Below, piece after piece: positions 1-64,000 of a stretch of 64,000 bases of DNA. Each line of letters starts with the position of its first letter. Within the stretch, counting starts at the first letter, position 1. Below the pieces are notes generated by a model. It saw only the letters and a program-made list of their open reading frames with translations. It made no database searches and was not told the origin of the DNA. The DNA comes from Alloalcanivorax xenomutans (GTDB taxonomy: Bacteria > Pseudomonadota > Gammaproteobacteria > Pseudomonadales > Alcanivoracaceae), in NCBI RefSeq assembly GCF_900217905.1, contig NZ_OBMO01000017.1, positions 1 to 64,000 on the forward strand. Reading direction: 5' to 3'. A program made the position numbers and the translations under genes.

Positions 1-96
1 CCCAAAGTACGACGCCACATGACGCTGGGAGGGCTCACCCCCAACGCCTATGCGGCTACTTTACAGTCCGTGTCTACTTAAATGGGGCCAGTCCAC

Positions 97-180
97 ACTA
101 TTAACTATTAACTATTAACTATTAACTATTAACTATTCACTGTTAACTCTTCCCTGTTCCCTATTAACTCTTCACTGCTT
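97..180. repeat. Heptanucleotide tandem repeat, about 12 units
   Basis: Five perfect ACTATTA units (97-131) are followed by seven degenerate units with the same 7-base period (ACTATTC, ACTGTTA, ACTCTTC, CCTGTTC, CCTATTA, ACTCTTC, ACTGCTT). The pattern NCTNTTN holds throughout. The last units run over the stop codon and final codons of the minus-strand gene that ends at 172. The tract is AT-rich against a GC-rich background. It resembles short tandem heptamer repeats that expand by slippage. Confidence 0.9.
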
Positions 181-684
181 TTCTTTTATATACCGCAGCG
201 TGGCCCGATAGTCCCCTTCCAACGCCTGGTCGAAACGCTGGCCGATCAGTTTTTCCAGTTTGCCGCCCACCAGGGGCACCGAGGAGCGCACCGCCACCTG
301 GGTGATCTGGCGGGATTCGCCGCCGCCATCGCTGCCGGGTAGCAGTGTCATGGTGCCGCTGACTTTCACCGGCACATTGCCGAGGGCGAAGCGGTATTCC
401 GCGCGGTACCCGCCTTCCGGCGCCGGGTGCCAACGGAATTCCGTGGTCAGGTCGGCCCGGGTGGGCAAAAAGCGGCGGGCGAAACCGGGAATTTTGTCGG
501 CGCGGATGGTAATCGGCTGGACGATGCGGATCAGCGCGCCGTCCTCGGTCTGTTCAAAGGCATCAAAGCGATAATCCTCCACCTTCCCCCAGGCATAACG
601 CTGCTCGAAAAACGCCTTGCTGGTCAGAATCGCGTACAACGTTTCCACATCCACCGGATAGCGGCGCTCCACCGTCATTTCCAT
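172..684 (-). CDS. DUF2505 domain-containing protein
   Basis: 170-residue protein with the SRPBCC-like look of DUF2505. It opens MEMTVERRYPVDVETLYAIL and later has alternating beta segments (GGYRAEYRFALGNVPVKVSG) and a C-terminal helix (IGQRFDQALEGDYRATLRYI). The fold usually forms a hydrophobic ligand pocket, but the ligand is unknown. I chose the internal ATG at 684 because GGGAGA lies just upstream; an in-frame start 16 codons earlier has no ribosome site. It is divergent from the reductase at 808, with a short dyad (ACTGG-AATA-CCAGT, 771-784) between them. The stop codon sits inside a heptamer repeat. Family assignment is from sequence character only. Confidence 0.75.
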   Translation of the reverse strand: MEMTVERRYPVDVETLYAILTSKAFFEQRYAWGKVEDYRFDAFEQTEDGALIRIVQPITIRADKIPGFARRFLPTRADLTTEFRWHPAPEGGYRAEYRFALGNVPVKVSGTMTLLPGSDGGGESRQITQVAVRSSVPLVGGKLEKLIGQRFDQALEGDYRATLRYIKEKQ

Positions 685-807
685 GTTGTCTCCCGAACGT
701 TTTTTCGTATTGGCCAGTAAGCCTGTGTGCAAAGAACTCTATGATGGGCCAGAAACGGCGGGGAAGGTACACTGGAATACCAGTTCTGAACAGGATCGGG
801 GGGCAGC

Positions 808-2004
808 ATGAGCGACGCACGTCCCTATGCCTTGGTGTTATACGGCGCCACCGGTTTCACCGGCGGGCTCACCGCCCGCTACCTGAGCTGTCATTTGCCC
901 CGGGATGTCCGCTGGGCCATCGCCGGACGGCACCGTGATGGTCTGGAGAAAATCGCCGCCGCCCTGGAACAGCGCGGCCACCGTCCGGATCTGCTGATTG
1001 CCTGCAGCGACGACGACACCAGCCTCGATGCCATGGCCGCCAGGACCCGGGTACTGGCCAGCACGGTGGGGCCCTATGTCCGTCATGGTGAACCGCTGGT
1101 GCGGGCCTGCATCAGCCAAGGTACCCACTACTGTGATCTCACCGGTGAGCCGGAGTTCGTCAATCGCCTGCTGCTGGAACACCATGCCGCTGCCCGCGAC
1201 GCCGGCTGTGCCATCGTCAACAGTTGCGGCTTTGACTCCATTCCCTACGATGCCGGCGTGCTGTTCACCATCAACCGGCTGACCCAGGCCCACGGCCGCC
1301 CGCTGGACCAGCCGGTAACGGTGGAAGGGGCGCTGACCGCTTCCGCCGAGTTTTCCGGCGGCACCTGGCATTCCGCCCTGGAGGCCTTCGCCCGCCCCGG
1401 CGCCAATCGCGACAGCCTGCGCCGGGCCAACGAGCAACTGCGCCGGGACTATCCGAGACAGGTCGCCACTGTGCCCTTCCGCGCACGGCGCGACGCGGAT
1501 CTGGGCGGCTGGCTGGCACCGCTGCCAACCATCGACCCGATGGTGGTGCTGCGCTCCGCCCGCGCTCTGGAGCGCTATGGCCCGCAATTCCGCTATGGCC
1601 ATTACCTGGCCAGCGGCAATCCGCTCAAGCTGGGCCTGGGCGCCGCCGCCGTCGGCGCGTTGATCGGCGCGGCGCAAGTGGGCCCGCTGCGGCGCTGGCT
1701 GTTGCAACGCCGCCCCGCTGGCGAAGGCCCGGACGCGGCCACCCGTGCCCGCTCCTGGTTCCAGGTGCGGCTGCGCGGCCGTTGCGGAGACAGCGAAGTG
1801 CTGTGCCGGGTATCCGGTGGCGATCCCGGCTACGACGAAACCGCCTGCATGCTTGCCGAAACCGCCATGGCGCTGGCTCTGGATCCAGGCCAACCGCGGG
1901 ACACCGGCGTCATCACACCAGTGATGGCGCTGCGCGACCAACTGCTGGAGCGCCTGATCAACGCCGGCATCCGTTTCGAGGAGATCCACGAGTCCAGCGG
2001 ATAA
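808..2004 (+). CDS. Saccharopine dehydrogenase-like NADP-binding reductase
   Basis: 398 residues. An N-terminal Rossmann fold carries LVLYGATGFTGGLTARYL (about residues 9-26), the glycine pattern of the saccharopine dehydrogenase NADP-binding domain. Conserved stretches follow: VGPYVRHGEPLVRACISQGT and CDLTGEPEF. Length and layout match the bacterial proteins related to mycobacterial trans-acting enoyl reductases rather than true lysine-pathway enzymes. It probably acts on lipid or polyketide-like substrates, but the reaction is not shown by the sequence. The ATG at 808 has a GGGGGG purine tract upstream. It is monocistronic, with a 190-base gap before the iron module. Confidence 0.8.
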   Translation: MSDARPYALVLYGATGFTGGLTARYLSCHLPRDVRWAIAGRHRDGLEKIAAALEQRGHRPDLLIACSDDDTSLDAMAARTRVLASTVGPYVRHGEPLVRACISQGTHYCDLTGEPEFVNRLLLEHHAAARDAGCAIVNSCGFDSIPYDAGVLFTINRLTQAHGRPLDQPVTVEGALTASAEFSGGTWHSALEAFARPGANRDSLRRANEQLRRDYPRQVATVPFRARRDADLGGWLAPLPTIDPMVVLRSARALERYGPQFRYGHYLASGNPLKLGLGAAAVGALIGAAQVGPLRRWLLQRRPAGEGPDAATRARSWFQVRLRGRCGDSEVLCRVSGGDPGYDETACMLAETAMALALDPGQPRDTGVITPVMALRDQLLERLINAGIRFEEIHESSG

Positions 2005-2144
2005 GGAAACCAGGTGAACAGCCCATTCGCTTGCAGCGGCCCGCCGCCCGGACAAACTCCCACAGCGGCTTCGCGGTCCTTTCCGTGGAAACCGCCGGGC
2101 AGCATCGGGCCTTTCCCACAATTGCGCGCTGCCGCGTCAGCCCC

Positions 2145-2163
2145 CATAATGATAACCATTATT
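2145..2163. promoter_or_regulatory. Fur box upstream of FecI-like sigma factor gene
   Basis: The stretch CATAATGATAACCATTATT matches 16 of 19 positions of the classical Fur box GATAATGATAATCATTATC, and more hexamer-like repeats (ATTATTATCAT) run on to about 2171. It lies 36 bases before the sigma factor start at 2199. It predicts iron-repressed transcription of the whole sigma/anti-sigma/receptor module. Confidence 0.88.
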
Positions 2164-2198
2164 ATTATCATGAATGAGCACGGGGAAGACGATCCGCG

Positions 2199-2708
2199 AT
2201 GGCGAGTGGCGGCCAGTGGCACCAGCAAATCGACCGGCTTTATGGCGACCACCAGCGCTGGCTGGTGAACTGGTTCCGTCGCAAGCTCGGCTGCCATCAG
2301 CGCGCCGATGACCTCACCCACGACACATTCATGCGCCTGCTGGTGCGCCGGGAAGCCATTACCGTGCGCGAACCGCGGGCCTTCCTCACCACCCTGGCCA
2401 ACCGGGTGCTGTCCAACCACTGGCGCCGCGAGCAAGTGGAAGCCGCTTACTTGAAGAGTCTGGCGGCACTGCCCGAGGAGCAGGCGCCCTCGCCAGAGGA
2501 ACACGCTCTGCTGCTGGAAGCCTTGCACCAGGTGGACCGGATGCTGGGGGATCTGCCGTTGCCGGTGAAGCGTGCTTTTCTTTACGCCCAGTTGGACGGC
2601 CTCACCCATCAGGCCATCGCCGACAAGCTGAACCTGTCGATCAGCACGGTGAAGCGCTACCTGATTCGCGCCTCCGCCCAATGCTACTTCGCTCTGGAAA
2701 GCGCATGA
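2199..2708 (+). CDS. FecI-like ECF RNA polymerase sigma factor
   Basis: 169 residues, the usual size of iron-starvation ECF sigma factors. Region 2 includes DDLTHDTFMRLL and PRAFLTTLANRVLSNHWRRE (about residues 33-80), and region 4 ends in a helix-turn-helix, LDGLTHQAIADKLNLSISTV (about 132-152). It should direct RNA polymerase to the receptor promoter when the cognate siderophore is bound outside. Its stop overlaps the FecR start as ATGA (2705-2708), so the two are translationally coupled. The Fur box just upstream gives iron control. Confidence 0.93.
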   Translation: MASGGQWHQQIDRLYGDHQRWLVNWFRRKLGCHQRADDLTHDTFMRLLVRREAITVREPRAFLTTLANRVLSNHWRREQVEAAYLKSLAALPEEQAPSPEEHALLLEALHQVDRMLGDLPLPVKRAFLYAQLDGLTHQAIADKLNLSISTVKRYLIRASAQCYFALESA

Positions 2709-3721
2709 GTGAGTTCTGGTCCGCCGACACCGAGGAAGGGCTGCCCACTCCTCCGGACATTCCCAAGGAGATCGCCCGGCAGGCGGTGGAATGGCTGGTG
2801 GAATGGCAATCCGGTGACATGGCCGCCGACCGCCAGGAGGCGTTTCGCCATTGGCATGATGCCGATCCGGATCACCGCCGCGCCTGGCGGCACATCGAGC
2901 AGGTCAACCAGCGCCTGCGCGATCTCGGCGGGCCGCGCCGGGCGCCGCTGGCCCGGGCTACCCTGCTCACGCCTCCTCTCTCTTCCCGGTCGCGCACGCG
3001 TCGGCGTCTGGTGCAATCGCTGGTCGCCGCCTTGTTTCTCGGTGGCGGCGCCTGGAGTACCCGTGATGCCTGGCCGGTGTGGCGGGCGGACTTGCGCACC
3101 GCGGTGGGCGAGCGTGCAACCCACCGGCTCGAGGACGGCACCGAGCTGACACTGAATACCGACAGCGCCGTGGATGTACTGTTCGACGATCAACAAAGGC
3201 GGCTGCGCCTGGTCGCCGGTGAAATCATGGTCAACACGGGTCAGGACCGCCGTCCTCTGGTGGTCGAAACCGGGCAGGGAGAACTGCGCCCGCTGGGCAC
3301 CCGCTTCACGGTACGGGTTCTGGACGATGCCGTTCGTCTCAGCGTGCTTGAAGGCGTGGTGGCGATCCACCCCCGCGGTCAGGGGCACGAGGCCGCCAGG
3401 GTGCCGGCCGGCCAGCAGCGGCGCTTCAATGCCTTCGACGTGGCGCCGGCGGCTCCTCTGGACGACAACGCCGCGGCCTGGACCCATGGCATGCTGGTGG
3501 CCAGCAATCTGCGTCTGGCGGATTTCCTGACGGAACTGGATCGCTATCGCAATGGTTCTCTGAGTTGCGATCCAGCGGTGGCCGATCTGCGCTTGTCCGG
3601 CACCTACCCGCTGGCCGACAGCGACCGCGTACTGACCGCCCTGCCCGGCATCCTGCCGGTGGAAGTGCGCTTCCTGACCCGCTATTGGGTACGGATTTTG
3701 CCAAAATCGTCTTCCGGGTGA
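2705..3721 (+). CDS. FecR-like transmembrane sigma regulator
   Basis: 338 residues. An N-terminal DUF4880-type domain (EIARQAVEWLVEWQSGDM, WHDADPDHRRAWRHIEQVN) faces the cytoplasm and should bind the sigma factor. A single membrane segment follows (RLVQSLVAALFLGGGAW, about residues 100-118). The periplasmic FecR domain comes next (RLEDGTELTLNTDSAVDVLF and LGTRFTVRV). It passes the signal from the receptor N-terminal domain to the sigma factor. The start is the ATG overlapping the sigma factor stop; a start 8 codons upstream is in frame but less likely. Confidence 0.92.
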   Translation: MSEFWSADTEEGLPTPPDIPKEIARQAVEWLVEWQSGDMAADRQEAFRHWHDADPDHRRAWRHIEQVNQRLRDLGGPRRAPLARATLLTPPLSSRSRTRRRLVQSLVAALFLGGGAWSTRDAWPVWRADLRTAVGERATHRLEDGTELTLNTDSAVDVLFDDQQRRLRLVAGEIMVNTGQDRRPLVVETGQGELRPLGTRFTVRVLDDAVRLSVLEGVVAIHPRGQGHEAARVPAGQQRRFNAFDVAPAAPLDDNAAAWTHGMLVASNLRLADFLTELDRYRNGSLSCDPAVADLRLSGTYPLADSDRVLTALPGILPVEVRFLTRYWVRILPKSSSG

Positions 3722-3788
3722 GCTGTTTCGCACGACTCGCGGGACATAGGAGGTAAAGCCACTTCTCTCCCTTGACCCGGAGTCCCTG

Positions 3789-6209
3789 ATGTCTGTTTTG
3801 CTGACCTCCCTTGCTTACCGGTCCCTTCCCTCCCTGGGGCGGTCCCTGCTTGTCGCCCTGAGCCTTGGCCTGCCGCTGCTGCCCGCCGCCGCGCTGGCCC
3901 AGAATGCGACTCCCAGCGCCGATGCGCGACAGCGCTACAGTATCCCCGCCGGCCCCCTGGAAGCCGCTTTGAACCGTTTCGGACAACAGGCGCGGATCCT
4001 GCTGTCGTTCTCTCCCGAGCTGGTCAAGGATCAGCGCAGCCCCGGACTCAATGGCAGCTATACGGTGGCGGACGGCCTCCAGCAGTTGCTGGCGGGCACG
4101 GCGCTGCAGGCGCGCGCCAACGGCCAGGGCGGCTATCAAATCCAACCGGCGGCTTCGCGTCTGGCGCCGATCGACGTCAACGCCGATGTTCCGGCCTCCA
4201 GCGGTGCCATGCCGGTGCCGGTCTACGCCGGCGGTCAGGTGGCCAGCGGCGGCCGAGTCGGCGTGCTGGGCGACATGGATATGATGGAAGCGCCGTTCAA
4301 TATCACCGCCTACACCGCCGAACTGGTGGACGATCAGCAGGCGCGCAGCGTCGCCGATATTCTGGTCAACAACAGCGCCGCGGTACGTCTCACCGGCGCC
4401 CGGGGCGACCTCAACGACAGCTACACCATTCGCGGCTTTCCGGTGAACAACCATGATGTGGCACTCAATGGCGTCTATGGCCTGCTGCCCTATTGGCGGG
4501 TACCGATTGAGTTCGCCGAGCGGGTGGAACTGATCCGCGGCCCCAACGCCCTGCTCAACGGCATGGCCCCCAGCGGCAGCGTCGGCGGCGCCATCAACGT
4601 GGTGCCCAAACGGGCGGCGGCGCAGCCGCTGACCCGGCTCAGCGTGGACTACACCTCCGACAGTCAGGTCGGCACTCATGTGGATGCGGGGCGACGGTTC
4701 GGTGACGAAAAGCGTTTCGGCGTGCGCTTCAACGGCGTCTATCGTCAGGGTGACACCGCTCTGGAAGACCAGAGCCGGGAATTCCCGTTGATGACTCTGG
4801 CGCTGGATTATCAGGGCGAGCGTTTGCGACTGTCCTCCGATCTGCTGTTCCAGAAGGAGAAACTCAACGGAGTGATCCGGCCGATCCAGGTGGCTGAAGG
4901 CGTGTCGATGCCGGACGCACCGGACTCCGACCGTCTGTTCGGCATGAAAAACTCCTATTCCGACGCCCAGACCTTATCCATCGCCAACAACGCCGAGTAC
5001 GACTTCAATGATCACCTCACCGGCTTTCTTACCTTCGGTGGTCGCGAAAATGAATGGGACACCGAAGCCGCCAATGTTGTGGTTACCGATGGGGACAGCG
5101 GCGCGTCGGACTTCGGCTCGGCGCGCCAACGCGCCGAACGGCGCACCCTGGTGGCGCAGACTGGCCTGCGCGGACGCTTCGCCACCGGCGCCGTGAACCA
5201 TCAGTGGTCACTGAGTGTGAATCGTCTTAAACATCGCGAAGGCGTCGTTTATGATTTTGGCGCACCCGTGACCGGCAATCTCTACGCTCCAGCCAAGGAT
5301 CTGGACGTGGACTACTCCTCCCTGGATGGCCACATTCCCACCACCCAGGAATACGTCTTCAGCGGTCTAACCCTCACCGACCGCTTGTTGATGCTGGACG
5401 ACCGCCTGCAATTGACCCTGGGCGCTCGCCGTCAGTGGATCAAGACCGATAACTACGATCAGAAAACCGGCGCCAAAACCAGCGATTACAACGAACAACT
5501 CTGGACTCCCCTGATCGGCCTGGCGGTCATGCCGTTGAACAACCTGACCTTCTATGCCAACGCCATCCAAGGCCTCAGTCCCGGCGATGCCGCGCCGCTC
5601 ACCGCCAGCAATCCGGGCACCATTCTGGCCCCCTATAAAACCAAACAGTTCGAAGTAGGCGCGAAGTACGACAGCGGCCGGTTTGGTGCCACCCTCGCCG
5701 CTTTCCAGATCAAAAAACCCAGCGCCTACGTGAACAGTGACAATGTTTTCAAAGCCGACGGCGGACAGCGTAATCGAGGCGTGGAAGTGAGTCTTTTCGG
5801 TGAACCGGTAAACGGCCTGCGCGTACTTTCCGGTCTGAGTTATATCCAGCCTCGCCTGACCGATACAGAAGGCGGTGACAATAACGATAACGACGCCCCC
5901 GGCGTTTCCCGCAAGCAGGCCAACCTGGGTCTCGACTGGGATCTGTCACGCCAAATCAGTCTCGGCGCCCGCTGGATTTACACCGGCGAAGCTTATCTGG
6001 ACGCCGCCAACACCCGCACTATTCCCGACTGGCACCGGGTGGACCTGGGCGCCCGCTACCGGCTCAATCTTTCCGGTACGCCCGTGGTACTGCGCGCCAA
6101 CCTGGAAAACGCCTTTGGCGAGGATTACTGGCAGGGCGCCAGCGGTTATGAAGGGGTGAACATCGGCGTGCCACGCACGCTCACCCTTTCCGTCACCGTG
6201 GACCTGTGA
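3789..6209 (+). CDS. TonB-dependent ferrisiderophore receptor with signalling domain
   Basis: 806-residue outer-membrane receptor. A signal peptide ends near ALA-QNA (about residue 37). A secretin/TonB short N-terminal domain (about 49-118, starting RYSIPAGPLEAALNRFG) marks it as a transducer that signals to FecR. A plug domain follows (APFNITAYTAELVDDQQARS to NVVPKRA), then the 22-stranded barrel. It imports a ferric siderophore, probably hydroxamate-like by general similarity, but the ligand cannot be read from sequence. The last residue is Leu (SVTVDL) rather than the usual aromatic of outer-membrane proteins. CCGGAG precedes the ATG. It lies 67 bases after the FecR gene. Confidence 0.93.
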   Translation: MSVLLTSLAYRSLPSLGRSLLVALSLGLPLLPAAALAQNATPSADARQRYSIPAGPLEAALNRFGQQARILLSFSPELVKDQRSPGLNGSYTVADGLQQLLAGTALQARANGQGGYQIQPAASRLAPIDVNADVPASSGAMPVPVYAGGQVASGGRVGVLGDMDMMEAPFNITAYTAELVDDQQARSVADILVNNSAAVRLTGARGDLNDSYTIRGFPVNNHDVALNGVYGLLPYWRVPIEFAERVELIRGPNALLNGMAPSGSVGGAINVVPKRAAAQPLTRLSVDYTSDSQVGTHVDAGRRFGDEKRFGVRFNGVYRQGDTALEDQSREFPLMTLALDYQGERLRLSSDLLFQKEKLNGVIRPIQVAEGVSMPDAPDSDRLFGMKNSYSDAQTLSIANNAEYDFNDHLTGFLTFGGRENEWDTEAANVVVTDGDSGASDFGSARQRAERRTLVAQTGLRGRFATGAVNHQWSLSVNRLKHREGVVYDFGAPVTGNLYAPAKDLDVDYSSLDGHIPTTQEYVFSGLTLTDRLLMLDDRLQLTLGARRQWIKTDNYDQKTGAKTSDYNEQLWTPLIGLAVMPLNNLTFYANAIQGLSPGDAAPLTASNPGTILAPYKTKQFEVGAKYDSGRFGATLAAFQIKKPSAYVNSDNVFKADGGQRNRGVEVSLFGEPVNGLRVLSGLSYIQPRLTDTEGGDNNDNDAPGVSRKQANLGLDWDLSRQISLGARWIYTGEAYLDAANTRTIPDWHRVDLGARYRLNLSGTPVVLRANLENAFGEDYWQGASGYEGVNIGVPRTLTLSVTVDL

Positions 6210-6231
6210 AGCGCGCTAAGGGAGAACCATC

Positions 6232-7368
6232 ATGACACCACGTGCCTTTCGCCTCTGGTCCTTCGTGCACAAGTGGAGCAGCCTGATCGCCACCGTGTTC
6301 ATGCTGATGCTGTGCCTGACCGGTCTGCCGCTGATCTTTCATCATGAGATCGAACATCTGACGCTGCCGGAGCTGGAAACCCTGCCCAAGGACCACACGG
6401 CGGTGCCGGTACAGAGCATCATCGACCAAGCGGATCGCAACCGCCCGGATGAACAAGTCCTCTACGCGTTCTTCGACGACGAGGATCCACTGGTGATGGT
6501 GGCCACCGGCGCCTCGCCGATGAGCCTGCCGGAGACCTTTCACTATCAGACCTTCGATCTGCGTAATGGCCGGCGCCTGGACGTGGCGCAACCCACGGAA
6601 GGCTTCATGTATGTGATGAGGCGTCTGCACGTGGATTTGTTCGCCGCGCTGCCGGGCATGCTGTTTCTGGGATTGATGGGACTTCTGGTGATGATCGCCA
6701 TCGTCAGCGGCGTGGTGCTGTACGCGCCGTTCATGCGCAAACAGCCCTTCGCCACGGTACGCACCCAACGCAGCCGGCGCCTGCGCTGGCTGGATCTGCA
6801 CAATCTGCTGGGTATCGTCACCGTGGTCTGGCTGGCGGTGGTCACCCTGACCGGGATGATCAATACCCTGGCGGTGCCCATCGAGCGCCTGTGGCAGGCC
6901 AGCGAACTGGCGGCGATGAGCGCCTCTCATCGGGACCGGCCCGTACCGGAACACTACGCCGCCGCGGATCGGGTTACTGGCGCGGTCCGGGCCGCTTTTC
7001 CGGATAGTCACCTGCTTACCCTGGCCTTTCCCGGCACACCGTTCGCCAGCCCGCATCACTATGGTATCTATCTGGTGGGTAATACGCCGGTGACCAGCCG
7101 CGTGCTGACCCCGGTGCTGGTGGACGCCGCCAGCGGCGAGATCACCGCCACCCGCGCCATGCCCTGGTACGCCCAAACCCTGTTTCTGTCACAGCCGTTG
7201 CACTTCGGTGACTACGGCGGCCTGCCACTGAAGCTGCTGTGGGCGGTGTTGGATCTGATCACTATCGTGGTTCTTATTAGCGGATTGTATTTGTGGCTCG
7301 GCAAAGGACGCGGCAGCAAACGAGCCACGGAAGGAGAACCGGACTACCTGCTGGAGGACGCCGCATGA
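6232..7368 (+). CDS. PepSY-associated transmembrane protein
   Basis: 378 residues with four likely membrane helices. The first is near residues 14-36 (SLIATVFMLMLCLTGLPLIF), the next near 140-163 (PGMLFLGLMGLLVMIAIVSG), then one at about 191-215 and a C-terminal one (LLWAVLDLITIVVLISGLYL). PepSY_TM proteins next to siderophore receptors are often implicated in reducing ferric siderophores at the inner membrane. The conserved histidines here (FVHKWSS, FHHEIEH, RRLHVDL, LDLHNLLG) could bind haem. This gene follows the receptor by 22 bases, so it likely belongs to the same iron operon. The redox role is inferred. Confidence 0.88.
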   Translation: MTPRAFRLWSFVHKWSSLIATVFMLMLCLTGLPLIFHHEIEHLTLPELETLPKDHTAVPVQSIIDQADRNRPDEQVLYAFFDDEDPLVMVATGASPMSLPETFHYQTFDLRNGRRLDVAQPTEGFMYVMRRLHVDLFAALPGMLFLGLMGLLVMIAIVSGVVLYAPFMRKQPFATVRTQRSRRLRWLDLHNLLGIVTVVWLAVVTLTGMINTLAVPIERLWQASELAAMSASHRDRPVPEHYAAADRVTGAVRAAFPDSHLLTLAFPGTPFASPHHYGIYLVGNTPVTSRVLTPVLVDAASGEITATRAMPWYAQTLFLSQPLHFGDYGGLPLKLLWAVLDLITIVVLISGLYLWLGKGRGSKRATEGEPDYLLEDAA

Positions 7369-7556
7369 ACACGCAGCAACGATCCGTGGCAAAACCCGCC
7401 GGGCTGTGGGGCATTTTCCGCATCCCGTTCTGGATCGGCGTGGTCAGCGCGGTGGGGCTGGTTTCCGCCCTGCTCGCCGACGGCGTCTGGGACGCCCTGT
7501 CGTGGCTGTGCCTGACGGTACCGGTGCTCATCGCCCTGCGCCCGCGACGCATTTGA
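7365..7556 (+). CDS. Small inner-membrane protein of the iron-uptake operon
   Basis: 63 residues starting MNTQQRSVAKPAGLWGIFRI. The ATG overlaps the PepSY gene stop (ATGA, 7365-7368), which supports this start over an in-frame one 24 codons upstream. Two hydrophobic segments are visible: FWIGVVSAVGLVSALLADG (about 22-40) and ALSWLCLTVPVLIAL (about 44-58). Function is unknown. Translational coupling suggests it works with the PepSY protein, perhaps as a small subunit. Confidence 0.8.
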   Translation: MNTQQRSVAKPAGLWGIFRIPFWIGVVSAVGLVSALLADGVWDALSWLCLTVPVLIALRPRRI

Positions 7557-7659
7557 TCCGTCGCGGTCCTTTCCTCCCGGAAACGGGGTTGTGGATCAGC
7601 AGGCCCATGCGGATACCGGCAAGCCGACTCGCAGCTAAAGCGGCTTCCCATGGACCGGA

Positions 7660-7754
7660 CTACGAAGCCACTGTAGGAGCCAGCCCTGCTGGCGAATTCT
7701 TTTTGCGGTGTGCCCTATTCGCCAGCAGGGCTGGCTCCTACAGCGGCTTTGTAG
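7660..7754. repeat. REP-like palindrome in a convergent gap
   Basis: Inverted repeat with 38-base arms (7660-7697 and 7717-7754). The inner 27 bases of each arm are perfect, running CTGTAGGAGCC...GGCGAAT and its complement, with a 19-base loop. The outer 11 bases pair with mismatches. It lies between the tail of the iron operon and the tail of dctM. Three further elements in this window share the end signatures ATTCGC and TCCYACAG. Confidence 0.9.
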
Positions 7755-7804
7755 CGACCGGTTTTTTTGTTTCCAGGGTCCGGTTTTTGTGCGGGACAGA
7801 CCAA

Positions 7805-9124
7805 TCACCAACCAATGGCCTTGGGCAGCCAGGTGGCCACTTCGGGCACGAAGAACAGGATCATCACCGCCAGCATCTGCAACAACACAAACGGCAAGGC
7901 ACCGAGATAAATGTGACGGGTGGTGATACCCGGCGGCGCCACGCCCTTGAGGAAGAACAGCGCCCAGCCAAACGGCGGCGTCAGGAACGACATTTGCAGA
8001 TTCATCGCCACCAGCGTCGCCAGCCACACCATGTCGGTGCCATAGCCATGGAACACCGGCAGAAACATGGGCAACGCGATATAGGAAATCTCGATCCACT
8101 CGAGAAAGAAGCCGAGCACGAACAACAGCAACATCAGAAACAATACGGCGCCAATTTCGCCCCCGGGCAGCAGCGCGAACAGCTCATGCACCAGGTGATC
8201 GCCTCCGAGCCCACGGAAGGCCAGCGCGAAGGGCTGAGCGCACAACAGGATGAAGAACACCATGGCGGTGATGGTCAGGGTGCCGTGCAGCGTTTCGCGT
8301 AGCAACGTGGCGTTCATACGGCGGGCGGCGAGCGCGATCAAGGCGCTGCCGAGCGCCCCCATGGAGGCCGCTTCGGTGGGCGCGGCGATACCGGCGATGA
8401 TCGACCCCAGCACCGCCATCATCAGCAGCAACGGCGGCAAAACGGTGCGCAGCAGGTCACGGCCCAGCCCACCCGATGTCGCCCGCTCCCCGGCGGGAAT
8501 CGCCGGCACCCAGGATGGCCGCCACCGGCCCAGTATCAGCAGGAACACAACGTACACCAGCGCCAGCACCAGGCCGGGCAGGAACGCCGCGGCGAACAGC
8601 GTGCCCACCGATTCACCGACGATTTCGGCAAGCAGAATCAGCACCAGACTGGGGGGAATGATTTGCCCCAGCGTGCCCGACGCGCAAATCGTGCCGGAGG
8701 CGATGGACGGGGCGTAACCACGACGCATCAACGTCGGCAGGGTCAGCATCGCCACGGTCACCACGGTGGCGCCGACAATACCGGTGGACGCCCCCATCAG
8801 CACACCGACAATGACGATGGCGATGCCCATGCCGCCGTTCACCGGCCCCATCAGGCGGCCGATGGTTTCCAGCATGTCCTCGGCCACCCGCGATTTTTCC
8901 AGCATCACGCCCATGAACACGAACAGTGGGATCGCCAGCATGGTGTAATTGGTGACCACGCCGTAGAGGCGCGCGGGCAACAGCGAAAACAGCATGGGGC
9001 CGAAGCCGATGAAGCCGACGGTGAACCCCGATACCGCCAGTGAGATCGCCACCGGCACGCCGATCATCATCAGCGTCAGAAAGCCGCCGATCAGCGCCAG
9101 TATCAACCATTCATTACCGCTCAT
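7805..9124 (-). CDS. dctM: TRAP transporter large permease, DctM family
   Basis: 439 residues with about a dozen membrane helices, typical of the DctM subunit that carries out Na+-driven uptake of organic acids. The N-terminus has GGFLTLMMIGVPVAISLAVS, followed by LLPARLYGVVTNYTMLAIPL, a conserved DctM region. The start codon overlaps the dctQ stop (ATGA, 9121-9124). It is the last gene of dctPQM; the substrate is set by DctP. Confidence 0.95.
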   Translation of the reverse strand: MSGNEWLILALIGGFLTLMMIGVPVAISLAVSGFTVGFIGFGPMLFSLLPARLYGVVTNYTMLAIPLFVFMGVMLEKSRVAEDMLETIGRLMGPVNGGMGIAIVIVGVLMGASTGIVGATVVTVAMLTLPTLMRRGYAPSIASGTICASGTLGQIIPPSLVLILLAEIVGESVGTLFAAAFLPGLVLALVYVVFLLILGRWRPSWVPAIPAGERATSGGLGRDLLRTVLPPLLLMMAVLGSIIAGIAAPTEAASMGALGSALIALAARRMNATLLRETLHGTLTITAMVFFILLCAQPFALAFRGLGGDHLVHELFALLPGGEIGAVLFLMLLLFVLGFFLEWIEISYIALPMFLPVFHGYGTDMVWLATLVAMNLQMSFLTPPFGWALFFLKGVAPPGITTRHIYLGALPFVLLQMLAVMILFFVPEVATWLPKAIGW

Positions 9125-9678
9125 GGGCGGGGCTCCCGGCTATCCTCGGGTGCTGCGCGGGAAAACAACCGCGCCCCGGCACGCAGCACGTCGATCAATC
9201 CCTGCAACGCCAGTAACGCGAATCCCAATGGAATGAATACTTTGAGCAAATAGCGGTAAGGCAGGCCGCCGGGATCCGGCGATCCCTCACCGGTGTGATA
9301 GGACTGCATCACATAGGGTATCGCCAGCGTGGCGATAAGCGCGCCGACCGCCAGGGTCAACAGACTGGCGAGCAAATCGACCCATCCACGCGTGCGCGGC
9401 CCGAAGCGTTCATAAAGAAAATCCACCCGCACATCCGCGCGGTGATAGACCGCGTAGGCCATGCCGAGCAACGCGATCGGCGAGACCAGATGCCATTCGG
9501 CTTCCTGCATGCCCACCGGACTCCAGGACAACACATAACGCAGCAGCACATTGGTGGCGACCAGAACCACCAGCATCAGCACGGCGGCACGGGCCACCCA
9601 GCCTGCGGCCCGCACCACGGGCTCCAGGCGCTTCACTACAAAACGGTTCAACAACCCATCCATCAGCAAGGCTCTCAC
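9121..9678 (-). CDS. dctQ: TRAP transporter small permease, DctQ family
   Basis: 185 residues with four predicted membrane helices, as expected for DctQ (RAAVLMLVVLVATNVLLRYV near 30-50; later LLASLLTLAVGALIATLAIP). WSPVGMQEAEWHLVSPIALL is a typical DctQ stretch. The GTG at 9678 overlaps the dctP stop (GTGA). An ATG five codons later (9663) is an equally possible start. It forms the membrane complex with DctM. Confidence 0.93.
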   Translation of the reverse strand: MRALLMDGLLNRFVVKRLEPVVRAAGWVARAAVLMLVVLVATNVLLRYVLSWSPVGMQEAEWHLVSPIALLGMAYAVYHRADVRVDFLYERFGPRTRGWVDLLASLLTLAVGALIATLAIPYVMQSYHTGEGSPDPGGLPYRYLLKVFIPLGFALLALQGLIDVLRAGARLFSRAAPEDSREPRP

Positions 9679-10763
9679 AGCATCATGAAGGCTTTTTCGC
9701 TCACCGCCGCCCAGGACTCGTGTTTGCCACGGAAATCCATGAAGGCGTCGTGCACCTTGCGCGTGGTTTTATCCGCCTTGGCCAGACTTTCGAGGGTTTC
9801 GGCGGTGACCTCCTTCAATTTCGCCACCACGTCCGCCGGCAACGGCCGGGCATCCACGCCTTCATTGGTGACCAGGTCGGTCAGGGCATCGGCGTTGACC
9901 GCTTCACACCAGGCATGGCTCTCCACATTGCACGCTTGCGCGGCGGTCCGTACCACCGCTCGCAAATCCTCGGGCAGGCTGTCCCAGGCTTTTTTGTTGA
10001 TGATCAGTTCGGTGACGTTGGTCGGCTCGTGCCAACCGGTGGTGTAATAGTATTTGGCCGCCTTGTGCAGCCCGAGACGCCGGTCCTGGTAGGGACCAAC
10101 AAACTCGGCGGCATCGATCACGCCCCGCTCCAGCGCCGGAAAGATTTCGCCGCCGGGCAACAGGCGCACGGTCACGCCAAGCTCGGCGTAGACCCGGCCC
10201 GCCAACCCCGGGATACGCATCTTGAGCCCATCCAGATCGCCAACATTTTCAATCGGCTTGCGGAACCAGCCCGTCATTTGGGTACCGGTGTTGCCCATTG
10301 GCATGGCCACCAGCCCGTGCTCGGCGTAGATCTGGTTCCATAATTCCAGGCCGCCACCGTGGTAAATCCAGGCGTTCATGCCCTGTGTGTTCATGCCGAA
10401 AGGTACCGTGGTGAAGTACTGCGCGGCGGGAATTCTGCCGGCCCAGAAATAGGCGTTGGCGGCGTTCATCTCCACCAGCCCCTTGGACACCGCGTCGAAC
10501 CCTTCCATGGCGGGAATCAATTCGCCAGCGGCGAAATGCTGGATCTTCAGACGCCCGCCGGAGAGGATTTCCACTTTCTTGCAAAAGTCGGTGGGACTGC
10601 CCGGCCCCTGCACATAGAACGGCGCGCCCGGCGGGTAGGCGTTGGTCATCTTCCAGTTGAACGTGGTTTGCGACTCCGCGCGAACAACGGCGGGGGCACC
10701 CAGTATCGCGCCGGACGCGGCGGCCCCGGCGGTGGCGAGGAACTTGCGGCGATTCAGGGTCAT
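9675..10763 (-). CDS. dctP: TRAP transporter solute-binding protein, DctP family, Tat-exported
   Basis: 362 residues. The N-terminus MTLNRRKFLATAGAAASGA is a twin-arginine signal ending near VVRA-ES, so the protein is folded before export. The mature part begins TTFNWKMTNAYPPGAPFY and contains FAAGELIPAMEGFDAVSKG, typical of the DctP subgroup that includes keto-acid binders such as TakP. The ligand, probably an organic or keto acid, is inferred from family only. AGGAGCAG lies upstream of the ATG. A sigma-54-type promoter sits about 58 bases upstream. Confidence 0.95.
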   Translation of the reverse strand: MTLNRRKFLATAGAAASGAILGAPAVVRAESQTTFNWKMTNAYPPGAPFYVQGPGSPTDFCKKVEILSGGRLKIQHFAAGELIPAMEGFDAVSKGLVEMNAANAYFWAGRIPAAQYFTTVPFGMNTQGMNAWIYHGGGLELWNQIYAEHGLVAMPMGNTGTQMTGWFRKPIENVGDLDGLKMRIPGLAGRVYAELGVTVRLLPGGEIFPALERGVIDAAEFVGPYQDRRLGLHKAAKYYYTTGWHEPTNVTELIINKKAWDSLPEDLRAVVRTAAQACNVESHAWCEAVNADALTDLVTNEGVDARPLPADVVAKLKEVTAETLESLAKADKTTRKVHDAFMDFRGKHESWAAVSEKAFMML

Positions 10764-10820
10764 GGTGGTCTGCTCCTGTTTCCATGATCAGCACCCGAAG
10801 GCATTTGTAATGCCGACCTC

Positions 10821-10837
10821 AGCAAGGCTCATGCCAA
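10821..10837 (-). promoter_or_regulatory. Sigma-54 (-24/-12) promoter of dctPQM
   Basis: On the minus strand TTGGCATGAGCCTTGCT fits the sigma-54 consensus YTGGCACGRNNNTTGCW at every specified position but one. The invariant GG and GC are exactly 10 bases apart. It would start transcription roughly 45-50 bases before the dctP ATG. TRAP and Dct transporters are commonly under sigma-54 control through two-component activators. Confidence 0.78.
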
Positions 10838-10851
10838 ACCGTAGCTACCCG

Positions 10852-10864
10852 TAACGCTATGATT
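10852..10864 (-). promoter_or_regulatory. Candidate IHF site between promoter and upstream dyad
   Basis: Minus strand AATCATAGCGTTA matches the IHF consensus WATCARNNNNTTR at all but one specified base, next to an A/T-rich tract (10859-10883). It lies between the -24/-12 element and the dyad at 10947-10990, the usual place for IHF bending at sigma-54 promoters. Confidence 0.55.
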
Positions 10865-10946
10865 TTTATCTTTTTTCTTTTACAGCGAGCCATTCTCCAT
10901 GAGCACCGGCATCGCCCAGTGCGGAGCCGGAAAACCGCACAAACGA

Positions 10947-10990
10947 ATGACAAATGGCGTATCACCACGGGCCGGGAAGCCATTTGTCAT
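10947..10990. promoter_or_regulatory. Perfect 12-bp inverted repeat, candidate activator site
   Basis: ATGACAAATGGC (10947-10958) and GCCATTTGTCAT (10979-10990) are perfect complements with a 20-base spacer. The dyad is about 110-170 bases upstream of the sigma-54 promoter, a typical distance for an enhancer-binding protein. The rest of the 337-base gap 10764-11100 shows nothing else I can name. The dyad could alternatively be an mRNA stem-loop behind the Lrp gene, though no T-run follows on that strand. Confidence 0.6.
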
Positions 10991-11100
10991 CTGGCGGCAA
11001 ACATTGGTGTCCGATCGTCAGTCCGGGGGCCGCCATCGCTGACAGATGTATGGCGCGCACCGCTTGCGTACCGCCGCACCCGCACAGTGCGAAGCCGACG

Positions 11101-11547
11101 CTACAGACGCGGGCCGCCACGCCGGTGCTTGACGCGGGACATCAGCATTTTGCAGTCGACGGAGAGGACCTCCGGACGGTTGAAGATGCGGCGGCGGGCA
11201 AAGGCGTCAAAGCTTTCGAAGCTGTCGGTGAGGGTGTGAATATGCAGGCTCTGCAAATCACTCATGATGTAAAGGCTGACTACTTCCTGGCAGTCCGCCA
11301 GTTCCTGGGACACCGTTTCCAACTGCGTCGGCGCCACTTTCAGATCGATGAAGAGGGAAATCACCTTGCCCAGCTTCTCCGGATTGACCACGGCGGAGAA
11401 TTGCTCAATGACGCCGCTGGTCACCAGCCCCTGTACCCGGGTGCGGGCGTGGGCACGGGAAATGCCGAGCTGGCGGGCGATATCGGCGTAGGAGGCGCGC
11501 GCGTCCTTGATCAGTATATTCAGCAGAGCGCTGTCGAGTTTGTTCAT
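11101..11547 (-). CDS. Lrp/AsnC family transcriptional regulator
   Basis: 148 residues. It opens MNKLDSALLNILIKDARASY with the AsnC-type helix-turn-helix (YADIARQLGISRAHARTRVQ, about 20-39). A C-terminal ligand-sensing half follows, with VISLFIDLKV and QEVVSLYIMSDLQ. Such regulators respond to amino acids and bind as dimers or octamers. It lies upstream of, and in the same direction as, dctPQM, so it may control the transporter or its own gene; the target is not proven. Confidence 0.92.
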   Translation of the reverse strand: MNKLDSALLNILIKDARASYADIARQLGISRAHARTRVQGLVTSGVIEQFSAVVNPEKLGKVISLFIDLKVAPTQLETVSQELADCQEVVSLYIMSDLQSLHIHTLTDSFESFDAFARRRIFNRPEVLSVDCKMLMSRVKHRRGGPRL

Positions 11548-11604
11548 GACCGGTCCACATCACCATGTGCCACCGGTCATGCAGGGTTCATGCCCTTCGC
11601 GGAG

Positions 11605-12546
11605 TCAGGCCGCCGCCCGCGCCGCCGGAGAGCGCGCCAGGTACGCCAGCGCCTGTTCGGTGTTTCCTTCAAAGAACGGATGGAAGCCGGGGTGAATCCA
11701 GCGCAGGGTCGCCGCCACCAGAAAGCTGAAGGTGGGCACATTGCCGGTGCGGCGCCCGGTGCGCTGCAACCGCCATAACAGTCGCGGAATCCACTGCCGG
11801 CCGATCCGGCGCACGCGCGGATCCGGATCCTGGCGCGCCAGGCTGCGCGCGCCTTCGGAGATGAAGTAAATGAACAATGGAAACACCAGCGCCATCAACG
11901 CCTGTCGGCTGACATAGAACCCCAGTTGGGTGCGGCACAGATGATCGAACAGATCGAAAGCCACGGTGCGGTGCTCGACCTCCTCCGCCAGATGCCATTT
12001 GAACAGGTCCGCCATGGCGGCGTCGCCCTGCTCTTCCCAGGACGTATTGTCCATCGCCCATTGGCCGAGTACCCCCGTGAAGTGTTCGATCGCGGCGATG
12101 AGGCCCACCCGCAGCACCAGCCAGGGCTTTTCCAGATGACGCTGCCGAAACATCGGTACCGCCAACGGCGTATCACCCAGGAAAGTGCCAAATAGCCAAT
12201 CCACCCGCGCCACATAGTCCTCCACGCTCAAGCCGTGGCGGCGCAGGTACTCCTGGGCGCCGGAGTGGGCACGAGAGTGAATCGCTTCCTGGCGAATGAA
12301 GCCCTCCACCTCGGCCCGCAAAGCGTCATCGCTGATCAGCGGCAGGGCCTGGTTATAGACGCGACAGAACCACAGTTCCCCGGCAGGCAGCAGCAAATGG
12401 ATGCCGTTGATCATGTAGGAGGAAAACGGGTCTTCCGGCAACCAGTGCAGTGGCGTCCCGGAGAAATCGAAGCGGACACGGCGGGCCTTCAAGGAATGGC
12501 CCGCCGCGCGATGCAGCTGTTGTGCTTTTTGTTTGGCGGTGGACAT
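11605..12546 (-). CDS. Predicted metal-dependent hydrolase (PF10118 type)
   Basis: 313 residues from MSTAKQKAQQLHRAAGHSLK. Histidine and glutamate pairs are visible in FIRQEAIHSRAHSGAQEYLR (about residues 84-103), VGLIAAIEHFTGVLGQWAMD and WHLAEEVEHRTVAFDLFDHL, forming a four-helix di-metal pattern. This fits the PF10118 predicted metal-dependent hydrolases of hydrocarbon-rich gammaproteobacteria; the substrate is unknown. GGA precedes the chosen ATG; another ATG four codons upstream is possible. A good sigma-70 promoter lies just upstream. Confidence 0.8.
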   Translation of the reverse strand: MSTAKQKAQQLHRAAGHSLKARRVRFDFSGTPLHWLPEDPFSSYMINGIHLLLPAGELWFCRVYNQALPLISDDALRAEVEGFIRQEAIHSRAHSGAQEYLRRHGLSVEDYVARVDWLFGTFLGDTPLAVPMFRQRHLEKPWLVLRVGLIAAIEHFTGVLGQWAMDNTSWEEQGDAAMADLFKWHLAEEVEHRTVAFDLFDHLCRTQLGFYVSRQALMALVFPLFIYFISEGARSLARQDPDPRVRRIGRQWIPRLLWRLQRTGRRTGNVPTFSFLVAATLRWIHPGFHPFFEGNTEQALAYLARSPAARAAA

Positions 12547-12582
12547 GTCGGATTCCATCTGGACGTTGTCTAGATAGAATCT

Positions 12583-12610
12583 AATTTACATCGATCAATG
12601 TCACTGTCAA
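12583..12610 (-). promoter_or_regulatory. Sigma-70 promoter for the metal-dependent hydrolase gene
   Basis: On the minus strand a perfect -35 TTGACA (12610-12605) is separated by 16 bases from TAAATT (12588-12583). An imperfect dyad (ACATTGATCGATGT) overlaps the spacer and could be an operator. The expected leader is about 30 bases. Confidence 0.5.
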
Positions 12611-12656
12611 CAATGTCGAGCCACCGAAATGCCGCCGGTGCCGGTCTCGGTCGTCC

Positions 12657-13532
12657 TTACGAGGCCAGAAAACCCTGGATCTCCGCCGCCACCGGTTCGG
12701 GCGTATCCATATGCAAATGATGACGTCCAGGCAGGATGATCCGACGGGCGTCCCGGAGCCAGTCGAAGCGGTGCTCGAATTTCACCTCGCCGGCGAGACC
12801 ATTCTCCCCCAGGATCAGCAAGGTGGGTGCTTCAATGGCACGGACAAAGCCTTCCACCTGTTCCTCGGTGAAGCGAACCGAGGAGGCAATCCGCAAACGC
12901 ATGTCGGTACGCCAGGTCCAGCCGCCTTCCACCGCCACCAGCCCCCGCTCGCACAGCAGCCGCGCGGATTCGGTTTCGAGGCCGCCAAGCGCGGGCCGGC
13001 GCACCGCCACCGCGTCGTCCTGGTGGGCATAGACCGGCTTGCGCTTCTCCGGCAGGGAGTGCATCTGATCGATGGCCGTGCGCAGCGTACTGACCACTTC
13101 ATTGGCCGGCGTGGCAGGCGGGCCCAGTCCTTCGATCAACACCAGTTTGCTGACCCGCTCGGGGAAAGTGGCGGCGAACAGGCAGGCCACCCCTGCTCCC
13201 ATGGAATGCCCCATCAGCACGAAGCGGTCCCACCCCAATTGGTCGGCCACGGCGAGCACGTCGCGCACATGGTCCACGTAATGGGTGGCCAGCTCCGCCG
13301 GGCGGTGCTCGGAATGTCCATGGCCGGCGAAGTCCAGCGCCACCATGGGCCGGTTCAAATGCGCGGACAGCGGCAGAAAAGAAGCGGCATTGTCGAGCCA
13401 GCCATGCAGCGCCAGAATCGGTTCGCGCTCTTCCTCCGCATGTGGCCCATCCCAATACAGCGCCGCCAGGGTCTGTCCGTAGGCGGAAAAGCGGCGTTCT
13501 TCAGGCACTCTTTTGGTCGGCGGGGAGGACAT
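12657..13532 (-). CDS. Alpha/beta hydrolase
   Basis: 291 residues with a standard alpha/beta hydrolase layout. LALHGWLDNAASF (about 40-52) carries the oxyanion HG motif, MGHSMGAG the nucleophile Ser110, and PGRHHLHMDTP the C-terminal catalytic His. A lid region lies between about residues 135 and 215. The substrate is unknown and could be an ester. Its first 32 bases overlap the end of the upstream hydrolase gene on the same strand, so the two hydrolases are co-expressed. Confidence 0.88.
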   Translation of the reverse strand: MSSPPTKRVPEERRFSAYGQTLAALYWDGPHAEEEREPILALHGWLDNAASFLPLSAHLNRPMVALDFAGHGHSEHRPAELATHYVDHVRDVLAVADQLGWDRFVLMGHSMGAGVACLFAATFPERVSKLVLIEGLGPPATPANEVVSTLRTAIDQMHSLPEKRKPVYAHQDDAVAVRRPALGGLETESARLLCERGLVAVEGGWTWRTDMRLRIASSVRFTEEQVEGFVRAIEAPTLLILGENGLAGEVKFEHRFDWLRDARRIILPGRHHLHMDTPEPVAAEIQGFLAS

Positions 13533-14352
13533 GCTCGGCTCCGGTCAGTTCCACGATCAGTTCCCGCACCATTTCAGCGGTACGCTCCGGGTATTGCAAC
13601 GGGTACATGTGGCCTCCTGGCGAGAACAGCCGGCGCAGACGGTGACGGCGCGCGTGCCGTGCGCCGCTGTGATGAAACGGCGGCGGCGAGTCCTGGCCGG
13701 TGACCAGGGCGCCGGGTACCTTGAGGCGGGGCATGCGCGTGAGACCGGTGGGGACTTCGCGGAAGATGGCCACTTCGATTGCCGGGCGGAAGCGCAGCCG
13801 CCAGCCGTCCCCGTGACGCTCCAGACCGGCCCGCAGATAATCCCGCAGGCAGCGCGGATCGAACGCCTTGAAGAAGCCACGGGAGCCGAAATAGCTCTCC
13901 ACGTCCTCCCAGTTGTCCCAATGATCGAGCCGGGTTTTGCTGAGGCCGGCGGGGGTGAACCGGTCCTGCAGGCCCAGCGCCTTGATGCCGCGCATGACCA
14001 CGCCGCGGAATCCGTTGGCCATGGGTGGATCCAGCATGATCAGCGCCTTGAACCAGTCCGGGTGGCGCTGGGCCACGTGAAACATCAGCACCGAGCCCAT
14101 GGAATGGCCCAGGCCGATCAGCGGCTTGGGCAGCTCCCGCATCCACTCTTCCAGTTCCAGGCTCAGGCTTTTCCAGTCGGCGTCCACCGGGAAACGCGCA
14201 TCGTGCGCCAGACACTCCATAATCCGCACATCATAGTGCTCCGCCAGCGGCGCCAGAAAGGTGTCGTAACTGTGACCGGGCACACCGTTGGCATGGGCGA
14301 ACGCGAGCGTGGTTTCGCGCCCGGCGTCACCGGTGTTATCGGTATCCGTCAT
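13501..14352 (-). CDS. Alpha/beta hydrolase
   Basis: 283 residues. LAFAHANGVPGHSYD gives the oxyanion region and LIGLGHSMGSVLM the nucleophile Ser84. LVTGQDSPPPFHHSG probably holds the acidic residue and PGGHMYPLQYPER the catalytic His (about 252). It differs from its neighbour in sequence, so this is not a recent duplication. GAGG lies upstream of the ATG. It is divergent from xthA. Substrate unknown. Confidence 0.88.
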   Translation of the reverse strand: MTDTDNTGDAGRETTLAFAHANGVPGHSYDTFLAPLAEHYDVRIMECLAHDARFPVDADWKSLSLELEEWMRELPKPLIGLGHSMGSVLMFHVAQRHPDWFKALIMLDPPMANGFRGVVMRGIKALGLQDRFTPAGLSKTRLDHWDNWEDVESYFGSRGFFKAFDPRCLRDYLRAGLERHGDGWRLRFRPAIEVAIFREVPTGLTRMPRLKVPGALVTGQDSPPPFHHSGARHARRHRLRRLFSPGGHMYPLQYPERTAEMVRELIVELTGAEHVLPADQKSA

Positions 14353-14544
14353 GCATGAACCTCAGAACCAGCGTGGAAAGGCGGACATCATAGCCACACC
14401 GGCGGGGAAACACATGGACCGATTACGACATCATGGGGGGCGAATTCGGTCAGCCGAGCGCTCAACGCAACGCAGGTCCGCTCGTGTACAATGCCCCGAT
14501 GGCCGACGGCCGCCAGCGGCCGAGTAACGATCCGAGGAAAAGGC

Positions 14545-15366
14545 ATGACTCTGATTTCTTTCAACATCAACGGTATTCGCGCCCGTCTGCATCAGTTGGA
14601 GGCGGTGATCAACAAGTACCAGCCGGCGCTGATCGGTCTGCAGGAAACCAAGGTGCAGGACAGCGAGTTTCCCGAACAGGCGGTGCGGGATATGGGTTAT
14701 CACCCCTATTATTTCGGCCAGAAGGGACATTACGGCGTCGCCCTGATCACCCGTGAGCCGCTGGCGGATATTCGCTATGGCTTTCCCGGCGATGGCGAGG
14801 AAGCGCAAAAGCGCATGATCATCGGTCGTCTGCATGATCGCGATGGCGCTCCGGTGACGGTACTCAACGGCTACTTTCCGCAGGGCGAGAACCGTTCCCA
14901 CCCGACCAAATTCCCGGCCAAGCAGAAGTTCTACGAGGACCTGCAACAGTACCTGGAAAGCGAACACAAGCCGGATGAACAATTGGTGATCATGGGCGAT
15001 TTCAATATTTCCTCCACCGATCTGGACATTGGCATCGGCGAGGACAATCGCAAACGCTGGCTGCGCGAGGGCAAAACCAGCTTCCTGCCGGAAGAGCGCG
15101 AATGGTGGCAGCGGCTGTTGGACTGGGGGCTGGTGGACACCTTCCGCCACCTGAATCCGCAAACCAACGACGTGTTCTCCTGGTTCGATTACCGCTCCAA
15201 GGGCTTCCACCGTGATCCGCGCCGCGGCCTGCGCATCGACACCCTGCTGGCGACCCGGCCGTTGCTCGACAAGCTCAGGGACAGCGGCGTGGATTACGAT
15301 ATCCGCGCCATGGAGAAACCCTCCGACCACTGCCCGGTGTGGAGCCGCTTCGACCCGATCTCATGA
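14545..15366 (+). CDS. xthA: Exodeoxyribonuclease III
   Basis: 273 residues, close to the 268 of E. coli XthA. Signature motifs are [20 protein letters not shown] at the start, LQETKVQD with metal-binding Glu34, [13 protein letters not shown] with the catalytic Asp/Asn, and KPSDHCPV with the terminal His. It cuts at abasic sites and trims 3' ends in base-excision repair. The ATG at 14545 has GAGGAAAAGG upstream and is preferred over an in-frame ATG 18 codons earlier. It overlaps the next gene as ATGA. Confidence 0.95.
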
Positions 15367-16454
15367 ACGTGCGCCTGAACCTGAAACGGCTGCGCCTGGA
15401 TCTGGACAGCCTGGGCTATCTGGTCGATCTGGCGATGATCGGCCTGATCCTGCTCAATCTGGGACTGATCCTGTTCGACTGGCTGTTCCGCATCCCCGCC
15501 GTGCAGGATTTTCTGCACATGCTGTCACCGGCGTTTTTCAGCTTCTACCGGGACACCGTGCACGCCAATTTCCTCGAGATCGACCTCTGGTTCGTGGCGG
15601 TTTTCCTTACCGAGTTCGTGATTCGCTGGGGCTTCGCCATCGGCCGGCGCACCTACCATCGCTGGTTCTTCTACCCTTTCGCGCACTGGTACGATCTGCT
15701 CGGCTGTATTCCGGTGGGCAGTTTCCGCTGGCTGCGGATCCTGCGCGTGATCAGCCTCATGTACCGGCTGCAGAAGCGGGGCGTGGTGGATTTCACCGAG
15801 ACCTATCTGGGCCGCACCGTGCTCAAGTATTACCGGATCCTGGTGGAGGAGATTTCCGACCGGGTGGTGATCAACATCCTGGAAGGCGCCCAGCGGGAGA
15901 TCGTCAGCGGCGGCCAGTTGATGCATCGCATCGAGCAGGACGTGCTGCTACCGCGCCGTGACGAGCTGGTGGACTACCTCGGCGGACGCATCGCCGATGC
16001 CACCCGGCGCAGTCACGACCAGTACCGGGACCAGCTCGGCGATTATCTCAGCCACCTCACCAACGAGGCGGTGAACCGCACCCCGGCGGGCCGCCGGCTG
16101 GCGGCGATTCCGGTGGCCGGCCCCCGTGCCGTCGCCCTGCTTGGCGAGACCGTGCGCGATGCCGGCGACGCTCTGGTGGAGCAATTGGTGGAGGACATCA
16201 GCGCGCCGGCCAACCGTGAAAGGCTGGATCGTCTGATCAATGATCTGATCAACACCGCCACCAGCGGCCAGCAACAACAACTGAACACGCTGATTCGCGA
16301 AACCCTGCTCGATATTCTCGAAGAAGTGAAGGCGCAAATCGCCGTGCAGCACTGGAAGCACGAGGAAGCGGATGAGCGCATGCTCGAGGAGAAGCGCCGG
16401 CAGGAAGCCCGCAAAGCGCGCCGACAACGGCGCGAACGGGAAGCCGGGCAATAA
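15363..16454 (+). CDS. Voltage-sensor-like membrane protein without a recognisable pore
   Basis: 363 residues. Four N-terminal segments look like a voltage-sensor domain: S1 about 20-42, S2 about 71-93 with acidic Glu84 in [11 protein letters not shown]3 about 105-118 with WYDLLGCIP, and S4 about 121-139 with Arg at every third position ([18 protein letters not shown]). A channel would next show S5, a pore loop and S6. Instead residues 140-363 are soluble, helical and charged, ending in a Lys/Arg-rich coiled coil. The start overlaps the xthA stop (ATGA). Similar bacterial proteins are often called ion transporters. Real function unknown. Confidence 0.75.
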
Positions 16455-16478
16455 TGGAGCGAATCCTGGTTGATCGAC

Positions 16479-16550
16479 ATTCGCTTGCAAGCAGGCTTCT
16501 CACAGGGGCTTCATTGTCCTTCTCTGTGGGAAGCTGCCTTGGCAGAGAAT
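16479..16550. repeat. REP-like palindrome, degenerate
   Basis: Imperfect inverted repeat with 27-base arms (16479-16505 and 16524-16550). They begin ATTCGC and end near CACAG, with the complementary CTGTGGG...GAGAAT arm. It fills the tail-to-tail gap between the voltage-sensor-like gene and sixA. Sequence and arm length match the copy at 41256-41322. Confidence 0.75.
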
Positions 16551-16552
16551 TG

Positions 16553-17023
16553 TCAGCAGGGCCGCTCCGGCCCGCGCAACCATAATAGGCGGGCACCGTT
16601 GGCGGCGGCCACGTCCACATCCAGCGCCGCCACCGAACCGACCCGGAACGCCGGACGGGAGCACGGCTCACCAATCCAGGTGGCGGTGAGCAAGGACACC
16701 AGCGGCATGTGGCTGACCAGGACCAGGTTTTCCTGCTCCGGCTGCAGCATCAACCACTCCAGAAACCGCTCTGGCTGGGCCTCGGGCACCAGGTAACCGC
16801 AGGATTCCTGTTCCATGCCGCCGAACGCCTGAGCGATGCACAGCGCGGTCTGCTGCGCGCGCCGGTAGGGGCTGGCCACCAGGCGGCCCACGCTTACCCC
16901 TTCCTCACGCAAGGTTTGCCACAGGGACAACACTTCCGCGCGGCCCCGTTCGGTCAGCGGGCGCTCCGCGTCAGTGGGGGCCTTGGCCAGCGCTTCACCA
17001 TGACGGCACAGGTAAACTCTCAA
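16553..17023 (-). CDS. sixA: Phosphohistidine phosphatase SixA
   Basis: 156 residues of the histidine-phosphatase superfamily. CRHGEA holds the catalytic His8, [10 protein letters not shown] the second conserved block, and VSHMPLVS the second His. SixA removes phosphate from histidine-containing phosphotransfer proteins such as ArcB or the nitrogen PTS protein. The start codon is a TTG at 17023 that overlaps the gpsA stop (TTGA, 17020-17023), with GGAG seven bases upstream. The gpsA-sixA pair is thus translationally coupled. Confidence 0.92.
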
Positions 17024-18045
17024 GATGAGGCTCCGTGGAAGCTGAATTCCACATCGTGTTTGTGTTCGCCACTCATCAGCCTCATCACCATGGTGTCCAG
17101 CGGCTGATGATCGTAAATGATGTCGTAGAGGGCGGTGGCCAGCGGCATATAGACCTGCAGCTCCCTGGCCCGCTCCGCCACCAGCTTGATGGTGTTGATC
17201 CCTTCCGCGGTCTGTCCCAGGTCCGCCACTGCCTGTTCCAGTGACTTGCCCTGCCCCAGCTCGTAACCGACCCGGTAATTGCGGGACAGCGACGAGGAAC
17301 AGGTGGCGATCAGGTCGCCCACCCCGGCCAGCCCCAGAAAGGTCAGCGGATTAGCGCCCAACCCCACGGCGAAGCGGCTCATCTCCGCCAGGGCCCGGGT
17401 CAGCATGAAGCTGCGGCTGTTCTCGCCAACGCCGATGGCCGCCGCCATCCCGGACGCCACCGCGTAGATGTTCTTGAGCGCCCCGCCCAGCTCCACACCA
17501 TACAGGTCCGGGTTGTCGTAGACACGAAAGTAATCACAGCTCAGGGCTTTCTGAATGGTGGCGCGCAGTTCTTCATCACCACTGGCGATGACGGTGCCGG
17601 TGAACTTGCGTTCCACGATCTCCCGCGCCAGATTGGGGCCGCTGAGCACCCCGACCCGGGTGTGCGGCCATTCGCGCTGCAACACCTGGCTCATCAGCAG
17701 GAAGCCGTCTTCCAGGATGCCCTTGGTGCAACTGACCACGATGGTGCCGTCCGGCACCCAATCGCGGGCCTGGCCGAGGACCTCCACGAAGGCGCTGCTG
17801 GGGACCGCGACGAACACCAAATCGGCGCCCTTGAGCACCTCTTCCAGGCTCTCGGATGCCACCACGCCGGCCGGCAGGGCCTGCCCTGGTAGATAGCGCG
17901 GGTTCTCACGGTCTTCATTGATGGCCGCGGCGGTTTCCGGATCGCGCACCCAGAGCCGGGTGCCGTGACCGTTTTCCGCCAGGATACTGGCCATGGCGGT
18001 ACCGAAGCTGCCGCCACCGAGAATGGCCGCGGTATGTTGCGTCAT
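17020..18045 (-). CDS. gpsA: Glycerol-3-phosphate dehydrogenase [NAD(P)+]
   Basis: 341 residues. [15 protein letters not shown] is the NAD-binding loop, [17 protein letters not shown] and [12 protein letters not shown] are conserved core motifs, and [13 protein letters not shown] carries the catalytic Lys. It makes sn-glycerol-3-phosphate from dihydroxyacetone phosphate for phospholipid synthesis. I chose MTQHTAAIL at 18045, with AAGGATG upstream; an ATG three codons earlier is in frame. It is coupled to sixA downstream. Confidence 0.96.
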
Positions 18046-18175
18046 GCAGGGCATCCTTTGTCCGGCGGCACGACCCCGGGGCCGCGCCGCGAATTTCCGG
18101 CATCATAAGAGCCTGGGCCGGATCTTTCCACCTTACGCCACTTTCCTGCTCCGGGTCCGTTGCCCGGCCTTCCTA

Positions 18176-20053
18176 TCAAGCCCGTTCGGCGCGATCCTGC
18201 AGCAGTTGATTCAAGCGCCGGGCGGTGGCCGCCGGATCCTTCGGCAACTGGCCTTCAGCCAGCAGCGCCTGATCCAGCAGCAGCTGAGCCAGTTCGGCAA
18301 AGGTATCGCCGTCCTCCAGCTCCGCCATGCGCTGCATCAGCGGATGGGACAGATTCACTTCCAGGGTCGGCTTGCTCTCCGGCACCGGCTGGCCGGCGGC
18401 TTCCAGCATCATGCGCATCTGCGGGCCCAGCTCGTCGGCGCCGAGCACCAGACAGGCCGGGGATTCCACCAGCCGGGCGGTGGCGCGCACCGCTTCCACC
18501 TGCTCGTTGAGCACTTCGCCCAGACGGCCCAGCACCGGCGCATCCTGCCGCGGGTCTTCCGCCTTGTCGTCGTCATCGCCGGGCATGTCCAGCTCACCGC
18601 GCGCGGCGTTGACCAGGGTGTGCCCCTTGTACTCGGTGAGGAAGCCCATCATCCATTCGTCCACCCGCTCGGCCAGCAGCAGCACCTCGACGCCTTTCTT
18701 GCGGAACACTTCCAGGTGCGGGCTGTTCTGCGCGGCGCTCAGGCTGTCGCCCAGCAGGTAGTAAATCCGCTTGTTCTCTTCGCCGGCACGTTCGATGTAG
18801 TCATCCAGCCCCACGCTCCCCGGCGTTGGCGAGGTGGAAGAAGCAAAGCGCAGCAAACCGGCGATGGCTTCACGGTTATCGCCGTCCTCGCCGATCCCTT
18901 CCTTGAGCACCTGGCCGAATTGTTGCCAGAACGTGGCGTAGGCTTCCTGGTCACCGCTCAGCTTGCGCAGCATCTGCAGTACCCGCTTGGTCAGCGCCGC
19001 GCGGATCTTGCGCACCGGACCATAGTCCTGCAGCAATTCACGGCTGACATTCAACGGCAGGCCCGGCGCATCCACCACGCCTTTGATGAAACGCAGATAC
19101 AGGGGCAGGAACTGTTCGGCGTCGTCCATGATGAACACGCGCTGAACATAGAGCTTGAGCCCCCGGCTGGCTTCCCGGTGGTACAGATCGAACGGCGCCC
19201 GCGGCGGTACGTACAACAGGCTGGTGTACTCCAGGCTGCCTTCCACCCGGTTGTGACTCCAGGTCAGTGGATCCTGGAAGTCATGGCTGACGTGACGATA
19301 GAAGCTCTTGTATTCGTCGTCGCTGATCTCCTGGCGGGGGCGCTGCCACAGGGCGGTGGCGGAATTGAGGGTTTCCAGCTTGGTGGCGTCCTCCTCCTTC
19401 TCGTCACCGGACGGCACCGCCATGCGGATCGGGAAGGCCACGTGGTCGGAATACTGCCGTACTATGCCGCGCAACTTGCCGGTGTCGACGAAGTCCTTGG
19501 CGTCGTCACGCAAATGCAGGGTAATACGGGTGCCACGGCGCGGCACCGTCAGCGTTTCCACACTGAACTCGCCCTGACCGTCGCTTTCCCAGCGCACGCC
19601 CTGCTCCGCGCTCTCTCCGGCCCGGCGGCTTTCCACGGTGACCTTGTCGGCGACGATGAATGCGGAATAGAAACCGACGCCGAACTGGCCGATCAGTTGC
19701 GCGTCCTTCTTCTGATCACCGGTGAGACTGGCGAGGAATTTTTCAGTGCCGGAACGGGCGATGGTGCCCAGATTCTCCACCACTTCCTCGCGGCTCATGC
19801 CGATGCCGTTGTCACTGATGGTCAGGGTGCCGGCGTCGGCGTCCACCGCCAGATCGATGGCCGGCTCCGGGTCTTCCTCCAACCACTCCGGGTGATCCAG
19901 CGCGGCGAAGCGCAGCTTGTCACAGGCGTCGGAGGCGTTGGATACCAGCTCACGCAGGAAAATTTCCCGGTTGCTGTACAGGGAATGGATCATCAGATGC
20001 AACAGGCGGGACACTTCCGCCTGAAAACCACGGGTCTCGCGGTCACTGCTCAT
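18176..20053 (-). CDS. htpG: Molecular chaperone HtpG (Hsp90)
   Basis: 625 residues, the family length. The N-terminal GHKL ATPase shows ELVSNASDACDKLRF (about 35-49), DNGIGMSREEVVENLGTIAR and GQFGVGFYSAFIVADKV. The middle domain contains LYVQRVFIMDDAEQFLPLYL and a conserved Arg region (LNVSRELLQ). The C-terminal dimerisation domain follows. It is an ATP-dependent cytosolic chaperone. A near-consensus sigma-32 promoter lies 48-75 bases upstream, so heat-shock induction is expected. Confidence 0.97.
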   Translation of the reverse strand: MSSDRETRGFQAEVSRLLHLMIHSLYSNREIFLRELVSNASDACDKLRFAALDHPEWLEEDPEPAIDLAVDADAGTLTISDNGIGMSREEVVENLGTIARSGTEKFLASLTGDQKKDAQLIGQFGVGFYSAFIVADKVTVESRRAGESAEQGVRWESDGQGEFSVETLTVPRRGTRITLHLRDDAKDFVDTGKLRGIVRQYSDHVAFPIRMAVPSGDEKEEDATKLETLNSATALWQRPRQEISDDEYKSFYRHVSHDFQDPLTWSHNRVEGSLEYTSLLYVPPRAPFDLYHREASRGLKLYVQRVFIMDDAEQFLPLYLRFIKGVVDAPGLPLNVSRELLQDYGPVRKIRAALTKRVLQMLRKLSGDQEAYATFWQQFGQVLKEGIGEDGDNREAIAGLLRFASSTSPTPGSVGLDDYIERAGEENKRIYYLLGDSLSAAQNSPHLEVFRKKGVEVLLLAERVDEWMMGFLTEYKGHTLVNAARGELDMPGDDDDKAEDPRQDAPVLGRLGEVLNEQVEAVRATARLVESPACLVLGADELGPQMRMMLEAAGQPVPESKPTLEVNLSHPLMQRMAELEDGDTFAELAQLLLDQALLAEGQLPKDPAATARRLNQLLQDRAERA

Positions 20054-20100
20054 CGAGGGGTCTCCGTTTTGTTGTCGGGTGCGGCTTTCGGATGGGAGAA

Positions 20101-20128
20101 AAATAGGGTTGGCGGCGGGAATTTCAAG
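20101..20128 (-). promoter_or_regulatory. Sigma-32 heat-shock promoter of htpG
   Basis: Minus strand CTTGAAA (20128-20122), a 13-base spacer, then CCCTATTT (20108-20101). This is a perfect -35 and seven of eight bases of the sigma-32 -10 CCCCATNT, with normal spacing. The leader to the htpG ATG would be about 40 bases. The promoter begins just after the stop of the upstream epimerase gene. Confidence 0.85.
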
Positions 20129-20131
20129 GGG

Positions 20132-21031
20132 TCAAACCAGATCGGCCAGGGCCTGCTCCAGGTGCGGATAACGGAACACGAAGCCCTGCTCTTCCAGCCG
20201 GCGGGGATAAGCGCGCTGCCCACCGAGCATCAGCTGCGACATTTCGCCCAATGCCAGTCTCAGCAGCGGCGCCGGCATTACCCAGGGCGCCGGTCGCCGC
20301 ACCGCCCGGGCCAGGGTGTGATGAAATTCGCGCTGGGTCACCGGCCCCGGCGCGGTACCGTTGAACACCCCCTCGACGCCGGGAGCGGTCAGCGCCCGGG
20401 TCAGAATCGCCACCAGATCATCCCGGTGGATCCAGCTCAACCACTGTTCACCGTTGCCGAGACGCATGCCCAGGCCGAACCGGTAAACGGGCAACAAGCT
20501 GGCCAGCATGCCACCGTTGGCGCCCAGCACCACGCCGGTACGGATGATCGTCAACCGTACGCCCAGACTGGTGACTTCACGGGCGGCCTGCTCCCAGGCG
20601 TCGCAGAGCCGGTAACCGAAGTCCTTGCGCCGGGCCGGGCTGCGTTCGGTCAGCTCGGCGTCACCGGCATCGCCGTAGAAGCCCACCGCGGAGCCGCTCA
20701 CCATCACCGCCGGCGGCTGCCGCAGACGGCGCATCAGCGCCACCAACTCGTGGGTAACGCCGACCCGGGAATCCAGCAACCGCTGTTTGCGCGCCGCGCT
20801 CCAACGGCGGCTGAACAGGCTTTCGCCGGCCAGATTGACCACCGCGTCCAGCGCTTCGTCATCGGCAATGTCATCGAATGAGGCGATTATCCGGGTGCCG
20901 GGCGGGCACGACGCCAGCGCCCGTTGCTGGCTCTGGCGACTGAGCACCACCAGCCGGTGACCGAGACTGTGCAGATGATGTCCCAGGGCGCCACCGATGA
21001 AACCGGTGCCGCCGGTCATCAGAATATTCAC
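20132..21031 (-). CDS. TIGR01777 family (YfcH-like) NAD-dependent epimerase/reductase
   Basis: 299 residues of an extended short-chain dehydrogenase. MNILMTGGTGFIGGALGHHL holds the dinucleotide-binding loop. VNLAGESLFSRRWSAARKQR, SGSAVGFYGD and GVFNGTAPGPVTQREF are signatures of the YfcH/SulA group. The active-site Tyr lies in the YGD context. The substrate is unknown in the family. The start overlaps the stop of the upstream Sm-like membrane protein by four bases (21028-21031). Confidence 0.9.
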   Translation of the reverse strand: MNILMTGGTGFIGGALGHHLHSLGHRLVVLSRQSQQRALASCPPGTRIIASFDDIADDEALDAVVNLAGESLFSRRWSAARKQRLLDSRVGVTHELVALMRRLRQPPAVMVSGSAVGFYGDAGDAELTERSPARRKDFGYRLCDAWEQAAREVTSLGVRLTIIRTGVVLGANGGMLASLLPVYRFGLGMRLGNGEQWLSWIHRDDLVAILTRALTAPGVEGVFNGTAPGPVTQREFHHTLARAVRRPAPWVMPAPLLRLALGEMSQLMLGGQRAYPRRLEEQGFVFRYPHLEQALADLV

Positions 21032-22557
21032 CGAACCGCCTCCATGGACACGATATCGGGTAATGCATGGAAGTATTCCACTGTGCCGGCACCCACCGGC
21101 ACAGTCAAAGTAATACGCCCGCCTTCCACCGCCTGCAAGCGCCCCTCCTGGGTTTTTCCATCCCCGGTGGTGACTCGCACCTGACGTCCCAGCAATGCCT
21201 GGTAAGGCGTCTCCGGCGCCACCGGGTCATCACCCGGCCGCGCTGGCGGCGGCGTATCGGAAATGGTGGGCGTCGCCACTTGCCAGCGGCGGCCATCGCG
21301 GCTGCCCAGGCTGTCGATGTGGGCGCCGTCCACGGCGATCTCGGCGTTGCCCGCACCCAGCGCCAGACGCAGCCAGAGCCGATCACTGGCGACCCGGGTC
21401 AGCACACCGGTGCGCTCGCGGCCACTGCTTTCGCGTACCGTCAGCTCGGTGCCGGTCAGCGGCGCCAGGGCCAGCAAGTCGGTCAGCGGCTCCGAGGTGG
21501 CCGGCCCCCTTGGTTTTACCGGCTCCGGCTGAACCGGCGGCTCCGGCGGCGGCTGGCGGCCACCGGTCATGGAACCCGGCGTCACCGCCCACCCCACCGG
21601 AGTCTTCTCCAGGCCGAGCTGACGCCGTTCACTGGCGCCATCGGAGCGGGTCAGGCGCACCTCCACCCGGCCCTCGCCGGCGGCACGGCGCAGGATCACG
21701 TTTTCCACGTCCACGTTTTGCAGTACCCCGGCGGGAAACTGGGTCTGCAAATACTGCTCCGCCACCCAGGCCAGGGTGTCCGGGTGATCGAAAGCGGCAT
21801 CCACCTTGCCGTTCCGGTAGCGCAAGTGATTGGTGCGGGCGGTGAAGTCCCCCACCAGATAGCTGTTTTTCTCATCCGGCAGGACCAGTTGTATGGTGCC
21901 GCTGAAACCGCCGGGATCCCGTGGCGCCAGTGCCAGATCAAGACGGTAGCCGTTACTTATGATGCGCGTTTCCGGATATTGCTGGCCGGCGGGGGTCCAG
22001 GAAAGATGCACTTCCGGTGCCTGCTCCTCCCAGGGAGACACCAGCAAGGTGCGGCGTTCGCGGATGGCCTCCGCCGACCAGTTCAACAACAGGCTGACGG
22101 ACAGTTCCGGCAATACACCGTTTCCCTGGTGCACTGTCAGCACACCATTGACGAGAGTCGCCTGGGGGGTTGTCAGATCGGTACCGTGCAGCCGGCCGCT
22201 AAGCGGATGCCCCTCGCCACGGGCCATCAGCAGGGCCGCTTCCGAGGAGCGCACGAAGGGGCTGCTGGTGATGTTGGCGGCGCCGCTCACCACCTGACCG
22301 GGCATCGAGGGAATCGTTGCGTTCTCGCGGTAGTCCACGTACATCAGTCCCAGGCCCGCCAGGGTGATCGCCAGCCCCGCGACCCGCAACAAGGCAAGCC
22401 GGCCGTAGGCCTCCCAGTTCTCCTGCACCTGCTGCAGACCCGCCACTGGCAATATGAACAGGACCAGGCTGTGACCACGCCAGGCCGCCTGCCTGATCAG
22501 CCCCACCGTGGCCATGACCGCCATGCTGACGCCCACTACCACCAGCCAATCCGCCAT
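21028..22557 (-). CDS. Membrane protein with two C-terminal Sm-like repeats
   Basis: 509 residues. Three membrane helices occupy about residues 2-75 (DWLVVVGVSMAVMATVGLI, GHSLVLFILPVAGLQQ, LRVAGLAITLAGLGLMYV). A beta-rich periplasmic-type region (about 95-330) follows, then a Pro-rich linker (PPPEPPVQPEPVKPRG). The end has two similar blocks of about 60 residues: LTGTELTVRESSGRERTGVL...IDSLGSRD and LLGRQVRVTTGDGKTQEGRL...IVSMEAV. Both read like Sm-fold strands. I do not recognise the family; the Sm-like reading is mine. It is coupled to the YfcH-like gene. Confidence 0.7.
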   Translation of the reverse strand: MADWLVVVGVSMAVMATVGLIRQAAWRGHSLVLFILPVAGLQQVQENWEAYGRLALLRVAGLAITLAGLGLMYVDYRENATIPSMPGQVVSGAANITSSPFVRSSEAALLMARGEGHPLSGRLHGTDLTTPQATLVNGVLTVHQGNGVLPELSVSLLLNWSAEAIRERRTLLVSPWEEQAPEVHLSWTPAGQQYPETRIISNGYRLDLALAPRDPGGFSGTIQLVLPDEKNSYLVGDFTARTNHLRYRNGKVDAAFDHPDTLAWVAEQYLQTQFPAGVLQNVDVENVILRRAAGEGRVEVRLTRSDGASERRQLGLEKTPVGWAVTPGSMTGGRQPPPEPPVQPEPVKPRGPATSEPLTDLLALAPLTGTELTVRESSGRERTGVLTRVASDRLWLRLALGAGNAEIAVDGAHIDSLGSRDGRRWQVATPTISDTPPPARPGDDPVAPETPYQALLGRQVRVTTGDGKTQEGRLQAVEGGRITLTVPVGAGTVEYFHALPDIVSMEAVR

Positions 22558-22784
22558 TGTCTCTTATCTCCCCAATCCCGGGTCCATGCCGCTCGCGGCC
22601 GCCCAAAAGGGCAGCTTACAAAGCCTCTGCGGAGCCCGCCAGCGTTTCCCCCGCCATCCGGGGATGGAGATTCCGGGCTTATGACCACGGTCACATAGCG
22701 CCGGCACCAGAAGGCCTCCGTGCAGACCCGCCCCCCGATGGAGAGACCCATCCTCGGTTGATCCGCGATGAACAAAAAAAATAC

Positions 22785-22813
22785 TTGTATCGGGGAAAAA
22801 CAGAAGTTATATA
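22785..22813 (+). promoter_or_regulatory. Sigma-70 promoter of the PA3496-family gene
   Basis: TTGTAT (22785-22790), a 17-base spacer, then TATATA (22808-22813). The leader to the ATG at 22906 would be about 85 bases. The rest of the 348-base divergent gap 22558-22905 shows no other clear element. Confidence 0.55.
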
Positions 22814-22905
22814 GGCGCTGAGGTAGTCGGGTTGGGAGTTTCGTTCGCGGAGTCCCCCTTGGCACCCGGTTGTTTACGGCGCTTTCGTTACCGAAAGGAG
22901 GCCCC

Positions 22906-23145
22906 ATGAGTAACCGCCGCGCTGACCGTGACTATGAATCGGAAGATCTGCTGATGAATGATGATTTTGACCTTGTCGATGACGACAACGATGAGGAACT
23001 CCAGGAGGAACGCAGCGCCCGCGCTCGCAGTTTCAACATGGACATGCGTCATCGTATCGAGGATCGGCTGGAGGAGCGCCGTCTGAAACGGGAACTTAGC
23101 GAGTACGAGTTCCTTGATTTTGAAGACGACGATACTCTGCACTGA
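22906..23145 (+). CDS. PA3496-family small acidic protein
   Basis: 79 residues. The acidic first half (EDLLMNDDFDLVDDDNDEEL) is followed by a basic helix and a conserved tail (MRHRIEDRLEERRLKRELSE, YEFLDFED). This matches the layout of the gammaproteobacterial PA3496 family, annotated as putative envelope integrity or regulatory proteins. The ATG at 22906 has a near-perfect AAAGGAGG upstream; an in-frame ATG 12 codons earlier has none. It is monocistronic with its own promoter and terminator, which suggests high independent expression. No enzymatic motif. Confidence 0.8.
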   Translation: MSNRRADRDYESEDLLMNDDFDLVDDDNDEELQEERSARARSFNMDMRHRIEDRLEERRLKRELSEYEFLDFEDDDTLH

Positions 23146-23151
23146 ACCTCA

Positions 23152-23210
23152 CCGGCCTCCGTCACCCTTCGGGGCTGACGGAGCCCGCCGGTATCTTTTT
23201 ATTCTTTTTT
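23152..23210 (+). terminator. Rho-independent terminator after the PA3496-family gene
   Basis: Stem CTCCGTCA/TGACGGAG (23157-23164 and 23176-23183) is extended by an outer CCGGC/GCCGG pair (to 23191). A T-rich run follows, TATCTTTTTATTCTTTTTT. Confidence 0.85.
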
Positions 23211-23234
23211 CAAAAAAAAACGGGAAAACGTCAC

Positions 23235-23642
23235 TTAGAAGCGTTCATTGTTCGCTTTGCCGAGGTTATTGATTTTGCTTTTCCTCAGTGCCTTGAGTAA
23301 CAGGTTACGCAGGGCGCGCAACATCGGATACAGCACGGACGCGACCCTGGGCGAACGGAACATCCAGTAATTCAGGCGGTTGAACACCCCGGAACGGCTG
23401 CCCATCAATGCCAGCGCGTGGATGGCGTCGGCACCGTAATAGAGTTGATCCCCGACCTTCAACACCATGCCCTGATCAATGTCCCAGCCACGGGCCGTAA
23501 TCTCGCGCAGGATATCAGTGTCCTCACGCGCATCGACCAGCTGCGGGGGGCCTACCGCATCACGCAGGCGAACCCAGCGGCAATAGTTGTCGCAGGCGGG
23601 GCATTGTTTGTCATAGACCAATACGACTTTTCGCTCGCTCAC
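23235..23642 (-). CDS. DCC family thiol-disulfide oxidoreductase-like protein (DUF393)
   Basis: 135 residues. VVLVYDKQCPACDNYCRWVR carries the CxxC variant (CPAC) that names this family, followed by an acidic residue set (DAREDTDILREI) and a hydrophobic C-terminus. The family resembles thioredoxins but substrates are unknown. I prefer the GTG at 23642, with GGAG six bases upstream, over a GTG at 23657. It is convergent with the PA3496-family gene and follows the DUF4328 gene by 42 bases. Confidence 0.85.
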   Translation of the reverse strand: MSERKVVLVYDKQCPACDNYCRWVRLRDAVGPPQLVDAREDTDILREITARGWDIDQGMVLKVGDQLYYGADAIHALALMGSRSGVFNRLNYWMFRSPRVASVLYPMLRALRNLLLKALRKSKINNLGKANNERF

Positions 23643-23684
23643 ACCGTGCTCCAACACAAGGCCGCCGCCCCTACTCCCGATGGT

Positions 23685-24404
23685 TCAGCGCTCATCAGCA
23701 TGCTGCAAGAGATAGAGGCGCCGAACCAGGATGATGAGACTGAGCGTCAGGGGAATCTCAAGGACATCCCCCGCCATCGTAGCCAGGTTGGCGGCAACGA
23801 AATGGTTCAGGGATTCCGCATTGCGGGTCAGACTGAATGCTACGTTGCCCAGCATTATCGATATCACCCACATCGCCCACCATGCGTACATCAAACCTGG
23901 CGGACGCTGGCCTTTCCAATGAGCAGGGGCGGCACTGGCGCACCAGATTTCCTGCATGGCCTTCAACGGCTGCCAGAGATTGGCGATGGGAATGAAATAC
24001 CATCCCACCGACCATCCCGGTGAAATCGTCATGCCCTCCGCCCCGAGGCGGCGCGCGTTCTTGCTAGCGCGATAGATCCAGCGCGCCACCAAAACGAAAC
24101 AGCTGAGCCTTACCGCCAACTGAAGCAGGCCAATCCCTGCCTGCCGCATGTCGTTGGCAACCAGAACCTCGTCGGCAAGTAGCGCACCCTGTTTCAAGTC
24201 CATCAGCATTTTCAGTTCAAGCCCCCCGGAGACCATCCCCACTACTGACAATACGATATTGGCGTACAGAAAACGTTTGACCCATCGTGTCAGAGTGGCC
24301 GCGGGGATCAAATCCCCGGTATGCACGGAACGCTCCTGCAGATCAGCCCGCGGCGGTGCGTAAAACCGGCTCTCCTCCCTGTTAATACTTCCCTGCTGTT
24401 TCAT
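23685..24404 (-). CDS. DUF4328 domain-containing membrane protein
   Basis: 239 residues with four to five membrane helices. The DUF4328 signature WIYRASKNARRLGA...SPGWSVGWYFIPIANLW lies at about residues 110-145, with LKAMQEIWCAS after it. Function of the family is unknown. AGGAAGTCAGAGG lies before the ATG. Confidence 0.85.
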   Translation of the reverse strand: MKQQGSINREESRFYAPPRADLQERSVHTGDLIPAATLTRWVKRFLYANIVLSVVGMVSGGLELKMLMDLKQGALLADEVLVANDMRQAGIGLLQLAVRLSCFVLVARWIYRASKNARRLGAEGMTISPGWSVGWYFIPIANLWQPLKAMQEIWCASAAPAHWKGQRPPGLMYAWWAMWVISIMLGNVAFSLTRNAESLNHFVAANLATMAGDVLEIPLTLSLIILVRRLYLLQHADER

Positions 24405-24438
24405 CCTCTGACTTCCTGTTCACGCTTATACGATTAGG

Positions 24439-24999
24439 TCAGCGCCGACGCCATTGCCCGGCGGACAGCCGGTAAAGACAGTGCTCCCGTATTGGCATGC
24501 CTTCCGGCACGCTGGGATGGTCAAAGGTTTCCTCCTGCCGCTCCATGCCCAGCCGCTCCATCACCGCCTGGGAGCGATAATTCAGCACACTGGTGAAGGC
24601 AACGATTTCCTCCAGTTCCAGGTTGTCAAAACCAAACTCGAGCACCGCTCTGGCGGCTTCCGTGGCATAGCCATTGCCCCAGGCATCGCGGCGCAAACGC
24701 CAGCCGATTTCCACACACGGCTGGAATGGCAGCATGACGTTGGGAATATTGAGGCCAACAAAGCCCAGAAACCGCTTCTGTTGCTGTTGCTCCAGCGCCC
24801 AGAAGCCCCAGCCGCGTTCGGCGATCAATGCCTCGCAATGATCCGCCATGGCCTGGCTCTGCGCCTCGTTCATGGTCTCGGGGAAGAATTGCATCACTTC
24901 CGGGTCCGCGTTCATAGCCGCGAACGGAGCACGATCCGCGGGCCGCCACTGGCGCAAACGCAGACGCTCGGTGTTCAGTTCGGCAACCGGTTGTTTCAT
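24439..24999 (-). CDS. GNAT family N-acetyltransferase, RimJ/RimL type
   Basis: 186 residues. The N-terminus has LNTERLRLRQWRPADRAPF, typical of the Acetyltransf_3 group, and ends in the conserved VLNYRSQAVMERLGM acetyl-CoA region. Members acetylate protein N-termini, amino acids or small molecules; the substrate is unknown here. I chose ATG at 24999, with GGAGGGAGTG directly upstream, rather than the GTG before it. Confidence 0.88.
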   Translation of the reverse strand: MKQPVAELNTERLRLRQWRPADRAPFAAMNADPEVMQFFPETMNEAQSQAMADHCEALIAERGWGFWALEQQQQKRFLGFVGLNIPNVMLPFQPCVEIGWRLRRDAWGNGYATEAARAVLEFGFDNLELEEIVAFTSVLNYRSQAVMERLGMERQEETFDHPSVPEGMPIREHCLYRLSAGQWRRR

Positions 25000-25025
25000 C
25001 ACTCCCTCCGAGGCAATAGTCTCTC

Positions 25026-25190
25026 TCAGGCGTTTCCAGCCTTGAAAAAAATGCGCGGCCGGGATCCCCGGCGACGCTGATAAAACGACTCCACCTGCTC
25101 CACGAAATAGCGGCTGAGCCGTTCGTCATTCTCCGCGATCCGGTACAGATCCACCGCCTTCCGTATGTCATGCCGACCTGTCAAGGACAT
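25026..25190 (-). CDS. Small hypothetical protein between panB and the GNAT gene
   Basis: 54 codons starting MSLTGRHDIRKAVDLYRIAE and ending RPRIFFKAGNA. It begins 21 bases after the panB stop and ends 26 bases before the GNAT start, on the same strand. The composition is protein-like (charged amphipathic helix RYFVEQVESFYQRRR), unlike the other frames. The ribosome site is weak. It may be a real small protein translated from the panB transcript, or the remnant of a longer gene. Confidence 0.35.
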   Translation of the reverse strand: MSLTGRHDIRKAVDLYRIAENDERLSRYFVEQVESFYQRRRGSRPRIFFKAGNA

Positions 25191-25211
25191 TAGGGCCGGA
25201 CCGGAACGAAT

Positions 25212-25997
25212 TCAGGCTTTCCCTGAACCGGGGAAAGCAATGATGTTGTTGGGGAACTCACGGGAGGCCACCTCACCGGCGAAGTCCTCCGCCACCTGCA
25301 AAATGGTGCGGCTGACGTGAGCGTACTGCTTGGAGAACGGCGGCCAGTAATCGCCCAGTCCCAGGGCATCATTGATCACCAGCACCTGGCCGTCGCAGTC
25401 CGGACCGGCACCGATACCGATGGTGGGAATCCCCAGGGTGTCGGTGAGCGTCGCGCCCAGATCGTAGGGAATGTGTTCCAGCACGATCATGAAGGCACCC
25501 GCCTCCTGGATGGCGATGGCATCCTCCAGCACCTGCCTGGCTTCCTGTTCCGTGCGTCCCACCTTGGTGAAGCTCTTGGCGGTTTGCGGAGTCAGGCCGG
25601 TGTGTCCGACCACCGCGATACCGTTGTCCACCAGATGCCGGATCACCTCGGTCTTGGCGCCCTCCAGTTTTACGCTGTCCGCGCCGGCGGCGATCAGGCG
25701 GCGGGCGTTCCACAGCGCGGTGTCCGGATCCTTGTCGGTCAGGTAGGGCAAGTCACCGATGATGTGGGTTTCCGGCGCGCCACGGCGTACGGCACCGACG
25801 TGATAGGTCATGTGGTCGATGGTCACGTCACGGGTGCTCTCGAAGCCCATCTCCACCATGCCCACGGTATCCCCCACCAGGATCACCGGAATCGATGCCC
25901 GTTCCACCGCCCGGGCCACCGGGCAGGTATAGGCGGTCAACATGGCGATGGGCGTCCGCCCTTTCATTTCCATCAAAGCCTGTGCGTGCTTTTTCAT
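25212..25997 (-). CDS. panB: 3-methyl-2-oxobutanoate hydroxymethyltransferase
   Basis: 261 residues, family length. Motifs are MLTAYTCPVARAVE, ILVGDTVGMVEMG with metal-binding Asp, YHVGAVRRGAP, LIAAGADSVKLEGA, VGHTGLTPQ and IPTIGIGAGPDCDGQVLV. The TIM-barrel enzyme adds a hydroxymethyl group from methylene-tetrahydrofolate to ketoisovalerate, the first step of pantothenate synthesis. The ATG at 25997 has GGAGGAG upstream and is preferred over a start 25 codons earlier. panC is not adjacent. Confidence 0.95.
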   Translation of the reverse strand: MKKHAQALMEMKGRTPIAMLTAYTCPVARAVERASIPVILVGDTVGMVEMGFESTRDVTIDHMTYHVGAVRRGAPETHIIGDLPYLTDKDPDTALWNARRLIAAGADSVKLEGAKTEVIRHLVDNGIAVVGHTGLTPQTAKSFTKVGRTEQEARQVLEDAIAIQEAGAFMIVLEHIPYDLGATLTDTLGIPTIGIGAGPDCDGQVLVINDALGLGDYWPPFSKQYAHVSRTILQVAEDFAGEVASREFPNNIIAFPGSGKA

Positions 25998-26126
25998 CAC
26001 AAACCACTCCTCCTGAAAACCGGAGCTTGAGCTAATCATGTTCCGCCGCGACAGACAATACGGGTGCGCCACCGCCCGTTGAAAAGCATGGAGACAGCCT
26101 TATCGCCCTATCTTCACGACGCCGAT

Positions 26127-26149
26127 ATCGTGCAAAATGCTTGCACGAT
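26127..26149. promoter_or_regulatory. Perfect 9-bp dyad operator between panB and serine hydrolase
   Basis: ATCGTGCAA (26127-26135) and TTGCACGAT (26141-26149) are perfect complements around a 5-base centre. The dyad is in the divergent promoter region, 74 bases before the hydrolase ATG. Its size fits a TetR- or LacI-like repressor. No regulator gene is adjacent. Confidence 0.6.
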
Positions 26150-26222
26150 GGCGGCTGATTCCCCAGCGCGGCCAGCAATTCCGCGATGGCCACGCCGTCG
26201 TCATGAGTTGGAGAAAAACAAT

Positions 26223-27494
26223 ATGTTCGATCTGGTGACACCGGAGCTGGTGGGAATCTCAAGCAATCGATTGGAGCGCGTGGCCGACTGGATGCGGACG
26301 CTGGTGGCATCGCGGCGGCTGGCCGGTATCAGCGTACTGGTTTACCGGCGCGGGCACTGCGCCTGGTTTGGCGGTGCAGGCCACCTGAAAACGGATCAGC
26401 AGCAAAAGATCGCCGAAGATACCCTCTTTCGTATCTACTCGATGACCAAGCCGGTCACCAGCGTCGCCGCTATGATGCTCTACGAGCAGGGCCTGTTTCA
26501 GCTCGATGATCCGATAGCAAAATTTTTGCCTGAGTTCACCGACATGCAGGTCTGTGTGGGCGGGGACGAGGAGAATCCCAAGCTGGAACCGGCGCGCAGC
26601 CTGATCACCATGCGGCAACTGCTGACACACACTTCCGGGCTGGCCTACGATTTCACCAGCATTCCACCGGTGGATGCCCTGTATCGCAAGCACGGCATCA
26701 ACTTCAGTCGCCATCACGGTTCACTGGCGGAAATGACCCGGCAGGCGGCACGAATGCCGCTGCTCTTCCACCCCGGCACGAAGTGGAACTACAGCATCTC
26801 CACGGATGTGCTGGGGCGGGTGGTGGAGGTGATTTCCGGACAATCACTGGATCGCTATTTCGAGGAACATATCTTTGCTCCTCTGGGCATGAACGATACC
26901 GCCTTCTGGGTCGCCGAAGATAAATTGCACCGGCTGGCGGAGATGTACACCCTGGCTGGCGCCACGCCGCCACGCATCAAGGGCGAGCCCACCGAAGTCA
27001 CCCCTGACCCGCGGGGCACGCTGGAAGTCAGTGGTGCGTCCGGTGGCCGGCAATTCACTCAGCCACCCAAAATTTTCTCCGGCGGCGGTGGTCTGACCTC
27101 CACCACCGGCGACTACCTGCGTTTCGCTCTGATGCTACGCAATGGTGGCAACTTCAACGGAGCACGCCTGCTGGGCCGCAAGACCGTGGAATTGATGCAC
27201 AGCAATCACCTGCCCGGCTCGATGGCCGACATGGGCGAACCCCGTTTCAACAATACTCACATGGGGGCCGGGTTGGGATTCGGTCTGGGTTTTGGCGTGG
27301 TACTCAATCCGGCCTTGGCTCAAACCATGGGTTCGGTGGGCGAGTATTTCTGGACCGGCATGGCCAATACCCAGTTCTGGATCGACCCCAGTGAAGATCT
27401 GATCGTCATCCAGATGGCCCAGATGATGCCGTCCACGCTGGTACCGATCCGGCAAACCCTGCGCTCACTGGTCTATCAGGCGCTGATTGACTGA
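26223..27494 (+). CDS. Serine hydrolase, beta-lactamase class C/EstB-like
   Basis: 423 residues. The nucleophile motif SxxK appears as YSMTKPVTS (Ser at about residue 76). The tyrosine motif is likely WNYSISTDVLG, and GSVGEYFWTG near the end sits where the third active-site motif is expected. There is no signal peptide, so it is probably a cytoplasmic esterase rather than a beta-lactamase. GGAGAAAAACAAT lies upstream of the ATG; an upstream in-frame extension looks non-coding. A perfect dyad lies in its promoter region. Confidence 0.88.
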   Translation: MFDLVTPELVGISSNRLERVADWMRTLVASRRLAGISVLVYRRGHCAWFGGAGHLKTDQQQKIAEDTLFRIYSMTKPVTSVAAMMLYEQGLFQLDDPIAKFLPEFTDMQVCVGGDEENPKLEPARSLITMRQLLTHTSGLAYDFTSIPPVDALYRKHGINFSRHHGSLAEMTRQAARMPLLFHPGTKWNYSISTDVLGRVVEVISGQSLDRYFEEHIFAPLGMNDTAFWVAEDKLHRLAEMYTLAGATPPRIKGEPTEVTPDPRGTLEVSGASGGRQFTQPPKIFSGGGGLTSTTGDYLRFALMLRNGGNFNGARLLGRKTVELMHSNHLPGSMADMGEPRFNNTHMGAGLGFGLGFGVVLNPALAQTMGSVGEYFWTGMANTQFWIDPSEDLIVIQMAQMMPSTLVPIRQTLRSLVYQALID

Positions 27495-27498
27495 ACCC

Positions 27499-27529
27499 CA
27501 AAAAGCATCGCGGCCCACGGGCCGCGATG
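27499..27529 (-). terminator. Terminator of the sucAB-lpd-sucCD operon
   Basis: Stem CATCGCGGCCC/GGGCCGCGATG (27506-27516 and 27519-27529), followed on the minus strand by CTTTTTGGGG. It lies 45 bases beyond the sucD stop, and the plus-strand hydrolase gene ends just before it. Confidence 0.75.
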
Positions 27530-27574
27530 ACATTGGCGCTGGCGGCCGGACTCAAGGTCCGGCACCACCTGGCC

Positions 27575-28450
27575 TTACCAGCCAGTGGCTTTCTTCACGC
27601 CTTCGCCGATTTCCGCCGGGTTGCGCACGGTGACGACACCGGCGGCTTCCAGGGCAGCGAATTTTTCGTCCGCGGTGCCCTTGCCACCAGCGATGATCGC
27701 ACCGGCGTGCCCCATGCGCTTGCCCGGAGGCGCGGTGACACCGGCGATGTAGCTGACCACCGGCTTGGTCACGTGCTCCTTGATGTAGGCAGCGGCTTCA
27801 TCTTCCGCGGTACCGCCGATCTCACCCACCATGACGATGGCTTCGGTCTGCGGATCGTTCTGGAACATTTCCAGCGCATCGATGAAGGTGGTGCCCGGAA
27901 TCGGATCACCACCAATACCGATACAGGTGGACTGACCGTAACCCAGCTTGGTGGTCTGGTTGACCGCTTCGTAGGTCAGGGTACCGGAACGGGAGACGAT
28001 GCCCACTTTACCCGGCTTGTGAATGTGACCGGGCATGATACCGATCTTGCACTCGCCCGGAGTGATCACGCCGGGGCAGTTCGGGCCGATCAGACGCACA
28101 CCGCCCTTGCGGGTGATGTATTCCTTCACGTACAGCATATCGAGAGCCGGAATGCCCTCGGTGATGCAGACGATCAGCTCGATACCCGCGTCGGCCGCTT
28201 CCAGAATGGAGTCCTTGCAGAACGGTGCCGGTACGTAGATCACGGAGGCGGTGGCGCCGGTTTCCTTGACCGCGTCGGCCACGGTGTTGAAGACCGGCAG
28301 GCCCAGATGGGTCTGACCGCCCTTGCCCGGGGTCACGCCGCCGACCATCTGGGTACCGTACTCGATCGCCTGCTCGGAGTGGAAGGTGCCCTGACTGCCG
28401 GTGAAACCCTGGCAGATCACTTTGGTGTTCTTGTCGATCAATACGCTCAT
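27575..28450 (-). CDS. sucD: Succinyl-CoA synthetase alpha subunit
   Basis: 291 residues. [20 protein letters not shown] opens the CoA-binding domain. [20 protein letters not shown] is conserved, and [19 protein letters not shown] contains the phosphorylated His248. With SucC it converts succinyl-CoA to succinate with nucleoside triphosphate formation. The ATG overlaps the sucC stop (28447-28450). It is the last gene of the operon. Confidence 0.97.
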
Positions 28451-29616
28451 TTGGCACCTCCCGCCGCTTTCACCACCTGCTCGGCGGCGTCATCAAAACT
28501 CTTGGCGGCGATGATGTTCATGCCGCTGTCGGCCAGCTTCTGCGCACCCAGCTCGGCGTTGTTGCCTTCCAGACGCACCACCACCGGCACCTCGACGCCC
28601 ACTTCTTCCACGGCACCAATGATGCCTTCGGCGATCAGGTCACAACGGACGATACCGCCGAAGATGTTCACCAGAACCGCTTGTACCTGGTCGTCGGAGA
28701 GGATGATCTTGAACGCTTCGGTGACACGCTCTTTGGTGGCACCGCCGCCCACATCCAGGAAGTTGGCGGGCTGGCCGCCTTTGAGTTTGACCAGATCCAT
28801 GGTGCCCATGGCCAGACCGGCGCCGTTCACCATGCAGCCGATGTTGCCTTCCAGGGCCACGTAGTTGAGTTCCCACTCGGCGGCGCGACGCTCACGCTCG
28901 TCTTCCTGGGAAGGATCTTCCAGCGCCTTGATGTCCGGGTGGCGGAACAGCGCGCTGCCGTCCACGTTGATCTTGGCGTCCAGGCAGTGCAGATCGCCCT
29001 GCTCGGTGACCACCAGCGGGTTGACTTCGATCAGCGCCAGGTCCTTGTCGTCGAACAGTTTGGCCAGACCGGTGAAGATCTTGGCGAACTGGTTGACCTG
29101 CTTGCCTTCCAGGCCCAGCTGGAACGCGATTTGACGGGCCTGATACGGCTGCGCGCCGACCAGCGGATCCACTTCCGCCTTGAGGATTTTCTCGGGGGTT
29201 TCCTCGGCGACTTTCTCGATTTCCACGCCGCCCTCGGTGGACGCCATGAACACCACCCGGCGGGTGGCGCGATCCAATACCGCGCTCAGGTACAGTTCCC
29301 GGGCGATGTCGGTGCAGGTTTCCACCAGAATTTTGGAAACCGGCTGGCCGTGCTCGTCGGTCTGGAAGGTGACCAGACGCTGGCCCAGCCATTTTTTGGC
29401 GAATTCAGCCGCTTCTTCCGCGCTGTCCACCAATTTCACACCACCGGCCTTACCACGGCCGCCCGCGTGTACCTGGGCCTTGACGACCCATTTGTCACCA
29501 CCAATTTCCTTCGTCTTGGCGGCAACCTCTTCGGGGGTGTCGCAGGCGAAGCCTTTGGAAACCGGCAGGCCGTAATCAGCAAACAGCTGTTTCGACTGAT
29601 ACTCGTGGAGGTTCAT
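28447..29616 (-). CDS. sucC: Succinyl-CoA synthetase beta subunit
   Basis: 389 residues. [20 protein letters not shown] opens the ATP-grasp domain. [20 protein letters not shown] (about 45-64) binds nucleotide, and [20 protein letters not shown] and [17 protein letters not shown] are C-terminal ligase signatures. It is separated from lpd by 161 bases that hold a large hairpin, and coupled to sucD by a four-base overlap. Confidence 0.97.
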
Positions 29617-29690
29617 GCCATTAATTCCGTCGTTGATGAAAGATCAAAAGGCGGGGCGGCGTGGCACGCCAACAACCGACGAAGTTCCGC

Positions 29691-29731
29691 GTTTGCGCCG
29701 ACGGCTCCCGTGGGAGCGCGGCGGTGCAAAC
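29691..29731. repeat. Long hairpin in the lpd-sucC intergenic region
   Basis: A 41-base interrupted palindrome: outer GTTTGC/GCAAAC, middle GCCG/CGGC and inner GCTCCC-GT-GGGAGC. It lies in the 161-base gap 29617-29777. No T-run follows, so it is more likely an mRNA processing or stability element than a terminator. The inner GCTCCC/GGGAGC recalls part of the REP elements. Confidence 0.65.
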
Positions 29732-29777
29732 ACACTACGTCCGGTATCGGTCAGCGCGGCACGCCGGGGCCCGACTC

Positions 29778-31226
<1,449 letters not shown>

Positions 31227-31282
31227 CTATATGCGTCGGGGCCACCGGCGCGGGGCGCGGGGCCCCGGGCCGGCGCCGGGAA

Positions 31283-32500
31283 TCAGATGTCCAGCAGCAG
31301 CCGTGCCGGATCCTCGATGAAGTTCTTCACGGCGACCAGGAATTGCACCGCTTCCTTGCCGTCGATGATCCGGTGGTCGTAGGACAACGCCAGATACATC
31401 ATTGGCAGAATCTTCACTTCGCCATCCACCGCCATCGGTCTTTCCTGGATCTTGTGCATCCCCAGGATGGCGGTTTGCGGCGGGTTGAGGATCGGCGTGG
31501 ACAACAGTGAGCCGAAGATACCGCCGTTGGAGATGGTGAAGGTGCCGCCGGTCATCTCCTCGATGGACAGTTTGCCGTCACGGGCCTTGGTACCGAACTC
31601 GATGATCTGGGATTCGATTTCGGCCAGCCCTTTCTGGTCGGCGTCACGCATTACCGGCACCACCAGGCCACGCTCGGTGGATACCGCCATGCCCACGTCG
31701 TAGTAACCGTGGTACACGATGTCGTCACCGTCGATGGACGCATTCACCGCCGGGAAGCGCTTCAGCGCTTCCACGCAGGCGCGGGTAAAGAAGCTCATGA
31801 AGCCCAGGCGCACACCGTGGGACTTCTCGAACTCGCTTTGATAGTGCTTGCGCATGTCCATGATCGGCTTCATGTTGACCTCGTTGAAGGTGGTCAACAT
31901 GGCCGCGTCCTGCTGCGCCGCCACCAGACGTTCGGCGATGCGCTTGCGCAGGCGGGTCATCGGTACGCGGCGTTCCTCGCGCTCACCCGCGGCCGGAGCC
32001 GGAGCGGCCGCCGGAGCCGGAGCGCTGGCGGAGGACGGGCTTTGCTGCTTGTTGGCCAGCGCCTTTTCCACGTCTTCCTTGGTGATGCGGCCCTTGGCGC
32101 CGGTGCCTTTGATGTCGGCGGCTCTGAGACCATGCTCGCTCATCAGCTTGCGCGCGGCCGGCCCGGCCTGAGCATCGCCGTCATCGTCACCGCCTTGCGC
32201 TTCGGCGGCCGGCGCCTCGGCTTGCGGTTTTTCCTCGGCGGGAGCGGAGGCGGACGCGCTGGCGCCCGCTTCCAACTGCCCGAGCACTTCCTGACTTTCC
32301 ACGGTGGCGTCTTCGCCTTTGAGGATCTTGGTCAGAACACCGTCCATCGGAGCCACTACCTCGAGAACCACCTTGTCGGTCTCGATGTCCACCAGCAGCT
32401 CGTCACGTTTAACCGCCTCGCCTTCTTTCTTGTGCCAGGTGGCTACCGTGCCATCGGCCACGGATTCCGGAAATTGCGGGGCTTTGATATCTGTCGCCAT
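31283..32500 (-). CDS. sucB: 2-oxoglutarate dehydrogenase E2, dihydrolipoamide succinyltransferase
   Basis: 405 residues. The N-terminal lipoyl domain has the modified Lys43 in [12 protein letters not shown]. An Ala/Glu-rich linker follows, then the E1/E3-binding domain ([33 protein letters not shown]), a second linker rich in Ala-Pro, and the catalytic domain with the active-site His376 in [14 protein letters not shown]. It carries succinyl groups to CoA. AAGGAACAGG lies upstream of the ATG. Confidence 0.97.
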
Positions 32501-32531
32501 GCCTGTTCCTTAAACCAGTTCGTTAGGCTGT

Positions 32532-35369
32532 CTACTTGATGTTGAAGGCGTCTTCGACCAGACGCTGCTGCTGTTCCACGTGCAGGGACATCGAACCCGC
32601 CGCCGGAGCCGCCGCCATGTCACGGCCCGCGTATTGCACGTACAGTTTCGGATTGACCGCGCGGGCCACCCGGAACATGTGGTGTTGGGAGCAGTACCAG
32701 GCGCCCTGGTTCATCGGCTCCTCCTGACACCAGACCACATGCTCGAGATTCGGATAGCTTTCCAGAATCTCGCGCAGCCGCTGCTCCGGGAACGGATAGA
32801 GCTGCTCGATGCGGACCAGAGCGGTGTCCTTGATGTCGTCGGACTCACGTTTTTCCAGCAGGTCGTAGTAGACCTTGCCGGAACACATGACCACGCGCTT
32901 CACCGCTTTGCTATCGAGCTCGGCGGTATCCTCAAGCACAGTGTGGAAACGACCCTCGGAGAGATCCTCCAGAGACGAGATCGCCCGTTTGTGCCGCAGC
33001 AAACTCTTCGGACTCATCACCACCAGCGGCTTGCGCAGCGGCCGTACCGCCTGGCGGCGCAGCAGGTGGAAGATTTGCGCCGGAGTCGACGGTACGCAGA
33101 CCTGCATGTTGTGCTCGGCACTGAGCTGCAGGAAGCGTTCCAGACGAGCGGAGGAGTGTTCCGGCCCCTGCCCTTCGTAGCCGTGCGGCAGCAGCAGCGT
33201 CAAACCGCACAGCCGCCCCCACTTGGCCTCGCCGGAAGAGATGAACTGGTCGATCACCACCTGAGCGCCGTTGGCGAAATCGCCGAACTGCGCTTCCCAC
33301 AGCACCAGAGCCTTCGGCGTGGTGGTGGCGTAGCCATACTCGAAGCCCAGCACCGCTTCCTCGGACAGCAGGGAGTCGTAGATATCGAACTCAGGCTGCC
33401 CTTCATAGAGGTGCTGCAGAGGAACGTACTGTTCGCCATTCTTCTGGTTGTGCAGCACCGCGTGGCGATGGGAGAAGGTGCCGCGGCCGCAGTCCTGGCC
33501 GGTAAGACGCACCGCGAACCCCTGATCCAGCAGCGTGGCATAGGCCAGGGTTTCCCCATAGCCCCAGTTCAGCGGCTGGGCGCCGGCGGTCATCTTGCGG
33601 CGGTCCTCCACGATCTTCTTGACCTGGCGTTGCAGCACCAGGCCTTCCGGCAGGGTTTCCAGACGGCTGGCCAGGTCCTGCAGCTTTTTCAGCGGGTAGC
33701 CGGTGTCCCAATCATCTTCCACTTCGTGGCCGATGTAGGGAGACCAGTCCACGAACAACGCCTTGTTGGGCTCGCGGACCAGGGCCTTGACCACATGGTT
33801 GCCCTCGTCCAGCGCGTCGCGGTAATCGTCCACCATCTTCTGCGCGTCCTGTTCGCTGATCACCTGCTGGCTGATCAACGCCTCGGCGTAGAGGGTGCGG
33901 GTGGTCGGGTGAGATTTGATCTTCTTGTACATCAGCGGCTGGGTGGAGGACGGCTCATCCGCCTCGTTGTGACCCAGACGACGGTAACAGATCAGATCGA
34001 TCACCACGTCCTTCTTGAACTGCATGCGGTAGTCCACCGCCAGCTGGGTGACGAAGTACACCGCTTCCGGATCATCCGCGTTGACGTGGAAGATCGGCGC
34101 CTGGACCATCTTCGCCACATCGGTGCAGTACTCGGTGGAACGGGCGTCGTCCTGGCGGCTGGTGGTGAAGCCCACCTGGTTATTGATGATCACGTGCAGG
34201 GTGCCGCCGGTTTTGAAACCACGGGTCTGGGACATCTGGAAGGTTTCCATGACCACACCCTGACCGGCGAAAGCCGCGTCACCATGAACCAGAATCGGCA
34301 CCACCTGATCACCACCGTGATCCTGGCGACGATCCTGACGGGCACGCACCGACCCTTCCACCACCGGAGAGACGATTTCCAGGTGAGAGGGGTTGAAGGC
34401 CATGGCCAGGTGCACTTCACCGCCGGAGGTCTGCACGTTGGAGGAGAAGCCCTGGTGATACTTCACGTCGCCGGAGCCGTTCTCGTTGAAGCTCTTGCCT
34501 TCGAATTCGCCGAACAGATCCCGCGGGCTCTTGCCCAGAGTGTTCACCAGCACGTTCAGACGGCCCCGGTGGGCCATGCCAAGCACCATTTCCTTGGCGC
34601 CGTAGCTGCCGACCCGCTGGATCATCTCGTCCATCAGGGGAATCAGGGATTCACCGCCTTCCAGACCGAAACGCTTGGTACCCGGGTAGCGACTGCCCAG
34701 GTATTTCTCCAGCCCTTCGGCGGCGGTCAGCCGTTCCAGGATATGTTGCTTGATCTCCGCATTATATTGCGGATGGCTGCGCACACTCTCCAGACGCTGC
34801 TGAATCCAGCGCTTCTCCGCGGTGTTGACGATGTGCATGTATTCGGCACCGACCGAGGAGCAGTAAGCGCCCTTCAGGCAGTCAACGATTTCACGGAGTT
34901 TGGCTTCCGGTTTGCCAATGAACAGGTTACCGGTCTGGAATACGGTTTCCAGGTCGGACTGGCTCAGACCATGATGGGCCAGTTCCAGATCCGCCACCTG
35001 CTCCCGCTCCATCAGCCCCAGCGGGTCCAGCCTGGCGACCTGGTGCCCACGGTTACGGTAAGCGGCGATCAGGTGCAGTACCCGCACCTGGCGGCGTTCG
35101 TGCTCGCTGCTGACCGCGCCGGCGCCCATCTTCTGGACTCGGGAGCGGTTCTTGGCTTCCAGCAAAAAGTACTCACGCACCGGTCCGTGGGGAACATCGG
35201 ACTCAACGGCACCGTTAACACTGGGGAGTTTTTCGAAGTAAGCGCGCCAGTCTTCCGGCACGGAGTTGGGATCTGTCAGATAGGATTCGTACAGTTCATC
35301 GACATAGGCCATGTTGGCACCCCCGAGATGGGAGGATTGCCATTGGCGCTGCATGGAACTGTCTTGCAT
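32532..35369 (-). CDS. sucA: 2-oxoglutarate dehydrogenase E1 component
   Basis: 945 residues from MQDSSMQRQWQSSHLGGANM. The family N-terminus AYVDELYESYLTDPNSVPED is followed by the thiamine-diphosphate domain (LGMAHRGRLNVLVNTLGKSP and DVVIDLICYRRLGHNEAD) and the transketolase-like C-terminus (RGTFSHRHAVLHNQ, SLLSEEAVLGFEYGYATT). It decarboxylates 2-oxoglutarate. The ATG at 35369 is preceded by AAGGAACGAG; an in-frame extension of 31 codons upstream looks non-coding. It is the first gene of sucAB-lpd-sucCD. Confidence 0.97.
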   Translation of the reverse strand: MQDSSMQRQWQSSHLGGANMAYVDELYESYLTDPNSVPEDWRAYFEKLPSVNGAVESDVPHGPVREYFLLEAKNRSRVQKMGAGAVSSEHERRQVRVLHLIAAYRNRGHQVARLDPLGLMEREQVADLELAHHGLSQSDLETVFQTGNLFIGKPEAKLREIVDCLKGAYCSSVGAEYMHIVNTAEKRWIQQRLESVRSHPQYNAEIKQHILERLTAAEGLEKYLGSRYPGTKRFGLEGGESLIPLMDEMIQRVGSYGAKEMVLGMAHRGRLNVLVNTLGKSPRDLFGEFEGKSFNENGSGDVKYHQGFSSNVQTSGGEVHLAMAFNPSHLEIVSPVVEGSVRARQDRRQDHGGDQVVPILVHGDAAFAGQGVVMETFQMSQTRGFKTGGTLHVIINNQVGFTTSRQDDARSTEYCTDVAKMVQAPIFHVNADDPEAVYFVTQLAVDYRMQFKKDVVIDLICYRRLGHNEADEPSSTQPLMYKKIKSHPTTRTLYAEALISQQVISEQDAQKMVDDYRDALDEGNHVVKALVREPNKALFVDWSPYIGHEVEDDWDTGYPLKKLQDLASRLETLPEGLVLQRQVKKIVEDRRKMTAGAQPLNWGYGETLAYATLLDQGFAVRLTGQDCGRGTFSHRHAVLHNQKNGEQYVPLQHLYEGQPEFDIYDSLLSEEAVLGFEYGYATTTPKALVLWEAQFGDFANGAQVVIDQFISSGEAKWGRLCGLTLLLPHGYEGQGPEHSSARLERFLQLSAEHNMQVCVPSTPAQIFHLLRRQAVRPLRKPLVVMSPKSLLRHKRAISSLEDLSEGRFHTVLEDTAELDSKAVKRVVMCSGKVYYDLLEKRESDDIKDTALVRIEQLYPFPEQRLREILESYPNLEHVVWCQEEPMNQGAWYCSQHHMFRVARAVNPKLYVQYAGRDMAAAPAAGSMSLHVEQQQRLVEDAFNIK

Positions 35370-35868
35370 CGTCGCTCGTTCCTTAGCCGGGAGCCTGTCA
35401 CGCCTGTGGCATGAGATGGTGCTGTGACCACAGGGAGGATGACCCTGTTCCCGAGCTTTCAATGTGTCCGGAGCGGCTGCCTTTTAAGCGCCACTCCACC
35501 CTGCTGCGTACACCGATTCCGGGGTTTCCGGAACCGGCCGATAGTGTAGTACGTTTGTGAGGCTTTTGTTAGAGCCGGTTTGGGGCTCACCGGCGGCCCG
35601 TACCCTGCCAACCGGCCTGTTCAGCCCCCCGACACTGTCCGACTTATCGACCTTTTGGGGAAGAACTTCAATGCCACCAAGGTCGAGTCTGGTTATCGGG
35701 GCTGCCGCGGCGATTTCAAGCTTATCCGAAGCGCGCCGGATTGACCCCCGGGGGTCGCATTCAGATACAAAAAATCGTCTGGAACGATTTTTGACATCGC
35801 GCCAGCGATGGCCCGACAGGGTGGCCGCCATGGACTGTGGCCATAAAATCGCCGGACACCACACCCAC
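35370..35868. other. sdhB-sucA intergenic region with a 9-bp hairpin
   Basis: About 500 bases with no convincing gene. It must hold the sucA promoter, but I cannot place it with confidence. A perfect stem AAAAATCGT/ACGATTTTT with a 5-base loop lies at 35770-35792. On the minus strand it runs into TTTTTTG and may act as a weak second terminator or as an operator. Open frames here look like reading-frame shadows. Confidence 0.5.
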
Positions 35869-35897
35869 AAAAAAGGCGGCCAGAGGCCGCCTTTTTT
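35869..35897. terminator. Bidirectional terminator after sdhB
   Basis: A-run, GGCGGCC-AGA-GGCCGCC stem and T-run (AAAAAAGGCGGCC to GGCCGCCTTTTTT), nine bases past the sdhB stop on the minus strand. It separates the sdh transcript from sucA. Confidence 0.9.
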
Positions 35898-35905
35898 GGT
35901 CCGGG

Positions 35906-36622
35906 TCAGATGCCCCGTTCCAACAGCATGGAACGGATGTGGCCGATGGCCCGGGTCGGGTTGAGCCCTTTCGGGCACACGCTGACACAGTTCATGATGC
36001 CATGGCACCGGAACAGGCTGAACGGGTCATCCAGCCGCGCCAGGCGCTCTTCGGTGGCGGTGTCACGGCTGTCCGCCAGGAAGCGATAGCCCTGCAACAA
36101 CGCCGCCGGCCCCAGGAACTTGTCCGGGTTCCACCAGAAACTCGGGCAGCTGGTGGAGCAGCAGGCACACAGGATGCACTCGTACAGGCCGTCGAGTTTG
36201 GCGCGTTCCTCAGGGGACTGCAGCCGCTCGATGGCCGGTGCCGGCGTGCTGTTCTGCAGGTACGGTTGCACCTTCTCGTACTGGTTGTAGAACATGGTCA
36301 TGTCCACCACCAGATCGCGCACCACCGGCAATCCCGGCAGCGGCCGCAGCACCAGCGCTTTTTTACCTTCTTTAACGCCAGGCGCCACGGAAGACAGCGA
36401 AGTGATACAGGCCAGACCGTTCTTGCCGTTGATGTTCATACCGTCGGAGCCGCACACGCCTTCGCGACAGGAGCGACGGAAGCCCAGGGACGGGTCCATC
36501 TCCTTCACCAGGTTGAGCACGTCGAGCACCATCAGGTCCTTGCCCTGAGTGTCCACGTCGTACTCTTTCATGGTCGGTTCGCGGTCGGTATCCGGGTTGT
36601 AGCGATAGATACTGACTTTCAT
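35906..36622 (-). CDS. sdhB: Succinate dehydrogenase iron-sulfur subunit
   Basis: 238 residues. The 2Fe-2S ligands are in SCREGVCGSDGMNINGKNG plus LAC (about 53-74). The 4Fe-4S and 3Fe-4S clusters are in CILCACCSTSCPS and CHGIMNCVSVCPKGLNP. It moves electrons from the FAD of SdhA to quinone at the SdhCD anchor. It is the last gene of sdhCDAB, 12 bases after sdhA. Confidence 0.97.
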   Translation of the reverse strand: MKVSIYRYNPDTDREPTMKEYDVDTQGKDLMVLDVLNLVKEMDPSLGFRRSCREGVCGSDGMNINGKNGLACITSLSSVAPGVKEGKKALVLRPLPGLPVVRDLVVDMTMFYNQYEKVQPYLQNSTPAPAIERLQSPEERAKLDGLYECILCACCSTSCPSFWWNPDKFLGPAALLQGYRFLADSRDTATEERLARLDDPFSLFRCHGIMNCVSVCPKGLNPTRAIGHIRSMLLERGI

Positions 36623-36634
36623 TGCAGCTCTCCG

Positions 36635-38410
36635 TTAGTAGGTCCGCGCCTTGGGCTGGAAGGTATCCACGGTCTTCGGCTCGAAGTTCACCGCACGCTT
36701 GCCCAATTGCTTGGTGAGCGGATCGTAGATGGAATGGCACAGCCAGTTCTCATCGTCGCGGTCCGGGAAGTCGTAGCGGGCATGAGCCCCGCGGCTTTCC
36801 CTACGGCCTTCGGCGGCGATGGCGGTGGCTTCAGCCACTTCCAACAGGTTGTCCAGCTCCAGCGCTTCGACCCGGGCAGTGTTGAAGGACTGGCTCTTGT
36901 CCTCCAGATGAGCCTTGGCGACACGCTCACGCAGTTCGGCCAGTTTGGAAACGCCTTCGTGCATGAGATCACCCTTGCGGAATACACCGAAGTGGTTCTG
37001 CATGGTGCTCTGCAGCTCTTTGCGCAAGCTGGCCACGGACTCGCCACCCTGGGACTCATCCCAGCGACGCACCCGGCTCAGGGCCTGGTCGATATCGTCA
37101 TTGCTCGGCTCGTACTGGGTCATGCCCTGACGCAGAGCGTCTTCAATGAAGAGACCGGCGGCACGGCCGAACACCACCAGGTCGAGCAGCGAGTTGCCGC
37201 CGAGACGGTTGGCGCCGTGCACGGACACACAGGCCACCTCGCCCACCGCGAACAGGCCGTTGACGAACTGGTCCTGACCTTCGTGGCCAGCGCTCAGTTT
37301 GATCGCCTGACCATGCACATTGGTGGGGATACCGCCCATCATGTAGTGACAGGTGGGTACCACCGGAATCGGTTCCTTCACCGGATCGGTGTGGGCGAAG
37401 GTGATGGCCAGCTCACAGATACCCGGCAGGCGGCTGTGCAGCACTTCCTCGCCCAGATGATCGAGCTTGAGGAAGACGTGGTCGCCATCCGGACCGGCGC
37501 CGCGGCCGTCCAGGATTTCCATCATCATGGAACGGGCGACAACGTCACGGGACGCCAGGTCCTTGGCGTTGGGCGCATAGCGCTCCATGAAGCGCTCGCC
37601 GTCCTTGTTGATGAGATAACCGCCCTCACCCCGACAACCTTCGGTCACCAGCACCCCGGCACCGGCGATACCGGTGGGGTGGAATTGCCACATCTCGATG
37701 TCCTGCACCGGCAAACCGGCACGCAGGGCCATGCCGACACCGTCACCGGTGTTGATCAGGGCATTGGTGGTGGAGGCGTAGATACGGCCGGAACCGCCGG
37801 TGGCGAAGACCGTCGCCTTGGCTTTGAAGAATACCGTTTCACCGGTTTCGATGCAGATGGCGATAACGCCACATACATTGCCTTGACCATCCTTCACCAG
37901 CTCCGCGGCGTACCACTCACTGTACACCTGAGTGCCGTTCTTCAGGTTCTGCTGATAAAGGGTGTGCAGCAGCGCGTGACCGGTACGGTCGGCGGCGGCA
38001 CAGGTCCGGGCGGCCTGACCGCCCTCGCCGAAATTCTTCGACTGACCGCCGAACGGGCGCTGGTAGATCCGGCCTTCCTCGGTACGGGAGAACGGCAGCC
38101 CCATGTGGTCGAGTTCGAACACCGCTTCCGGGCCGACCGAGCACATATATTCGATGGCGTCCTGGTCACCGATGTAATCGGAACCCTTGACCGTGTCGTA
38201 CATGTGCCAGCGCCAGTCGTCATTGGGATCGGCGGAGGCAATGGCACAAGTGATGCCGCCCTGGGCGGACACCGTATGGGAACGGGTGGGAAAGACTTTG
38301 GAAATCAGCGCGGTCTTGAAACCGGACTGCGCCATTTGCAGGGACGCGCGCATGCCGGCGCCGCCGCCACCCACCACAATGGCATCAAAGGTAATGGTGC
38401 GAATGGACAT
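36635..38410 (-). CDS. sdhA: Succinate dehydrogenase flavoprotein subunit
   Basis: 591 residues. The dinucleotide motif [20 protein letters not shown] (about 10-29) precedes the covalent FAD site [12 protein letters not shown] (His45). [20 protein letters not shown] and the conserved [10 protein letters not shown] lie in the capping and catalytic regions. It oxidises succinate to fumarate on the cytoplasmic face. GGAGGCG lies upstream of the ATG; three bases separate its start from the sdhD stop. Confidence 0.97.
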
Positions 38411-38413
38411 GGA

Positions 38414-38794
38414 TCAAGCGCCTCCCCAAATCGTTACCAGGCCCCAAAGGACGTAGACCAGCAGCAGCAGAGCAATCACCATCTGCACGACGAGGCGCAC
38501 ACCGGTGGCGGATTTGCCAAAGGTCAGGCTGGTGAGATAGTCGGTGGTCACACCCCACAGACCGACCCAGGTGTGGGCGGCCACGGAAAGTACCAGCAAG
38601 GTGGTGGCGATTTGCATTGGCACGGAGCCGATGAAGGCTTTCCAGGTGCCATAGTCGAGATTCGGCTGGGCGATCAGATAAGCCAACATGCCGATGAAGT
38701 ACACGCCGATAACAACGGCGCTGACGCGCTGAATCAGCCAGTCGTACAGGCCATTACGGCCCAGACTGGTGACGCTGGTTACCCGGGTTACCAT
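38414..38794 (-). CDS. sdhD: Succinate dehydrogenase membrane anchor subunit
   Basis: 126 residues, three membrane helices: DWLIQRVSAVVIGVYFIGML, TTLLVLSVAAHTWVGLWGVT with the haem-ligand type His, and the C-terminal VVQMVIALLLLVYVLWGLVT. I chose the ATG at 38794 (MVTRVTSV) with GGAG seven bases upstream; an in-frame TTG lies two codons earlier. It overlaps the sdhC stop by seven bases. Confidence 0.93.
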   Translation of the reverse strand: MVTRVTSVTSLGRNGLYDWLIQRVSAVVIGVYFIGMLAYLIAQPNLDYGTWKAFIGSVPMQIATTLLVLSVAAHTWVGLWGVTTDYLTSLTFGKSATGVRLVVQMVIALLLLVYVLWGLVTIWGGA

Positions 38795-39162
38795 ATCCAA
38801 GCTCCTACCAGTACAACGAGAACGGCGGTGATGATGAACACCGACTTGGCGCCACGCCGCCCGCCTTCCAGGGTCTCACCCATCCCGGCGTCCATGAACA
38901 GATGCCGGATACCGGCCACCAGGTGATACAGAATCGGAGTGAGGATGGCCCACACGACCAGTTTGGCCAGGGGGGAATCAAGGAGTTGTTTCAGGTCCGC
39001 AAAGCTCTCCGGGGACGCCACGGAACGATCCAGCATCCACAGCAATATCGGCAACGCCACGAAAATGGCGACGCCGGTAATCCGGTGAGTGATGGACGCA
39101 ATGGCGGTGACCGGGAACTTGATCGTCGATAGATCGAGATTGACGGGTCTTTTGTCGTTCAC
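38788..39162 (-). CDS. sdhC: Succinate dehydrogenase cytochrome b556 subunit
   Basis: 124 residues with three helices. The signature RPVNLDLSTIKFPVTAIASI and THRITGVAIF opens the protein; HLVAGIRHLFMDAG contains the haem-binding His. It forms the quinone site with SdhD and SdhB. The start is a GTG at 39162 (GTAGG upstream). It is the first gene of the operon; a small stem-loop (GCTCCGG/CCGGAGC, 39184-39202) lies in the leader. Confidence 0.94.
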   Translation of the reverse strand: MNDKRPVNLDLSTIKFPVTAIASITHRITGVAIFVALPILLWMLDRSVASPESFADLKQLLDSPLAKLVVWAILTPILYHLVAGIRHLFMDAGMGETLEGGRRGAKSVFIITAVLVVLVGAWIW

Positions 39163-39845
39163 GGTAGCCTACACTTTTGCCGGGCTCCGGGCAGGCCGGA
39201 GCGGTTGTCGGGAACTTGGCATCACCGATGTCGTCTCAAGGTGAAGACTGGCGGCGAATGCGGTGATACCAGGGCCGGGGTGAAGCCCGTATTCCGGGAA
39301 TCCATGACCAAGTCCGTTGCGGTCGGCGGTCGCCGGAATGCACTAGCGTCACCACCGCTGTCATCCACGAAAGAGGATGGCGGCGTGGCCGGTTGCGTAT
39401 TCCCTGACAACGTCCGAATCAAGGGGCGGCGCCTGTCATTGCGCTTATACTGCTCGGCATCACGCCACCACCTTGCTGTGCCGCAAGGGACTCGGTCAGA
39501 GGTCCCCTTGCGGGCGGCAGTATATCGCCGCACCGACGGCAAAACAAACGCCAACTGGCGGAAAACAGGCTAAGGCTTTGTTTTATATAGGCACTTTTAC
39601 ATCAACCACCTTGCCATTCCGGGGCAAAATGCCAGCATTGCGCGCCGTAACAAGCTGTTTACCCTGCAAAAGGCACCTTTTCCCGTGGTCCCTTCTTCGT
39701 TGACAAAGACAGGCCAAAACTTTAACGTCCCCCGCGCTCTGGAGGACCTTGGGGGACCTCTGAACAGCCGCTGCTCGGCATCGCCGTCCGGACGCTGTCC
39801 ACAGGTTCCGCTGCTGCTCCCTCTATACACCGAGGAGAAATTCCC
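39163..39845. other. Divergent sdhC-gltA regulatory region
   Basis: 683 bases with no believable gene. Visible elements are the sdhC leader stem-loop (39184-39202), a hairpin with a perfect 9-bp stem CCGCAAGGG/CCCTTGCGG (39481-39489 and 39505-39513) and a candidate gltA promoter (39700-39728). The length suggests several promoters on each side. I see no recognisable operator such as ArcA or Fur. Confidence 0.5.
39700..39728 (+). promoter_or_regulatory. Candidate gltA promoter
   Basis: A perfect -35 TTGACA (39700-39705), 17-base spacer and a weak -10 TAACGT (39723-39728), about 118 bases before the gltA ATG. Confidence 0.4.
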
Positions 39846-41132
39846 ATGACCGAGAAGAAAGCCATTCTCAAGGTAGAGGGCCGGGAGGATCTGGAACTGC
39901 CGATCCATACGCCGACCCTGGGCCAGGACGTTATTGATGTGTCCTCCCTCACCGCCAATGGCATCTTTACCTTCGACCCGGGCTTTACGTCCACCGCGTC
40001 CTGCGAATCCAAGATCACTTACATCGACGGCGAGAAAGGCCAGCTGCTGCACCGCGGCTATTCCATCGAGGAACTGGCTTCCAAGTCCGACTACCTTGAA
40101 GTGTGCTACCTGCTGCTCAACGGCGAACTGCCGAGCGCCGAGCAGAAAGTGGAATTCGTCAGCACCGTGAAGAACCACACCATGGTGCACGAGCAGATTC
40201 GCAACTTCTTCAACGGCTTCCGCCGTGACGCCCATCCGATGGCGATCATGTGCGGCGTGGTCGGGGCTCTGTCCGCGTTCTATCACGACTCGCTGGATAT
40301 CAATAACCCCACCCATCGTGACGTCACCGCGTTCCGTCTCATCGCCAAGATGCCGACCATCGCGGCCATGTGCTACAAGTACGGTCTCGGTCAGCCGCTG
40401 ATGTACCCGCGCAACGATCTGGGTTATGCGGAAAACTTCCTGCACATGATGTTCGGCAACCCCTGCGAGGACAGCAAGATCAGCCCGACCCTGGCCCGCG
40501 CCATGGATCGCATCTTCATCCTCCACGCCGATCACGAACAGAACGCGTCCACTTCCACCGTGCGTCTGGCCGGTTCTTCCGGTGCCAACCCGTTCGCCTG
40601 TATCGCCGCCGGCATTTCCGCCCTGTGGGGCCCGGCTCACGGCGGTGCCAACGAAGCGGTACTGAAGATGCTGGAGGAAATCGGCGACGTTTCCCAGATC
40701 GAAACGTTCATCGCCAAGGCGAAGGACAAGAACGATCCGTTCAAGCTGATGGGCTTTGGCCACCGGGTGTACAAGAACTACGACCCGCGTGCCACGGTGA
40801 TGCGCGAATCCTGCCACGAAGTACTGGCCGAACTGGGCATCAACGATCCGCAACTCGAACTTGCCATGAAGCTTGAGGAGATCGCCCTCAACGACCCGTA
40901 CTTCAAAGAGAAGAAGCTGTTCCCGAACGTGGACTTCTACTCCGGGATCATCCTCAAGGCGATTGGCATTCCGACCAGCATGTTCACCGTGATCTTCGCC
41001 CTGTCCCGTACCGTGGGCTGGATCGCGCACTGGAACGAAATGATCTCCAATCCCTACAAGATCGGTCGTCCCCGCCAGCTCTACACCGGCGAGACCGAGC
41101 GCTCCTTCGTGCCGCTCAACGAGCGCAAGTAG
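39846..41132 (+). CDS. gltA: Citrate synthase (type II, hexameric)
   Basis: 428 residues, as in gammaproteobacterial type II enzymes. Catalytic residues line up with family positions: His265 in [11 protein letters not shown], His306 in [12 protein letters not shown] and Asp363 in NVDFYSG. It condenses acetyl-CoA with oxaloacetate. GAGGAGAAATTCCC lies upstream of the ATG. It is divergent from sdhCDAB and ends in its own terminator. Confidence 0.97.
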
Positions 41133-41162
41133 GCATCTCGAGACACCTCGGTGTCAGACAAG

Positions 41163-41190
41163 AACGCCGGCCTTCGGGCCGGCGTTTTTG
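41163..41190 (+). terminator. gltA terminator
   Basis: AACGCCGGCC-TTCG-GGCCGGCGTT stem with a stable tetraloop, followed by TTTTG. It starts 31 bases after the gltA stop. Confidence 0.92.
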
Positions 41191-41255
41191 TATTGGGCGA
41201 AACGAGAATCGGGACTCGTGAGCCTCTGATGTCCCACCAGTTCACTGACACGTTC

Positions 41256-41322
41256 ATTCGCTGCCAAGGCAGTTTCCCACAGTGACTCTGTAGCCCTGTG
41301 GGAAGCGGCCTTGGCAGCGAAT
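41256..41322. repeat. REP-like palindrome
   Basis: Inverted repeat with 27-base arms (41256-41282 and 41296-41322) that differ at only two positions. The arms run ATTCGCTGCCAAGG...CCCACAG and its complement. It lies between the gltA terminator and the tail of the helicase gene, a convergent gap. It is the best copy of the type also seen at 16479-16550. Confidence 0.88.
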
Positions 41323-41364
41323 GCGCGAAATAAGCGTGCTCACAAGCCGCGATATGTCAGCGCC

Positions 41365-44300
41365 TCAACGCTGATACAACGACACCCGGTCCGCCAGTTT
41401 CAGCACGTCATCCAGCGCCCCCTGCAAACCGGAATCCTCCTGTCGCAGCAGCGCCAGCTCTTTCCCCAACCGGCTCAATGCCTCCACCGCCGCGCGGCAG
41501 GCCGTCAGGCGCGCATCAATATCGGCGTCAATGTCCTCGTCCAACTCACGAATCCCTTCCAGCAGCACACAGGCGCCTTCCAGCTCGGCCAGCGCCGCGC
41601 GCTGCAGTCTCTCGACCCCCTCCTGGTAACGCTGATAGGTCAGTTCGGTGGGCAGAAAGCGCTGATCCAGCCAGTGCAGCACCTGGCCGTGCACCTGCTC
41701 CAATTCTCCCAGCAGCTGCCGCAAGCGCGGTGCGTCCAACACTTGCAGCCGCCAGCGAAGGGAATGATAAGGACGGGCACTCACCGGCTCGGCATCGGAG
41801 AGCGCCAAACGCGCCTGCAACTGTTCCAACACCCCTTCCCGGCGATGACTCCAGTCCAGGGCACTGACCGGAAACAATGCCAACCCGGCCCGTTCCAACA
41901 GTCGATAGCGCTGCCACTGCCACGCCTCGCCCGCCTCCCCCACACCGATCACATCGATAGCCAGAGCGCCGCCGGCATGGCGCACCAGCAGATCCAGGGA
42001 TTGGCCGGCGAACACGTAATCCAGCTCGCAACGCGCCCCCCACCCTTCCAGAACACCGACCAATTCCCGCCGCAAGGCTTCCACCGCTGGCGAGGCGCTG
42101 ACGGCAATGTCATTTTGCCGCGCCACCGTGGTCACATAGCGGGCCAGCAATCCCTGTGGCCGCTCATCCAGAGCCCCCTCGCCGACAAACAGCCATTGCC
42201 GGTGTCGCACCCGGGTCACCGCCACATTGAACACGTCGGGCCGCTCCAGGTAGCGCCAGGCCGCTGCCGAACGGCCCGGATAAACGCCGGTGGCGACCAG
42301 CATGAAATCCCGCTCTTCCCCCTGGAAGGCGTAAGGCGTGCCAACGCGAAGATTGTGACGCCCCAGCGTGGTCAGCTCGAAGCTGTCCAGCAGCCGGTTT
42401 TCCAGCACCGTGGCCAGCGCCCGTGACATCGCCACCACACCGATTTGCGGGCAACGGTCATCCGGCAAGTCCCGGCACGCCTCGACCAACCCCCGCAACC
42501 GCGCCATCACCAAATCCACTTCCGCCAGATTCACGGTGTCCTTCAGCGTCACCGGACAGCTCTCCAGCCGCAATGGCTGATCCGACTCACGATTGTCCAG
42601 GCGGGTCAGCACCTTGAGCCGATCCGAATAGAATTCCGCGTTGCTGAAGCGGATCAGCGCCGGGTGGCTGCGGAAGTGTTCATCAAGGAACGCCACCGCC
42701 TCCTGGCTGGTCACCGCGTCCAGGGCATAATCCAGCAGCGAGCGCTCCCGGTAATCCAGATCCAGCGGTGCCCCGCTGACACCGTGCTGGATCGCCAGCG
42801 CCTGCTGGCGGTCACGGGCGAGAAAGGAGAAATGACGTAACTGCTTGGGGTCCCCCACCACCACCGCCCGGCGGGCCCGTTGCAGCGCCGGCAGCGCCAA
42901 TGGCAGGTTGCATTGGGTGGCCTCGTCCATCACCACCAGATCGAACAGCGGTTCATTGACCGGCAGGCTTCGGCTCAGAGCATGAGCGGACACCACCCAC
43001 ACCGGAAAAGTGCTGGTCAGCAGCGACCAGTCCAGTTTGTCGAAGCGGTCCTGGCGTAACGCTCCACTACGGGAACGCAACGCCCGCGACAAGGTGCTCA
43101 GTTGATTGCGGCGCTGACGCAACAGCGTCGCCAGATTGTCGTTGCCCCCCGCTTCCAGAGTATGCCGGGCCAGTTCCTGGTGCGCCTCCACCGACGCCTG
43201 TAACTGCTGCCATTGTTGCGCCAGCATCGGTTGCGCCAGTAAGCGCCGGCTCGCCCACCAGCGCCGCAGTTGAGCCCAAAACCCACCAGCGCGCGCGCCG
43301 GCCCGTTCCGCCCGGCGCAAATCCCGGCGGAATCGCCGCTCCAGCCCCCGGTAGGCCACGGTCGCCTGGTCCATCCGCTTTAGCAAGGCCGGCCGTTGCG
43401 GCTCCGGCGCCAGCGCCATTTCCCCGGACAGCCAGTAATCCAGCCGCTCCAGCAAGAGCTTGCGATGGTCACCGCGGCCGGCACGCAGGATCAGATCCCC
43501 GGCATCGCCGAACAGATCATCCAGTTTGCCGCGCACCACATCCGCGGCATGCTCGTTACTGCATACGATAAGCACCGATTCCCCGCGCATTACCCGGTCC
43601 ACGGTGAGGCAGGAGAGCGTATAGGTCTTACCTGTACCGGGCGGGCCGTTGATCACGCTGAGCGTTTGCGAGGCGGCGTTTTGCAGGGTCTGTTGCTGGG
43701 CGTGAGTAAGACTGGCCGGCAGGGTGTCCGGCTCGGCCGGCCGCACCTGTTCCGGCGCCGGCACCGGCTCTCCCAGCACCTGCCGCAAAGGCGGCGACAA
43801 AGGAACTTCTCCCTCCGCCAGTCGCTCCAGCTCGAACAGCACACTGCGTTGCAAGGGCGAGCGGGCCGACAACCAGGCCACGCCCGCCGGGGTGCAGCGT
43901 GGACGGCCACCATTGCGCGGCCGCGGAAAACCCCGGGCGTTATCGGCGTATTCCCGGCTGTCCATCGACGCCAGAATACGCGTCAGGGTGTCCTCGTCCA
44001 CCTGTTCCGGGTCCAACTCGGCAACCCATGGCGTCGATTCCGCCAAGGCATCCAGCACCGCGCTGTTATAACGAAAGCCATCCACTGCGATGGCGGCGGT
44101 GTCACTTTGCTCGTCGCTCACCATCGCTTCGGCGATCAATAAGGGCGCGCGCACGTATCCGCGCCGCGAGCCCTCTCCGTCCACCGCCACGCTCACCACG
44201 AACAGCCCCGCCATGAGACGCCGCTCCTGGCGCTGAGCACTCTGCTCATGACGCAGCCGTTGCACCTCCTGCTCGGGTATCGGCCACCGGTAGGTCCCTG

Positions 44301-44430
44301 GAGCCTGTTCCCCATCGGCACGAAAAAAAACATGGCCGCGCTCGGATTGGGCGAACAGGTCGGTAATCAGGCGGTCGCCGCCATCCTCGGCGAGACAATC
44401 CCGGAAATAAGCGATCAACCCACGCGTCAT
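41365..44430 (-). CDS. SF1 helicase (DNA2/NAM7 type) with C-terminal nuclease-like domain
   Basis: 1021 residues. An unfamiliar N-terminal region (1-240) precedes Walker A NGPPGTGKT (261-269). A helical insertion spans about 340-460, Walker B is VVMDEATQ (about 499-506) and motif III GDPKQL (526-531). C-terminal helicase motifs are GTPYAFQGEERD (697-708) and NVAVTR (735-740). Residues about 781-870 look like a degenerate restriction-endonuclease fold (SLDLLVRH...LAIDVIG), followed by a helical tail. It is probably an ATP-driven nucleic-acid translocase. The start is ATG 44430 or TTG 44439, the latter better spaced from GGGAGG. It lies 28 bases after the TelA gene. Confidence 0.85.
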   Translation of the reverse strand: MTRGLIAYFRDCLAEDGGDRLITDLFAQSERGHVFFRADGEQAPGTYRWPIPEQEVQRLRHEQSAQRQERRLMAGLFVVSVAVDGEGSRRGYVRAPLLIAEAMVSDEQSDTAAIAVDGFRYNSAVLDALAESTPWVAELDPEQVDEDTLTRILASMDSREYADNARGFPRPRNGGRPRCTPAGVAWLSARSPLQRSVLFELERLAEGEVPLSPPLRQVLGEPVPAPEQVRPAEPDTLPASLTHAQQQTLQNAASQTLSVINGPPGTGKTYTLSCLTVDRVMRGESVLIVCSNEHAADVVRGKLDDLFGDAGDLILRAGRGDHRKLLLERLDYWLSGEMALAPEPQRPALLKRMDQATVAYRGLERRFRRDLRRAERAGARAGGFWAQLRRWWASRRLLAQPMLAQQWQQLQASVEAHQELARHTLEAGGNDNLATLLRQRRNQLSTLSRALRSRSGALRQDRFDKLDWSLLTSTFPVWVVSAHALSRSLPVNEPLFDLVVMDEATQCNLPLALPALQRARRAVVVGDPKQLRHFSFLARDRQQALAIQHGVSGAPLDLDYRERSLLDYALDAVTSQEAVAFLDEHFRSHPALIRFSNAEFYSDRLKVLTRLDNRESDQPLRLESCPVTLKDTVNLAEVDLVMARLRGLVEACRDLPDDRCPQIGVVAMSRALATVLENRLLDSFELTTLGRHNLRVGTPYAFQGEERDFMLVATGVYPGRSAAAWRYLERPDVFNVAVTRVRHRQWLFVGEGALDERPQGLLARYVTTVARQNDIAVSASPAVEALRRELVGVLEGWGARCELDYVFAGQSLDLLVRHAGGALAIDVIGVGEAGEAWQWQRYRLLERAGLALFPVSALDWSHRREGVLEQLQARLALSDAEPVSARPYHSLRWRLQVLDAPRLRQLLGELEQVHGQVLHWLDQRFLPTELTYQRYQEGVERLQRAALAELEGACVLLEGIRELDEDIDADIDARLTACRAAVEALSRLGKELALLRQEDSGLQGALDDVLKLADRVSLYQR

Positions 44431-44458
44431 GGCACGCAATATCACTGCCTCCCGCGAA

Positions 44459-45646
44459 TCACGGATTGAGATCGATGGCGAGCGCCGAACGGGACGCCTC
44501 GGCTTGCTCCAACTGTGACAGCGCGTCATCCCCTTTGCGGGTCAACACCGCCATTTTCTGAATCGAATCGGCCATGCCCGGCAGGGCTTCACGGCGGAAC
44601 CGGGCGATGTCTTCCAGGGAAGCATTGATATCAACGAACGCCTGTCGCAGGACCTCCATATCCAGCTGCGTGGACGCCGCGCGGGTATGGATCTCCGCGC
44701 CCTGCTGACGCAGCCGCTGGGCGGTACCGGCGATCAGTGTATCGGTGGTTTTGTTCACCGCGTCGATCTTGTCCAGCACGATGCGCTGATTGGCCAGGGC
44801 CATGGCCAGGGTCACCGCGATGCGCAGCGCATTGACGGTAACCTGGGTGGCGCGGTCCACGCCGCGGATCAGCTCGCGGTTATTGCGGACGATCACTTCG
44901 GTGGTGAGTACGCCCTGCTGATTCACCGCCAACTGCTGCTGCATATCCTGAATCCGCTGACGCAAGGGAAACAGCAACTCCTCCTGGACGAACCGGTGCC
45001 GCGGATCCTGGGGGTCGATGTCACGCTCCAGGGCACGGGACAAACGCGCATCGATCTGCTCGCCGAGGGCAACAGCCCGGCTCAACTGCCGACCGTTCTC
45101 GCGCATGTCCTGCTGATCCGCCTGCAGGGTGATGTTGTCCCGGCGTAACTGCTCACGCCCTTGCTCCAGTGATTCGACAATGGCGGCGATCACCGTGGAC
45201 GCGGATTCATAGCGGGAAAAATAGCGTTTCAGCGGCGTGCCGACGAAGGGCAGATAGCCAGCCAGCCGGGAAAACCAGCCCGGGGACAGATCCACCCGCG
45301 CCGGGTCCAGTGACTCTACCTGGACTTTCAGATCGACCAGGGCGTTGGCCACGGGTCCGCCGTCCTCGGCGCGGCTGGCGAGCCGGTGCACCGGCTCCTC
45401 CAACAACCGGCTTTGACGGGCCGCGCGCGCCTGAACATCCCGCCCCATGTTTTCCACGGCGCCGCGCGCCGGGGCCGGGTCACCGCTGGCAGACGCGCTC
45501 AGTAACTGTTCCACCAGTTGATCAGCCCGTTGTGCCAGCGCCTGACTTTCATCCTCCGCCACTGGCACGGCCGAATTCAATTCCGCCGCCAGCGCGTCGG
45601 GCGCCGCCACCTGCAAACCGCCCTGTTCCGGATTTACGTTGCTCAT
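44459..45646 (-). CDS. TelA/KlaA family toxic anion resistance protein
   Basis: 395 residues, mostly helical. Conserved TelA stretches are YLPFVGTPLKRYFSRYESA (about 142-160), VALGEQIDARLSRALERDID and TTEVIVRNNRELIRGVDRAT. The family is linked to tellurite and other stress resistance and often sits with stress or phage-related genes; its biochemical role is unknown. The ATG at 45646 has AAGGACAG upstream, and a 41-codon upstream extension looks non-coding. It is upstream of, and probably co-transcribed with, the helicase gene. Confidence 0.9.
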   Translation of the reverse strand: MSNVNPEQGGLQVAAPDALAAELNSAVPVAEDESQALAQRADQLVEQLLSASASGDPAPARGAVENMGRDVQARAARQSRLLEEPVHRLASRAEDGGPVANALVDLKVQVESLDPARVDLSPGWFSRLAGYLPFVGTPLKRYFSRYESASTVIAAIVESLEQGREQLRRDNITLQADQQDMRENGRQLSRAVALGEQIDARLSRALERDIDPQDPRHRFVQEELLFPLRQRIQDMQQQLAVNQQGVLTTEVIVRNNRELIRGVDRATQVTVNALRIAVTLAMALANQRIVLDKIDAVNKTTDTLIAGTAQRLRQQGAEIHTRAASTQLDMEVLRQAFVDINASLEDIARFRREALPGMADSIQKMAVLTRKGDDALSQLEQAEASRSALAIDLNP

Positions 45647-45764
45647 ATTGCTGTCCTTATCCACTATTATCCCGGCGCCGGCGTCCCGCTCCATGATCCC
45701 GTTCCGCTGCCCCTTTCCGCGATTTTCCGCGATCCCCGCGGGAAGGTCATCGCCATCTTCCACT

Positions 45765-45785
45765 GGCATGATAGCCTATCATGCC
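45765..45785. promoter_or_regulatory. 21-bp perfect dyad operator, telA/beta-propeller promoter region
   Basis: GGCATGATAG (45765-45774) and CTATCATGCC (45776-45785) are exact complements around a single C. It lies 55 bases before the plus-strand gene at 45840 and 119 bases before the TelA gene at 45646. Such a tight, long dyad strongly suggests a dimeric repressor. No regulator gene is nearby. Confidence 0.7.
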
Positions 45786-45839
45786 CCGGCGGGACGGATT
45801 GCGCTCCGCATTCGAGGCTTCAAGAGTAAGGAAGACAAA

Positions 45840-46913
45840 ATGAAAAAAGCCCTGTTGATCCTGATCCTCCTGGTTCTGGCCGGTTACCTGTTGTTCTGGC
45901 CTGTGCCGGTGGAACCGGTGGCCTGGGACGCTCCCGAAGCACCGGCTCTGGAAGGCCCATACGCAGTAAACGACCAGCTCGGCCGGGTACACCGTTTGGC
46001 CGCGGGCGAAGGCCGGGGCCCGGAAGATGTGGCGGTGGATAAAGAGGGACGTCTCTATGTCGGTTATGAAGACGGGCGCATCGTCCGCTTCCGCGGCGAC
46101 GGCAGCGACGCCGACCTGATCGCCAACACCGGCGGCCGGCCGCTGGGGCTGGATTTCGCCCCGGACGGCACTCTGGTGGTGGCCGATGGCTATCAGGGCC
46201 TGTTGCGCATCAATGCGCAATCCGGCGCGGTCACGGCGCTCACCAAGGAGGCGAACGGCGTACCCTTCAAATTCACCGATGACGTGGACGTGGCCAGCGA
46301 CGGCGTCATTTACTTTACCGATGCCTCAAGCAAATTCGGCCCGGCGATGAAAGCCCGGGACGATATCATCGAACATGGCGGCCACGGCCGGCTGCTGAAG
46401 TACGATCCGCGAAACGACACCACCACGGTCCTGCTGGACGGCCTGCAATTCGCCAACGGCGTGGCCCTGGCCCCGGACGAGTCCTACCTGCTGGTGGTGG
46501 AAACCGGCAGCTACCGGGTGCTGCGTTATTGGCTCAGTGGCGAACGGGCCGGTGAAAACGACGTGTTCATCGATAATTTGCCGGGTATTCCCGACGGCAT
46601 CTCCGGTAATGGCACCGATACTTTCTGGGTGGCCCTGTTCGCACCACGCAACGCCGCTCTGGATGCCATGGCCGACAAGCCCCTGTTGCGCAAGGTGGTC
46701 TTTCGTCTGCCCGAGTTCATGCAGCCGCAACCGGCCCATCACGCCTTTGTGCTAGGCCTGGATACCGACGGCAACGTCACCCATAACCTGCAGTATCTCG
46801 GTGACGATGCGTTTTCCCCCATCACCAGTGTGGAGCAGGTCGGCCAGCGCTTGCTGCTGGGCAGCCTCACCGCCGACAGCTTCGCCATCTACAACCTTGA
46901 GGAGCCCCAATGA
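45840..46913 (+). CDS. SMP-30/strictosidine-synthase-like beta-propeller protein
   Basis: 357 residues. An N-terminal membrane anchor or signal (ALLILILLVLAGYLLFWPVP) is followed by a six-bladed propeller: GPEDVAVDKEGRLYVGYEDG, RPLGLDFAPDGTLVVADGYQ, FTDDVDVASDGVIYFTDAS and PGIPDGISGNGTDTFWVALF. This matches the strictosidine-synthase/APMAP group, whose bacterial members are probably lactonases or esterases acting outside the cytoplasm. GTAAGGAAGACAAA lies before the ATG. It is coupled to the next gene (ATGA). Confidence 0.85.
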   Translation: MKKALLILILLVLAGYLLFWPVPVEPVAWDAPEAPALEGPYAVNDQLGRVHRLAAGEGRGPEDVAVDKEGRLYVGYEDGRIVRFRGDGSDADLIANTGGRPLGLDFAPDGTLVVADGYQGLLRINAQSGAVTALTKEANGVPFKFTDDVDVASDGVIYFTDASSKFGPAMKARDDIIEHGGHGRLLKYDPRNDTTTVLLDGLQFANGVALAPDESYLLVVETGSYRVLRYWLSGERAGENDVFIDNLPGIPDGISGNGTDTFWVALFAPRNAALDAMADKPLLRKVVFRLPEFMQPQPAHHAFVLGLDTDGNVTHNLQYLGDDAFSPITSVEQVGQRLLLGSLTADSFAIYNLEEPQ

Positions 46914-47785
46914 TTTCCCGAGTCGCATTTATCGGCCTTGGTGTTATGGGCTATCCCATGGCCGGTCACCTGGCCCGTGCCGGCCTGGAAGTAACGGTCT
47001 ACAACCGCACCGGCGCCAAGGCCGAAGCCTGGGTGAAGGAATACGGCGGCCGCCATGCCGCCACTCCGGCACTGGCCGCCGAAGGCGCCGATGCGGTGTT
47101 CCTGTGCGTGGGCAATGACCAGGACCTGCATCAGGTTACCCTTGGCGAAGACGGCGCGGTGAGCACTCTGGCCACCGGCGCGGTGCTGGTGGACCACACC
47201 ACCGCCAGCGCCACCATGGCCCGCACCCTCGACGACGCCTGCCGCGAACAGGGCGCCCATTTCATCGACGCACCGGTTTCCGGTGGCCAGCAAGGCGCCG
47301 AGAACGGCCAGCTTTCGGTGATGTGCGGCGGCGAGGAAGCGGTGTTCGAGCGTGTCGCCCCGGTGCTGGATCACTATGGCAAGAGCGTGGTGCTGATGGG
47401 ACCGGCGGGCAGCGGCCAGCTCACCAAAATGGCCAACCAGATTTGCGTCGGCGCGGCGATCCAGGGCGTGGCCGAGGCCATTGCCTTTGCCCAGGATGCC
47501 GGGTTGGACGCGGAAAAAGCCATGCAGGTGATCGGCGCCGGCGCCGGCAGTTCCTGGCAATTGCTGAACCGCCACCAGACCATGATCGCCGATGAGTACG
47601 ACCATGGCTTCGCCGTGGACTGGATGCGCAAGGATCTGATGATCTGTCTGGCCGAGGCCAATCGCACCGGCACGCCCCTGCCGGTGACCGCGCAGATCAA
47701 CGAATTCTATAAGGACATTCAGGCCATGGGCGGCGGCCGTTGGGATACGTCCAGTCTGCTGCGCCGGTTACGGCGGCGGGATTGA
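46910..47785 (+). CDS. NAD(P)-dependent beta-hydroxyacid dehydrogenase, 3-hydroxyisobutyrate type
   Basis: 291 residues. VAFIGLGVMGYPMAGHLARA binds NAD(P). DHTTASATMART and FIDAPVSGGQQGAENGQLSV are the substrate-binding motifs, and GQLTKMANQI holds the catalytic Lys. The family also includes tartronate semialdehyde reductases, so the exact substrate is open. Its start overlaps the propeller gene stop. Together they may hydrolyse a lactone and reduce the product, but that is speculation. Confidence 0.9.
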   Translation: MISRVAFIGLGVMGYPMAGHLARAGLEVTVYNRTGAKAEAWVKEYGGRHAATPALAAEGADAVFLCVGNDQDLHQVTLGEDGAVSTLATGAVLVDHTTASATMARTLDDACREQGAHFIDAPVSGGQQGAENGQLSVMCGGEEAVFERVAPVLDHYGKSVVLMGPAGSGQLTKMANQICVGAAIQGVAEAIAFAQDAGLDAEKAMQVIGAGAGSSWQLLNRHQTMIADEYDHGFAVDWMRKDLMICLAEANRTGTPLPVTAQINEFYKDIQAMGGGRWDTSSLLRRLRRRD

Positions 47786-47803
47786 TCAGGGAATCGTGAC
47801 CCA

Positions 47804-47829
47804 CTGTGGGAGCCAGCCTGCAGACGAAT
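47804..47829. repeat. Half REP-like element
   Basis: A single arm, CTGTGGGAGCCAGCC...GACGAAT (26 bases), matches the REP end signatures. No good partner arm is visible in the rest of the 102-base convergent gap. Confidence 0.55.
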
Positions 47830-47887
47830 GGCGCGCCGCACCAGTGAGCTTGCAAGGCAACATGGAATCTCCCACGGCGGCGTAGAG

Positions 47888-48901
47888 CTATTTCGCCACG
47901 GCGCCCTTTTCCGGCACCAGCGCCTTGGCGTTGTCGCTGGCCACCCGTCGCGCCACCTCTTCCGGCAGGGCGTTCAGCAGCGGCCGATAGCTGTTGAGGA
48001 TTTTCTTCATACTGCCGAAATGTCCGACCAGGTCGGTGCCCAGGGTGAAGCGGTCGGGATGATCATTGATCAGCGTCAACCACACCTCGCGCGGCCGGTC
48101 ATCATCCAGCAGGTAGTGCTCCCGCACACTCCAGGACAGATCCACGTAGAGGTTGTCATAGCGCTCCAGCAGCGCGCGGACAATAGCCGGCAGCGTCTCC
48201 AACGGCGCTTGCCGCGCTTCCACCCCACCACTGGTGCCGGCGTGGGCAAGAATAAAGCGGGTCTTCGGGTTTTCCTTGAGCGCGTCTTCCAGCTCCTCAA
48301 GATAGATCGGCGTTTTCTCCCGTAGCGAAGTCAGATTGCTGTGCAGCAGCACCGGCAAACCGTGGCGGGCGGCCACCCGATATACCTTCATCAGCGCCGG
48401 GTGATTGGCCCGCGGCGTTTCCCCTTCGGTCAGGGCGGTGAGATCATCATGGCGAGTGATTACTTCACCGATCCCGCGCCACAGGCCCGGATAGCGCTCG
48501 ATCAGCGCCTCCACGTGCCGGGCGGCGTTGAGGTCGGTGGGATTGATACCGCTGATAAAGGGCATCAGCCGCCGCCGGCGCTCTTGTGGCAATGCGGCGA
48601 TGGCCTGGGCCAACAGGTCGTCGGTGGCGCTGTAGTAGTACAACGGTGCTTCGTCGCCAAGGAAGTAACGGGGCCGGCGCGGCGCGCTTTGCTCCCACTT
48701 TTTCACCACCGGCAGGCCAAAGACCCAGGCCTGCTCCACCCTGGCCTTGTCCATGGCATTGAACATGGCGTCCATGCCTTCGCTTTCCTGCATGAAATCC
48801 ACGTAATGCAGGTGCGCGTCCACATACCGCCCCTCGTAATGAGCATCCCTTGCCCACAGCGGTGAGCTCACCAGCAACGCCAATACGGCCAGAAATCGCA
48901 T
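47888..48901 (-). CDS. Exported amidohydrolase-family (TIM-barrel) hydrolase
   Basis: 337 residues. The signal peptide MRFLAVLALLVSSPLWARDA should direct it to the periplasm. The metal motif HxH is in YVDAHLHYVDF (His30 and His32). Further ligands are likely in VLLHSNLTS, FILAHAGTSGG and TLGTDLVGHFGS. The fold fits the amidohydrolase_2 group (decarboxylases and lactonases). The substrate is unknown. It is divergent from the toxin-antitoxin operon. Confidence 0.85.
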   Translation of the reverse strand: MRFLAVLALLVSSPLWARDAHYEGRYVDAHLHYVDFMQESEGMDAMFNAMDKARVEQAWVFGLPVVKKWEQSAPRRPRYFLGDEAPLYYYSATDDLLAQAIAALPQERRRRLMPFISGINPTDLNAARHVEALIERYPGLWRGIGEVITRHDDLTALTEGETPRANHPALMKVYRVAARHGLPVLLHSNLTSLREKTPIYLEELEDALKENPKTRFILAHAGTSGGVEARQAPLETLPAIVRALLERYDNLYVDLSWSVREHYLLDDDRPREVWLTLINDHPDRFTLGTDLVGHFGSMKKILNSYRPLLNALPEEVARRVASDNAKALVPEKGAVAK

Positions 48902-48986
48902 TATTTGCTTTCCTCCATGATGTCCTGCCTTCCTTGACCGGCGAAGCTGCCAGGGGTTCGGCGGATTATACAGAGTCTTACCCTTT

Positions 48987-49033
48987 TATCCATTTATGGA
49001 CAAATCGCATATTTATGTCCTAATATGGACAAA
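48987..49033. promoter_or_regulatory. Tandem operators of the toxin-antitoxin operon
   Basis: Two 18-base direct repeats (48987-49004 and 49016-49033) agree at 14 positions and both end ATGGACAAA. Each contains a small dyad: TCCAT-TT-ATGGA (48989-49000) and GTCC-TAATAT-GGAC (49017-49030). They overlap the promoter just before the antitoxin gene, so autorepression by the antitoxin/toxin complex is likely. Confidence 0.75.
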
Positions 49034-49050
49034 ACGTCAGGAGGTGCCCC

Positions 49051-49458
49051 ATGCAACCGGCCCACGACACTCAGAATCTGCCCGCTCTGGACGATCAGGC
49101 CCGCCATGCCGCCCTGCGCGCGGTGCTCAAACTGCTCGATTTGTGGCAATGCACTGAGAAGGAGAAGACCGCGCTGCTCGGCGTCGGCCGCTCCACCCTG
49201 CACAAGTACCAGAGTCGCCCGGAAAGCGCCCGCATTTCCAATGATTTGCTGGAGCGCCTGAGCTATCTGCTCAACATTCATCAGGCGTTGCGCACCCTGT
49301 TCGGCAACCGGGAGAACGTCTATGGCTTCGTGCGCATGCCCAACCACAATCCCTACTTCAACGGCATCAGCCCCATGGAGGCCATGAGCACCGGGCGGGT
49401 CGCCAGCCTCTACGAGGTGTTCCGTCATCTGGACAGCCTGCGCGGGGGCCAGTGGTGA
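49051..49458 (+). CDS. Xre/MbcA/ParS-type antitoxin (DUF2384)
   Basis: 135 residues. An N-terminal helix-turn-helix-like part (ALLGVGRSTLHKYQSRPES, about 44-62) is followed by the toxin-binding DUF2384 region (LLERLSYLLNIHQALRTLFG, GISPMEAMSTGRVASLYEVF). It neutralises the RES toxin encoded next and probably represses the operon through the tandem sites upstream. AGGAGGTGCCCC precedes the ATG. Confidence 0.92.
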   Translation: MQPAHDTQNLPALDDQARHAALRAVLKLLDLWQCTEKEKTALLGVGRSTLHKYQSRPESARISNDLLERLSYLLNIHQALRTLFGNRENVYGFVRMPNHNPYFNGISPMEAMSTGRVASLYEVFRHLDSLRGGQW

Positions 49459-50162
49459 ACGAAGCGGACTATCGTGAACTGCCGCTGCGTGCCTTTGACC
49501 ATCAGGAGGCGTACCGTCTCGTCAACGGCAAATACCCACCCATTGATCTGTTCGATGATGTCGCCGACGAGAGCGATTTCGGCGCCCTTTTCGCGGTACA
49601 GGCGCTGACCAATCCCCGCCTGCAAACCCAGATCGGAGAGCTGAACCGGGTACCGCCGGAACGCCGTCCCTGGGGCATTCCGGGCTGCAGCTACGCCCTG
49701 GCCCCTTTTGTCCACGTCAATCCCGCCGGCTCGCGCTTCTCCGACGGCGGCTTCGGCGTGCTCTACTGCGCCGAGCGCATGGCCACCGCCATTGCCGAAA
49801 CCCGTTATCACCAGCAACACTACTTCCAGCAGGTCGTTGGGCTGAAGTACGACCGGGTGGTGATGCGCGGTCTGCGGGTTCGCTTTTCCGCCGAGTTACG
49901 CGACATTCACAACCCGCCGCGCGACGACGATCAGTGGTATCACCCCGAGGATTACAGCGGCGCCCGCCGCCTCGGCCAGCGTCTGTTTGAAGCCGACGAG
50001 CATGGCCTCGCCTACAGCTCGGTACGCGATCCGGGGGCGCTGTGTTTTGCCCTGTTTTCCCCACATCTGGTGGAGTCAGTAATTCCCAGCACCCACTATG
50101 AATACATCTGGGATGGTGAGCGCATCGCCCATGTTCTCACCATCCGCCGTGTCACCGGGTGA
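49455..50162 (+). CDS. RES-domain toxin, NAD+ phosphorylase family
   Basis: 235 residues. RES-family features are AYRLVNGKYPP near the N-terminus, SRFSDGGFGVLYCAERMATA and IAETRYHQQHYFQ (about 96-128), and the final GLAYSSVRDPGALCFALFSP. RES toxins break down NAD+ and halt growth when freed from their antitoxin. The start is GTG at 49455 (four-base overlap with the antitoxin stop) or GTG 49452. The antitoxin-toxin order is standard. Confidence 0.92.
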   Translation: MNEADYRELPLRAFDHQEAYRLVNGKYPPIDLFDDVADESDFGALFAVQALTNPRLQTQIGELNRVPPERRPWGIPGCSYALAPFVHVNPAGSRFSDGGFGVLYCAERMATAIAETRYHQQHYFQQVVGLKYDRVVMRGLRVRFSAELRDIHNPPRDDDQWYHPEDYSGARRLGQRLFEADEHGLAYSSVRDPGALCFALFSPHLVESVIPSTHYEYIWDGERIAHVLTIRRVTG

Positions 50163-50167
50163 TCAGT

Positions 50168-51265
50168 ATGGAATCCATGGGAACAGTGATCATCGGCGGC
50201 GGCGTGGTGGGCCTGGCCATTGCCCGGGAACTGGCCCTGGCCGGCCGCGCACCGGTATTGCTGGAAGCGGAGGCGCACTTTGGCGAGCACCTGTCCTCGC
50301 GCAACAGTGAGGTGATCCATGCCGGCCTTTATTACCCACCGGGTTCCCTCAAAGCCATGTCCTGCCTGCGCGGCAATGCCCTGCTCTACGAGTATTGCCA
50401 GCGCCGCCGGGTGGCCCATCGCCGTTGCGGCAAATGGGTGGTGGCAAGAGGCGAGGAGCAGGCCCGGCAACTGCGGGCTGTGTACGACAACGCCATTGCC
50501 GCTGGCGCCAGCGGATTGCACTGGCTGGGGCGCCCTGCTCTGCAACATGAGGAGCCCTGGCTGGCGGCGGATCTGGCGCTGGCCAGCGAACACACCGGCA
50601 TCGTCGACAGTCACGGCCTGATGGCCGCTCTGGCCGCCGACGCCGAAGAAGCCGGCGCTTTGTTGTGCCTGCGGCACAGTGTGACCGCCCTGGGCGGAGA
50701 CCGGCACGGTTTCGAGTTACAGGTGACCGGCCCGGATGGCGGCTTTCAGTTGCACTGCGAGCAACTGGTGATCGCCGCCGGACTGGGCAGCGTACCGTTG
50801 CTGCAACGTCTGCACGGGCTGCCGGCGGAGCTGGCTCCGCAACAGGGACTGGCGCGGGGTAATTATTTCCGCCTGCGTGGCGCCAGCCCCACCCGACGCC
50901 TGGTCTACCCACTGCCGGAACGGCACGGCCTGGGCGTGCATCTGACCGTGGATCTGGCGGGCCAGGCGCGCTTCGGGCCGGACGTGGAATGGATCGACGA
51001 GGTGGATTACCGCGTCAATCTCCAGCGCGAGCCAGCATTCGAGGATGCGGTGCGGGCCTACTGGCCGGGCCTTCCAGCCGGCTCACTGTTGCCGGACTAC
51101 ACCGGCATCCGCCCCAAATTACGCCTGCGCGGCGAATCCCATGCGGATTTCTGCCTGCTCGACGAGCAGGATCACGGCCTGCCAGGCCTGATCGCCTTGC
51201 TGGGCATCGAGTCACCGGGACTCACCGCCGCCCTGGCGCTGGCGGAACGGGTTCGGCGGTACTGA
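50168..51265 (+). CDS. FAD-dependent oxidoreductase, L-2-hydroxyglutarate oxidase-like
   Basis: 365 residues from MESMGTVIIGGGVVGLAIAR, a DAO-type FAD domain. HLSSRNSEVIHAGLYYPPGS is the motif shared by L-2-hydroxyglutarate oxidases and related enzymes, and DYTGIRPKL lies near the C-terminus. It would oxidise an L-2-hydroxyacid and pass electrons to quinone or oxygen. It begins five bases after the toxin stop; a GTG at 50159 overlapping that stop is an alternative. Co-transcription with the toxin is likely but may be fortuitous. Confidence 0.85.
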   Translation: MESMGTVIIGGGVVGLAIARELALAGRAPVLLEAEAHFGEHLSSRNSEVIHAGLYYPPGSLKAMSCLRGNALLYEYCQRRRVAHRRCGKWVVARGEEQARQLRAVYDNAIAAGASGLHWLGRPALQHEEPWLAADLALASEHTGIVDSHGLMAALAADAEEAGALLCLRHSVTALGGDRHGFELQVTGPDGGFQLHCEQLVIAAGLGSVPLLQRLHGLPAELAPQQGLARGNYFRLRGASPTRRLVYPLPERHGLGVHLTVDLAGQARFGPDVEWIDEVDYRVNLQREPAFEDAVRAYWPGLPAGSLLPDYTGIRPKLRLRGESHADFCLLDEQDHGLPGLIALLGIESPGLTAALALAERVRRY

Positions 51266-51272
51266 GCCGCCC

Positions 51273-51992
51273 CTACCATTGCATGTCCGGCATCGCCTGG
51301 AAGGCACCACGCAAAGCCTGAGACCAGGCCTCGCCCAACGCCCGGAAGCCCTCGTGATGCTCATCCACATCATAGTGAAGATGGTCATCAAAGCTGTCGC
51401 GGGGATACTTGAGAACATCCAGGGGCAAGCCCACCGACAGGTTGGAACGAAGGGTGGAATCGATACTCAGCAAGGCGCACTTGATGCCATCGTCCAGGGA
51501 GGTACGGTATTCCACCACCCGGTCGATGATCGGCTTGCCGTACTTGGTTTCGCCGATCTGAAAGTACGGCGTGTCCGCCGTGCATTCGATGAAATTGCCT
51601 TCCGGGTAGACCAGAAACAGCCGCGGCGCTTCACCGCGAATTTGTCCCCCGACGATGAAGCTGCTGCCGAAATCCACCGACCCCTGCGTCTGACCGGCGT
51701 CGCGCTGACGCACTTCGCGGCTGGTGGCACCGACAATGGCCGCCACATCATACAGCGAGCCGACGCCGTTGAGATTGGGCCGGTCGCTGTCCAGACGCAT
51801 GCGCAACAGGCTGACCACGCTCTGAGTGGTGGCCAGGTTACCGGCGCTAAGCAGAACCACCAGACGCTCCCCGGACACCTGGAAGGTATGCAGCTTGCGA
51901 AACGTGGCGATCTGATCCACGCCGGCGTTGGTCCGCGAATCCGCGGCGAACACCAGCCCTTGTTCCAGGCGCATGGCGACACAATAGGTCAT
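51273..51992 (-). CDS. Anbu, proteasome-like Ntn-hydrolase
   Basis: 239 residues. MTYCVAMRLEQGLVFAADSR places Thr2 as the N-terminal nucleophile after Met removal; DSRTNAG and FRKLHTF supply the usual Asp and Lys region. VVLLSAGNLATTQSVVSLLR and AAIVGATSREVRQRD are typical of Anbu (ancestral beta subunit). Anbu assembles in open ring or helical forms; its substrate is unknown. The ATG at 51992 has GGGAGAAACCG upstream. It is the last gene of the four-gene cluster and is convergent with the oxidoreductase, seven bases apart. Confidence 0.93.
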   Translation of the reverse strand: MTYCVAMRLEQGLVFAADSRTNAGVDQIATFRKLHTFQVSGERLVVLLSAGNLATTQSVVSLLRMRLDSDRPNLNGVGSLYDVAAIVGATSREVRQRDAGQTQGSVDFGSSFIVGGQIRGEAPRLFLVYPEGNFIECTADTPYFQIGETKYGKPIIDRVVEYRTSLDDGIKCALLSIDSTLRSNLSVGLPLDVLKYPRDSFDDHLHYDVDEHHEGFRALGEAWSQALRGAFQAMPDMQW

Positions 51993-52008
51993 CGGTTTCT
52001 CCCGGCGA

Positions 52009-52806
52009 TCACTGATCCCCGGCGCCGGTCTGCCGCACCAGGGCCGCCGCTCGCAGGGATTCCACGCCACCACCGTAACGGACGCCGCGTACCGGGCAGG
52101 CGTCCAGATAATCGAAGCCCACCGCCAGCTTCAGATGGCGTCTCGGACGGCGGGTCTGATTGGTCACGTCAAAAGTGTGCCAGCGTTCATCGAACCAGAC
52201 CTCGGCCCAGGCATGGCTGGCGACGTGCTCGGAATCATCGCTGTAAAGATAGCCGCTGACGTAGCGGGCGGGAATCCCCAGGGCCCGGCAGCAGGACAGA
52301 AATACATGGGTATGATCCTGACACACCCCTTTCCTCAACCGATATGCCTCGGCGGCGGTGCTGGACACATCGGTGACGCCGGGCGTAAACGGCATTCTCG
52401 ACAGGATGGTTTCGCTCAACCTCTCAAGATTGGCCAGGATCCCGGCGGCGCACTGATGGTTCCGGGCCAGTTCATGGAGCAACGAATCCGGACGGGTAAA
52501 CGGAGAATAACGGCAGTAAACCAGAGGGGAAATCCGGGTGTCATCGTCCTCACGGTCCTCGCCCTCGATTTCCACTTCGCCAGTGGCGGTGAGACGTATG
52601 GCCTCGTGGGGCTGGTCCAGGGTCAGCACGTGCAGGATATTACCGAAGCCATCGGAGGCCTCGCTGGCCGGCTCCGGCATGTCCAGATGCCAGTGCAGAA
52701 TACGCTGCCGTGCCGATGGACGCGGCGTCAGCCGCAGATACTGCGTACTGTGCAGCACTTGCTCGGAATAACGGTATTCGGTGCTGTGTCGAATCGACAG
52801 TTTCAT
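52009..52806 (-). CDS. Transglutaminase-like cysteine protease/transferase
   Basis: 265 residues. The N-terminal bacterial transglutaminase domain MKLSIRHSTEYRYSEQVLHS precedes the catalytic core with Cys162 (RKGVCQDHTHVFLSCCR), His198 (ASHAWAEVWFD) and Asp213 (WHTFDVTN). In the Anbu cluster it is thought to cut or rearrange a peptide amide bond. The start overlaps the alpha-E gene stop (52803-52806). Confidence 0.93.
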   Translation of the reverse strand: MKLSIRHSTEYRYSEQVLHSTQYLRLTPRPSARQRILHWHLDMPEPASEASDGFGNILHVLTLDQPHEAIRLTATGEVEIEGEDREDDDTRISPLVYCRYSPFTRPDSLLHELARNHQCAAGILANLERLSETILSRMPFTPGVTDVSSTAAEAYRLRKGVCQDHTHVFLSCCRALGIPARYVSGYLYSDDSEHVASHAWAEVWFDERWHTFDVTNQTRRPRRHLKLAVGFDYLDACPVRGVRYGGGVESLRAAALVRQTGAGDQ

Positions 52807-53744
52807 ACGACCTCCAGATATTCCTCGCGGATGGTATCCGCCAGCTCATTGATACGGCGCAGAAAATCCGTCAGGTAATCGTGCAAACCGGTGTCCAGCA
52901 CATGCTCCAGATCACCGTATTGCAGCCGCGCGAACTGCACCGCCGCCAAGCGCTTGGCGGTCTGCCCGGCCCGCCCCTCGATCGCCGGCAGCAACTCACA
53001 CAGCATCTGCATGCAGGAGCGCAGCGAGCGTGGCACCTCGGCGCCCAGAATCAGCAGCTCCGCCACCCGGTCGGCATTAATGGCCTCGCTGTAAAGCTCG
53101 CGATAGGACTCATACGCCCCCACCGAATGCAGCAAGGCGTGCCAGCGATAGAAGTCCATGGCGTCACCGCCGGAGGGAACGCCGTAAAGAGTGCCGATCT
53201 GATATTTCACATCCAGGATACGGGCCGTGTTATCGGCCCGCTCGATGAAGGTGCCAATGCGCAGAAAGCGGAAGGCATCATTGCGCATGATGGTGCCGTA
53301 GGTGGCGCCACGGAACAGGTGGGAGCGCTTTTTCACCCAATCAAAAAAGGCGCTGGCGCCGTATTGGTCCAGGCCCCCGCGGCGAATTTCCTTCAACTCC
53401 AGCCAGGTGCTGTTGATGCTTTCCCACATCTCGGCGGTGATCTTGCCACGCACCGCGTGGCCGTTTTCCCGCGCCAGACGCAGGCAATTGAAAATACTGC
53501 CGGGGTTGTCCTGATCCAGGGTGAAGAAATGCAGGACCTCGCGCACCTGGACGTCATCGTGCCGGCTCATATACAGCTCATGCGAGCCCGAGATCATCAA
53601 CGGCGCTATCATCTCATCACGGGGATTGGCGACGAACGGCATCATCGACAGATTCCAGGCCACGTCGAGCATGCGAGCGGTGTTCTCGGCCCGCTCAACC
53701 AGGCGGGACAGCCAATACAGGTCGGAGGCGGTGCGACTCAGCAT
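52803..53744 (-). CDS. Alpha-E domain protein
   Basis: 313 residues, almost wholly helical. MLSRTASDLYWLSRLVERAE is the family signature. The FIERADNTARILDVKYQ repeat (about 172-188) gives the conserved E-R-A/D-N helices. The alpha-E domain is always tied to the circularly permuted ATP-grasp enzyme and may serve as its partner or substrate carrier. It overlaps the ATP-grasp stop by seven bases. Confidence 0.93.
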   Translation of the reverse strand: MLSRTASDLYWLSRLVERAENTARMLDVAWNLSMMPFVANPRDEMIAPLMISGSHELYMSRHDDVQVREVLHFFTLDQDNPGSIFNCLRLARENGHAVRGKITAEMWESINSTWLELKEIRRGGLDQYGASAFFDWVKKRSHLFRGATYGTIMRNDAFRFLRIGTFIERADNTARILDVKYQIGTLYGVPSGGDAMDFYRWHALLHSVGAYESYRELYSEAINADRVAELLILGAEVPRSLRSCMQMLCELLPAIEGRAGQTAKRLAAVQFARLQYGDLEHVLDTGLHDYLTDFLRRINELADTIREEYLEVV

Positions 53745-55177
53745 GACGGCGCCTCCACCACCCAGGTGTCCTTGGTACCGCCCCCCTGGGACGAATTCAC
53801 CACCAGCGAACCGGCATTCATCGCCACCCGCGTAAGACCGCCCGGCACCATGCGGGGGGCACGGCCGTCACTGAGCACGAATGGGCGCAAATCGATATGC
53901 CGGGGCGCGATACCCTGCTCGACGAAGATCGGGCAGGTGGACAGCGACAAGGTCGGCTGGGCGATGTAATTATCGGGCCGTGCCCGCAGACGCTGACGAA
54001 AACTCTCGATCTCCTCGCGGCTGGCCGCCGGCCCGACCAGCATGCCGTAACCGCCGGCACCGTGGACCTCCTTAACCACCAGTTCCGGCAGATGCTCCAA
54101 TACGTACTGGAGATCCTCCGGACGGCGACACAGCCGGGTTGGAACATTCTCCAGAATCGGCTCCTCACCCAGGTAGAAGCGGATCATCTCCGGTACATAA
54201 GGGTAAATGGACTTGTCATCGCCGACCCCGGAGCCGATGGCGTTGGCCAGCACCACCTTACCCTGCCGGTACACCGACAGCAGGCCAGGCACTCCCAGCA
54301 TGGAGTCCGGATTGAACGCCAGCGGGTCGAGAAAATCGTCATCAATACGGCGATAGATCACGTCCACCCGTTGCGGCCCGGCGGTGGTGCGCATGTAGAC
54401 GAAGCCATCCTTGACGAACAGATCCGCCCCCTCCACCAACTCGATCCCCATCTGCTGCGCCAGAAAGGCGTGCTCGAAGTAGGCGCTGTTGAAACGCCCC
54501 GGGGTCAGCAGCACCACCGTGGGATAGGGCACGGCGCTGCTGTGCTGCAGGGTATCCAGCAACAGCGATGGATAGTGCTCCACCGGCGCCACCGATTGCC
54601 CGGCGAACAACTCCGGGAACAACCGCATCATCACCCGCCGGTTTTCGATCATGTAGCTGACCCCGGACGGGGTACGCAGATTATCCTCCAGAACGTACCA
54701 GGTTCCCTCTCCGTCACGGATCAGGTCCACGCCGCTGACGTGGCTGTACACCTGGTTGGGCAGATCCACATCCTGCATGCAGGGCTGGTAATGGGCGTTG
54801 CCATAGATCTGGTCGGCGGGAATGCGGCCAGCACGGATGATCTCCTGGCCGTGGTAAATATCATCGAGGAATTGGTTCAGCGCCCTCACCCGCTGGGCCG
54901 TACCCTGCTCCAGGTGGCGCCATTCCTGCTCGGGAATAATGCGGGGAACCACGTCAAAAGGAATCAGCCGCTCCGCGCCGCTCTCCTCGCCGTAGACATT
55001 GAAGGTGATACCAACCCGGTGGAACAGCAGCTCGGCTTCCTGACGCTTGCGGTGCAGGAGCTCCTTGGACTGCCCCAACAACCAGCCGTGATAACTGGAA
55101 TAGTGGGGGCGAACCGCCCCTTCCCTGGCGAACATCTCATCAAAGCCGGACACCGCCGGCGGTGTAATCGACTGCAT
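53738..55177 (-). CDS. Circularly permuted ATP-grasp enzyme (type 2)
   Basis: 479 residues. Family landmarks are FNVYGEESGAERLIPFDVVP, QFLDDIYHGQEIIRAGRIP, VYRQGKVVLANAIGSGVGDD, PELVVKEVHGAGGYGMLVGP (ATP-grasp core) and QPTLSLSTCPIFVEQGIAPR. It is predicted to form peptide or amide bonds with ATP. It is the first gene of the Anbu cluster. AGGGAATAAAG lies before the ATG, and a sigma-54-like promoter lies about 54-70 bases upstream. Confidence 0.94.
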   Translation of the reverse strand: MQSITPPAVSGFDEMFAREGAVRPHYSSYHGWLLGQSKELLHRKRQEAELLFHRVGITFNVYGEESGAERLIPFDVVPRIIPEQEWRHLEQGTAQRVRALNQFLDDIYHGQEIIRAGRIPADQIYGNAHYQPCMQDVDLPNQVYSHVSGVDLIRDGEGTWYVLEDNLRTPSGVSYMIENRRVMMRLFPELFAGQSVAPVEHYPSLLLDTLQHSSAVPYPTVVLLTPGRFNSAYFEHAFLAQQMGIELVEGADLFVKDGFVYMRTTAGPQRVDVIYRRIDDDFLDPLAFNPDSMLGVPGLLSVYRQGKVVLANAIGSGVGDDKSIYPYVPEMIRFYLGEEPILENVPTRLCRRPEDLQYVLEHLPELVVKEVHGAGGYGMLVGPAASREEIESFRQRLRARPDNYIAQPTLSLSTCPIFVEQGIAPRHIDLRPFVLSDGRAPRMVPGGLTRVAMNAGSLVVNSSQGGGTKDTWVVEAPSC

Positions 55178-55230
55178 GGCGCTTTATTCCCTGTGGCCCT
55201 CTCCCCAACGACGGGGATAGCAACAGGCTC

Positions 55231-55247
55231 AGCAAGGGATATGCCAA
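55231..55247 (-). promoter_or_regulatory. Sigma-54-like promoter of the Anbu cluster
   Basis: On the minus strand TTGGCATATCCCTTGCT has TGGCA and TTGCT with the invariant GG and GC ten bases apart. It matches the core TGGCAC-N5-TTGCW at all but one specified base. Transcription would start about 43 bases before the ATP-grasp ATG. I could not find a clear NtrC-type dyad in the 200 bases upstream. Confidence 0.68.
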
Positions 55248-55391
55248 TTCGGGGGCAAAGGATTCAGGGGCATCCGCCCCGGCATGGCGCAGGACCGCGA
55301 TCCATGCTGAAGCAGGCCGACCTTGGGGCACCAAATCGGGGCACGACAAGGCTTCGCCAGCAGGGCAATGGATTCTCCCGTCCCAAAAGCA

Positions 55392-55418
55392 GAAAGCCCG
55401 GCACTAGGCCGGGCTTTC
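55392..55418 (-). terminator. etfBA terminator
   Basis: GAAAGCCCGGC/GCCGGGCTTTC stem with a short loop, about 25 bases past the etfA stop, followed on the minus strand by TGCTTTTGGG. Confidence 0.8.
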
Positions 55419-55442
55419 CAGGGCATCTTCGAATGCGGGCGT

Positions 55443-56372
55443 TCAGAGCTTGCTGTCGAGCTCCGGTACCGCTTCGAACAGATCCGCCACCAGACCGTAG
55501 TCCGCCACCTGGAAGATGGGGGCTTCTTCGTCTTTGTTGATGGCCACGATCACTTTGGAATCCTTCATGCCCGCCAAGTGCTGGATGGCACCGGAGATAC
55601 CGACGGCGATGTACAGGTTCGGGGCAACGATCTTACCGGTCTGACCCACCTGCATGTCGTTCGGCACGAAACCGGCGTCAACGGCGGCGCGGGACGCACC
55701 CACGGCGGCGCCAAGCTTGTCGGCCACTTTGTAGAGGATTTCGAAGTTGTCGCCGTTGCCCATGCCGCGCCCACCGGAGATCACGATGTCGGCGCTGGTC
55801 AGCTCCGGACGGTCGGACTTGGCCAGTTCCTCGCCCACGAAGGAGGAGATACCGGCGTCCTTGACCACGTCAACGCTCTCAACGCTGGCGGAACCGCCTT
55901 CCTCGGCAACGCCGTCGAAGGAGGTGCCGCGCACGGTGAGCACTTTCTTGGCGTCGGCGCATTTCACGGTGGCGATGGCGTTACCGGCGTAGATCGGACG
56001 CTTGAAGGTGTCGCCGTCGACCACGTCGGAGATTTCAGAGATCTGCGGAGCGTCCAGCAGAGCGGCCACGCGCGGCGCGAAGTTCTTGCCGGTGGTGGTG
56101 GCGGCGGCCAGGATGTGGCTGTAGTCGCCGGCCAGTTCAACCACCAGGTCGGCGATGTTTTCCGCCAGCTGGTGCTCGTAGGCGTCGTTGTCGGCGCACA
56201 GCACCTTGCTTACGCCATCAACCTTGGCGGCCGCTTCAGCCACGGCGCCACAACCTTTACCAGCAACCAGGACGGTGATGTCGCCACCGATCTCTTTGGC
56301 GGCGGCAACCACGCTCAGGGTAACCTTGTTGAGCGTAGCGTTATCGTGTTCGGCGTAGACTAAAACACTCAT
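55443..56372 (-). CDS. etfA: Electron transfer flavoprotein alpha subunit
   Basis: 309 residues. The C-terminal FAD domain shows [20 protein letters not shown] (about 198-217), [20 protein letters not shown] and [20 protein letters not shown]. With EtfB it accepts electrons from acyl-CoA and other dehydrogenases. The ATG shares one base with the etfB stop (TGATG). It is the second gene of etfBA. Confidence 0.97.
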
Positions 56373-57121
56373 CAGATCACCTTCGCTTCGTTTTTCAGTT
56401 TATCCACCAGCTCATCAACGGAGCCCACCTTGACACCGGCACTGCGTTCCGGCGGCATTTCCACTTTCTCGGTGGTGACGCGCGGAGTCAGGTCAACGCC
56501 CAGATCAGCCGGGGTTTTCACGTCCAGCGGCTTCTTCTTGGCTTTCATGATGTTCGGCAGGGAAGCGTAGCGCGGCTCGTTGAGGCGCAGATCAGTGGTT
56601 ACCACCGCCGGCAGGCTCAGTTCAACGGTTTGCAGGCCGCCGTCGATTTCACGGGTCACTTTCACCTTGCCGTCGGCCACGTTCACTTCGGAAGCGAAGG
56701 TGCCTTGCGGCATGCCGGCCAGAGCCGCCAGCATCTGACCGGTCTGGTTGTTGTCACCGTCGATGGCCTGCTTGCCGAGGATGACCAACTCCGGCTTTTC
56801 TTCATCAACGATGGCTTTGAGGGCCTTGGCGATACCCAGAGGCTGAACTTCCTCGTCGGTTTCCACCAGAATCGAACGGTCCGCGCCCAGCGCCATGGCG
56901 GTACGCAGTTGTTCCTGGGCGGCCTTGGGACCGATGGACACGGCAACGATCTCGGTAACCACGCCTTTTTCCTTCAGCCGTACCGCTTCTTCCACAGCGA
57001 TTTCACAGAAGGGGTTCATGGCCATTTTCACATTGGCGAGATCAACACCGGAGTTGTCTGCCTTCACGCGAACCTTAACGTTGTAGTCAACGACTCGCTT
57101 GATGGGTACAAGAACCTTCAT
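56372..57121 (-). CDS. etfB: Electron transfer flavoprotein beta subunit
   Basis: 249 residues. [20 protein letters not shown] is the family start, and the AMP-binding/partner loop ends in [20 protein letters not shown] (about 114-133), with [20 protein letters not shown] carrying the recognition loop. The ATG at 57121 is preceded by GAGGATCCT; an in-frame ATG seven codons earlier lacks one. It is divergent from the ETF-quinone oxidoreductase gene. Confidence 0.97.
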
Positions 57122-57380
57122 AGGATCCTCGGAATGTTCCACTGATGACTTGTAGAAGGAGGCGAGACGACGCCGTTACCGGGTCCACCCCCGCGAGAGA
57201 GCGGCTATCTTGAACTCTGCCCGGAACGAGGTCAATAGGCCGGAAAATCGTAAGCAGATGATTTTGTTGCAAATAGACACCAATTTTCGCCCATTTTTCA
57301 TGACCTTGCGGTCATCCCGGCAATAACGGCCGGCTTGCTCCGTCTCCCCCGCCCTTGCCCATTTCCACTGATCCGACGAT

Positions 57381-57402
57381 AATCCAAACGCTCGTTTGAA
57401 TT
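57381..57402. promoter_or_regulatory. PsrA-type operator between etfBA and the ETF-QO gene
   Basis: CAAACGCTCGTTTG (57385-57398) fits the PsrA consensus G/CAAAC-N2-4-GTTTG/C. The flanks extend it to a 22-base near-palindrome (AAT-N-CAAACG...CGTTTG-N-ATT). PsrA is a TetR-family long-chain fatty-acid sensor in pseudomonads. The site is about 260 bases from etfB and 290 from the ETF-QO gene. The rest of the 573-base gap 57122-57694 holds no gene I would call. Confidence 0.7.
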
Positions 57403-57694
57403 AACGTGGAAAACCATTCCGAAAGTGGTGGAATATAGCTGATGCTTATATACTCCGCGCACCCTAAGGCCTGCCCCCGCCCGGTTTATGCGGTGGCGGA
57501 TGCAGGCGCCCGAACCTCTGAACAGCGCTCTATGTCTTGCCGGCCCATAAGGCTCGCAGCGACTGGCCGGCCATACCAAGGCCCGGAACAATGTGCGCCG
57601 AGCCCGGCACCAAACAAGGTGGCGCCTGGCTCGGGGGTTCCCGACCGGCCCCAGCAGAAGGGCTGTAACGCAACCGATAGTTAGGAGACAGGCT

Positions 57695-59350
57695 GTGGAA
57701 CGCGAATCTATGGAAGTCGACGTTGTCATCGTCGGCGCCGGTCCGTCCGGTCTCGCAACCGCCTGCCGTCTGGGTCAGATCGCCCAGGAAAGCGGTCAGG
57801 AACTCAGTGTGGTCGTAGTGGAAAAAGGTTCCGAAGTCGGCGCGCACATTCTTTCTGGTGCGGTACTGGAACCTCGTGCCCTGAATGAACTGTTCCCCAA
57901 TTGGAAGGAACTGGGCGCGCCCCTGAACGCTCCCGTCACCGATGATGAGATCTTCTATCTCACCGGTGCCGAGAAAGGCTCCAAAGTGCCCAACCTGTTC
58001 GTGCCGAAGACCATGCACAACGAGGGCAACTATGTCGTATCCCTGGGCAACGTCTGCCGTTGGCTGGCGGAACAGGCCGAGGGCCTGGGCATCGAGATCT
58101 TCCCGGGGTTCGCCGCCAGCGAAATCCTCTATAACGAAGATGGTTCGGTAAAAGGCATCGCCACCGGCGATTTCGGCATCGACCACAATGGCGAGAAAAA
58201 AGACAGCTACATGCCGGGCATGGAGCTGCACGCCAAGTACACCGTTTTCTCCGAAGGCTGCCGCGGCCATCTCGGCAAGCAGCTGATGGAAAAATTCAAC
58301 CTGCGCGAAGGCACGGATCCCCAGCACTACGGCATCGGCATCAAGGAGCTGTGGGAAATCGATCCGTCCAAGCACCGTCAGGGCCTGGTGGTGCACACCG
58401 CCGGTTGGCCGCTGACTGAGTCCGGCTCCCCGGGCGGTGGTTTCCTCTATCACCTGGAGGACAATCAGGTCACCCTGGGTCTGATTACCGATCTGGCCTA
58501 TTCCAACCCGCACGTTTCTCCGTTCGATGAGATGCAGCGTTGGAAAACCCATCCGGAAATCAAGAAATTCCTGGAAGGCGGCAAGCGTCTCAGCTATGGC
58601 GCCCGCGCCATCGCCAAGGGCGGCCTGCAATCCCTGCCGAAGATGACCTTCCCCGGTGGTCTGCTGGTGGGCTGTGACGCCGGCACCCTGAACTTTGCCA
58701 AGATCAAGGGCAGCCACACCGCCATGAAATCCGGCATGATCGCCGCCGAACTGATGGCCGAAGCGATCAAGAACGGCCAGAGCCATGATGAGCTGGTGGC
58801 CTACAAGGATGCGTTCGAGAACAGCTGGATTCACGAAGAGCTGCACCAGCAGCGCAACTTCGGGCCGGCTCAGCACAAGTTCGGCAACTTCATCGGTTCC
58901 GCCTTCGCCTTCGTGGACATCAACCTGTTCAACGGCAAGCTGCCGATCACCATGCGCGATACCACTCCGGATCACGACACCCTGAAGCCGGCGGATCAGT
59001 GCAAGAAGATCGACTACCCGAAACCGGACGGCAAGATCACCTTCAATAAGCTGGACTCGGTGTTCCTCTCCAACACCAACCATGAAGAGGATCAGCCCTG
59101 CCATCTGCAGTTGAAGGATCCGAGCATCCCGATCGAGTACAACCTGCCCAAGTACGACGAACCGGCGCAACGCTATTGCCCGGCCGGTGTGTACGAAGTG
59201 GTGGAGGACGAGAACTCGGGCGAGAAGCGCTTCCAGATCAACGCGCAGAACTGTGTGCACTGCAAGACCTGCGACATCAAGGACCCGACCCAGAATATCA
59301 ACTGGGTGGCCCCGGAAGGCACCGGCGGCCCGAACTATCCCAATATGTAA
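57695..59350 (+). CDS. Electron transfer flavoprotein-ubiquinone oxidoreductase
   Basis: 551 residues from a GTG start. The N-terminus MERESMEVDVVIVGAGPSGL matches the usual form of the bacterial enzyme, with TTAGGAGACAGG upstream. GAVLEPRALNELFPNW, KSGMIAAELMAEAI and a C-terminal 4Fe-4S site (Cys495 in RYCPAGVYEV; Cys520, 523 and 526 in NCVHCKTCDIK) are visible. It passes electrons from ETF to ubiquinone at the inner membrane. It is divergent from etfBA with a PsrA-type site between them. Confidence 0.97.
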   Translation: MERESMEVDVVIVGAGPSGLATACRLGQIAQESGQELSVVVVEKGSEVGAHILSGAVLEPRALNELFPNWKELGAPLNAPVTDDEIFYLTGAEKGSKVPNLFVPKTMHNEGNYVVSLGNVCRWLAEQAEGLGIEIFPGFAASEILYNEDGSVKGIATGDFGIDHNGEKKDSYMPGMELHAKYTVFSEGCRGHLGKQLMEKFNLREGTDPQHYGIGIKELWEIDPSKHRQGLVVHTAGWPLTESGSPGGGFLYHLEDNQVTLGLITDLAYSNPHVSPFDEMQRWKTHPEIKKFLEGGKRLSYGARAIAKGGLQSLPKMTFPGGLLVGCDAGTLNFAKIKGSHTAMKSGMIAAELMAEAIKNGQSHDELVAYKDAFENSWIHEELHQQRNFGPAQHKFGNFIGSAFAFVDINLFNGKLPITMRDTTPDHDTLKPADQCKKIDYPKPDGKITFNKLDSVFLSNTNHEEDQPCHLQLKDPSIPIEYNLPKYDEPAQRYCPAGVYEVVEDENSGEKRFQINAQNCVHCKTCDIKDPTQNINWVAPEGTGGPNYPNM

Positions 59351-59368
59351 CGGTCCGTTGGTAACGAC

Positions 59369-59397
59369 AAGAAAGGCGCCTCTACGGCGCCTTTCTT
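59369..59397 (+). terminator. ETF-QO gene terminator
   Basis: AAGAAAGGCGCC-TCTAC-GGCGCCTTTCTT, a 12-bp perfect stem 18 bases after the stop codon. It can work in both directions. Confidence 0.88.
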
Positions 59398-59459
59398 ATT
59401 GGGATGCCTAGGATCAAAAGAGCGGACTTACGATTTTTCTTTCTAGCGGGGGAGCGTCT

Positions 59460-59562
59460 TTGCGGGTCCCTCGGGTGTCCATGACTGTGTGAGGCAGGAC
59501 GCCGAACGCAAGCCTACGGGGATGTATTCACCGCGGGTCATGGGCACCCGGGATACCCGCAA
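59460..59562. repeat. Long imperfect inverted repeat in a convergent gap
   Basis: Arms 59460-59485 and 59537-59562 (26 bases) agree at 22 positions (TTGCGGGT...CCATGAC and complement). The outer flanks also partly pair (GAGCGTCTT against CGGGTCTT). The 51-base centre has a further GTGA/TCAC pair. It sits between the ETF-QO terminator and the tail of the barrel gene. It is not the ATTCGC-type REP. It could be a separate intergenic repeat family or a structured RNA. Confidence 0.65.
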
Positions 59563-59631
59563 GACCCGCCTACGAAGCACCAAGGCTTCCCATCACAAAG
59601 AGTCGATTTCCCGCTAATCCGCGACGCCCCC

Positions 59632-60846
59632 CTAAAGTGGCCAGTGCAGTTGAATGTTGCCACCACCAAACGCCGCGCGATGCAACCGTACCGAGGGCGC
59701 AATGGTCAACACCGCGTCTTGTTCCCGCGATAGCACGATCTGCCAGGGCACGGACAACTTGCCGATCCAGTCATCGTCATCCCGTTCGCTCCAGTCACCG
59801 ATAGCGTCTTGCTCCACCCCTGCCCGGCTCACATACAGCGCCGGCAGCAGTCTGTGGCGTTCGTTCAAAGGGATGTTCAGGCTGGAAAACAGCAATGGCT
59901 CGCGCCGCTTGACCCGCCCGGCGTCATTGACCTCCCGACCGAACCAACCGCTCTCGTCCAGTCTCAGATAGCGCACCCCCAGCTCCGGCTGCCAGCGATG
60001 CCGCAGTTGGGTGGCCGACAGCGTCACCGCCTCCATGTCCCGCTCGAACGGTATCCCGCCGGGCACTTCGTCCAGATCGTGATCGCGCCGGGTACGCTCG
60101 GCTTCCAAATCCAGCCGCCAGCCCCAGCCTCCCCAGCGCCGCCCGTGGGAGAGCGCCAGACGGGTCTGGCGACTGGCCACTTCGACGCCCTCATCACGAT
60201 CATCCAGTACCGAGCGCGGTGAATGGTTGAGTGACACCGTGGTGACGGCGCCGTCGCCATGGGGCCGGTGCCATTGCAGGAACAGGGTATGCGGCCGCCG
60301 TCGCATCTCGCTGTCGCCGCCGGTCTTGTCATTGAAGTAGGCATCCGGCAGCACCCACTGGGCTTCCAGCCAGCCGCCACCGGCCAGCAGCCGGCGTACT
60401 CCGAAATAGATATCAGTCCGGGACTTGTCGGAAAACAGGTCACCACGCAGGGAGAGTTGCCAGCGCCCGCCCAGTATCTGGCGAAAGCCCACCACCTGAC
60501 GCTGGAAATCGCCGTCGAAATCCTCGCCACGCTGTATGTCGAGCAGAAAGGCCCGGTCGGGATTATCGAAGGGAAAGGTCTGCCGGTATTGGAAGTCCAG
60601 GTAGAGACGATCGCCGGTGACACTGCCGGCGGTGCCACGAATGCCATCCTCCAGCGGCCCCATTGATGACAGATGCCGATAACTGAACACATGCAGAAAG
60701 CGTTCACTGTTGTAATCCTGATCGCGCCCCTGCACTACTGCATCGGCACGCCAAGGCTGGGGCTGGTGCCAATTCATGGCCCCGGCCTCCAGCGTCACGG
60801 TGGTGATCAGTCCGGCGATCACGCGCGCCGGACGCGGCGCGTCCAC
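59632..60846 (-). CDS. Predicted outer-membrane or exported beta-rich protein
   Basis: 404 residues from a GTG start with GGGAGG upstream. I do not recognise the family. The N-terminus (ARVIAGLITTVTLEAGAMNW) may be an uncleaved or weak signal. The rest alternates polar and hydrophobic residues, with many Trp/Tyr/Arg strands (RWQLSLRGDLFSD, YFGVRRLLAGGGWLEAQWVL, RHRWQPELGVRYLRLDESGW), as in a porin-like barrel, and ends IQLHWPL. It lies 48 bases after a small gene on the same strand. Nearby LysR regulator may control it. Confidence 0.7.
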   Translation of the reverse strand: MDAPRPARVIAGLITTVTLEAGAMNWHQPQPWRADAVVQGRDQDYNSERFLHVFSYRHLSSMGPLEDGIRGTAGSVTGDRLYLDFQYRQTFPFDNPDRAFLLDIQRGEDFDGDFQRQVVGFRQILGGRWQLSLRGDLFSDKSRTDIYFGVRRLLAGGGWLEAQWVLPDAYFNDKTGGDSEMRRRPHTLFLQWHRPHGDGAVTTVSLNHSPRSVLDDRDEGVEVASRQTRLALSHGRRWGGWGWRLDLEAERTRRDHDLDEVPGGIPFERDMEAVTLSATQLRHRWQPELGVRYLRLDESGWFGREVNDAGRVKRREPLLFSSLNIPLNERHRLLPALYVSRAGVEQDAIGDWSERDDDDWIGKLSVPWQIVLSREQDAVLTIAPSVRLHRAAFGGGNIQLHWPL

Positions 60847-60894
60847 GGTGTGCCTCCCGGGAGATATCCCTTGTGAGACGGCGGTTTCGTCAGC

Positions 60895-61068
60895 CTATGC
60901 CCGTCCGGCTCTCCTCTCAACCCCTTGGCGCCAGCGGCGCCAGAGCCGCTCGACCCGGGCAATCAGCCGCAACGGCGGCATCGCCGGCATGGCCAGCCGG
61001 GGTTCGGGAACCGGGCCGTCATCGTCGCGTCCGGTGGCGGGGTGCTCCACGGGATCATGGAAGGTCAT
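60895..61068 (-). CDS. Small Arg-rich hypothetical protein
   Basis: 57 residues beginning MTFHDPVEHPATGRDDDGPV and ending in a basic Trp/Arg helix (LRLIARVERLWRRWRQGVER). AGGAGACCGCC lies directly before the ATG, a strong ribosome site. It is the first gene of a two-gene unit with the predicted barrel protein. The basic C-terminal helix recalls small DUF1127-like proteins in style, but I do not claim the family. Confidence 0.65.
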   Translation of the reverse strand: MTFHDPVEHPATGRDDDGPVPEPRLAMPAMPPLRLIARVERLWRRWRQGVERRAGRA

Positions 61069-61162
61069 GGCGGTCTCCTGTGGTGAGTGCTCAGTCAATG
61101 AATGGCCAACGCCAGACTGAGGAGTTGCCACTAATCAATCAAACGAATTACTCTTCATCCAC

Positions 61163-61181
61163 CTTTCAATAAAACTGAAAG
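61163..61181. promoter_or_regulatory. Dyad in the LysR divergent promoter region
   Basis: CTTTCA (61163-61168) and TGAAAG (61176-61181) are perfect complements around a 7-base A/T-rich centre. The dyad lies 38 bases before the LysR ATG and 95 before the divergent small gene. It has the T-N11-A style of a LysR-family binding site. Confidence 0.55.
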
Positions 61182-61218
61182 ATTAAAAGTGACCAATCCA
61201 TCCCGGAGTTCCCCCCCA

Positions 61219-62085
61219 ATGGACCTGCCCTTGCTCGATATCGATGTGATCCGGAGTTTCGTCGCCATCGCTGAAAGTGGCGGTTTCAGCCGCGCGGCGG
61301 TGACGGTGCATCGCACCCCCTCCGCGCTGAGCATGCAAATCAAGCGGCTGGAGGAAATGCTGGATCAGCCCTTGTTCATCCGCGAGGCAAGACAGGTGAG
61401 GCTTACCCCCCAGGGCGAGGCGCTGCTCGGTTACGCCCGCCGGCTGCTGAAACTCAACGAGGAAACCGTCGGCCACTTTCTCAAACCGGCGCTGACCGGC
61501 CAGGTGCGGCTGGGTTCGCCGGACGATGTCGGCACCCGCATTCTGCCGCGGGTGCTGGCACGTTTCGCCCGCACCCACCCGGCGGTACAGGTGGATGTGC
61601 TGGCGGGACGCAGCGTGGATCTGGTGCAACGGCTCAATGACGGTGATCTGGACATGACGCTGGTGACCGTGGGGAACGATGGCCTGGAGCCGACGTTGGG
61701 GGAAGTGGTGCACAGCGAACCGCTGGTGTGGGCCGGTCGCGATGGTGGTCTGGCGGTACAGCGCCGGCCTTTGCCTTTATCCCTGGCCAATCAGGGCTGT
61801 GCCTGGCGCCGTGTGGCCCTGGCGGCGCTGGATCATGCCGGTATCGATTACCGGATCGCCTACAGCAGCGAACATTGCGCCGGCCAGGAGGCCGCCATGC
61901 TGGCGGATCTGGCCGTGGCGCCGTTTCCGCAGAGCCTGGTAAGACCTCCATTACGGCGACTGGACCAGGAGGCCGCTCTGCCGGAGCTGGGTCACTACCA
62001 GATCGCGTTGGTGCGCGGCACCGCCGGGCCCGCCCACGATGCCCTGGCGGAGCAGGTGAAAGCCGCGTTTCGGGATTATCGTTAA
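61219..62085 (+). CDS. LysR family transcriptional regulator
   Basis: 288 residues. The N-terminal helix-turn-helix is SFVAIAESGGFSRAAVTVHR then TPSALSMQIKRLEEML (about 11-45). The effector domain begins near GQVRLGSPDDVGTRILPRVL. GGAG lies before the ATG at 61219; a GTG ten codons upstream has no ribosome site. It is divergent from the small gene/barrel unit with a dyad between, and so is likely to regulate that unit and itself. Confidence 0.92.
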   Translation: MDLPLLDIDVIRSFVAIAESGGFSRAAVTVHRTPSALSMQIKRLEEMLDQPLFIREARQVRLTPQGEALLGYARRLLKLNEETVGHFLKPALTGQVRLGSPDDVGTRILPRVLARFARTHPAVQVDVLAGRSVDLVQRLNDGDLDMTLVTVGNDGLEPTLGEVVHSEPLVWAGRDGGLAVQRRPLPLSLANQGCAWRRVALAALDHAGIDYRIAYSSEHCAGQEAAMLADLAVAPFPQSLVRPPLRRLDQEAALPELGHYQIALVRGTAGPAHDALAEQVKAAFRDYR

Positions 62086-62094
62086 GTTCCCGGG

Positions 62095-63633
62095 CTAATC
62101 CAGCGCTCTGAGCCCCTTCCAGGTCAGGTCGTACAGATCTCCACGGCGGTCGCGCAGGTTGGTCACCGAACCTTCGCTGTGCAGCAGCTTGAGCTTTTCC
62201 AGATCCACATCGGCGAACAACAGCATTTCCGTATTCGGCACGGACTCACTGATGATGCCGTCGTGGGGAAAGTAGAAATCGCTGGGAGAGAACACCGCCG
62301 ACTGAGCGTACTGAATGTCCACGTTATCCACCCGGGGCAGATTGCCGATGCTGCCGGAAATGGCCACATAGCATTCGTTCTCGATGGCCCGCGCCTGGGC
62401 GCAGTGACGCACCCGCAGATAGCCGTTCTTGGTGTCGGTCCAGAATGGCACGAACAGAATTTCCATGCCCTGCTCCGCCAGCAACCGGCCCAGCTCCGGG
62501 AACTCCACGTCATAGCAGATCAGAATGCCGATACGGCCGGCGTCGGTGTCGAAGATGCGCAGTTCATTGCCGCCCTGGATCGCCCAATCCTTGCGTTCGT
62601 GGGGGGTAATGTGGATCTTGCGCTGCTCTTCCACGGAGCCATCGCGGCGCATCAGATAAGCCACGTTATACATGCGGCCATTCTCTTCCACCGGCATGGA
62701 GCCGCCGATGATATTGATGTTGTAACTGACCGCCATGTCCGCCATGGCATCGCGGACCTCATCGGTAAAACTGGCCAGATACCGCACCGCCTCCACCGAG
62801 TTGAGTTCCGGTTTCAGTCCCATCAGCGGCGCGCTGAAAAACTCCGGCAGGACGGCGAAATCGGCACGGTAATCGGACAATGAGTCGACGAAGAACTCCA
62901 CCTGACCGAGCAGATCCTCCACCGAGCGGGCGGCGCGCATGCGACGCTGCACCACGCCGATGCGCACAGTGGAACGTCGCGGCCACTCCCCGTCCTCGTC
63001 CGGCTGATAGAGGATGTTGTCCCATTCCAGTAACGTGGCGTAGCCACGGGAGCTTTCGTCCTCGGGCAGGTACTTGGTCAACAGCCGCTTGACGTCGAAA
63101 CCATTGGACAGCTGGAAAGTCAGGATCGGGTCATAGATGGCCCGGCTTTCCACCTGGGAGATGTACTCGGTCACCGACATCTTGTCGGCCTGATCGTTAT
63201 AGCCGGGCAACCGTCCGCCGGCGAGAATCGCCCGCAGGTTTTCGTCACGGCACAATTCCTTGCGCGCTTCGTAAAGACGCCGGCCAAGCCGGTAGCCGCG
63301 ATATTCCGGATCCACAAACACATCCAGGCCGTATAACGCGTCCCCCTTGCGGCTGTGGGAACGGATCTTGTCGTCAGTGATCAGGTCTTCATAGCGGTGC
63401 GGATTGGAAAAGCGGTCGTAGTCCACCTTGATGGTCAGAGCCGCCGCCACCAGTTCACCGTTGTCATCGATCACCAATTGCCCTTCCGGGAACACGCGGA
63501 TCAGGGCCTTGATGGTGTCTTCCGGCCAGGCGCCACCAATGTCGTGGTAAACCTGGTCCATCAGCCGGGCCAACGCCGGGTAATCTTCCGTGGTCAACTG
63601 CCGCAGCCGCAAACGGGTGCTTTCTTCCGCCAT
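62095..63633 (-). CDS. GNAT acetyltransferase fused to a carbon-nitrogen hydrolase
   Basis: 512 residues in two domains. The N-terminal GNAT part (about 8-190) includes LYGLDVFVDPEYRGYRLGRR, the acetyl-CoA loop. The C-terminal nitrilase-superfamily part (about 222-500) shows the Glu264 (VLPEFFSAPL), Lys339 (RKIHITPHERKD), Cys373 (ILICYDVEFPEL) triad. Such fusions are common in bacteria; the acceptor and amide substrate are unknown. It ends 9 bases from the convergent LysR stop and starts 12 bases after the upstream gene stop. Confidence 0.92.
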   Translation of the reverse strand: MAEESTRLRLRQLTTEDYPALARLMDQVYHDIGGAWPEDTIKALIRVFPEGQLVIDDNGELVAAALTIKVDYDRFSNPHRYEDLITDDKIRSHSRKGDALYGLDVFVDPEYRGYRLGRRLYEARKELCRDENLRAILAGGRLPGYNDQADKMSVTEYISQVESRAIYDPILTFQLSNGFDVKRLLTKYLPEDESSRGYATLLEWDNILYQPDEDGEWPRRSTVRIGVVQRRMRAARSVEDLLGQVEFFVDSLSDYRADFAVLPEFFSAPLMGLKPELNSVEAVRYLASFTDEVRDAMADMAVSYNINIIGGSMPVEENGRMYNVAYLMRRDGSVEEQRKIHITPHERKDWAIQGGNELRIFDTDAGRIGILICYDVEFPELGRLLAEQGMEILFVPFWTDTKNGYLRVRHCAQARAIENECYVAISGSIGNLPRVDNVDIQYAQSAVFSPSDFYFPHDGIISESVPNTEMLLFADVDLEKLKLLHSEGSVTNLRDRRGDLYDLTWKGLRALD

Positions 63634-63645
63634 GACGATCTCCGC

Positions 63646-64000
63646 TCAACTGAGAGGGGGAAAAGGAATCAGCCAGCAACGATGCTGGTCACGCAGGGCA
63701 TTCTGGCCGTCAGGGTAAAGCGCCACGCCGTCCGGACGAATGAACAACACCGCGCCGGAGTGCAGGGCCACATAACCGGAAACCTGCTCGGTCACGTAGC
63801 CGGCGCCCTCACGGAAAGTCGGCCGCAGCGCATCGGGAATGGTTTCATAACCGATCAACCCGTTGGCCAGCGGGTCGTCCACTGAGGCCCGATCACGGTA
63901 CAGACCGACGGCGTCCGCCCCCACCAGCAGCACCATGCCCTGGTGAAAATGCAGCAGATTGACCCGGCCGCGCTGCGGCAGGGACACAATCTCCTGCTGT
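63646..64000 (-). CDS. Hypothetical protein, cut by the window end
   Basis: About 117 C-terminal codons are visible, read from the window edge. The frame stays open through the last base (QQEIVSLPQRGRVNLL), so the true start probably lies outside; a GTG at 63987 has AGGAG only three bases upstream. The text (LLHFHQGMVLLVGADAVGLY, HSGAVLFIRPDGVALYPDGQ) shows no recognised domain. It is 12 bases before the GNAT-nitrilase gene and probably in the same operon. Confidence 0.6.
   Translation of the reverse strand, partial: QQEIVSLPQRGRVNLLHFHQGMVLLVGADAVGLYRDRASVDDPLANGLIGYETIPDALRPTFREGAGYVTEQVSGYVALHSGAVLFIRPDGVALYPDGQNALRDQHRCWLIPFPPLS

Follow-up and report, generated by a model that had tools for sequence, protein, structure and literature searches.

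The window is the whole stretch of DNA that was analysed, 64,000 nucleotides from Alloalcanivorax xenomutans. Its minus strand carries a cluster of four genes encoding a circularly permuted ATP-grasp protein (53738..55177; CP_ATPgrasp_2, PF14403, E=3.5e-167), an Alpha-E protein (52803..53744; PF04168, E=4.2e-95), a transglutaminase-like protein (52009..52806; PF08379 and PF01841, Bact_transglu_N/Transglut_core) and the proteasome-like protein Anbu (51273..51992; Proteasome, PF00227, E=6.7e-11), which we take to be COG3484. The second and third genes each overlap the preceding one. The start of Anbu was set at the methionine of MTYC, where relatives align from residue 1; the listed open reading frame begins upstream, at 52073. 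The order ATP-grasp, Alpha-E, transglutaminase, Anbu is that of the Anbu operon, whose gene set and conserved order are described in PMC6376114.

The cluster is preceded by a gap extending from the end of the ETF alpha gene (55443) to the ATG of the ATP-grasp gene (55177). Just past the ETF alpha stop, a terminator-like hairpin (55395..55410, minus strand) lies 3' of that gene and would set the cluster apart from the etf genes. Since terminator-like matches in this region do not exceed those in shuffles (4 versus 3.3 expected), the hairpin is weak by itself. Long open frames run antisense to the Anbu cluster (53897-55540 on the plus strand, also 52710-53969 and 51354-52259) and probably arise from the high G+C content of the coding sequence.

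The sigma-54 element and its rarity in the genome

The gap between the etf genes and the cluster contains the 17-mer TTGGCATATCCCTTGCT (minus strand, 55247-55231), in which the earlier note had recognised a sigma-54-like promoter of the Anbu cluster. This description is borne out: the sequence is present, the GG and GC of the -24 and -12 boxes have the required 10 bases between them and the first gene of the cluster follows downstream. The element itself, TGGCATATCCCTTGCT (55231..55246, minus strand), is an exact match to the sigma-54 consensus and lies 54 nt from the ATG of the ATP-grasp gene. Transcription from sigma-54 promoters generally starts about 12 nt past the -12 GC. By this geometry the predicted start is position 55220 (minus strand), 12 nt past the -12 C, which would leave a leader of about 43 nt. 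A sigma-70-like site was looked for in the cluster leader and none was found.

A scan with a loose pattern allowing two mismatches found 33 sites on the two strands of the window versus 33.2 expected and was thus uninformative; because it gave no signal above chance, exact and weighted scans were adopted. The exact pattern occurs twice in the window and 12 times in the genome as a whole (4.35 Mb), compared with 5 matches for a reversed-pattern control. In 11 of the 12 cases the match precedes, on the right strand, an open reading frame of a recognised family whose start codon is 39-193 nt from the motif start. These frames comprise glnA (glutamine synthetase), nirB (nitrite reductase), rpoN (sigma-54), a DctP gene and the cluster's ATP-grasp gene, together with genes for an AraC-type regulator, an ANTAR response regulator, an NMT1_2 binding protein, a Rieske oxygenase, a Peripla_BP_6 binding protein and an amidohydrolase. 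The twelfth match (L212) is followed only by a 71-aa frame without family assignment. Two of the exact matches (L221 and L222, at C41:26240-26651 of G000) are divergent and lie between the periplasmic binding protein and amidohydrolase genes, which suggests a divergent sigma-54-controlled gene pair.

The second exact match in the window (10836-10821, minus strand) is located 73 nt, counted from the motif start, from the ATG of a DctP-type TRAP transporter gene (9675-10763), which is followed on the same strand by open reading frames at 9121-9678 and 7805-9124. The earlier note had used this promoter to strengthen the case for the one in front of the Anbu cluster. A site of the same type is indeed present, but the usual activator of dctP is a different protein, DctD, and the dctP promoter therefore shows only that sigma-54 promoters occur here. 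The window's genome contains both rpoN and ntrC, the latter scoring 749.3 bits against a cut-off of 558.6.

Conservation of the element and NtrC-type palindromes

Conservation was measured with a sigma-54 weight matrix set from the general features of such promoters. Among close relatives, a match was obtained in 33 of 57 genomes, which gave 30 loci for the scan. In 29 of these 30 close loci the cluster is preceded by a site with a score of at least 14 (reverse complement 0/30), the sole miss being L030 at 52% identity. For an alignment of leaders we selected 20 of the 30 loci, leaving out L030, the close locus lacking the site. Although mean column identity in this alignment is only 34%, the TGGC and TGC of the element are invariant, as is one C just before the start codon, so that in these 20 leaders the element is conserved above its surroundings.

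These data bear on the possibility that the element is a chance match and that transcription of the cluster starts at a sigma-70 promoter that escaped recognition or continues into it from the etf genes. Loose matches are common, as the 33 found versus 33.2 expected illustrate, and would fit such a view. However, the exact match is rare, its bases are, apart from the single C, the only invariant columns in a diverged leader, the leader has no sigma-70-like site and a terminator-like hairpin follows the ETF alpha gene. With the published mutant data considered below also taken into account, we regard a chance match as very improbable.

Beyond close relatives, named loci were taken as the best 80 of 593 confirmed among the matches listed, mostly beta- and gammaproteobacteria by their titles. 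Scores of at least 14, 13 and 12 are reached by 41, 49 and 56 of these 80 best matches, respectively; 39 thus fall below 14 and 24 below 12. At the same threshold of 14, the reverse complement gives 2/80, and control windows from the first 4.5 kb of the named loci, on both strands, give 29/2,074, a conservative rate since the windows of a few loci include the cluster itself. The site counts across loci are not independent because the sequences are related. The conservation of a -24/-12 across species that the earlier note had proposed as a check is therefore found in the close relatives and in many, not all, of the other loci. Several loci retain the -24 box while the -12 box varies, being TTGAT for example in Undibacterium, Duganella and Rugamonas. 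In seven loci (L149, L161, L164, L171, L188, L236 and L246) the -24 box lies 25-73 nt before the start codon and TTGCT is replaced by TTGAT at -12, which is an unusual way for the GC to be altered.

Two NtrC-like palindromes lie upstream of the element in the window. The first, TGCCCCGATTTGGTGCC (55327..55343, minus strand), agrees with the consensus at 10/12 positions and is centred about 115 nt ahead of the predicted start. The second, TGCGCCATGCCGGGGCG (55275..55291, minus strand), agrees at 9/12 (9/10 core positions, shuffle p 0.105), and the two are 52 bp apart, about five helical turns. As background, 1,388 overlapping windows of 250 nt were drawn from ten loci in the same genome, including those of the glnA and ANTAR-regulator sites; 48 of these windows score at least 10/12. 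Since a consensus scan of the window gave 4 NtrC matches versus 5.5 expected, its sites cannot be claimed alone; they are imperfect, not individually significant and by themselves weak evidence. A comparison is offered by glnA in the same genome (G000 C4), whose promoter likewise combines an exact sigma-54 match, TGGCACGTAATTTGCT, with two NtrC-like sites, which start at -79 and -109 from the motif. There both sites agree with the consensus at 10 of 12 positions and the distance between them is 30 bp, compared with scores of 10 and 9 and a distance of 52 bp in the Anbu cluster.

The signal is clearer in the orthologous set. In upstream segments of 57 representatives, hand-picked among loci with a site and including several genera more than once, GCRCY-N5-RGYGC occurs as 19 sites in 17 segments, compared with 0 to 4 sites for each of the other spacers from 0 to 15. 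Among 60 orders of the half-site letters the real order ranks first; the GCACC half-sites that it matches can also be matched by the two orders next in rank (18 and 15 sites). Full NtrC matches were found in 9/27 family loci (0.4 expected), 4/16 of Pseudomonas (0.2), 2/6 of Enterobacterales (0.0), 8/31 other named loci (0.7), 1/2 at the order level and 1/26 in the class sample (0.3). These palindromes, together with rpoN and ntrC in the same genome, lend support to the nitrogen signal that the earlier note had proposed.

The promoter might instead be a genuine sigma-54 promoter served by an activator other than NtrC, for example of DctD, NifA or stress type. In favour of this can be cited the further NtrC-family proteins that fall below the ntrC cut-off in the window's genome, the imperfection of the window's palindromes and the class sample, whose 23 segments upstream of sites show no spacer enrichment, with 1 site at spacer 5. 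Against it speak the spacer-5 enrichment in the 57 representatives, the NtrC dependence reported for a Burkholderia cenocepacia cluster and the nitrogen induction of the Pseudomonas putida cluster (both discussed below). A different activator consequently appears improbable to us, if less so than a chance match.

Anbu or the ATP-grasp/Alpha-E core

Does the promoter belong to Anbu or to the genes in front of it? In the class sample a match was present in 85 of 276 genomes, from which 89 loci were taken, leaving out paralogues of about 850 aa and fragments; four loci from the close-relatives search brought the number to 93. A score of at least 14 is reached by 19/93 (reverse complement 3/93): 1/7 with Anbu downstream, 15/76 without an Anbu match and 3/10 with too little sequence to tell. 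For the 76 loci without an Anbu match, the reverse complement gives 1/76 and the control windows 29/2,074. Six of the seven Anbu-linked clusters are below 14, one of them at 12.1, and the genomes of these six encode a sigma-54 DNA-binding domain, as do 79 of 80 genomes tested.

A phylum sample was built from Anbu instead, which was found in 115 of 299 genomes; 60 loci were taken. Where Anbu is linked to ATP-grasp, at least 14 is reached by 7/13 clusters of the same class and by 5/29 scorable clusters of other classes, presumably mostly Alphaproteobacteria, one more such cluster being without upstream sequence. In other classes of the phylum, most of the sampled clusters thus lack the element. 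No site scoring at least 14 precedes any of the 17 Anbu genes that lack an ATP-grasp match in the fetched stretch.

Pseudomonas provides the complementary case. Among its 20 named loci (within the best 80 of 593 matches listed), 12 have Alpha-E and transglutaminase and no Anbu match within 6 kb (L138, L152 and ten more), and 11 of these 12 score at least 14. A further Anbu-less sister cluster, L125 in G038, includes a 1118-aa transglutaminase-type frame and has a very strong sigma-54 match, TGGCACATGAATTGCA.

Because of these linkage counts in the class, phylum and Pseudomonas loci, the promoter appears to be tied to the ATP-grasp/Alpha-E core in certain lineages and not to Anbu. The earlier note had placed the Anbu system under sigma-54. 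A promoter does stand before the cluster, but it is not apparently attached to Anbu itself, as the 0/17 unlinked genes indicate. It is accordingly somewhat probable that the promoter serves the ATP-grasp/Alpha-E/transglutaminase core with Anbu as a mere passenger, in which case nitrogen control of Anbu as such would be a misleading description; this would be compatible with an NtrC-activated promoter of the whole operon. The Anbu-less Pseudomonas loci, the 15/76 class loci and the unlinked Anbu genes all favour a passenger role. On the other side, the window's Anbu was the sole query used to judge linkage, so that a divergent Anbu could have escaped, and a tree of 245 ATP-grasp proteins relating site to Anbu linkage yields 18 independent pairs of which only about 3 differ in linkage, too few to decide between the two. 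In that tree 23 loci whose downstream sequence is short were entered as linked; linkage is confirmed for the window and G003 only and assumed for 21 close relatives.

Nitrogen control in other bacteria and its meaning

The nearest known system is the PP_2688-PP_2685 cluster of P. putida KT2440, with ATP-grasp (PP_2688), transglutaminase (PP_2686) and Anbu-type (PP_2685) genes and induction upon nitrogen limitation. Nitrogen control of this cluster is already in print, and the promoter in the window adds a well-supported further case of a wiring whose outline was known. The PP_2688 promoter, tested as an upstream stretch of about 200-300 bp, is induced 3.7-fold on nitrogen depletion (PMC8050072). 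What PMC8050072 reports is the response of this upstream stretch as a whole. The stretch just upstream of PP_2685 is, in contrast to that of PP_2688, not nitrogen-responsive (PMC8050072), which also speaks for Anbu as a passenger. Induction of PP_2685 itself was given as log2 4.44 in PMC8050072 and as 11.1 in PMC3325844; unlike these two studies, Table 2 of PMC7801951 lists only 1.12-fold in the wild type. PMC5666114 describes the operon proteins as constitutive and moderate in level, with no change in various conditions other than nitrogen limitation in P. putida; both PMC5666114 and PMC6376114 cite the nitrogen induction of the P. putida cluster.

Apart from being another organism, P. putida differs in one respect. 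PMC7801951 assigns its cluster to NtrB/NtrC, yet in the RNA-seq data of Table 2 the rpoN mutant keeps the induction of PP_2686-2688 (14.2, 16.0 and 19.6-fold, versus 12.6, 11.0 and 14.7 in the wild type). This is the outcome that the earlier note had named as refuting its claim, reported in that paper for P. putida. It conflicts with the sequence evidence for sigma-54 control and speaks for a chance match. In the same study, urtA-D, likewise assigned to NtrB/NtrC, also stay induced in the rpoN mutant (PMC7801951), and therefore the fault may lie with the mutant, with the conditions or with the dependence that was assumed.

In B. cenocepacia H111, the cluster I35_5080-83 is both NtrC- and sigma-54-dependent under nitrogen limitation (PMC5491218). 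One difference is its large transglutaminase-like protein. The text of PMC5491218 uses neither the word proteasome nor the word ATP-grasp, and the cluster is probably an Anbu-less sister cluster like L125. Moreover, the proteasome-type protease COG3484 is over-represented in the sigma-54 regulons predicted for alpha-, beta- and gammaproteobacteria (PMC12316311), and the domains of the cluster have been associated with urea metabolism in marine data (PMC3597751). Three further papers concern other systems: the rlo operon (PMC12239564), an inactive transglutaminase (PMC12096838) and NtrC of Caulobacter, whose one transglutaminase passage deals with hvyA (PMC10274813). Within the openly licensed literature that was searched, no report was found of a conserved -24/-12 element with NtrC palindromes before this cluster. 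What appears to be new is the breadth of conservation, the evidence from NtrC spacing and the apparent attachment of the promoter to the core and not to Anbu.

The element is best read as the NtrC-activated sigma-54 -24/-12 promoter of the ATP-grasp/Alpha-E/transglutaminase/Anbu operon, to which we give a probability of about 85%. The earlier note was right on the promoter and probably right on nitrogen. RNA polymerase with sigma-54 would bind the element and stay inactive until, under nitrogen scarcity, formation of the open complex is driven by phosphorylated NtrC at the two palindromes, whose starts lie about 45 and 97 bp upstream. The operon would thereby join the same nitrogen-starvation set as glnA and nirB of the window's genome. 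For the window's species we infer this binding, the transcription start and the nitrogen response from the site and its context. The wiring would belong to the ATP-grasp/Alpha-E core, with or without transglutaminase, in beta- and gammaproteobacterial lineages, and Anbu would come under it where it is part of the operon.

Structures of Anbu have been solved; of the two structural papers, one reports that no peptidase activity was detected (PMC6376114) and the other leaves the identification of its substrates to future work (PMC5666114). An NtrC-sigma-54-type promoter conserved in many genera means that the cluster is probably used in nitrogen starvation, and it suggests that the search for function should start at the ATP-grasp/Alpha-E/transglutaminase core. 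As a tentative proposal, to which we give slightly less than even weight, nitrogen control may go with the core and not with Anbu. The beta- and gammaproteobacterial core would be an NtrC-sigma-54 nitrogen-starvation module often lacking Anbu, and Anbu would serve as an accessory peptidase for the amide-linked product made by a set of enzymes that scavenge or store nitrogen.
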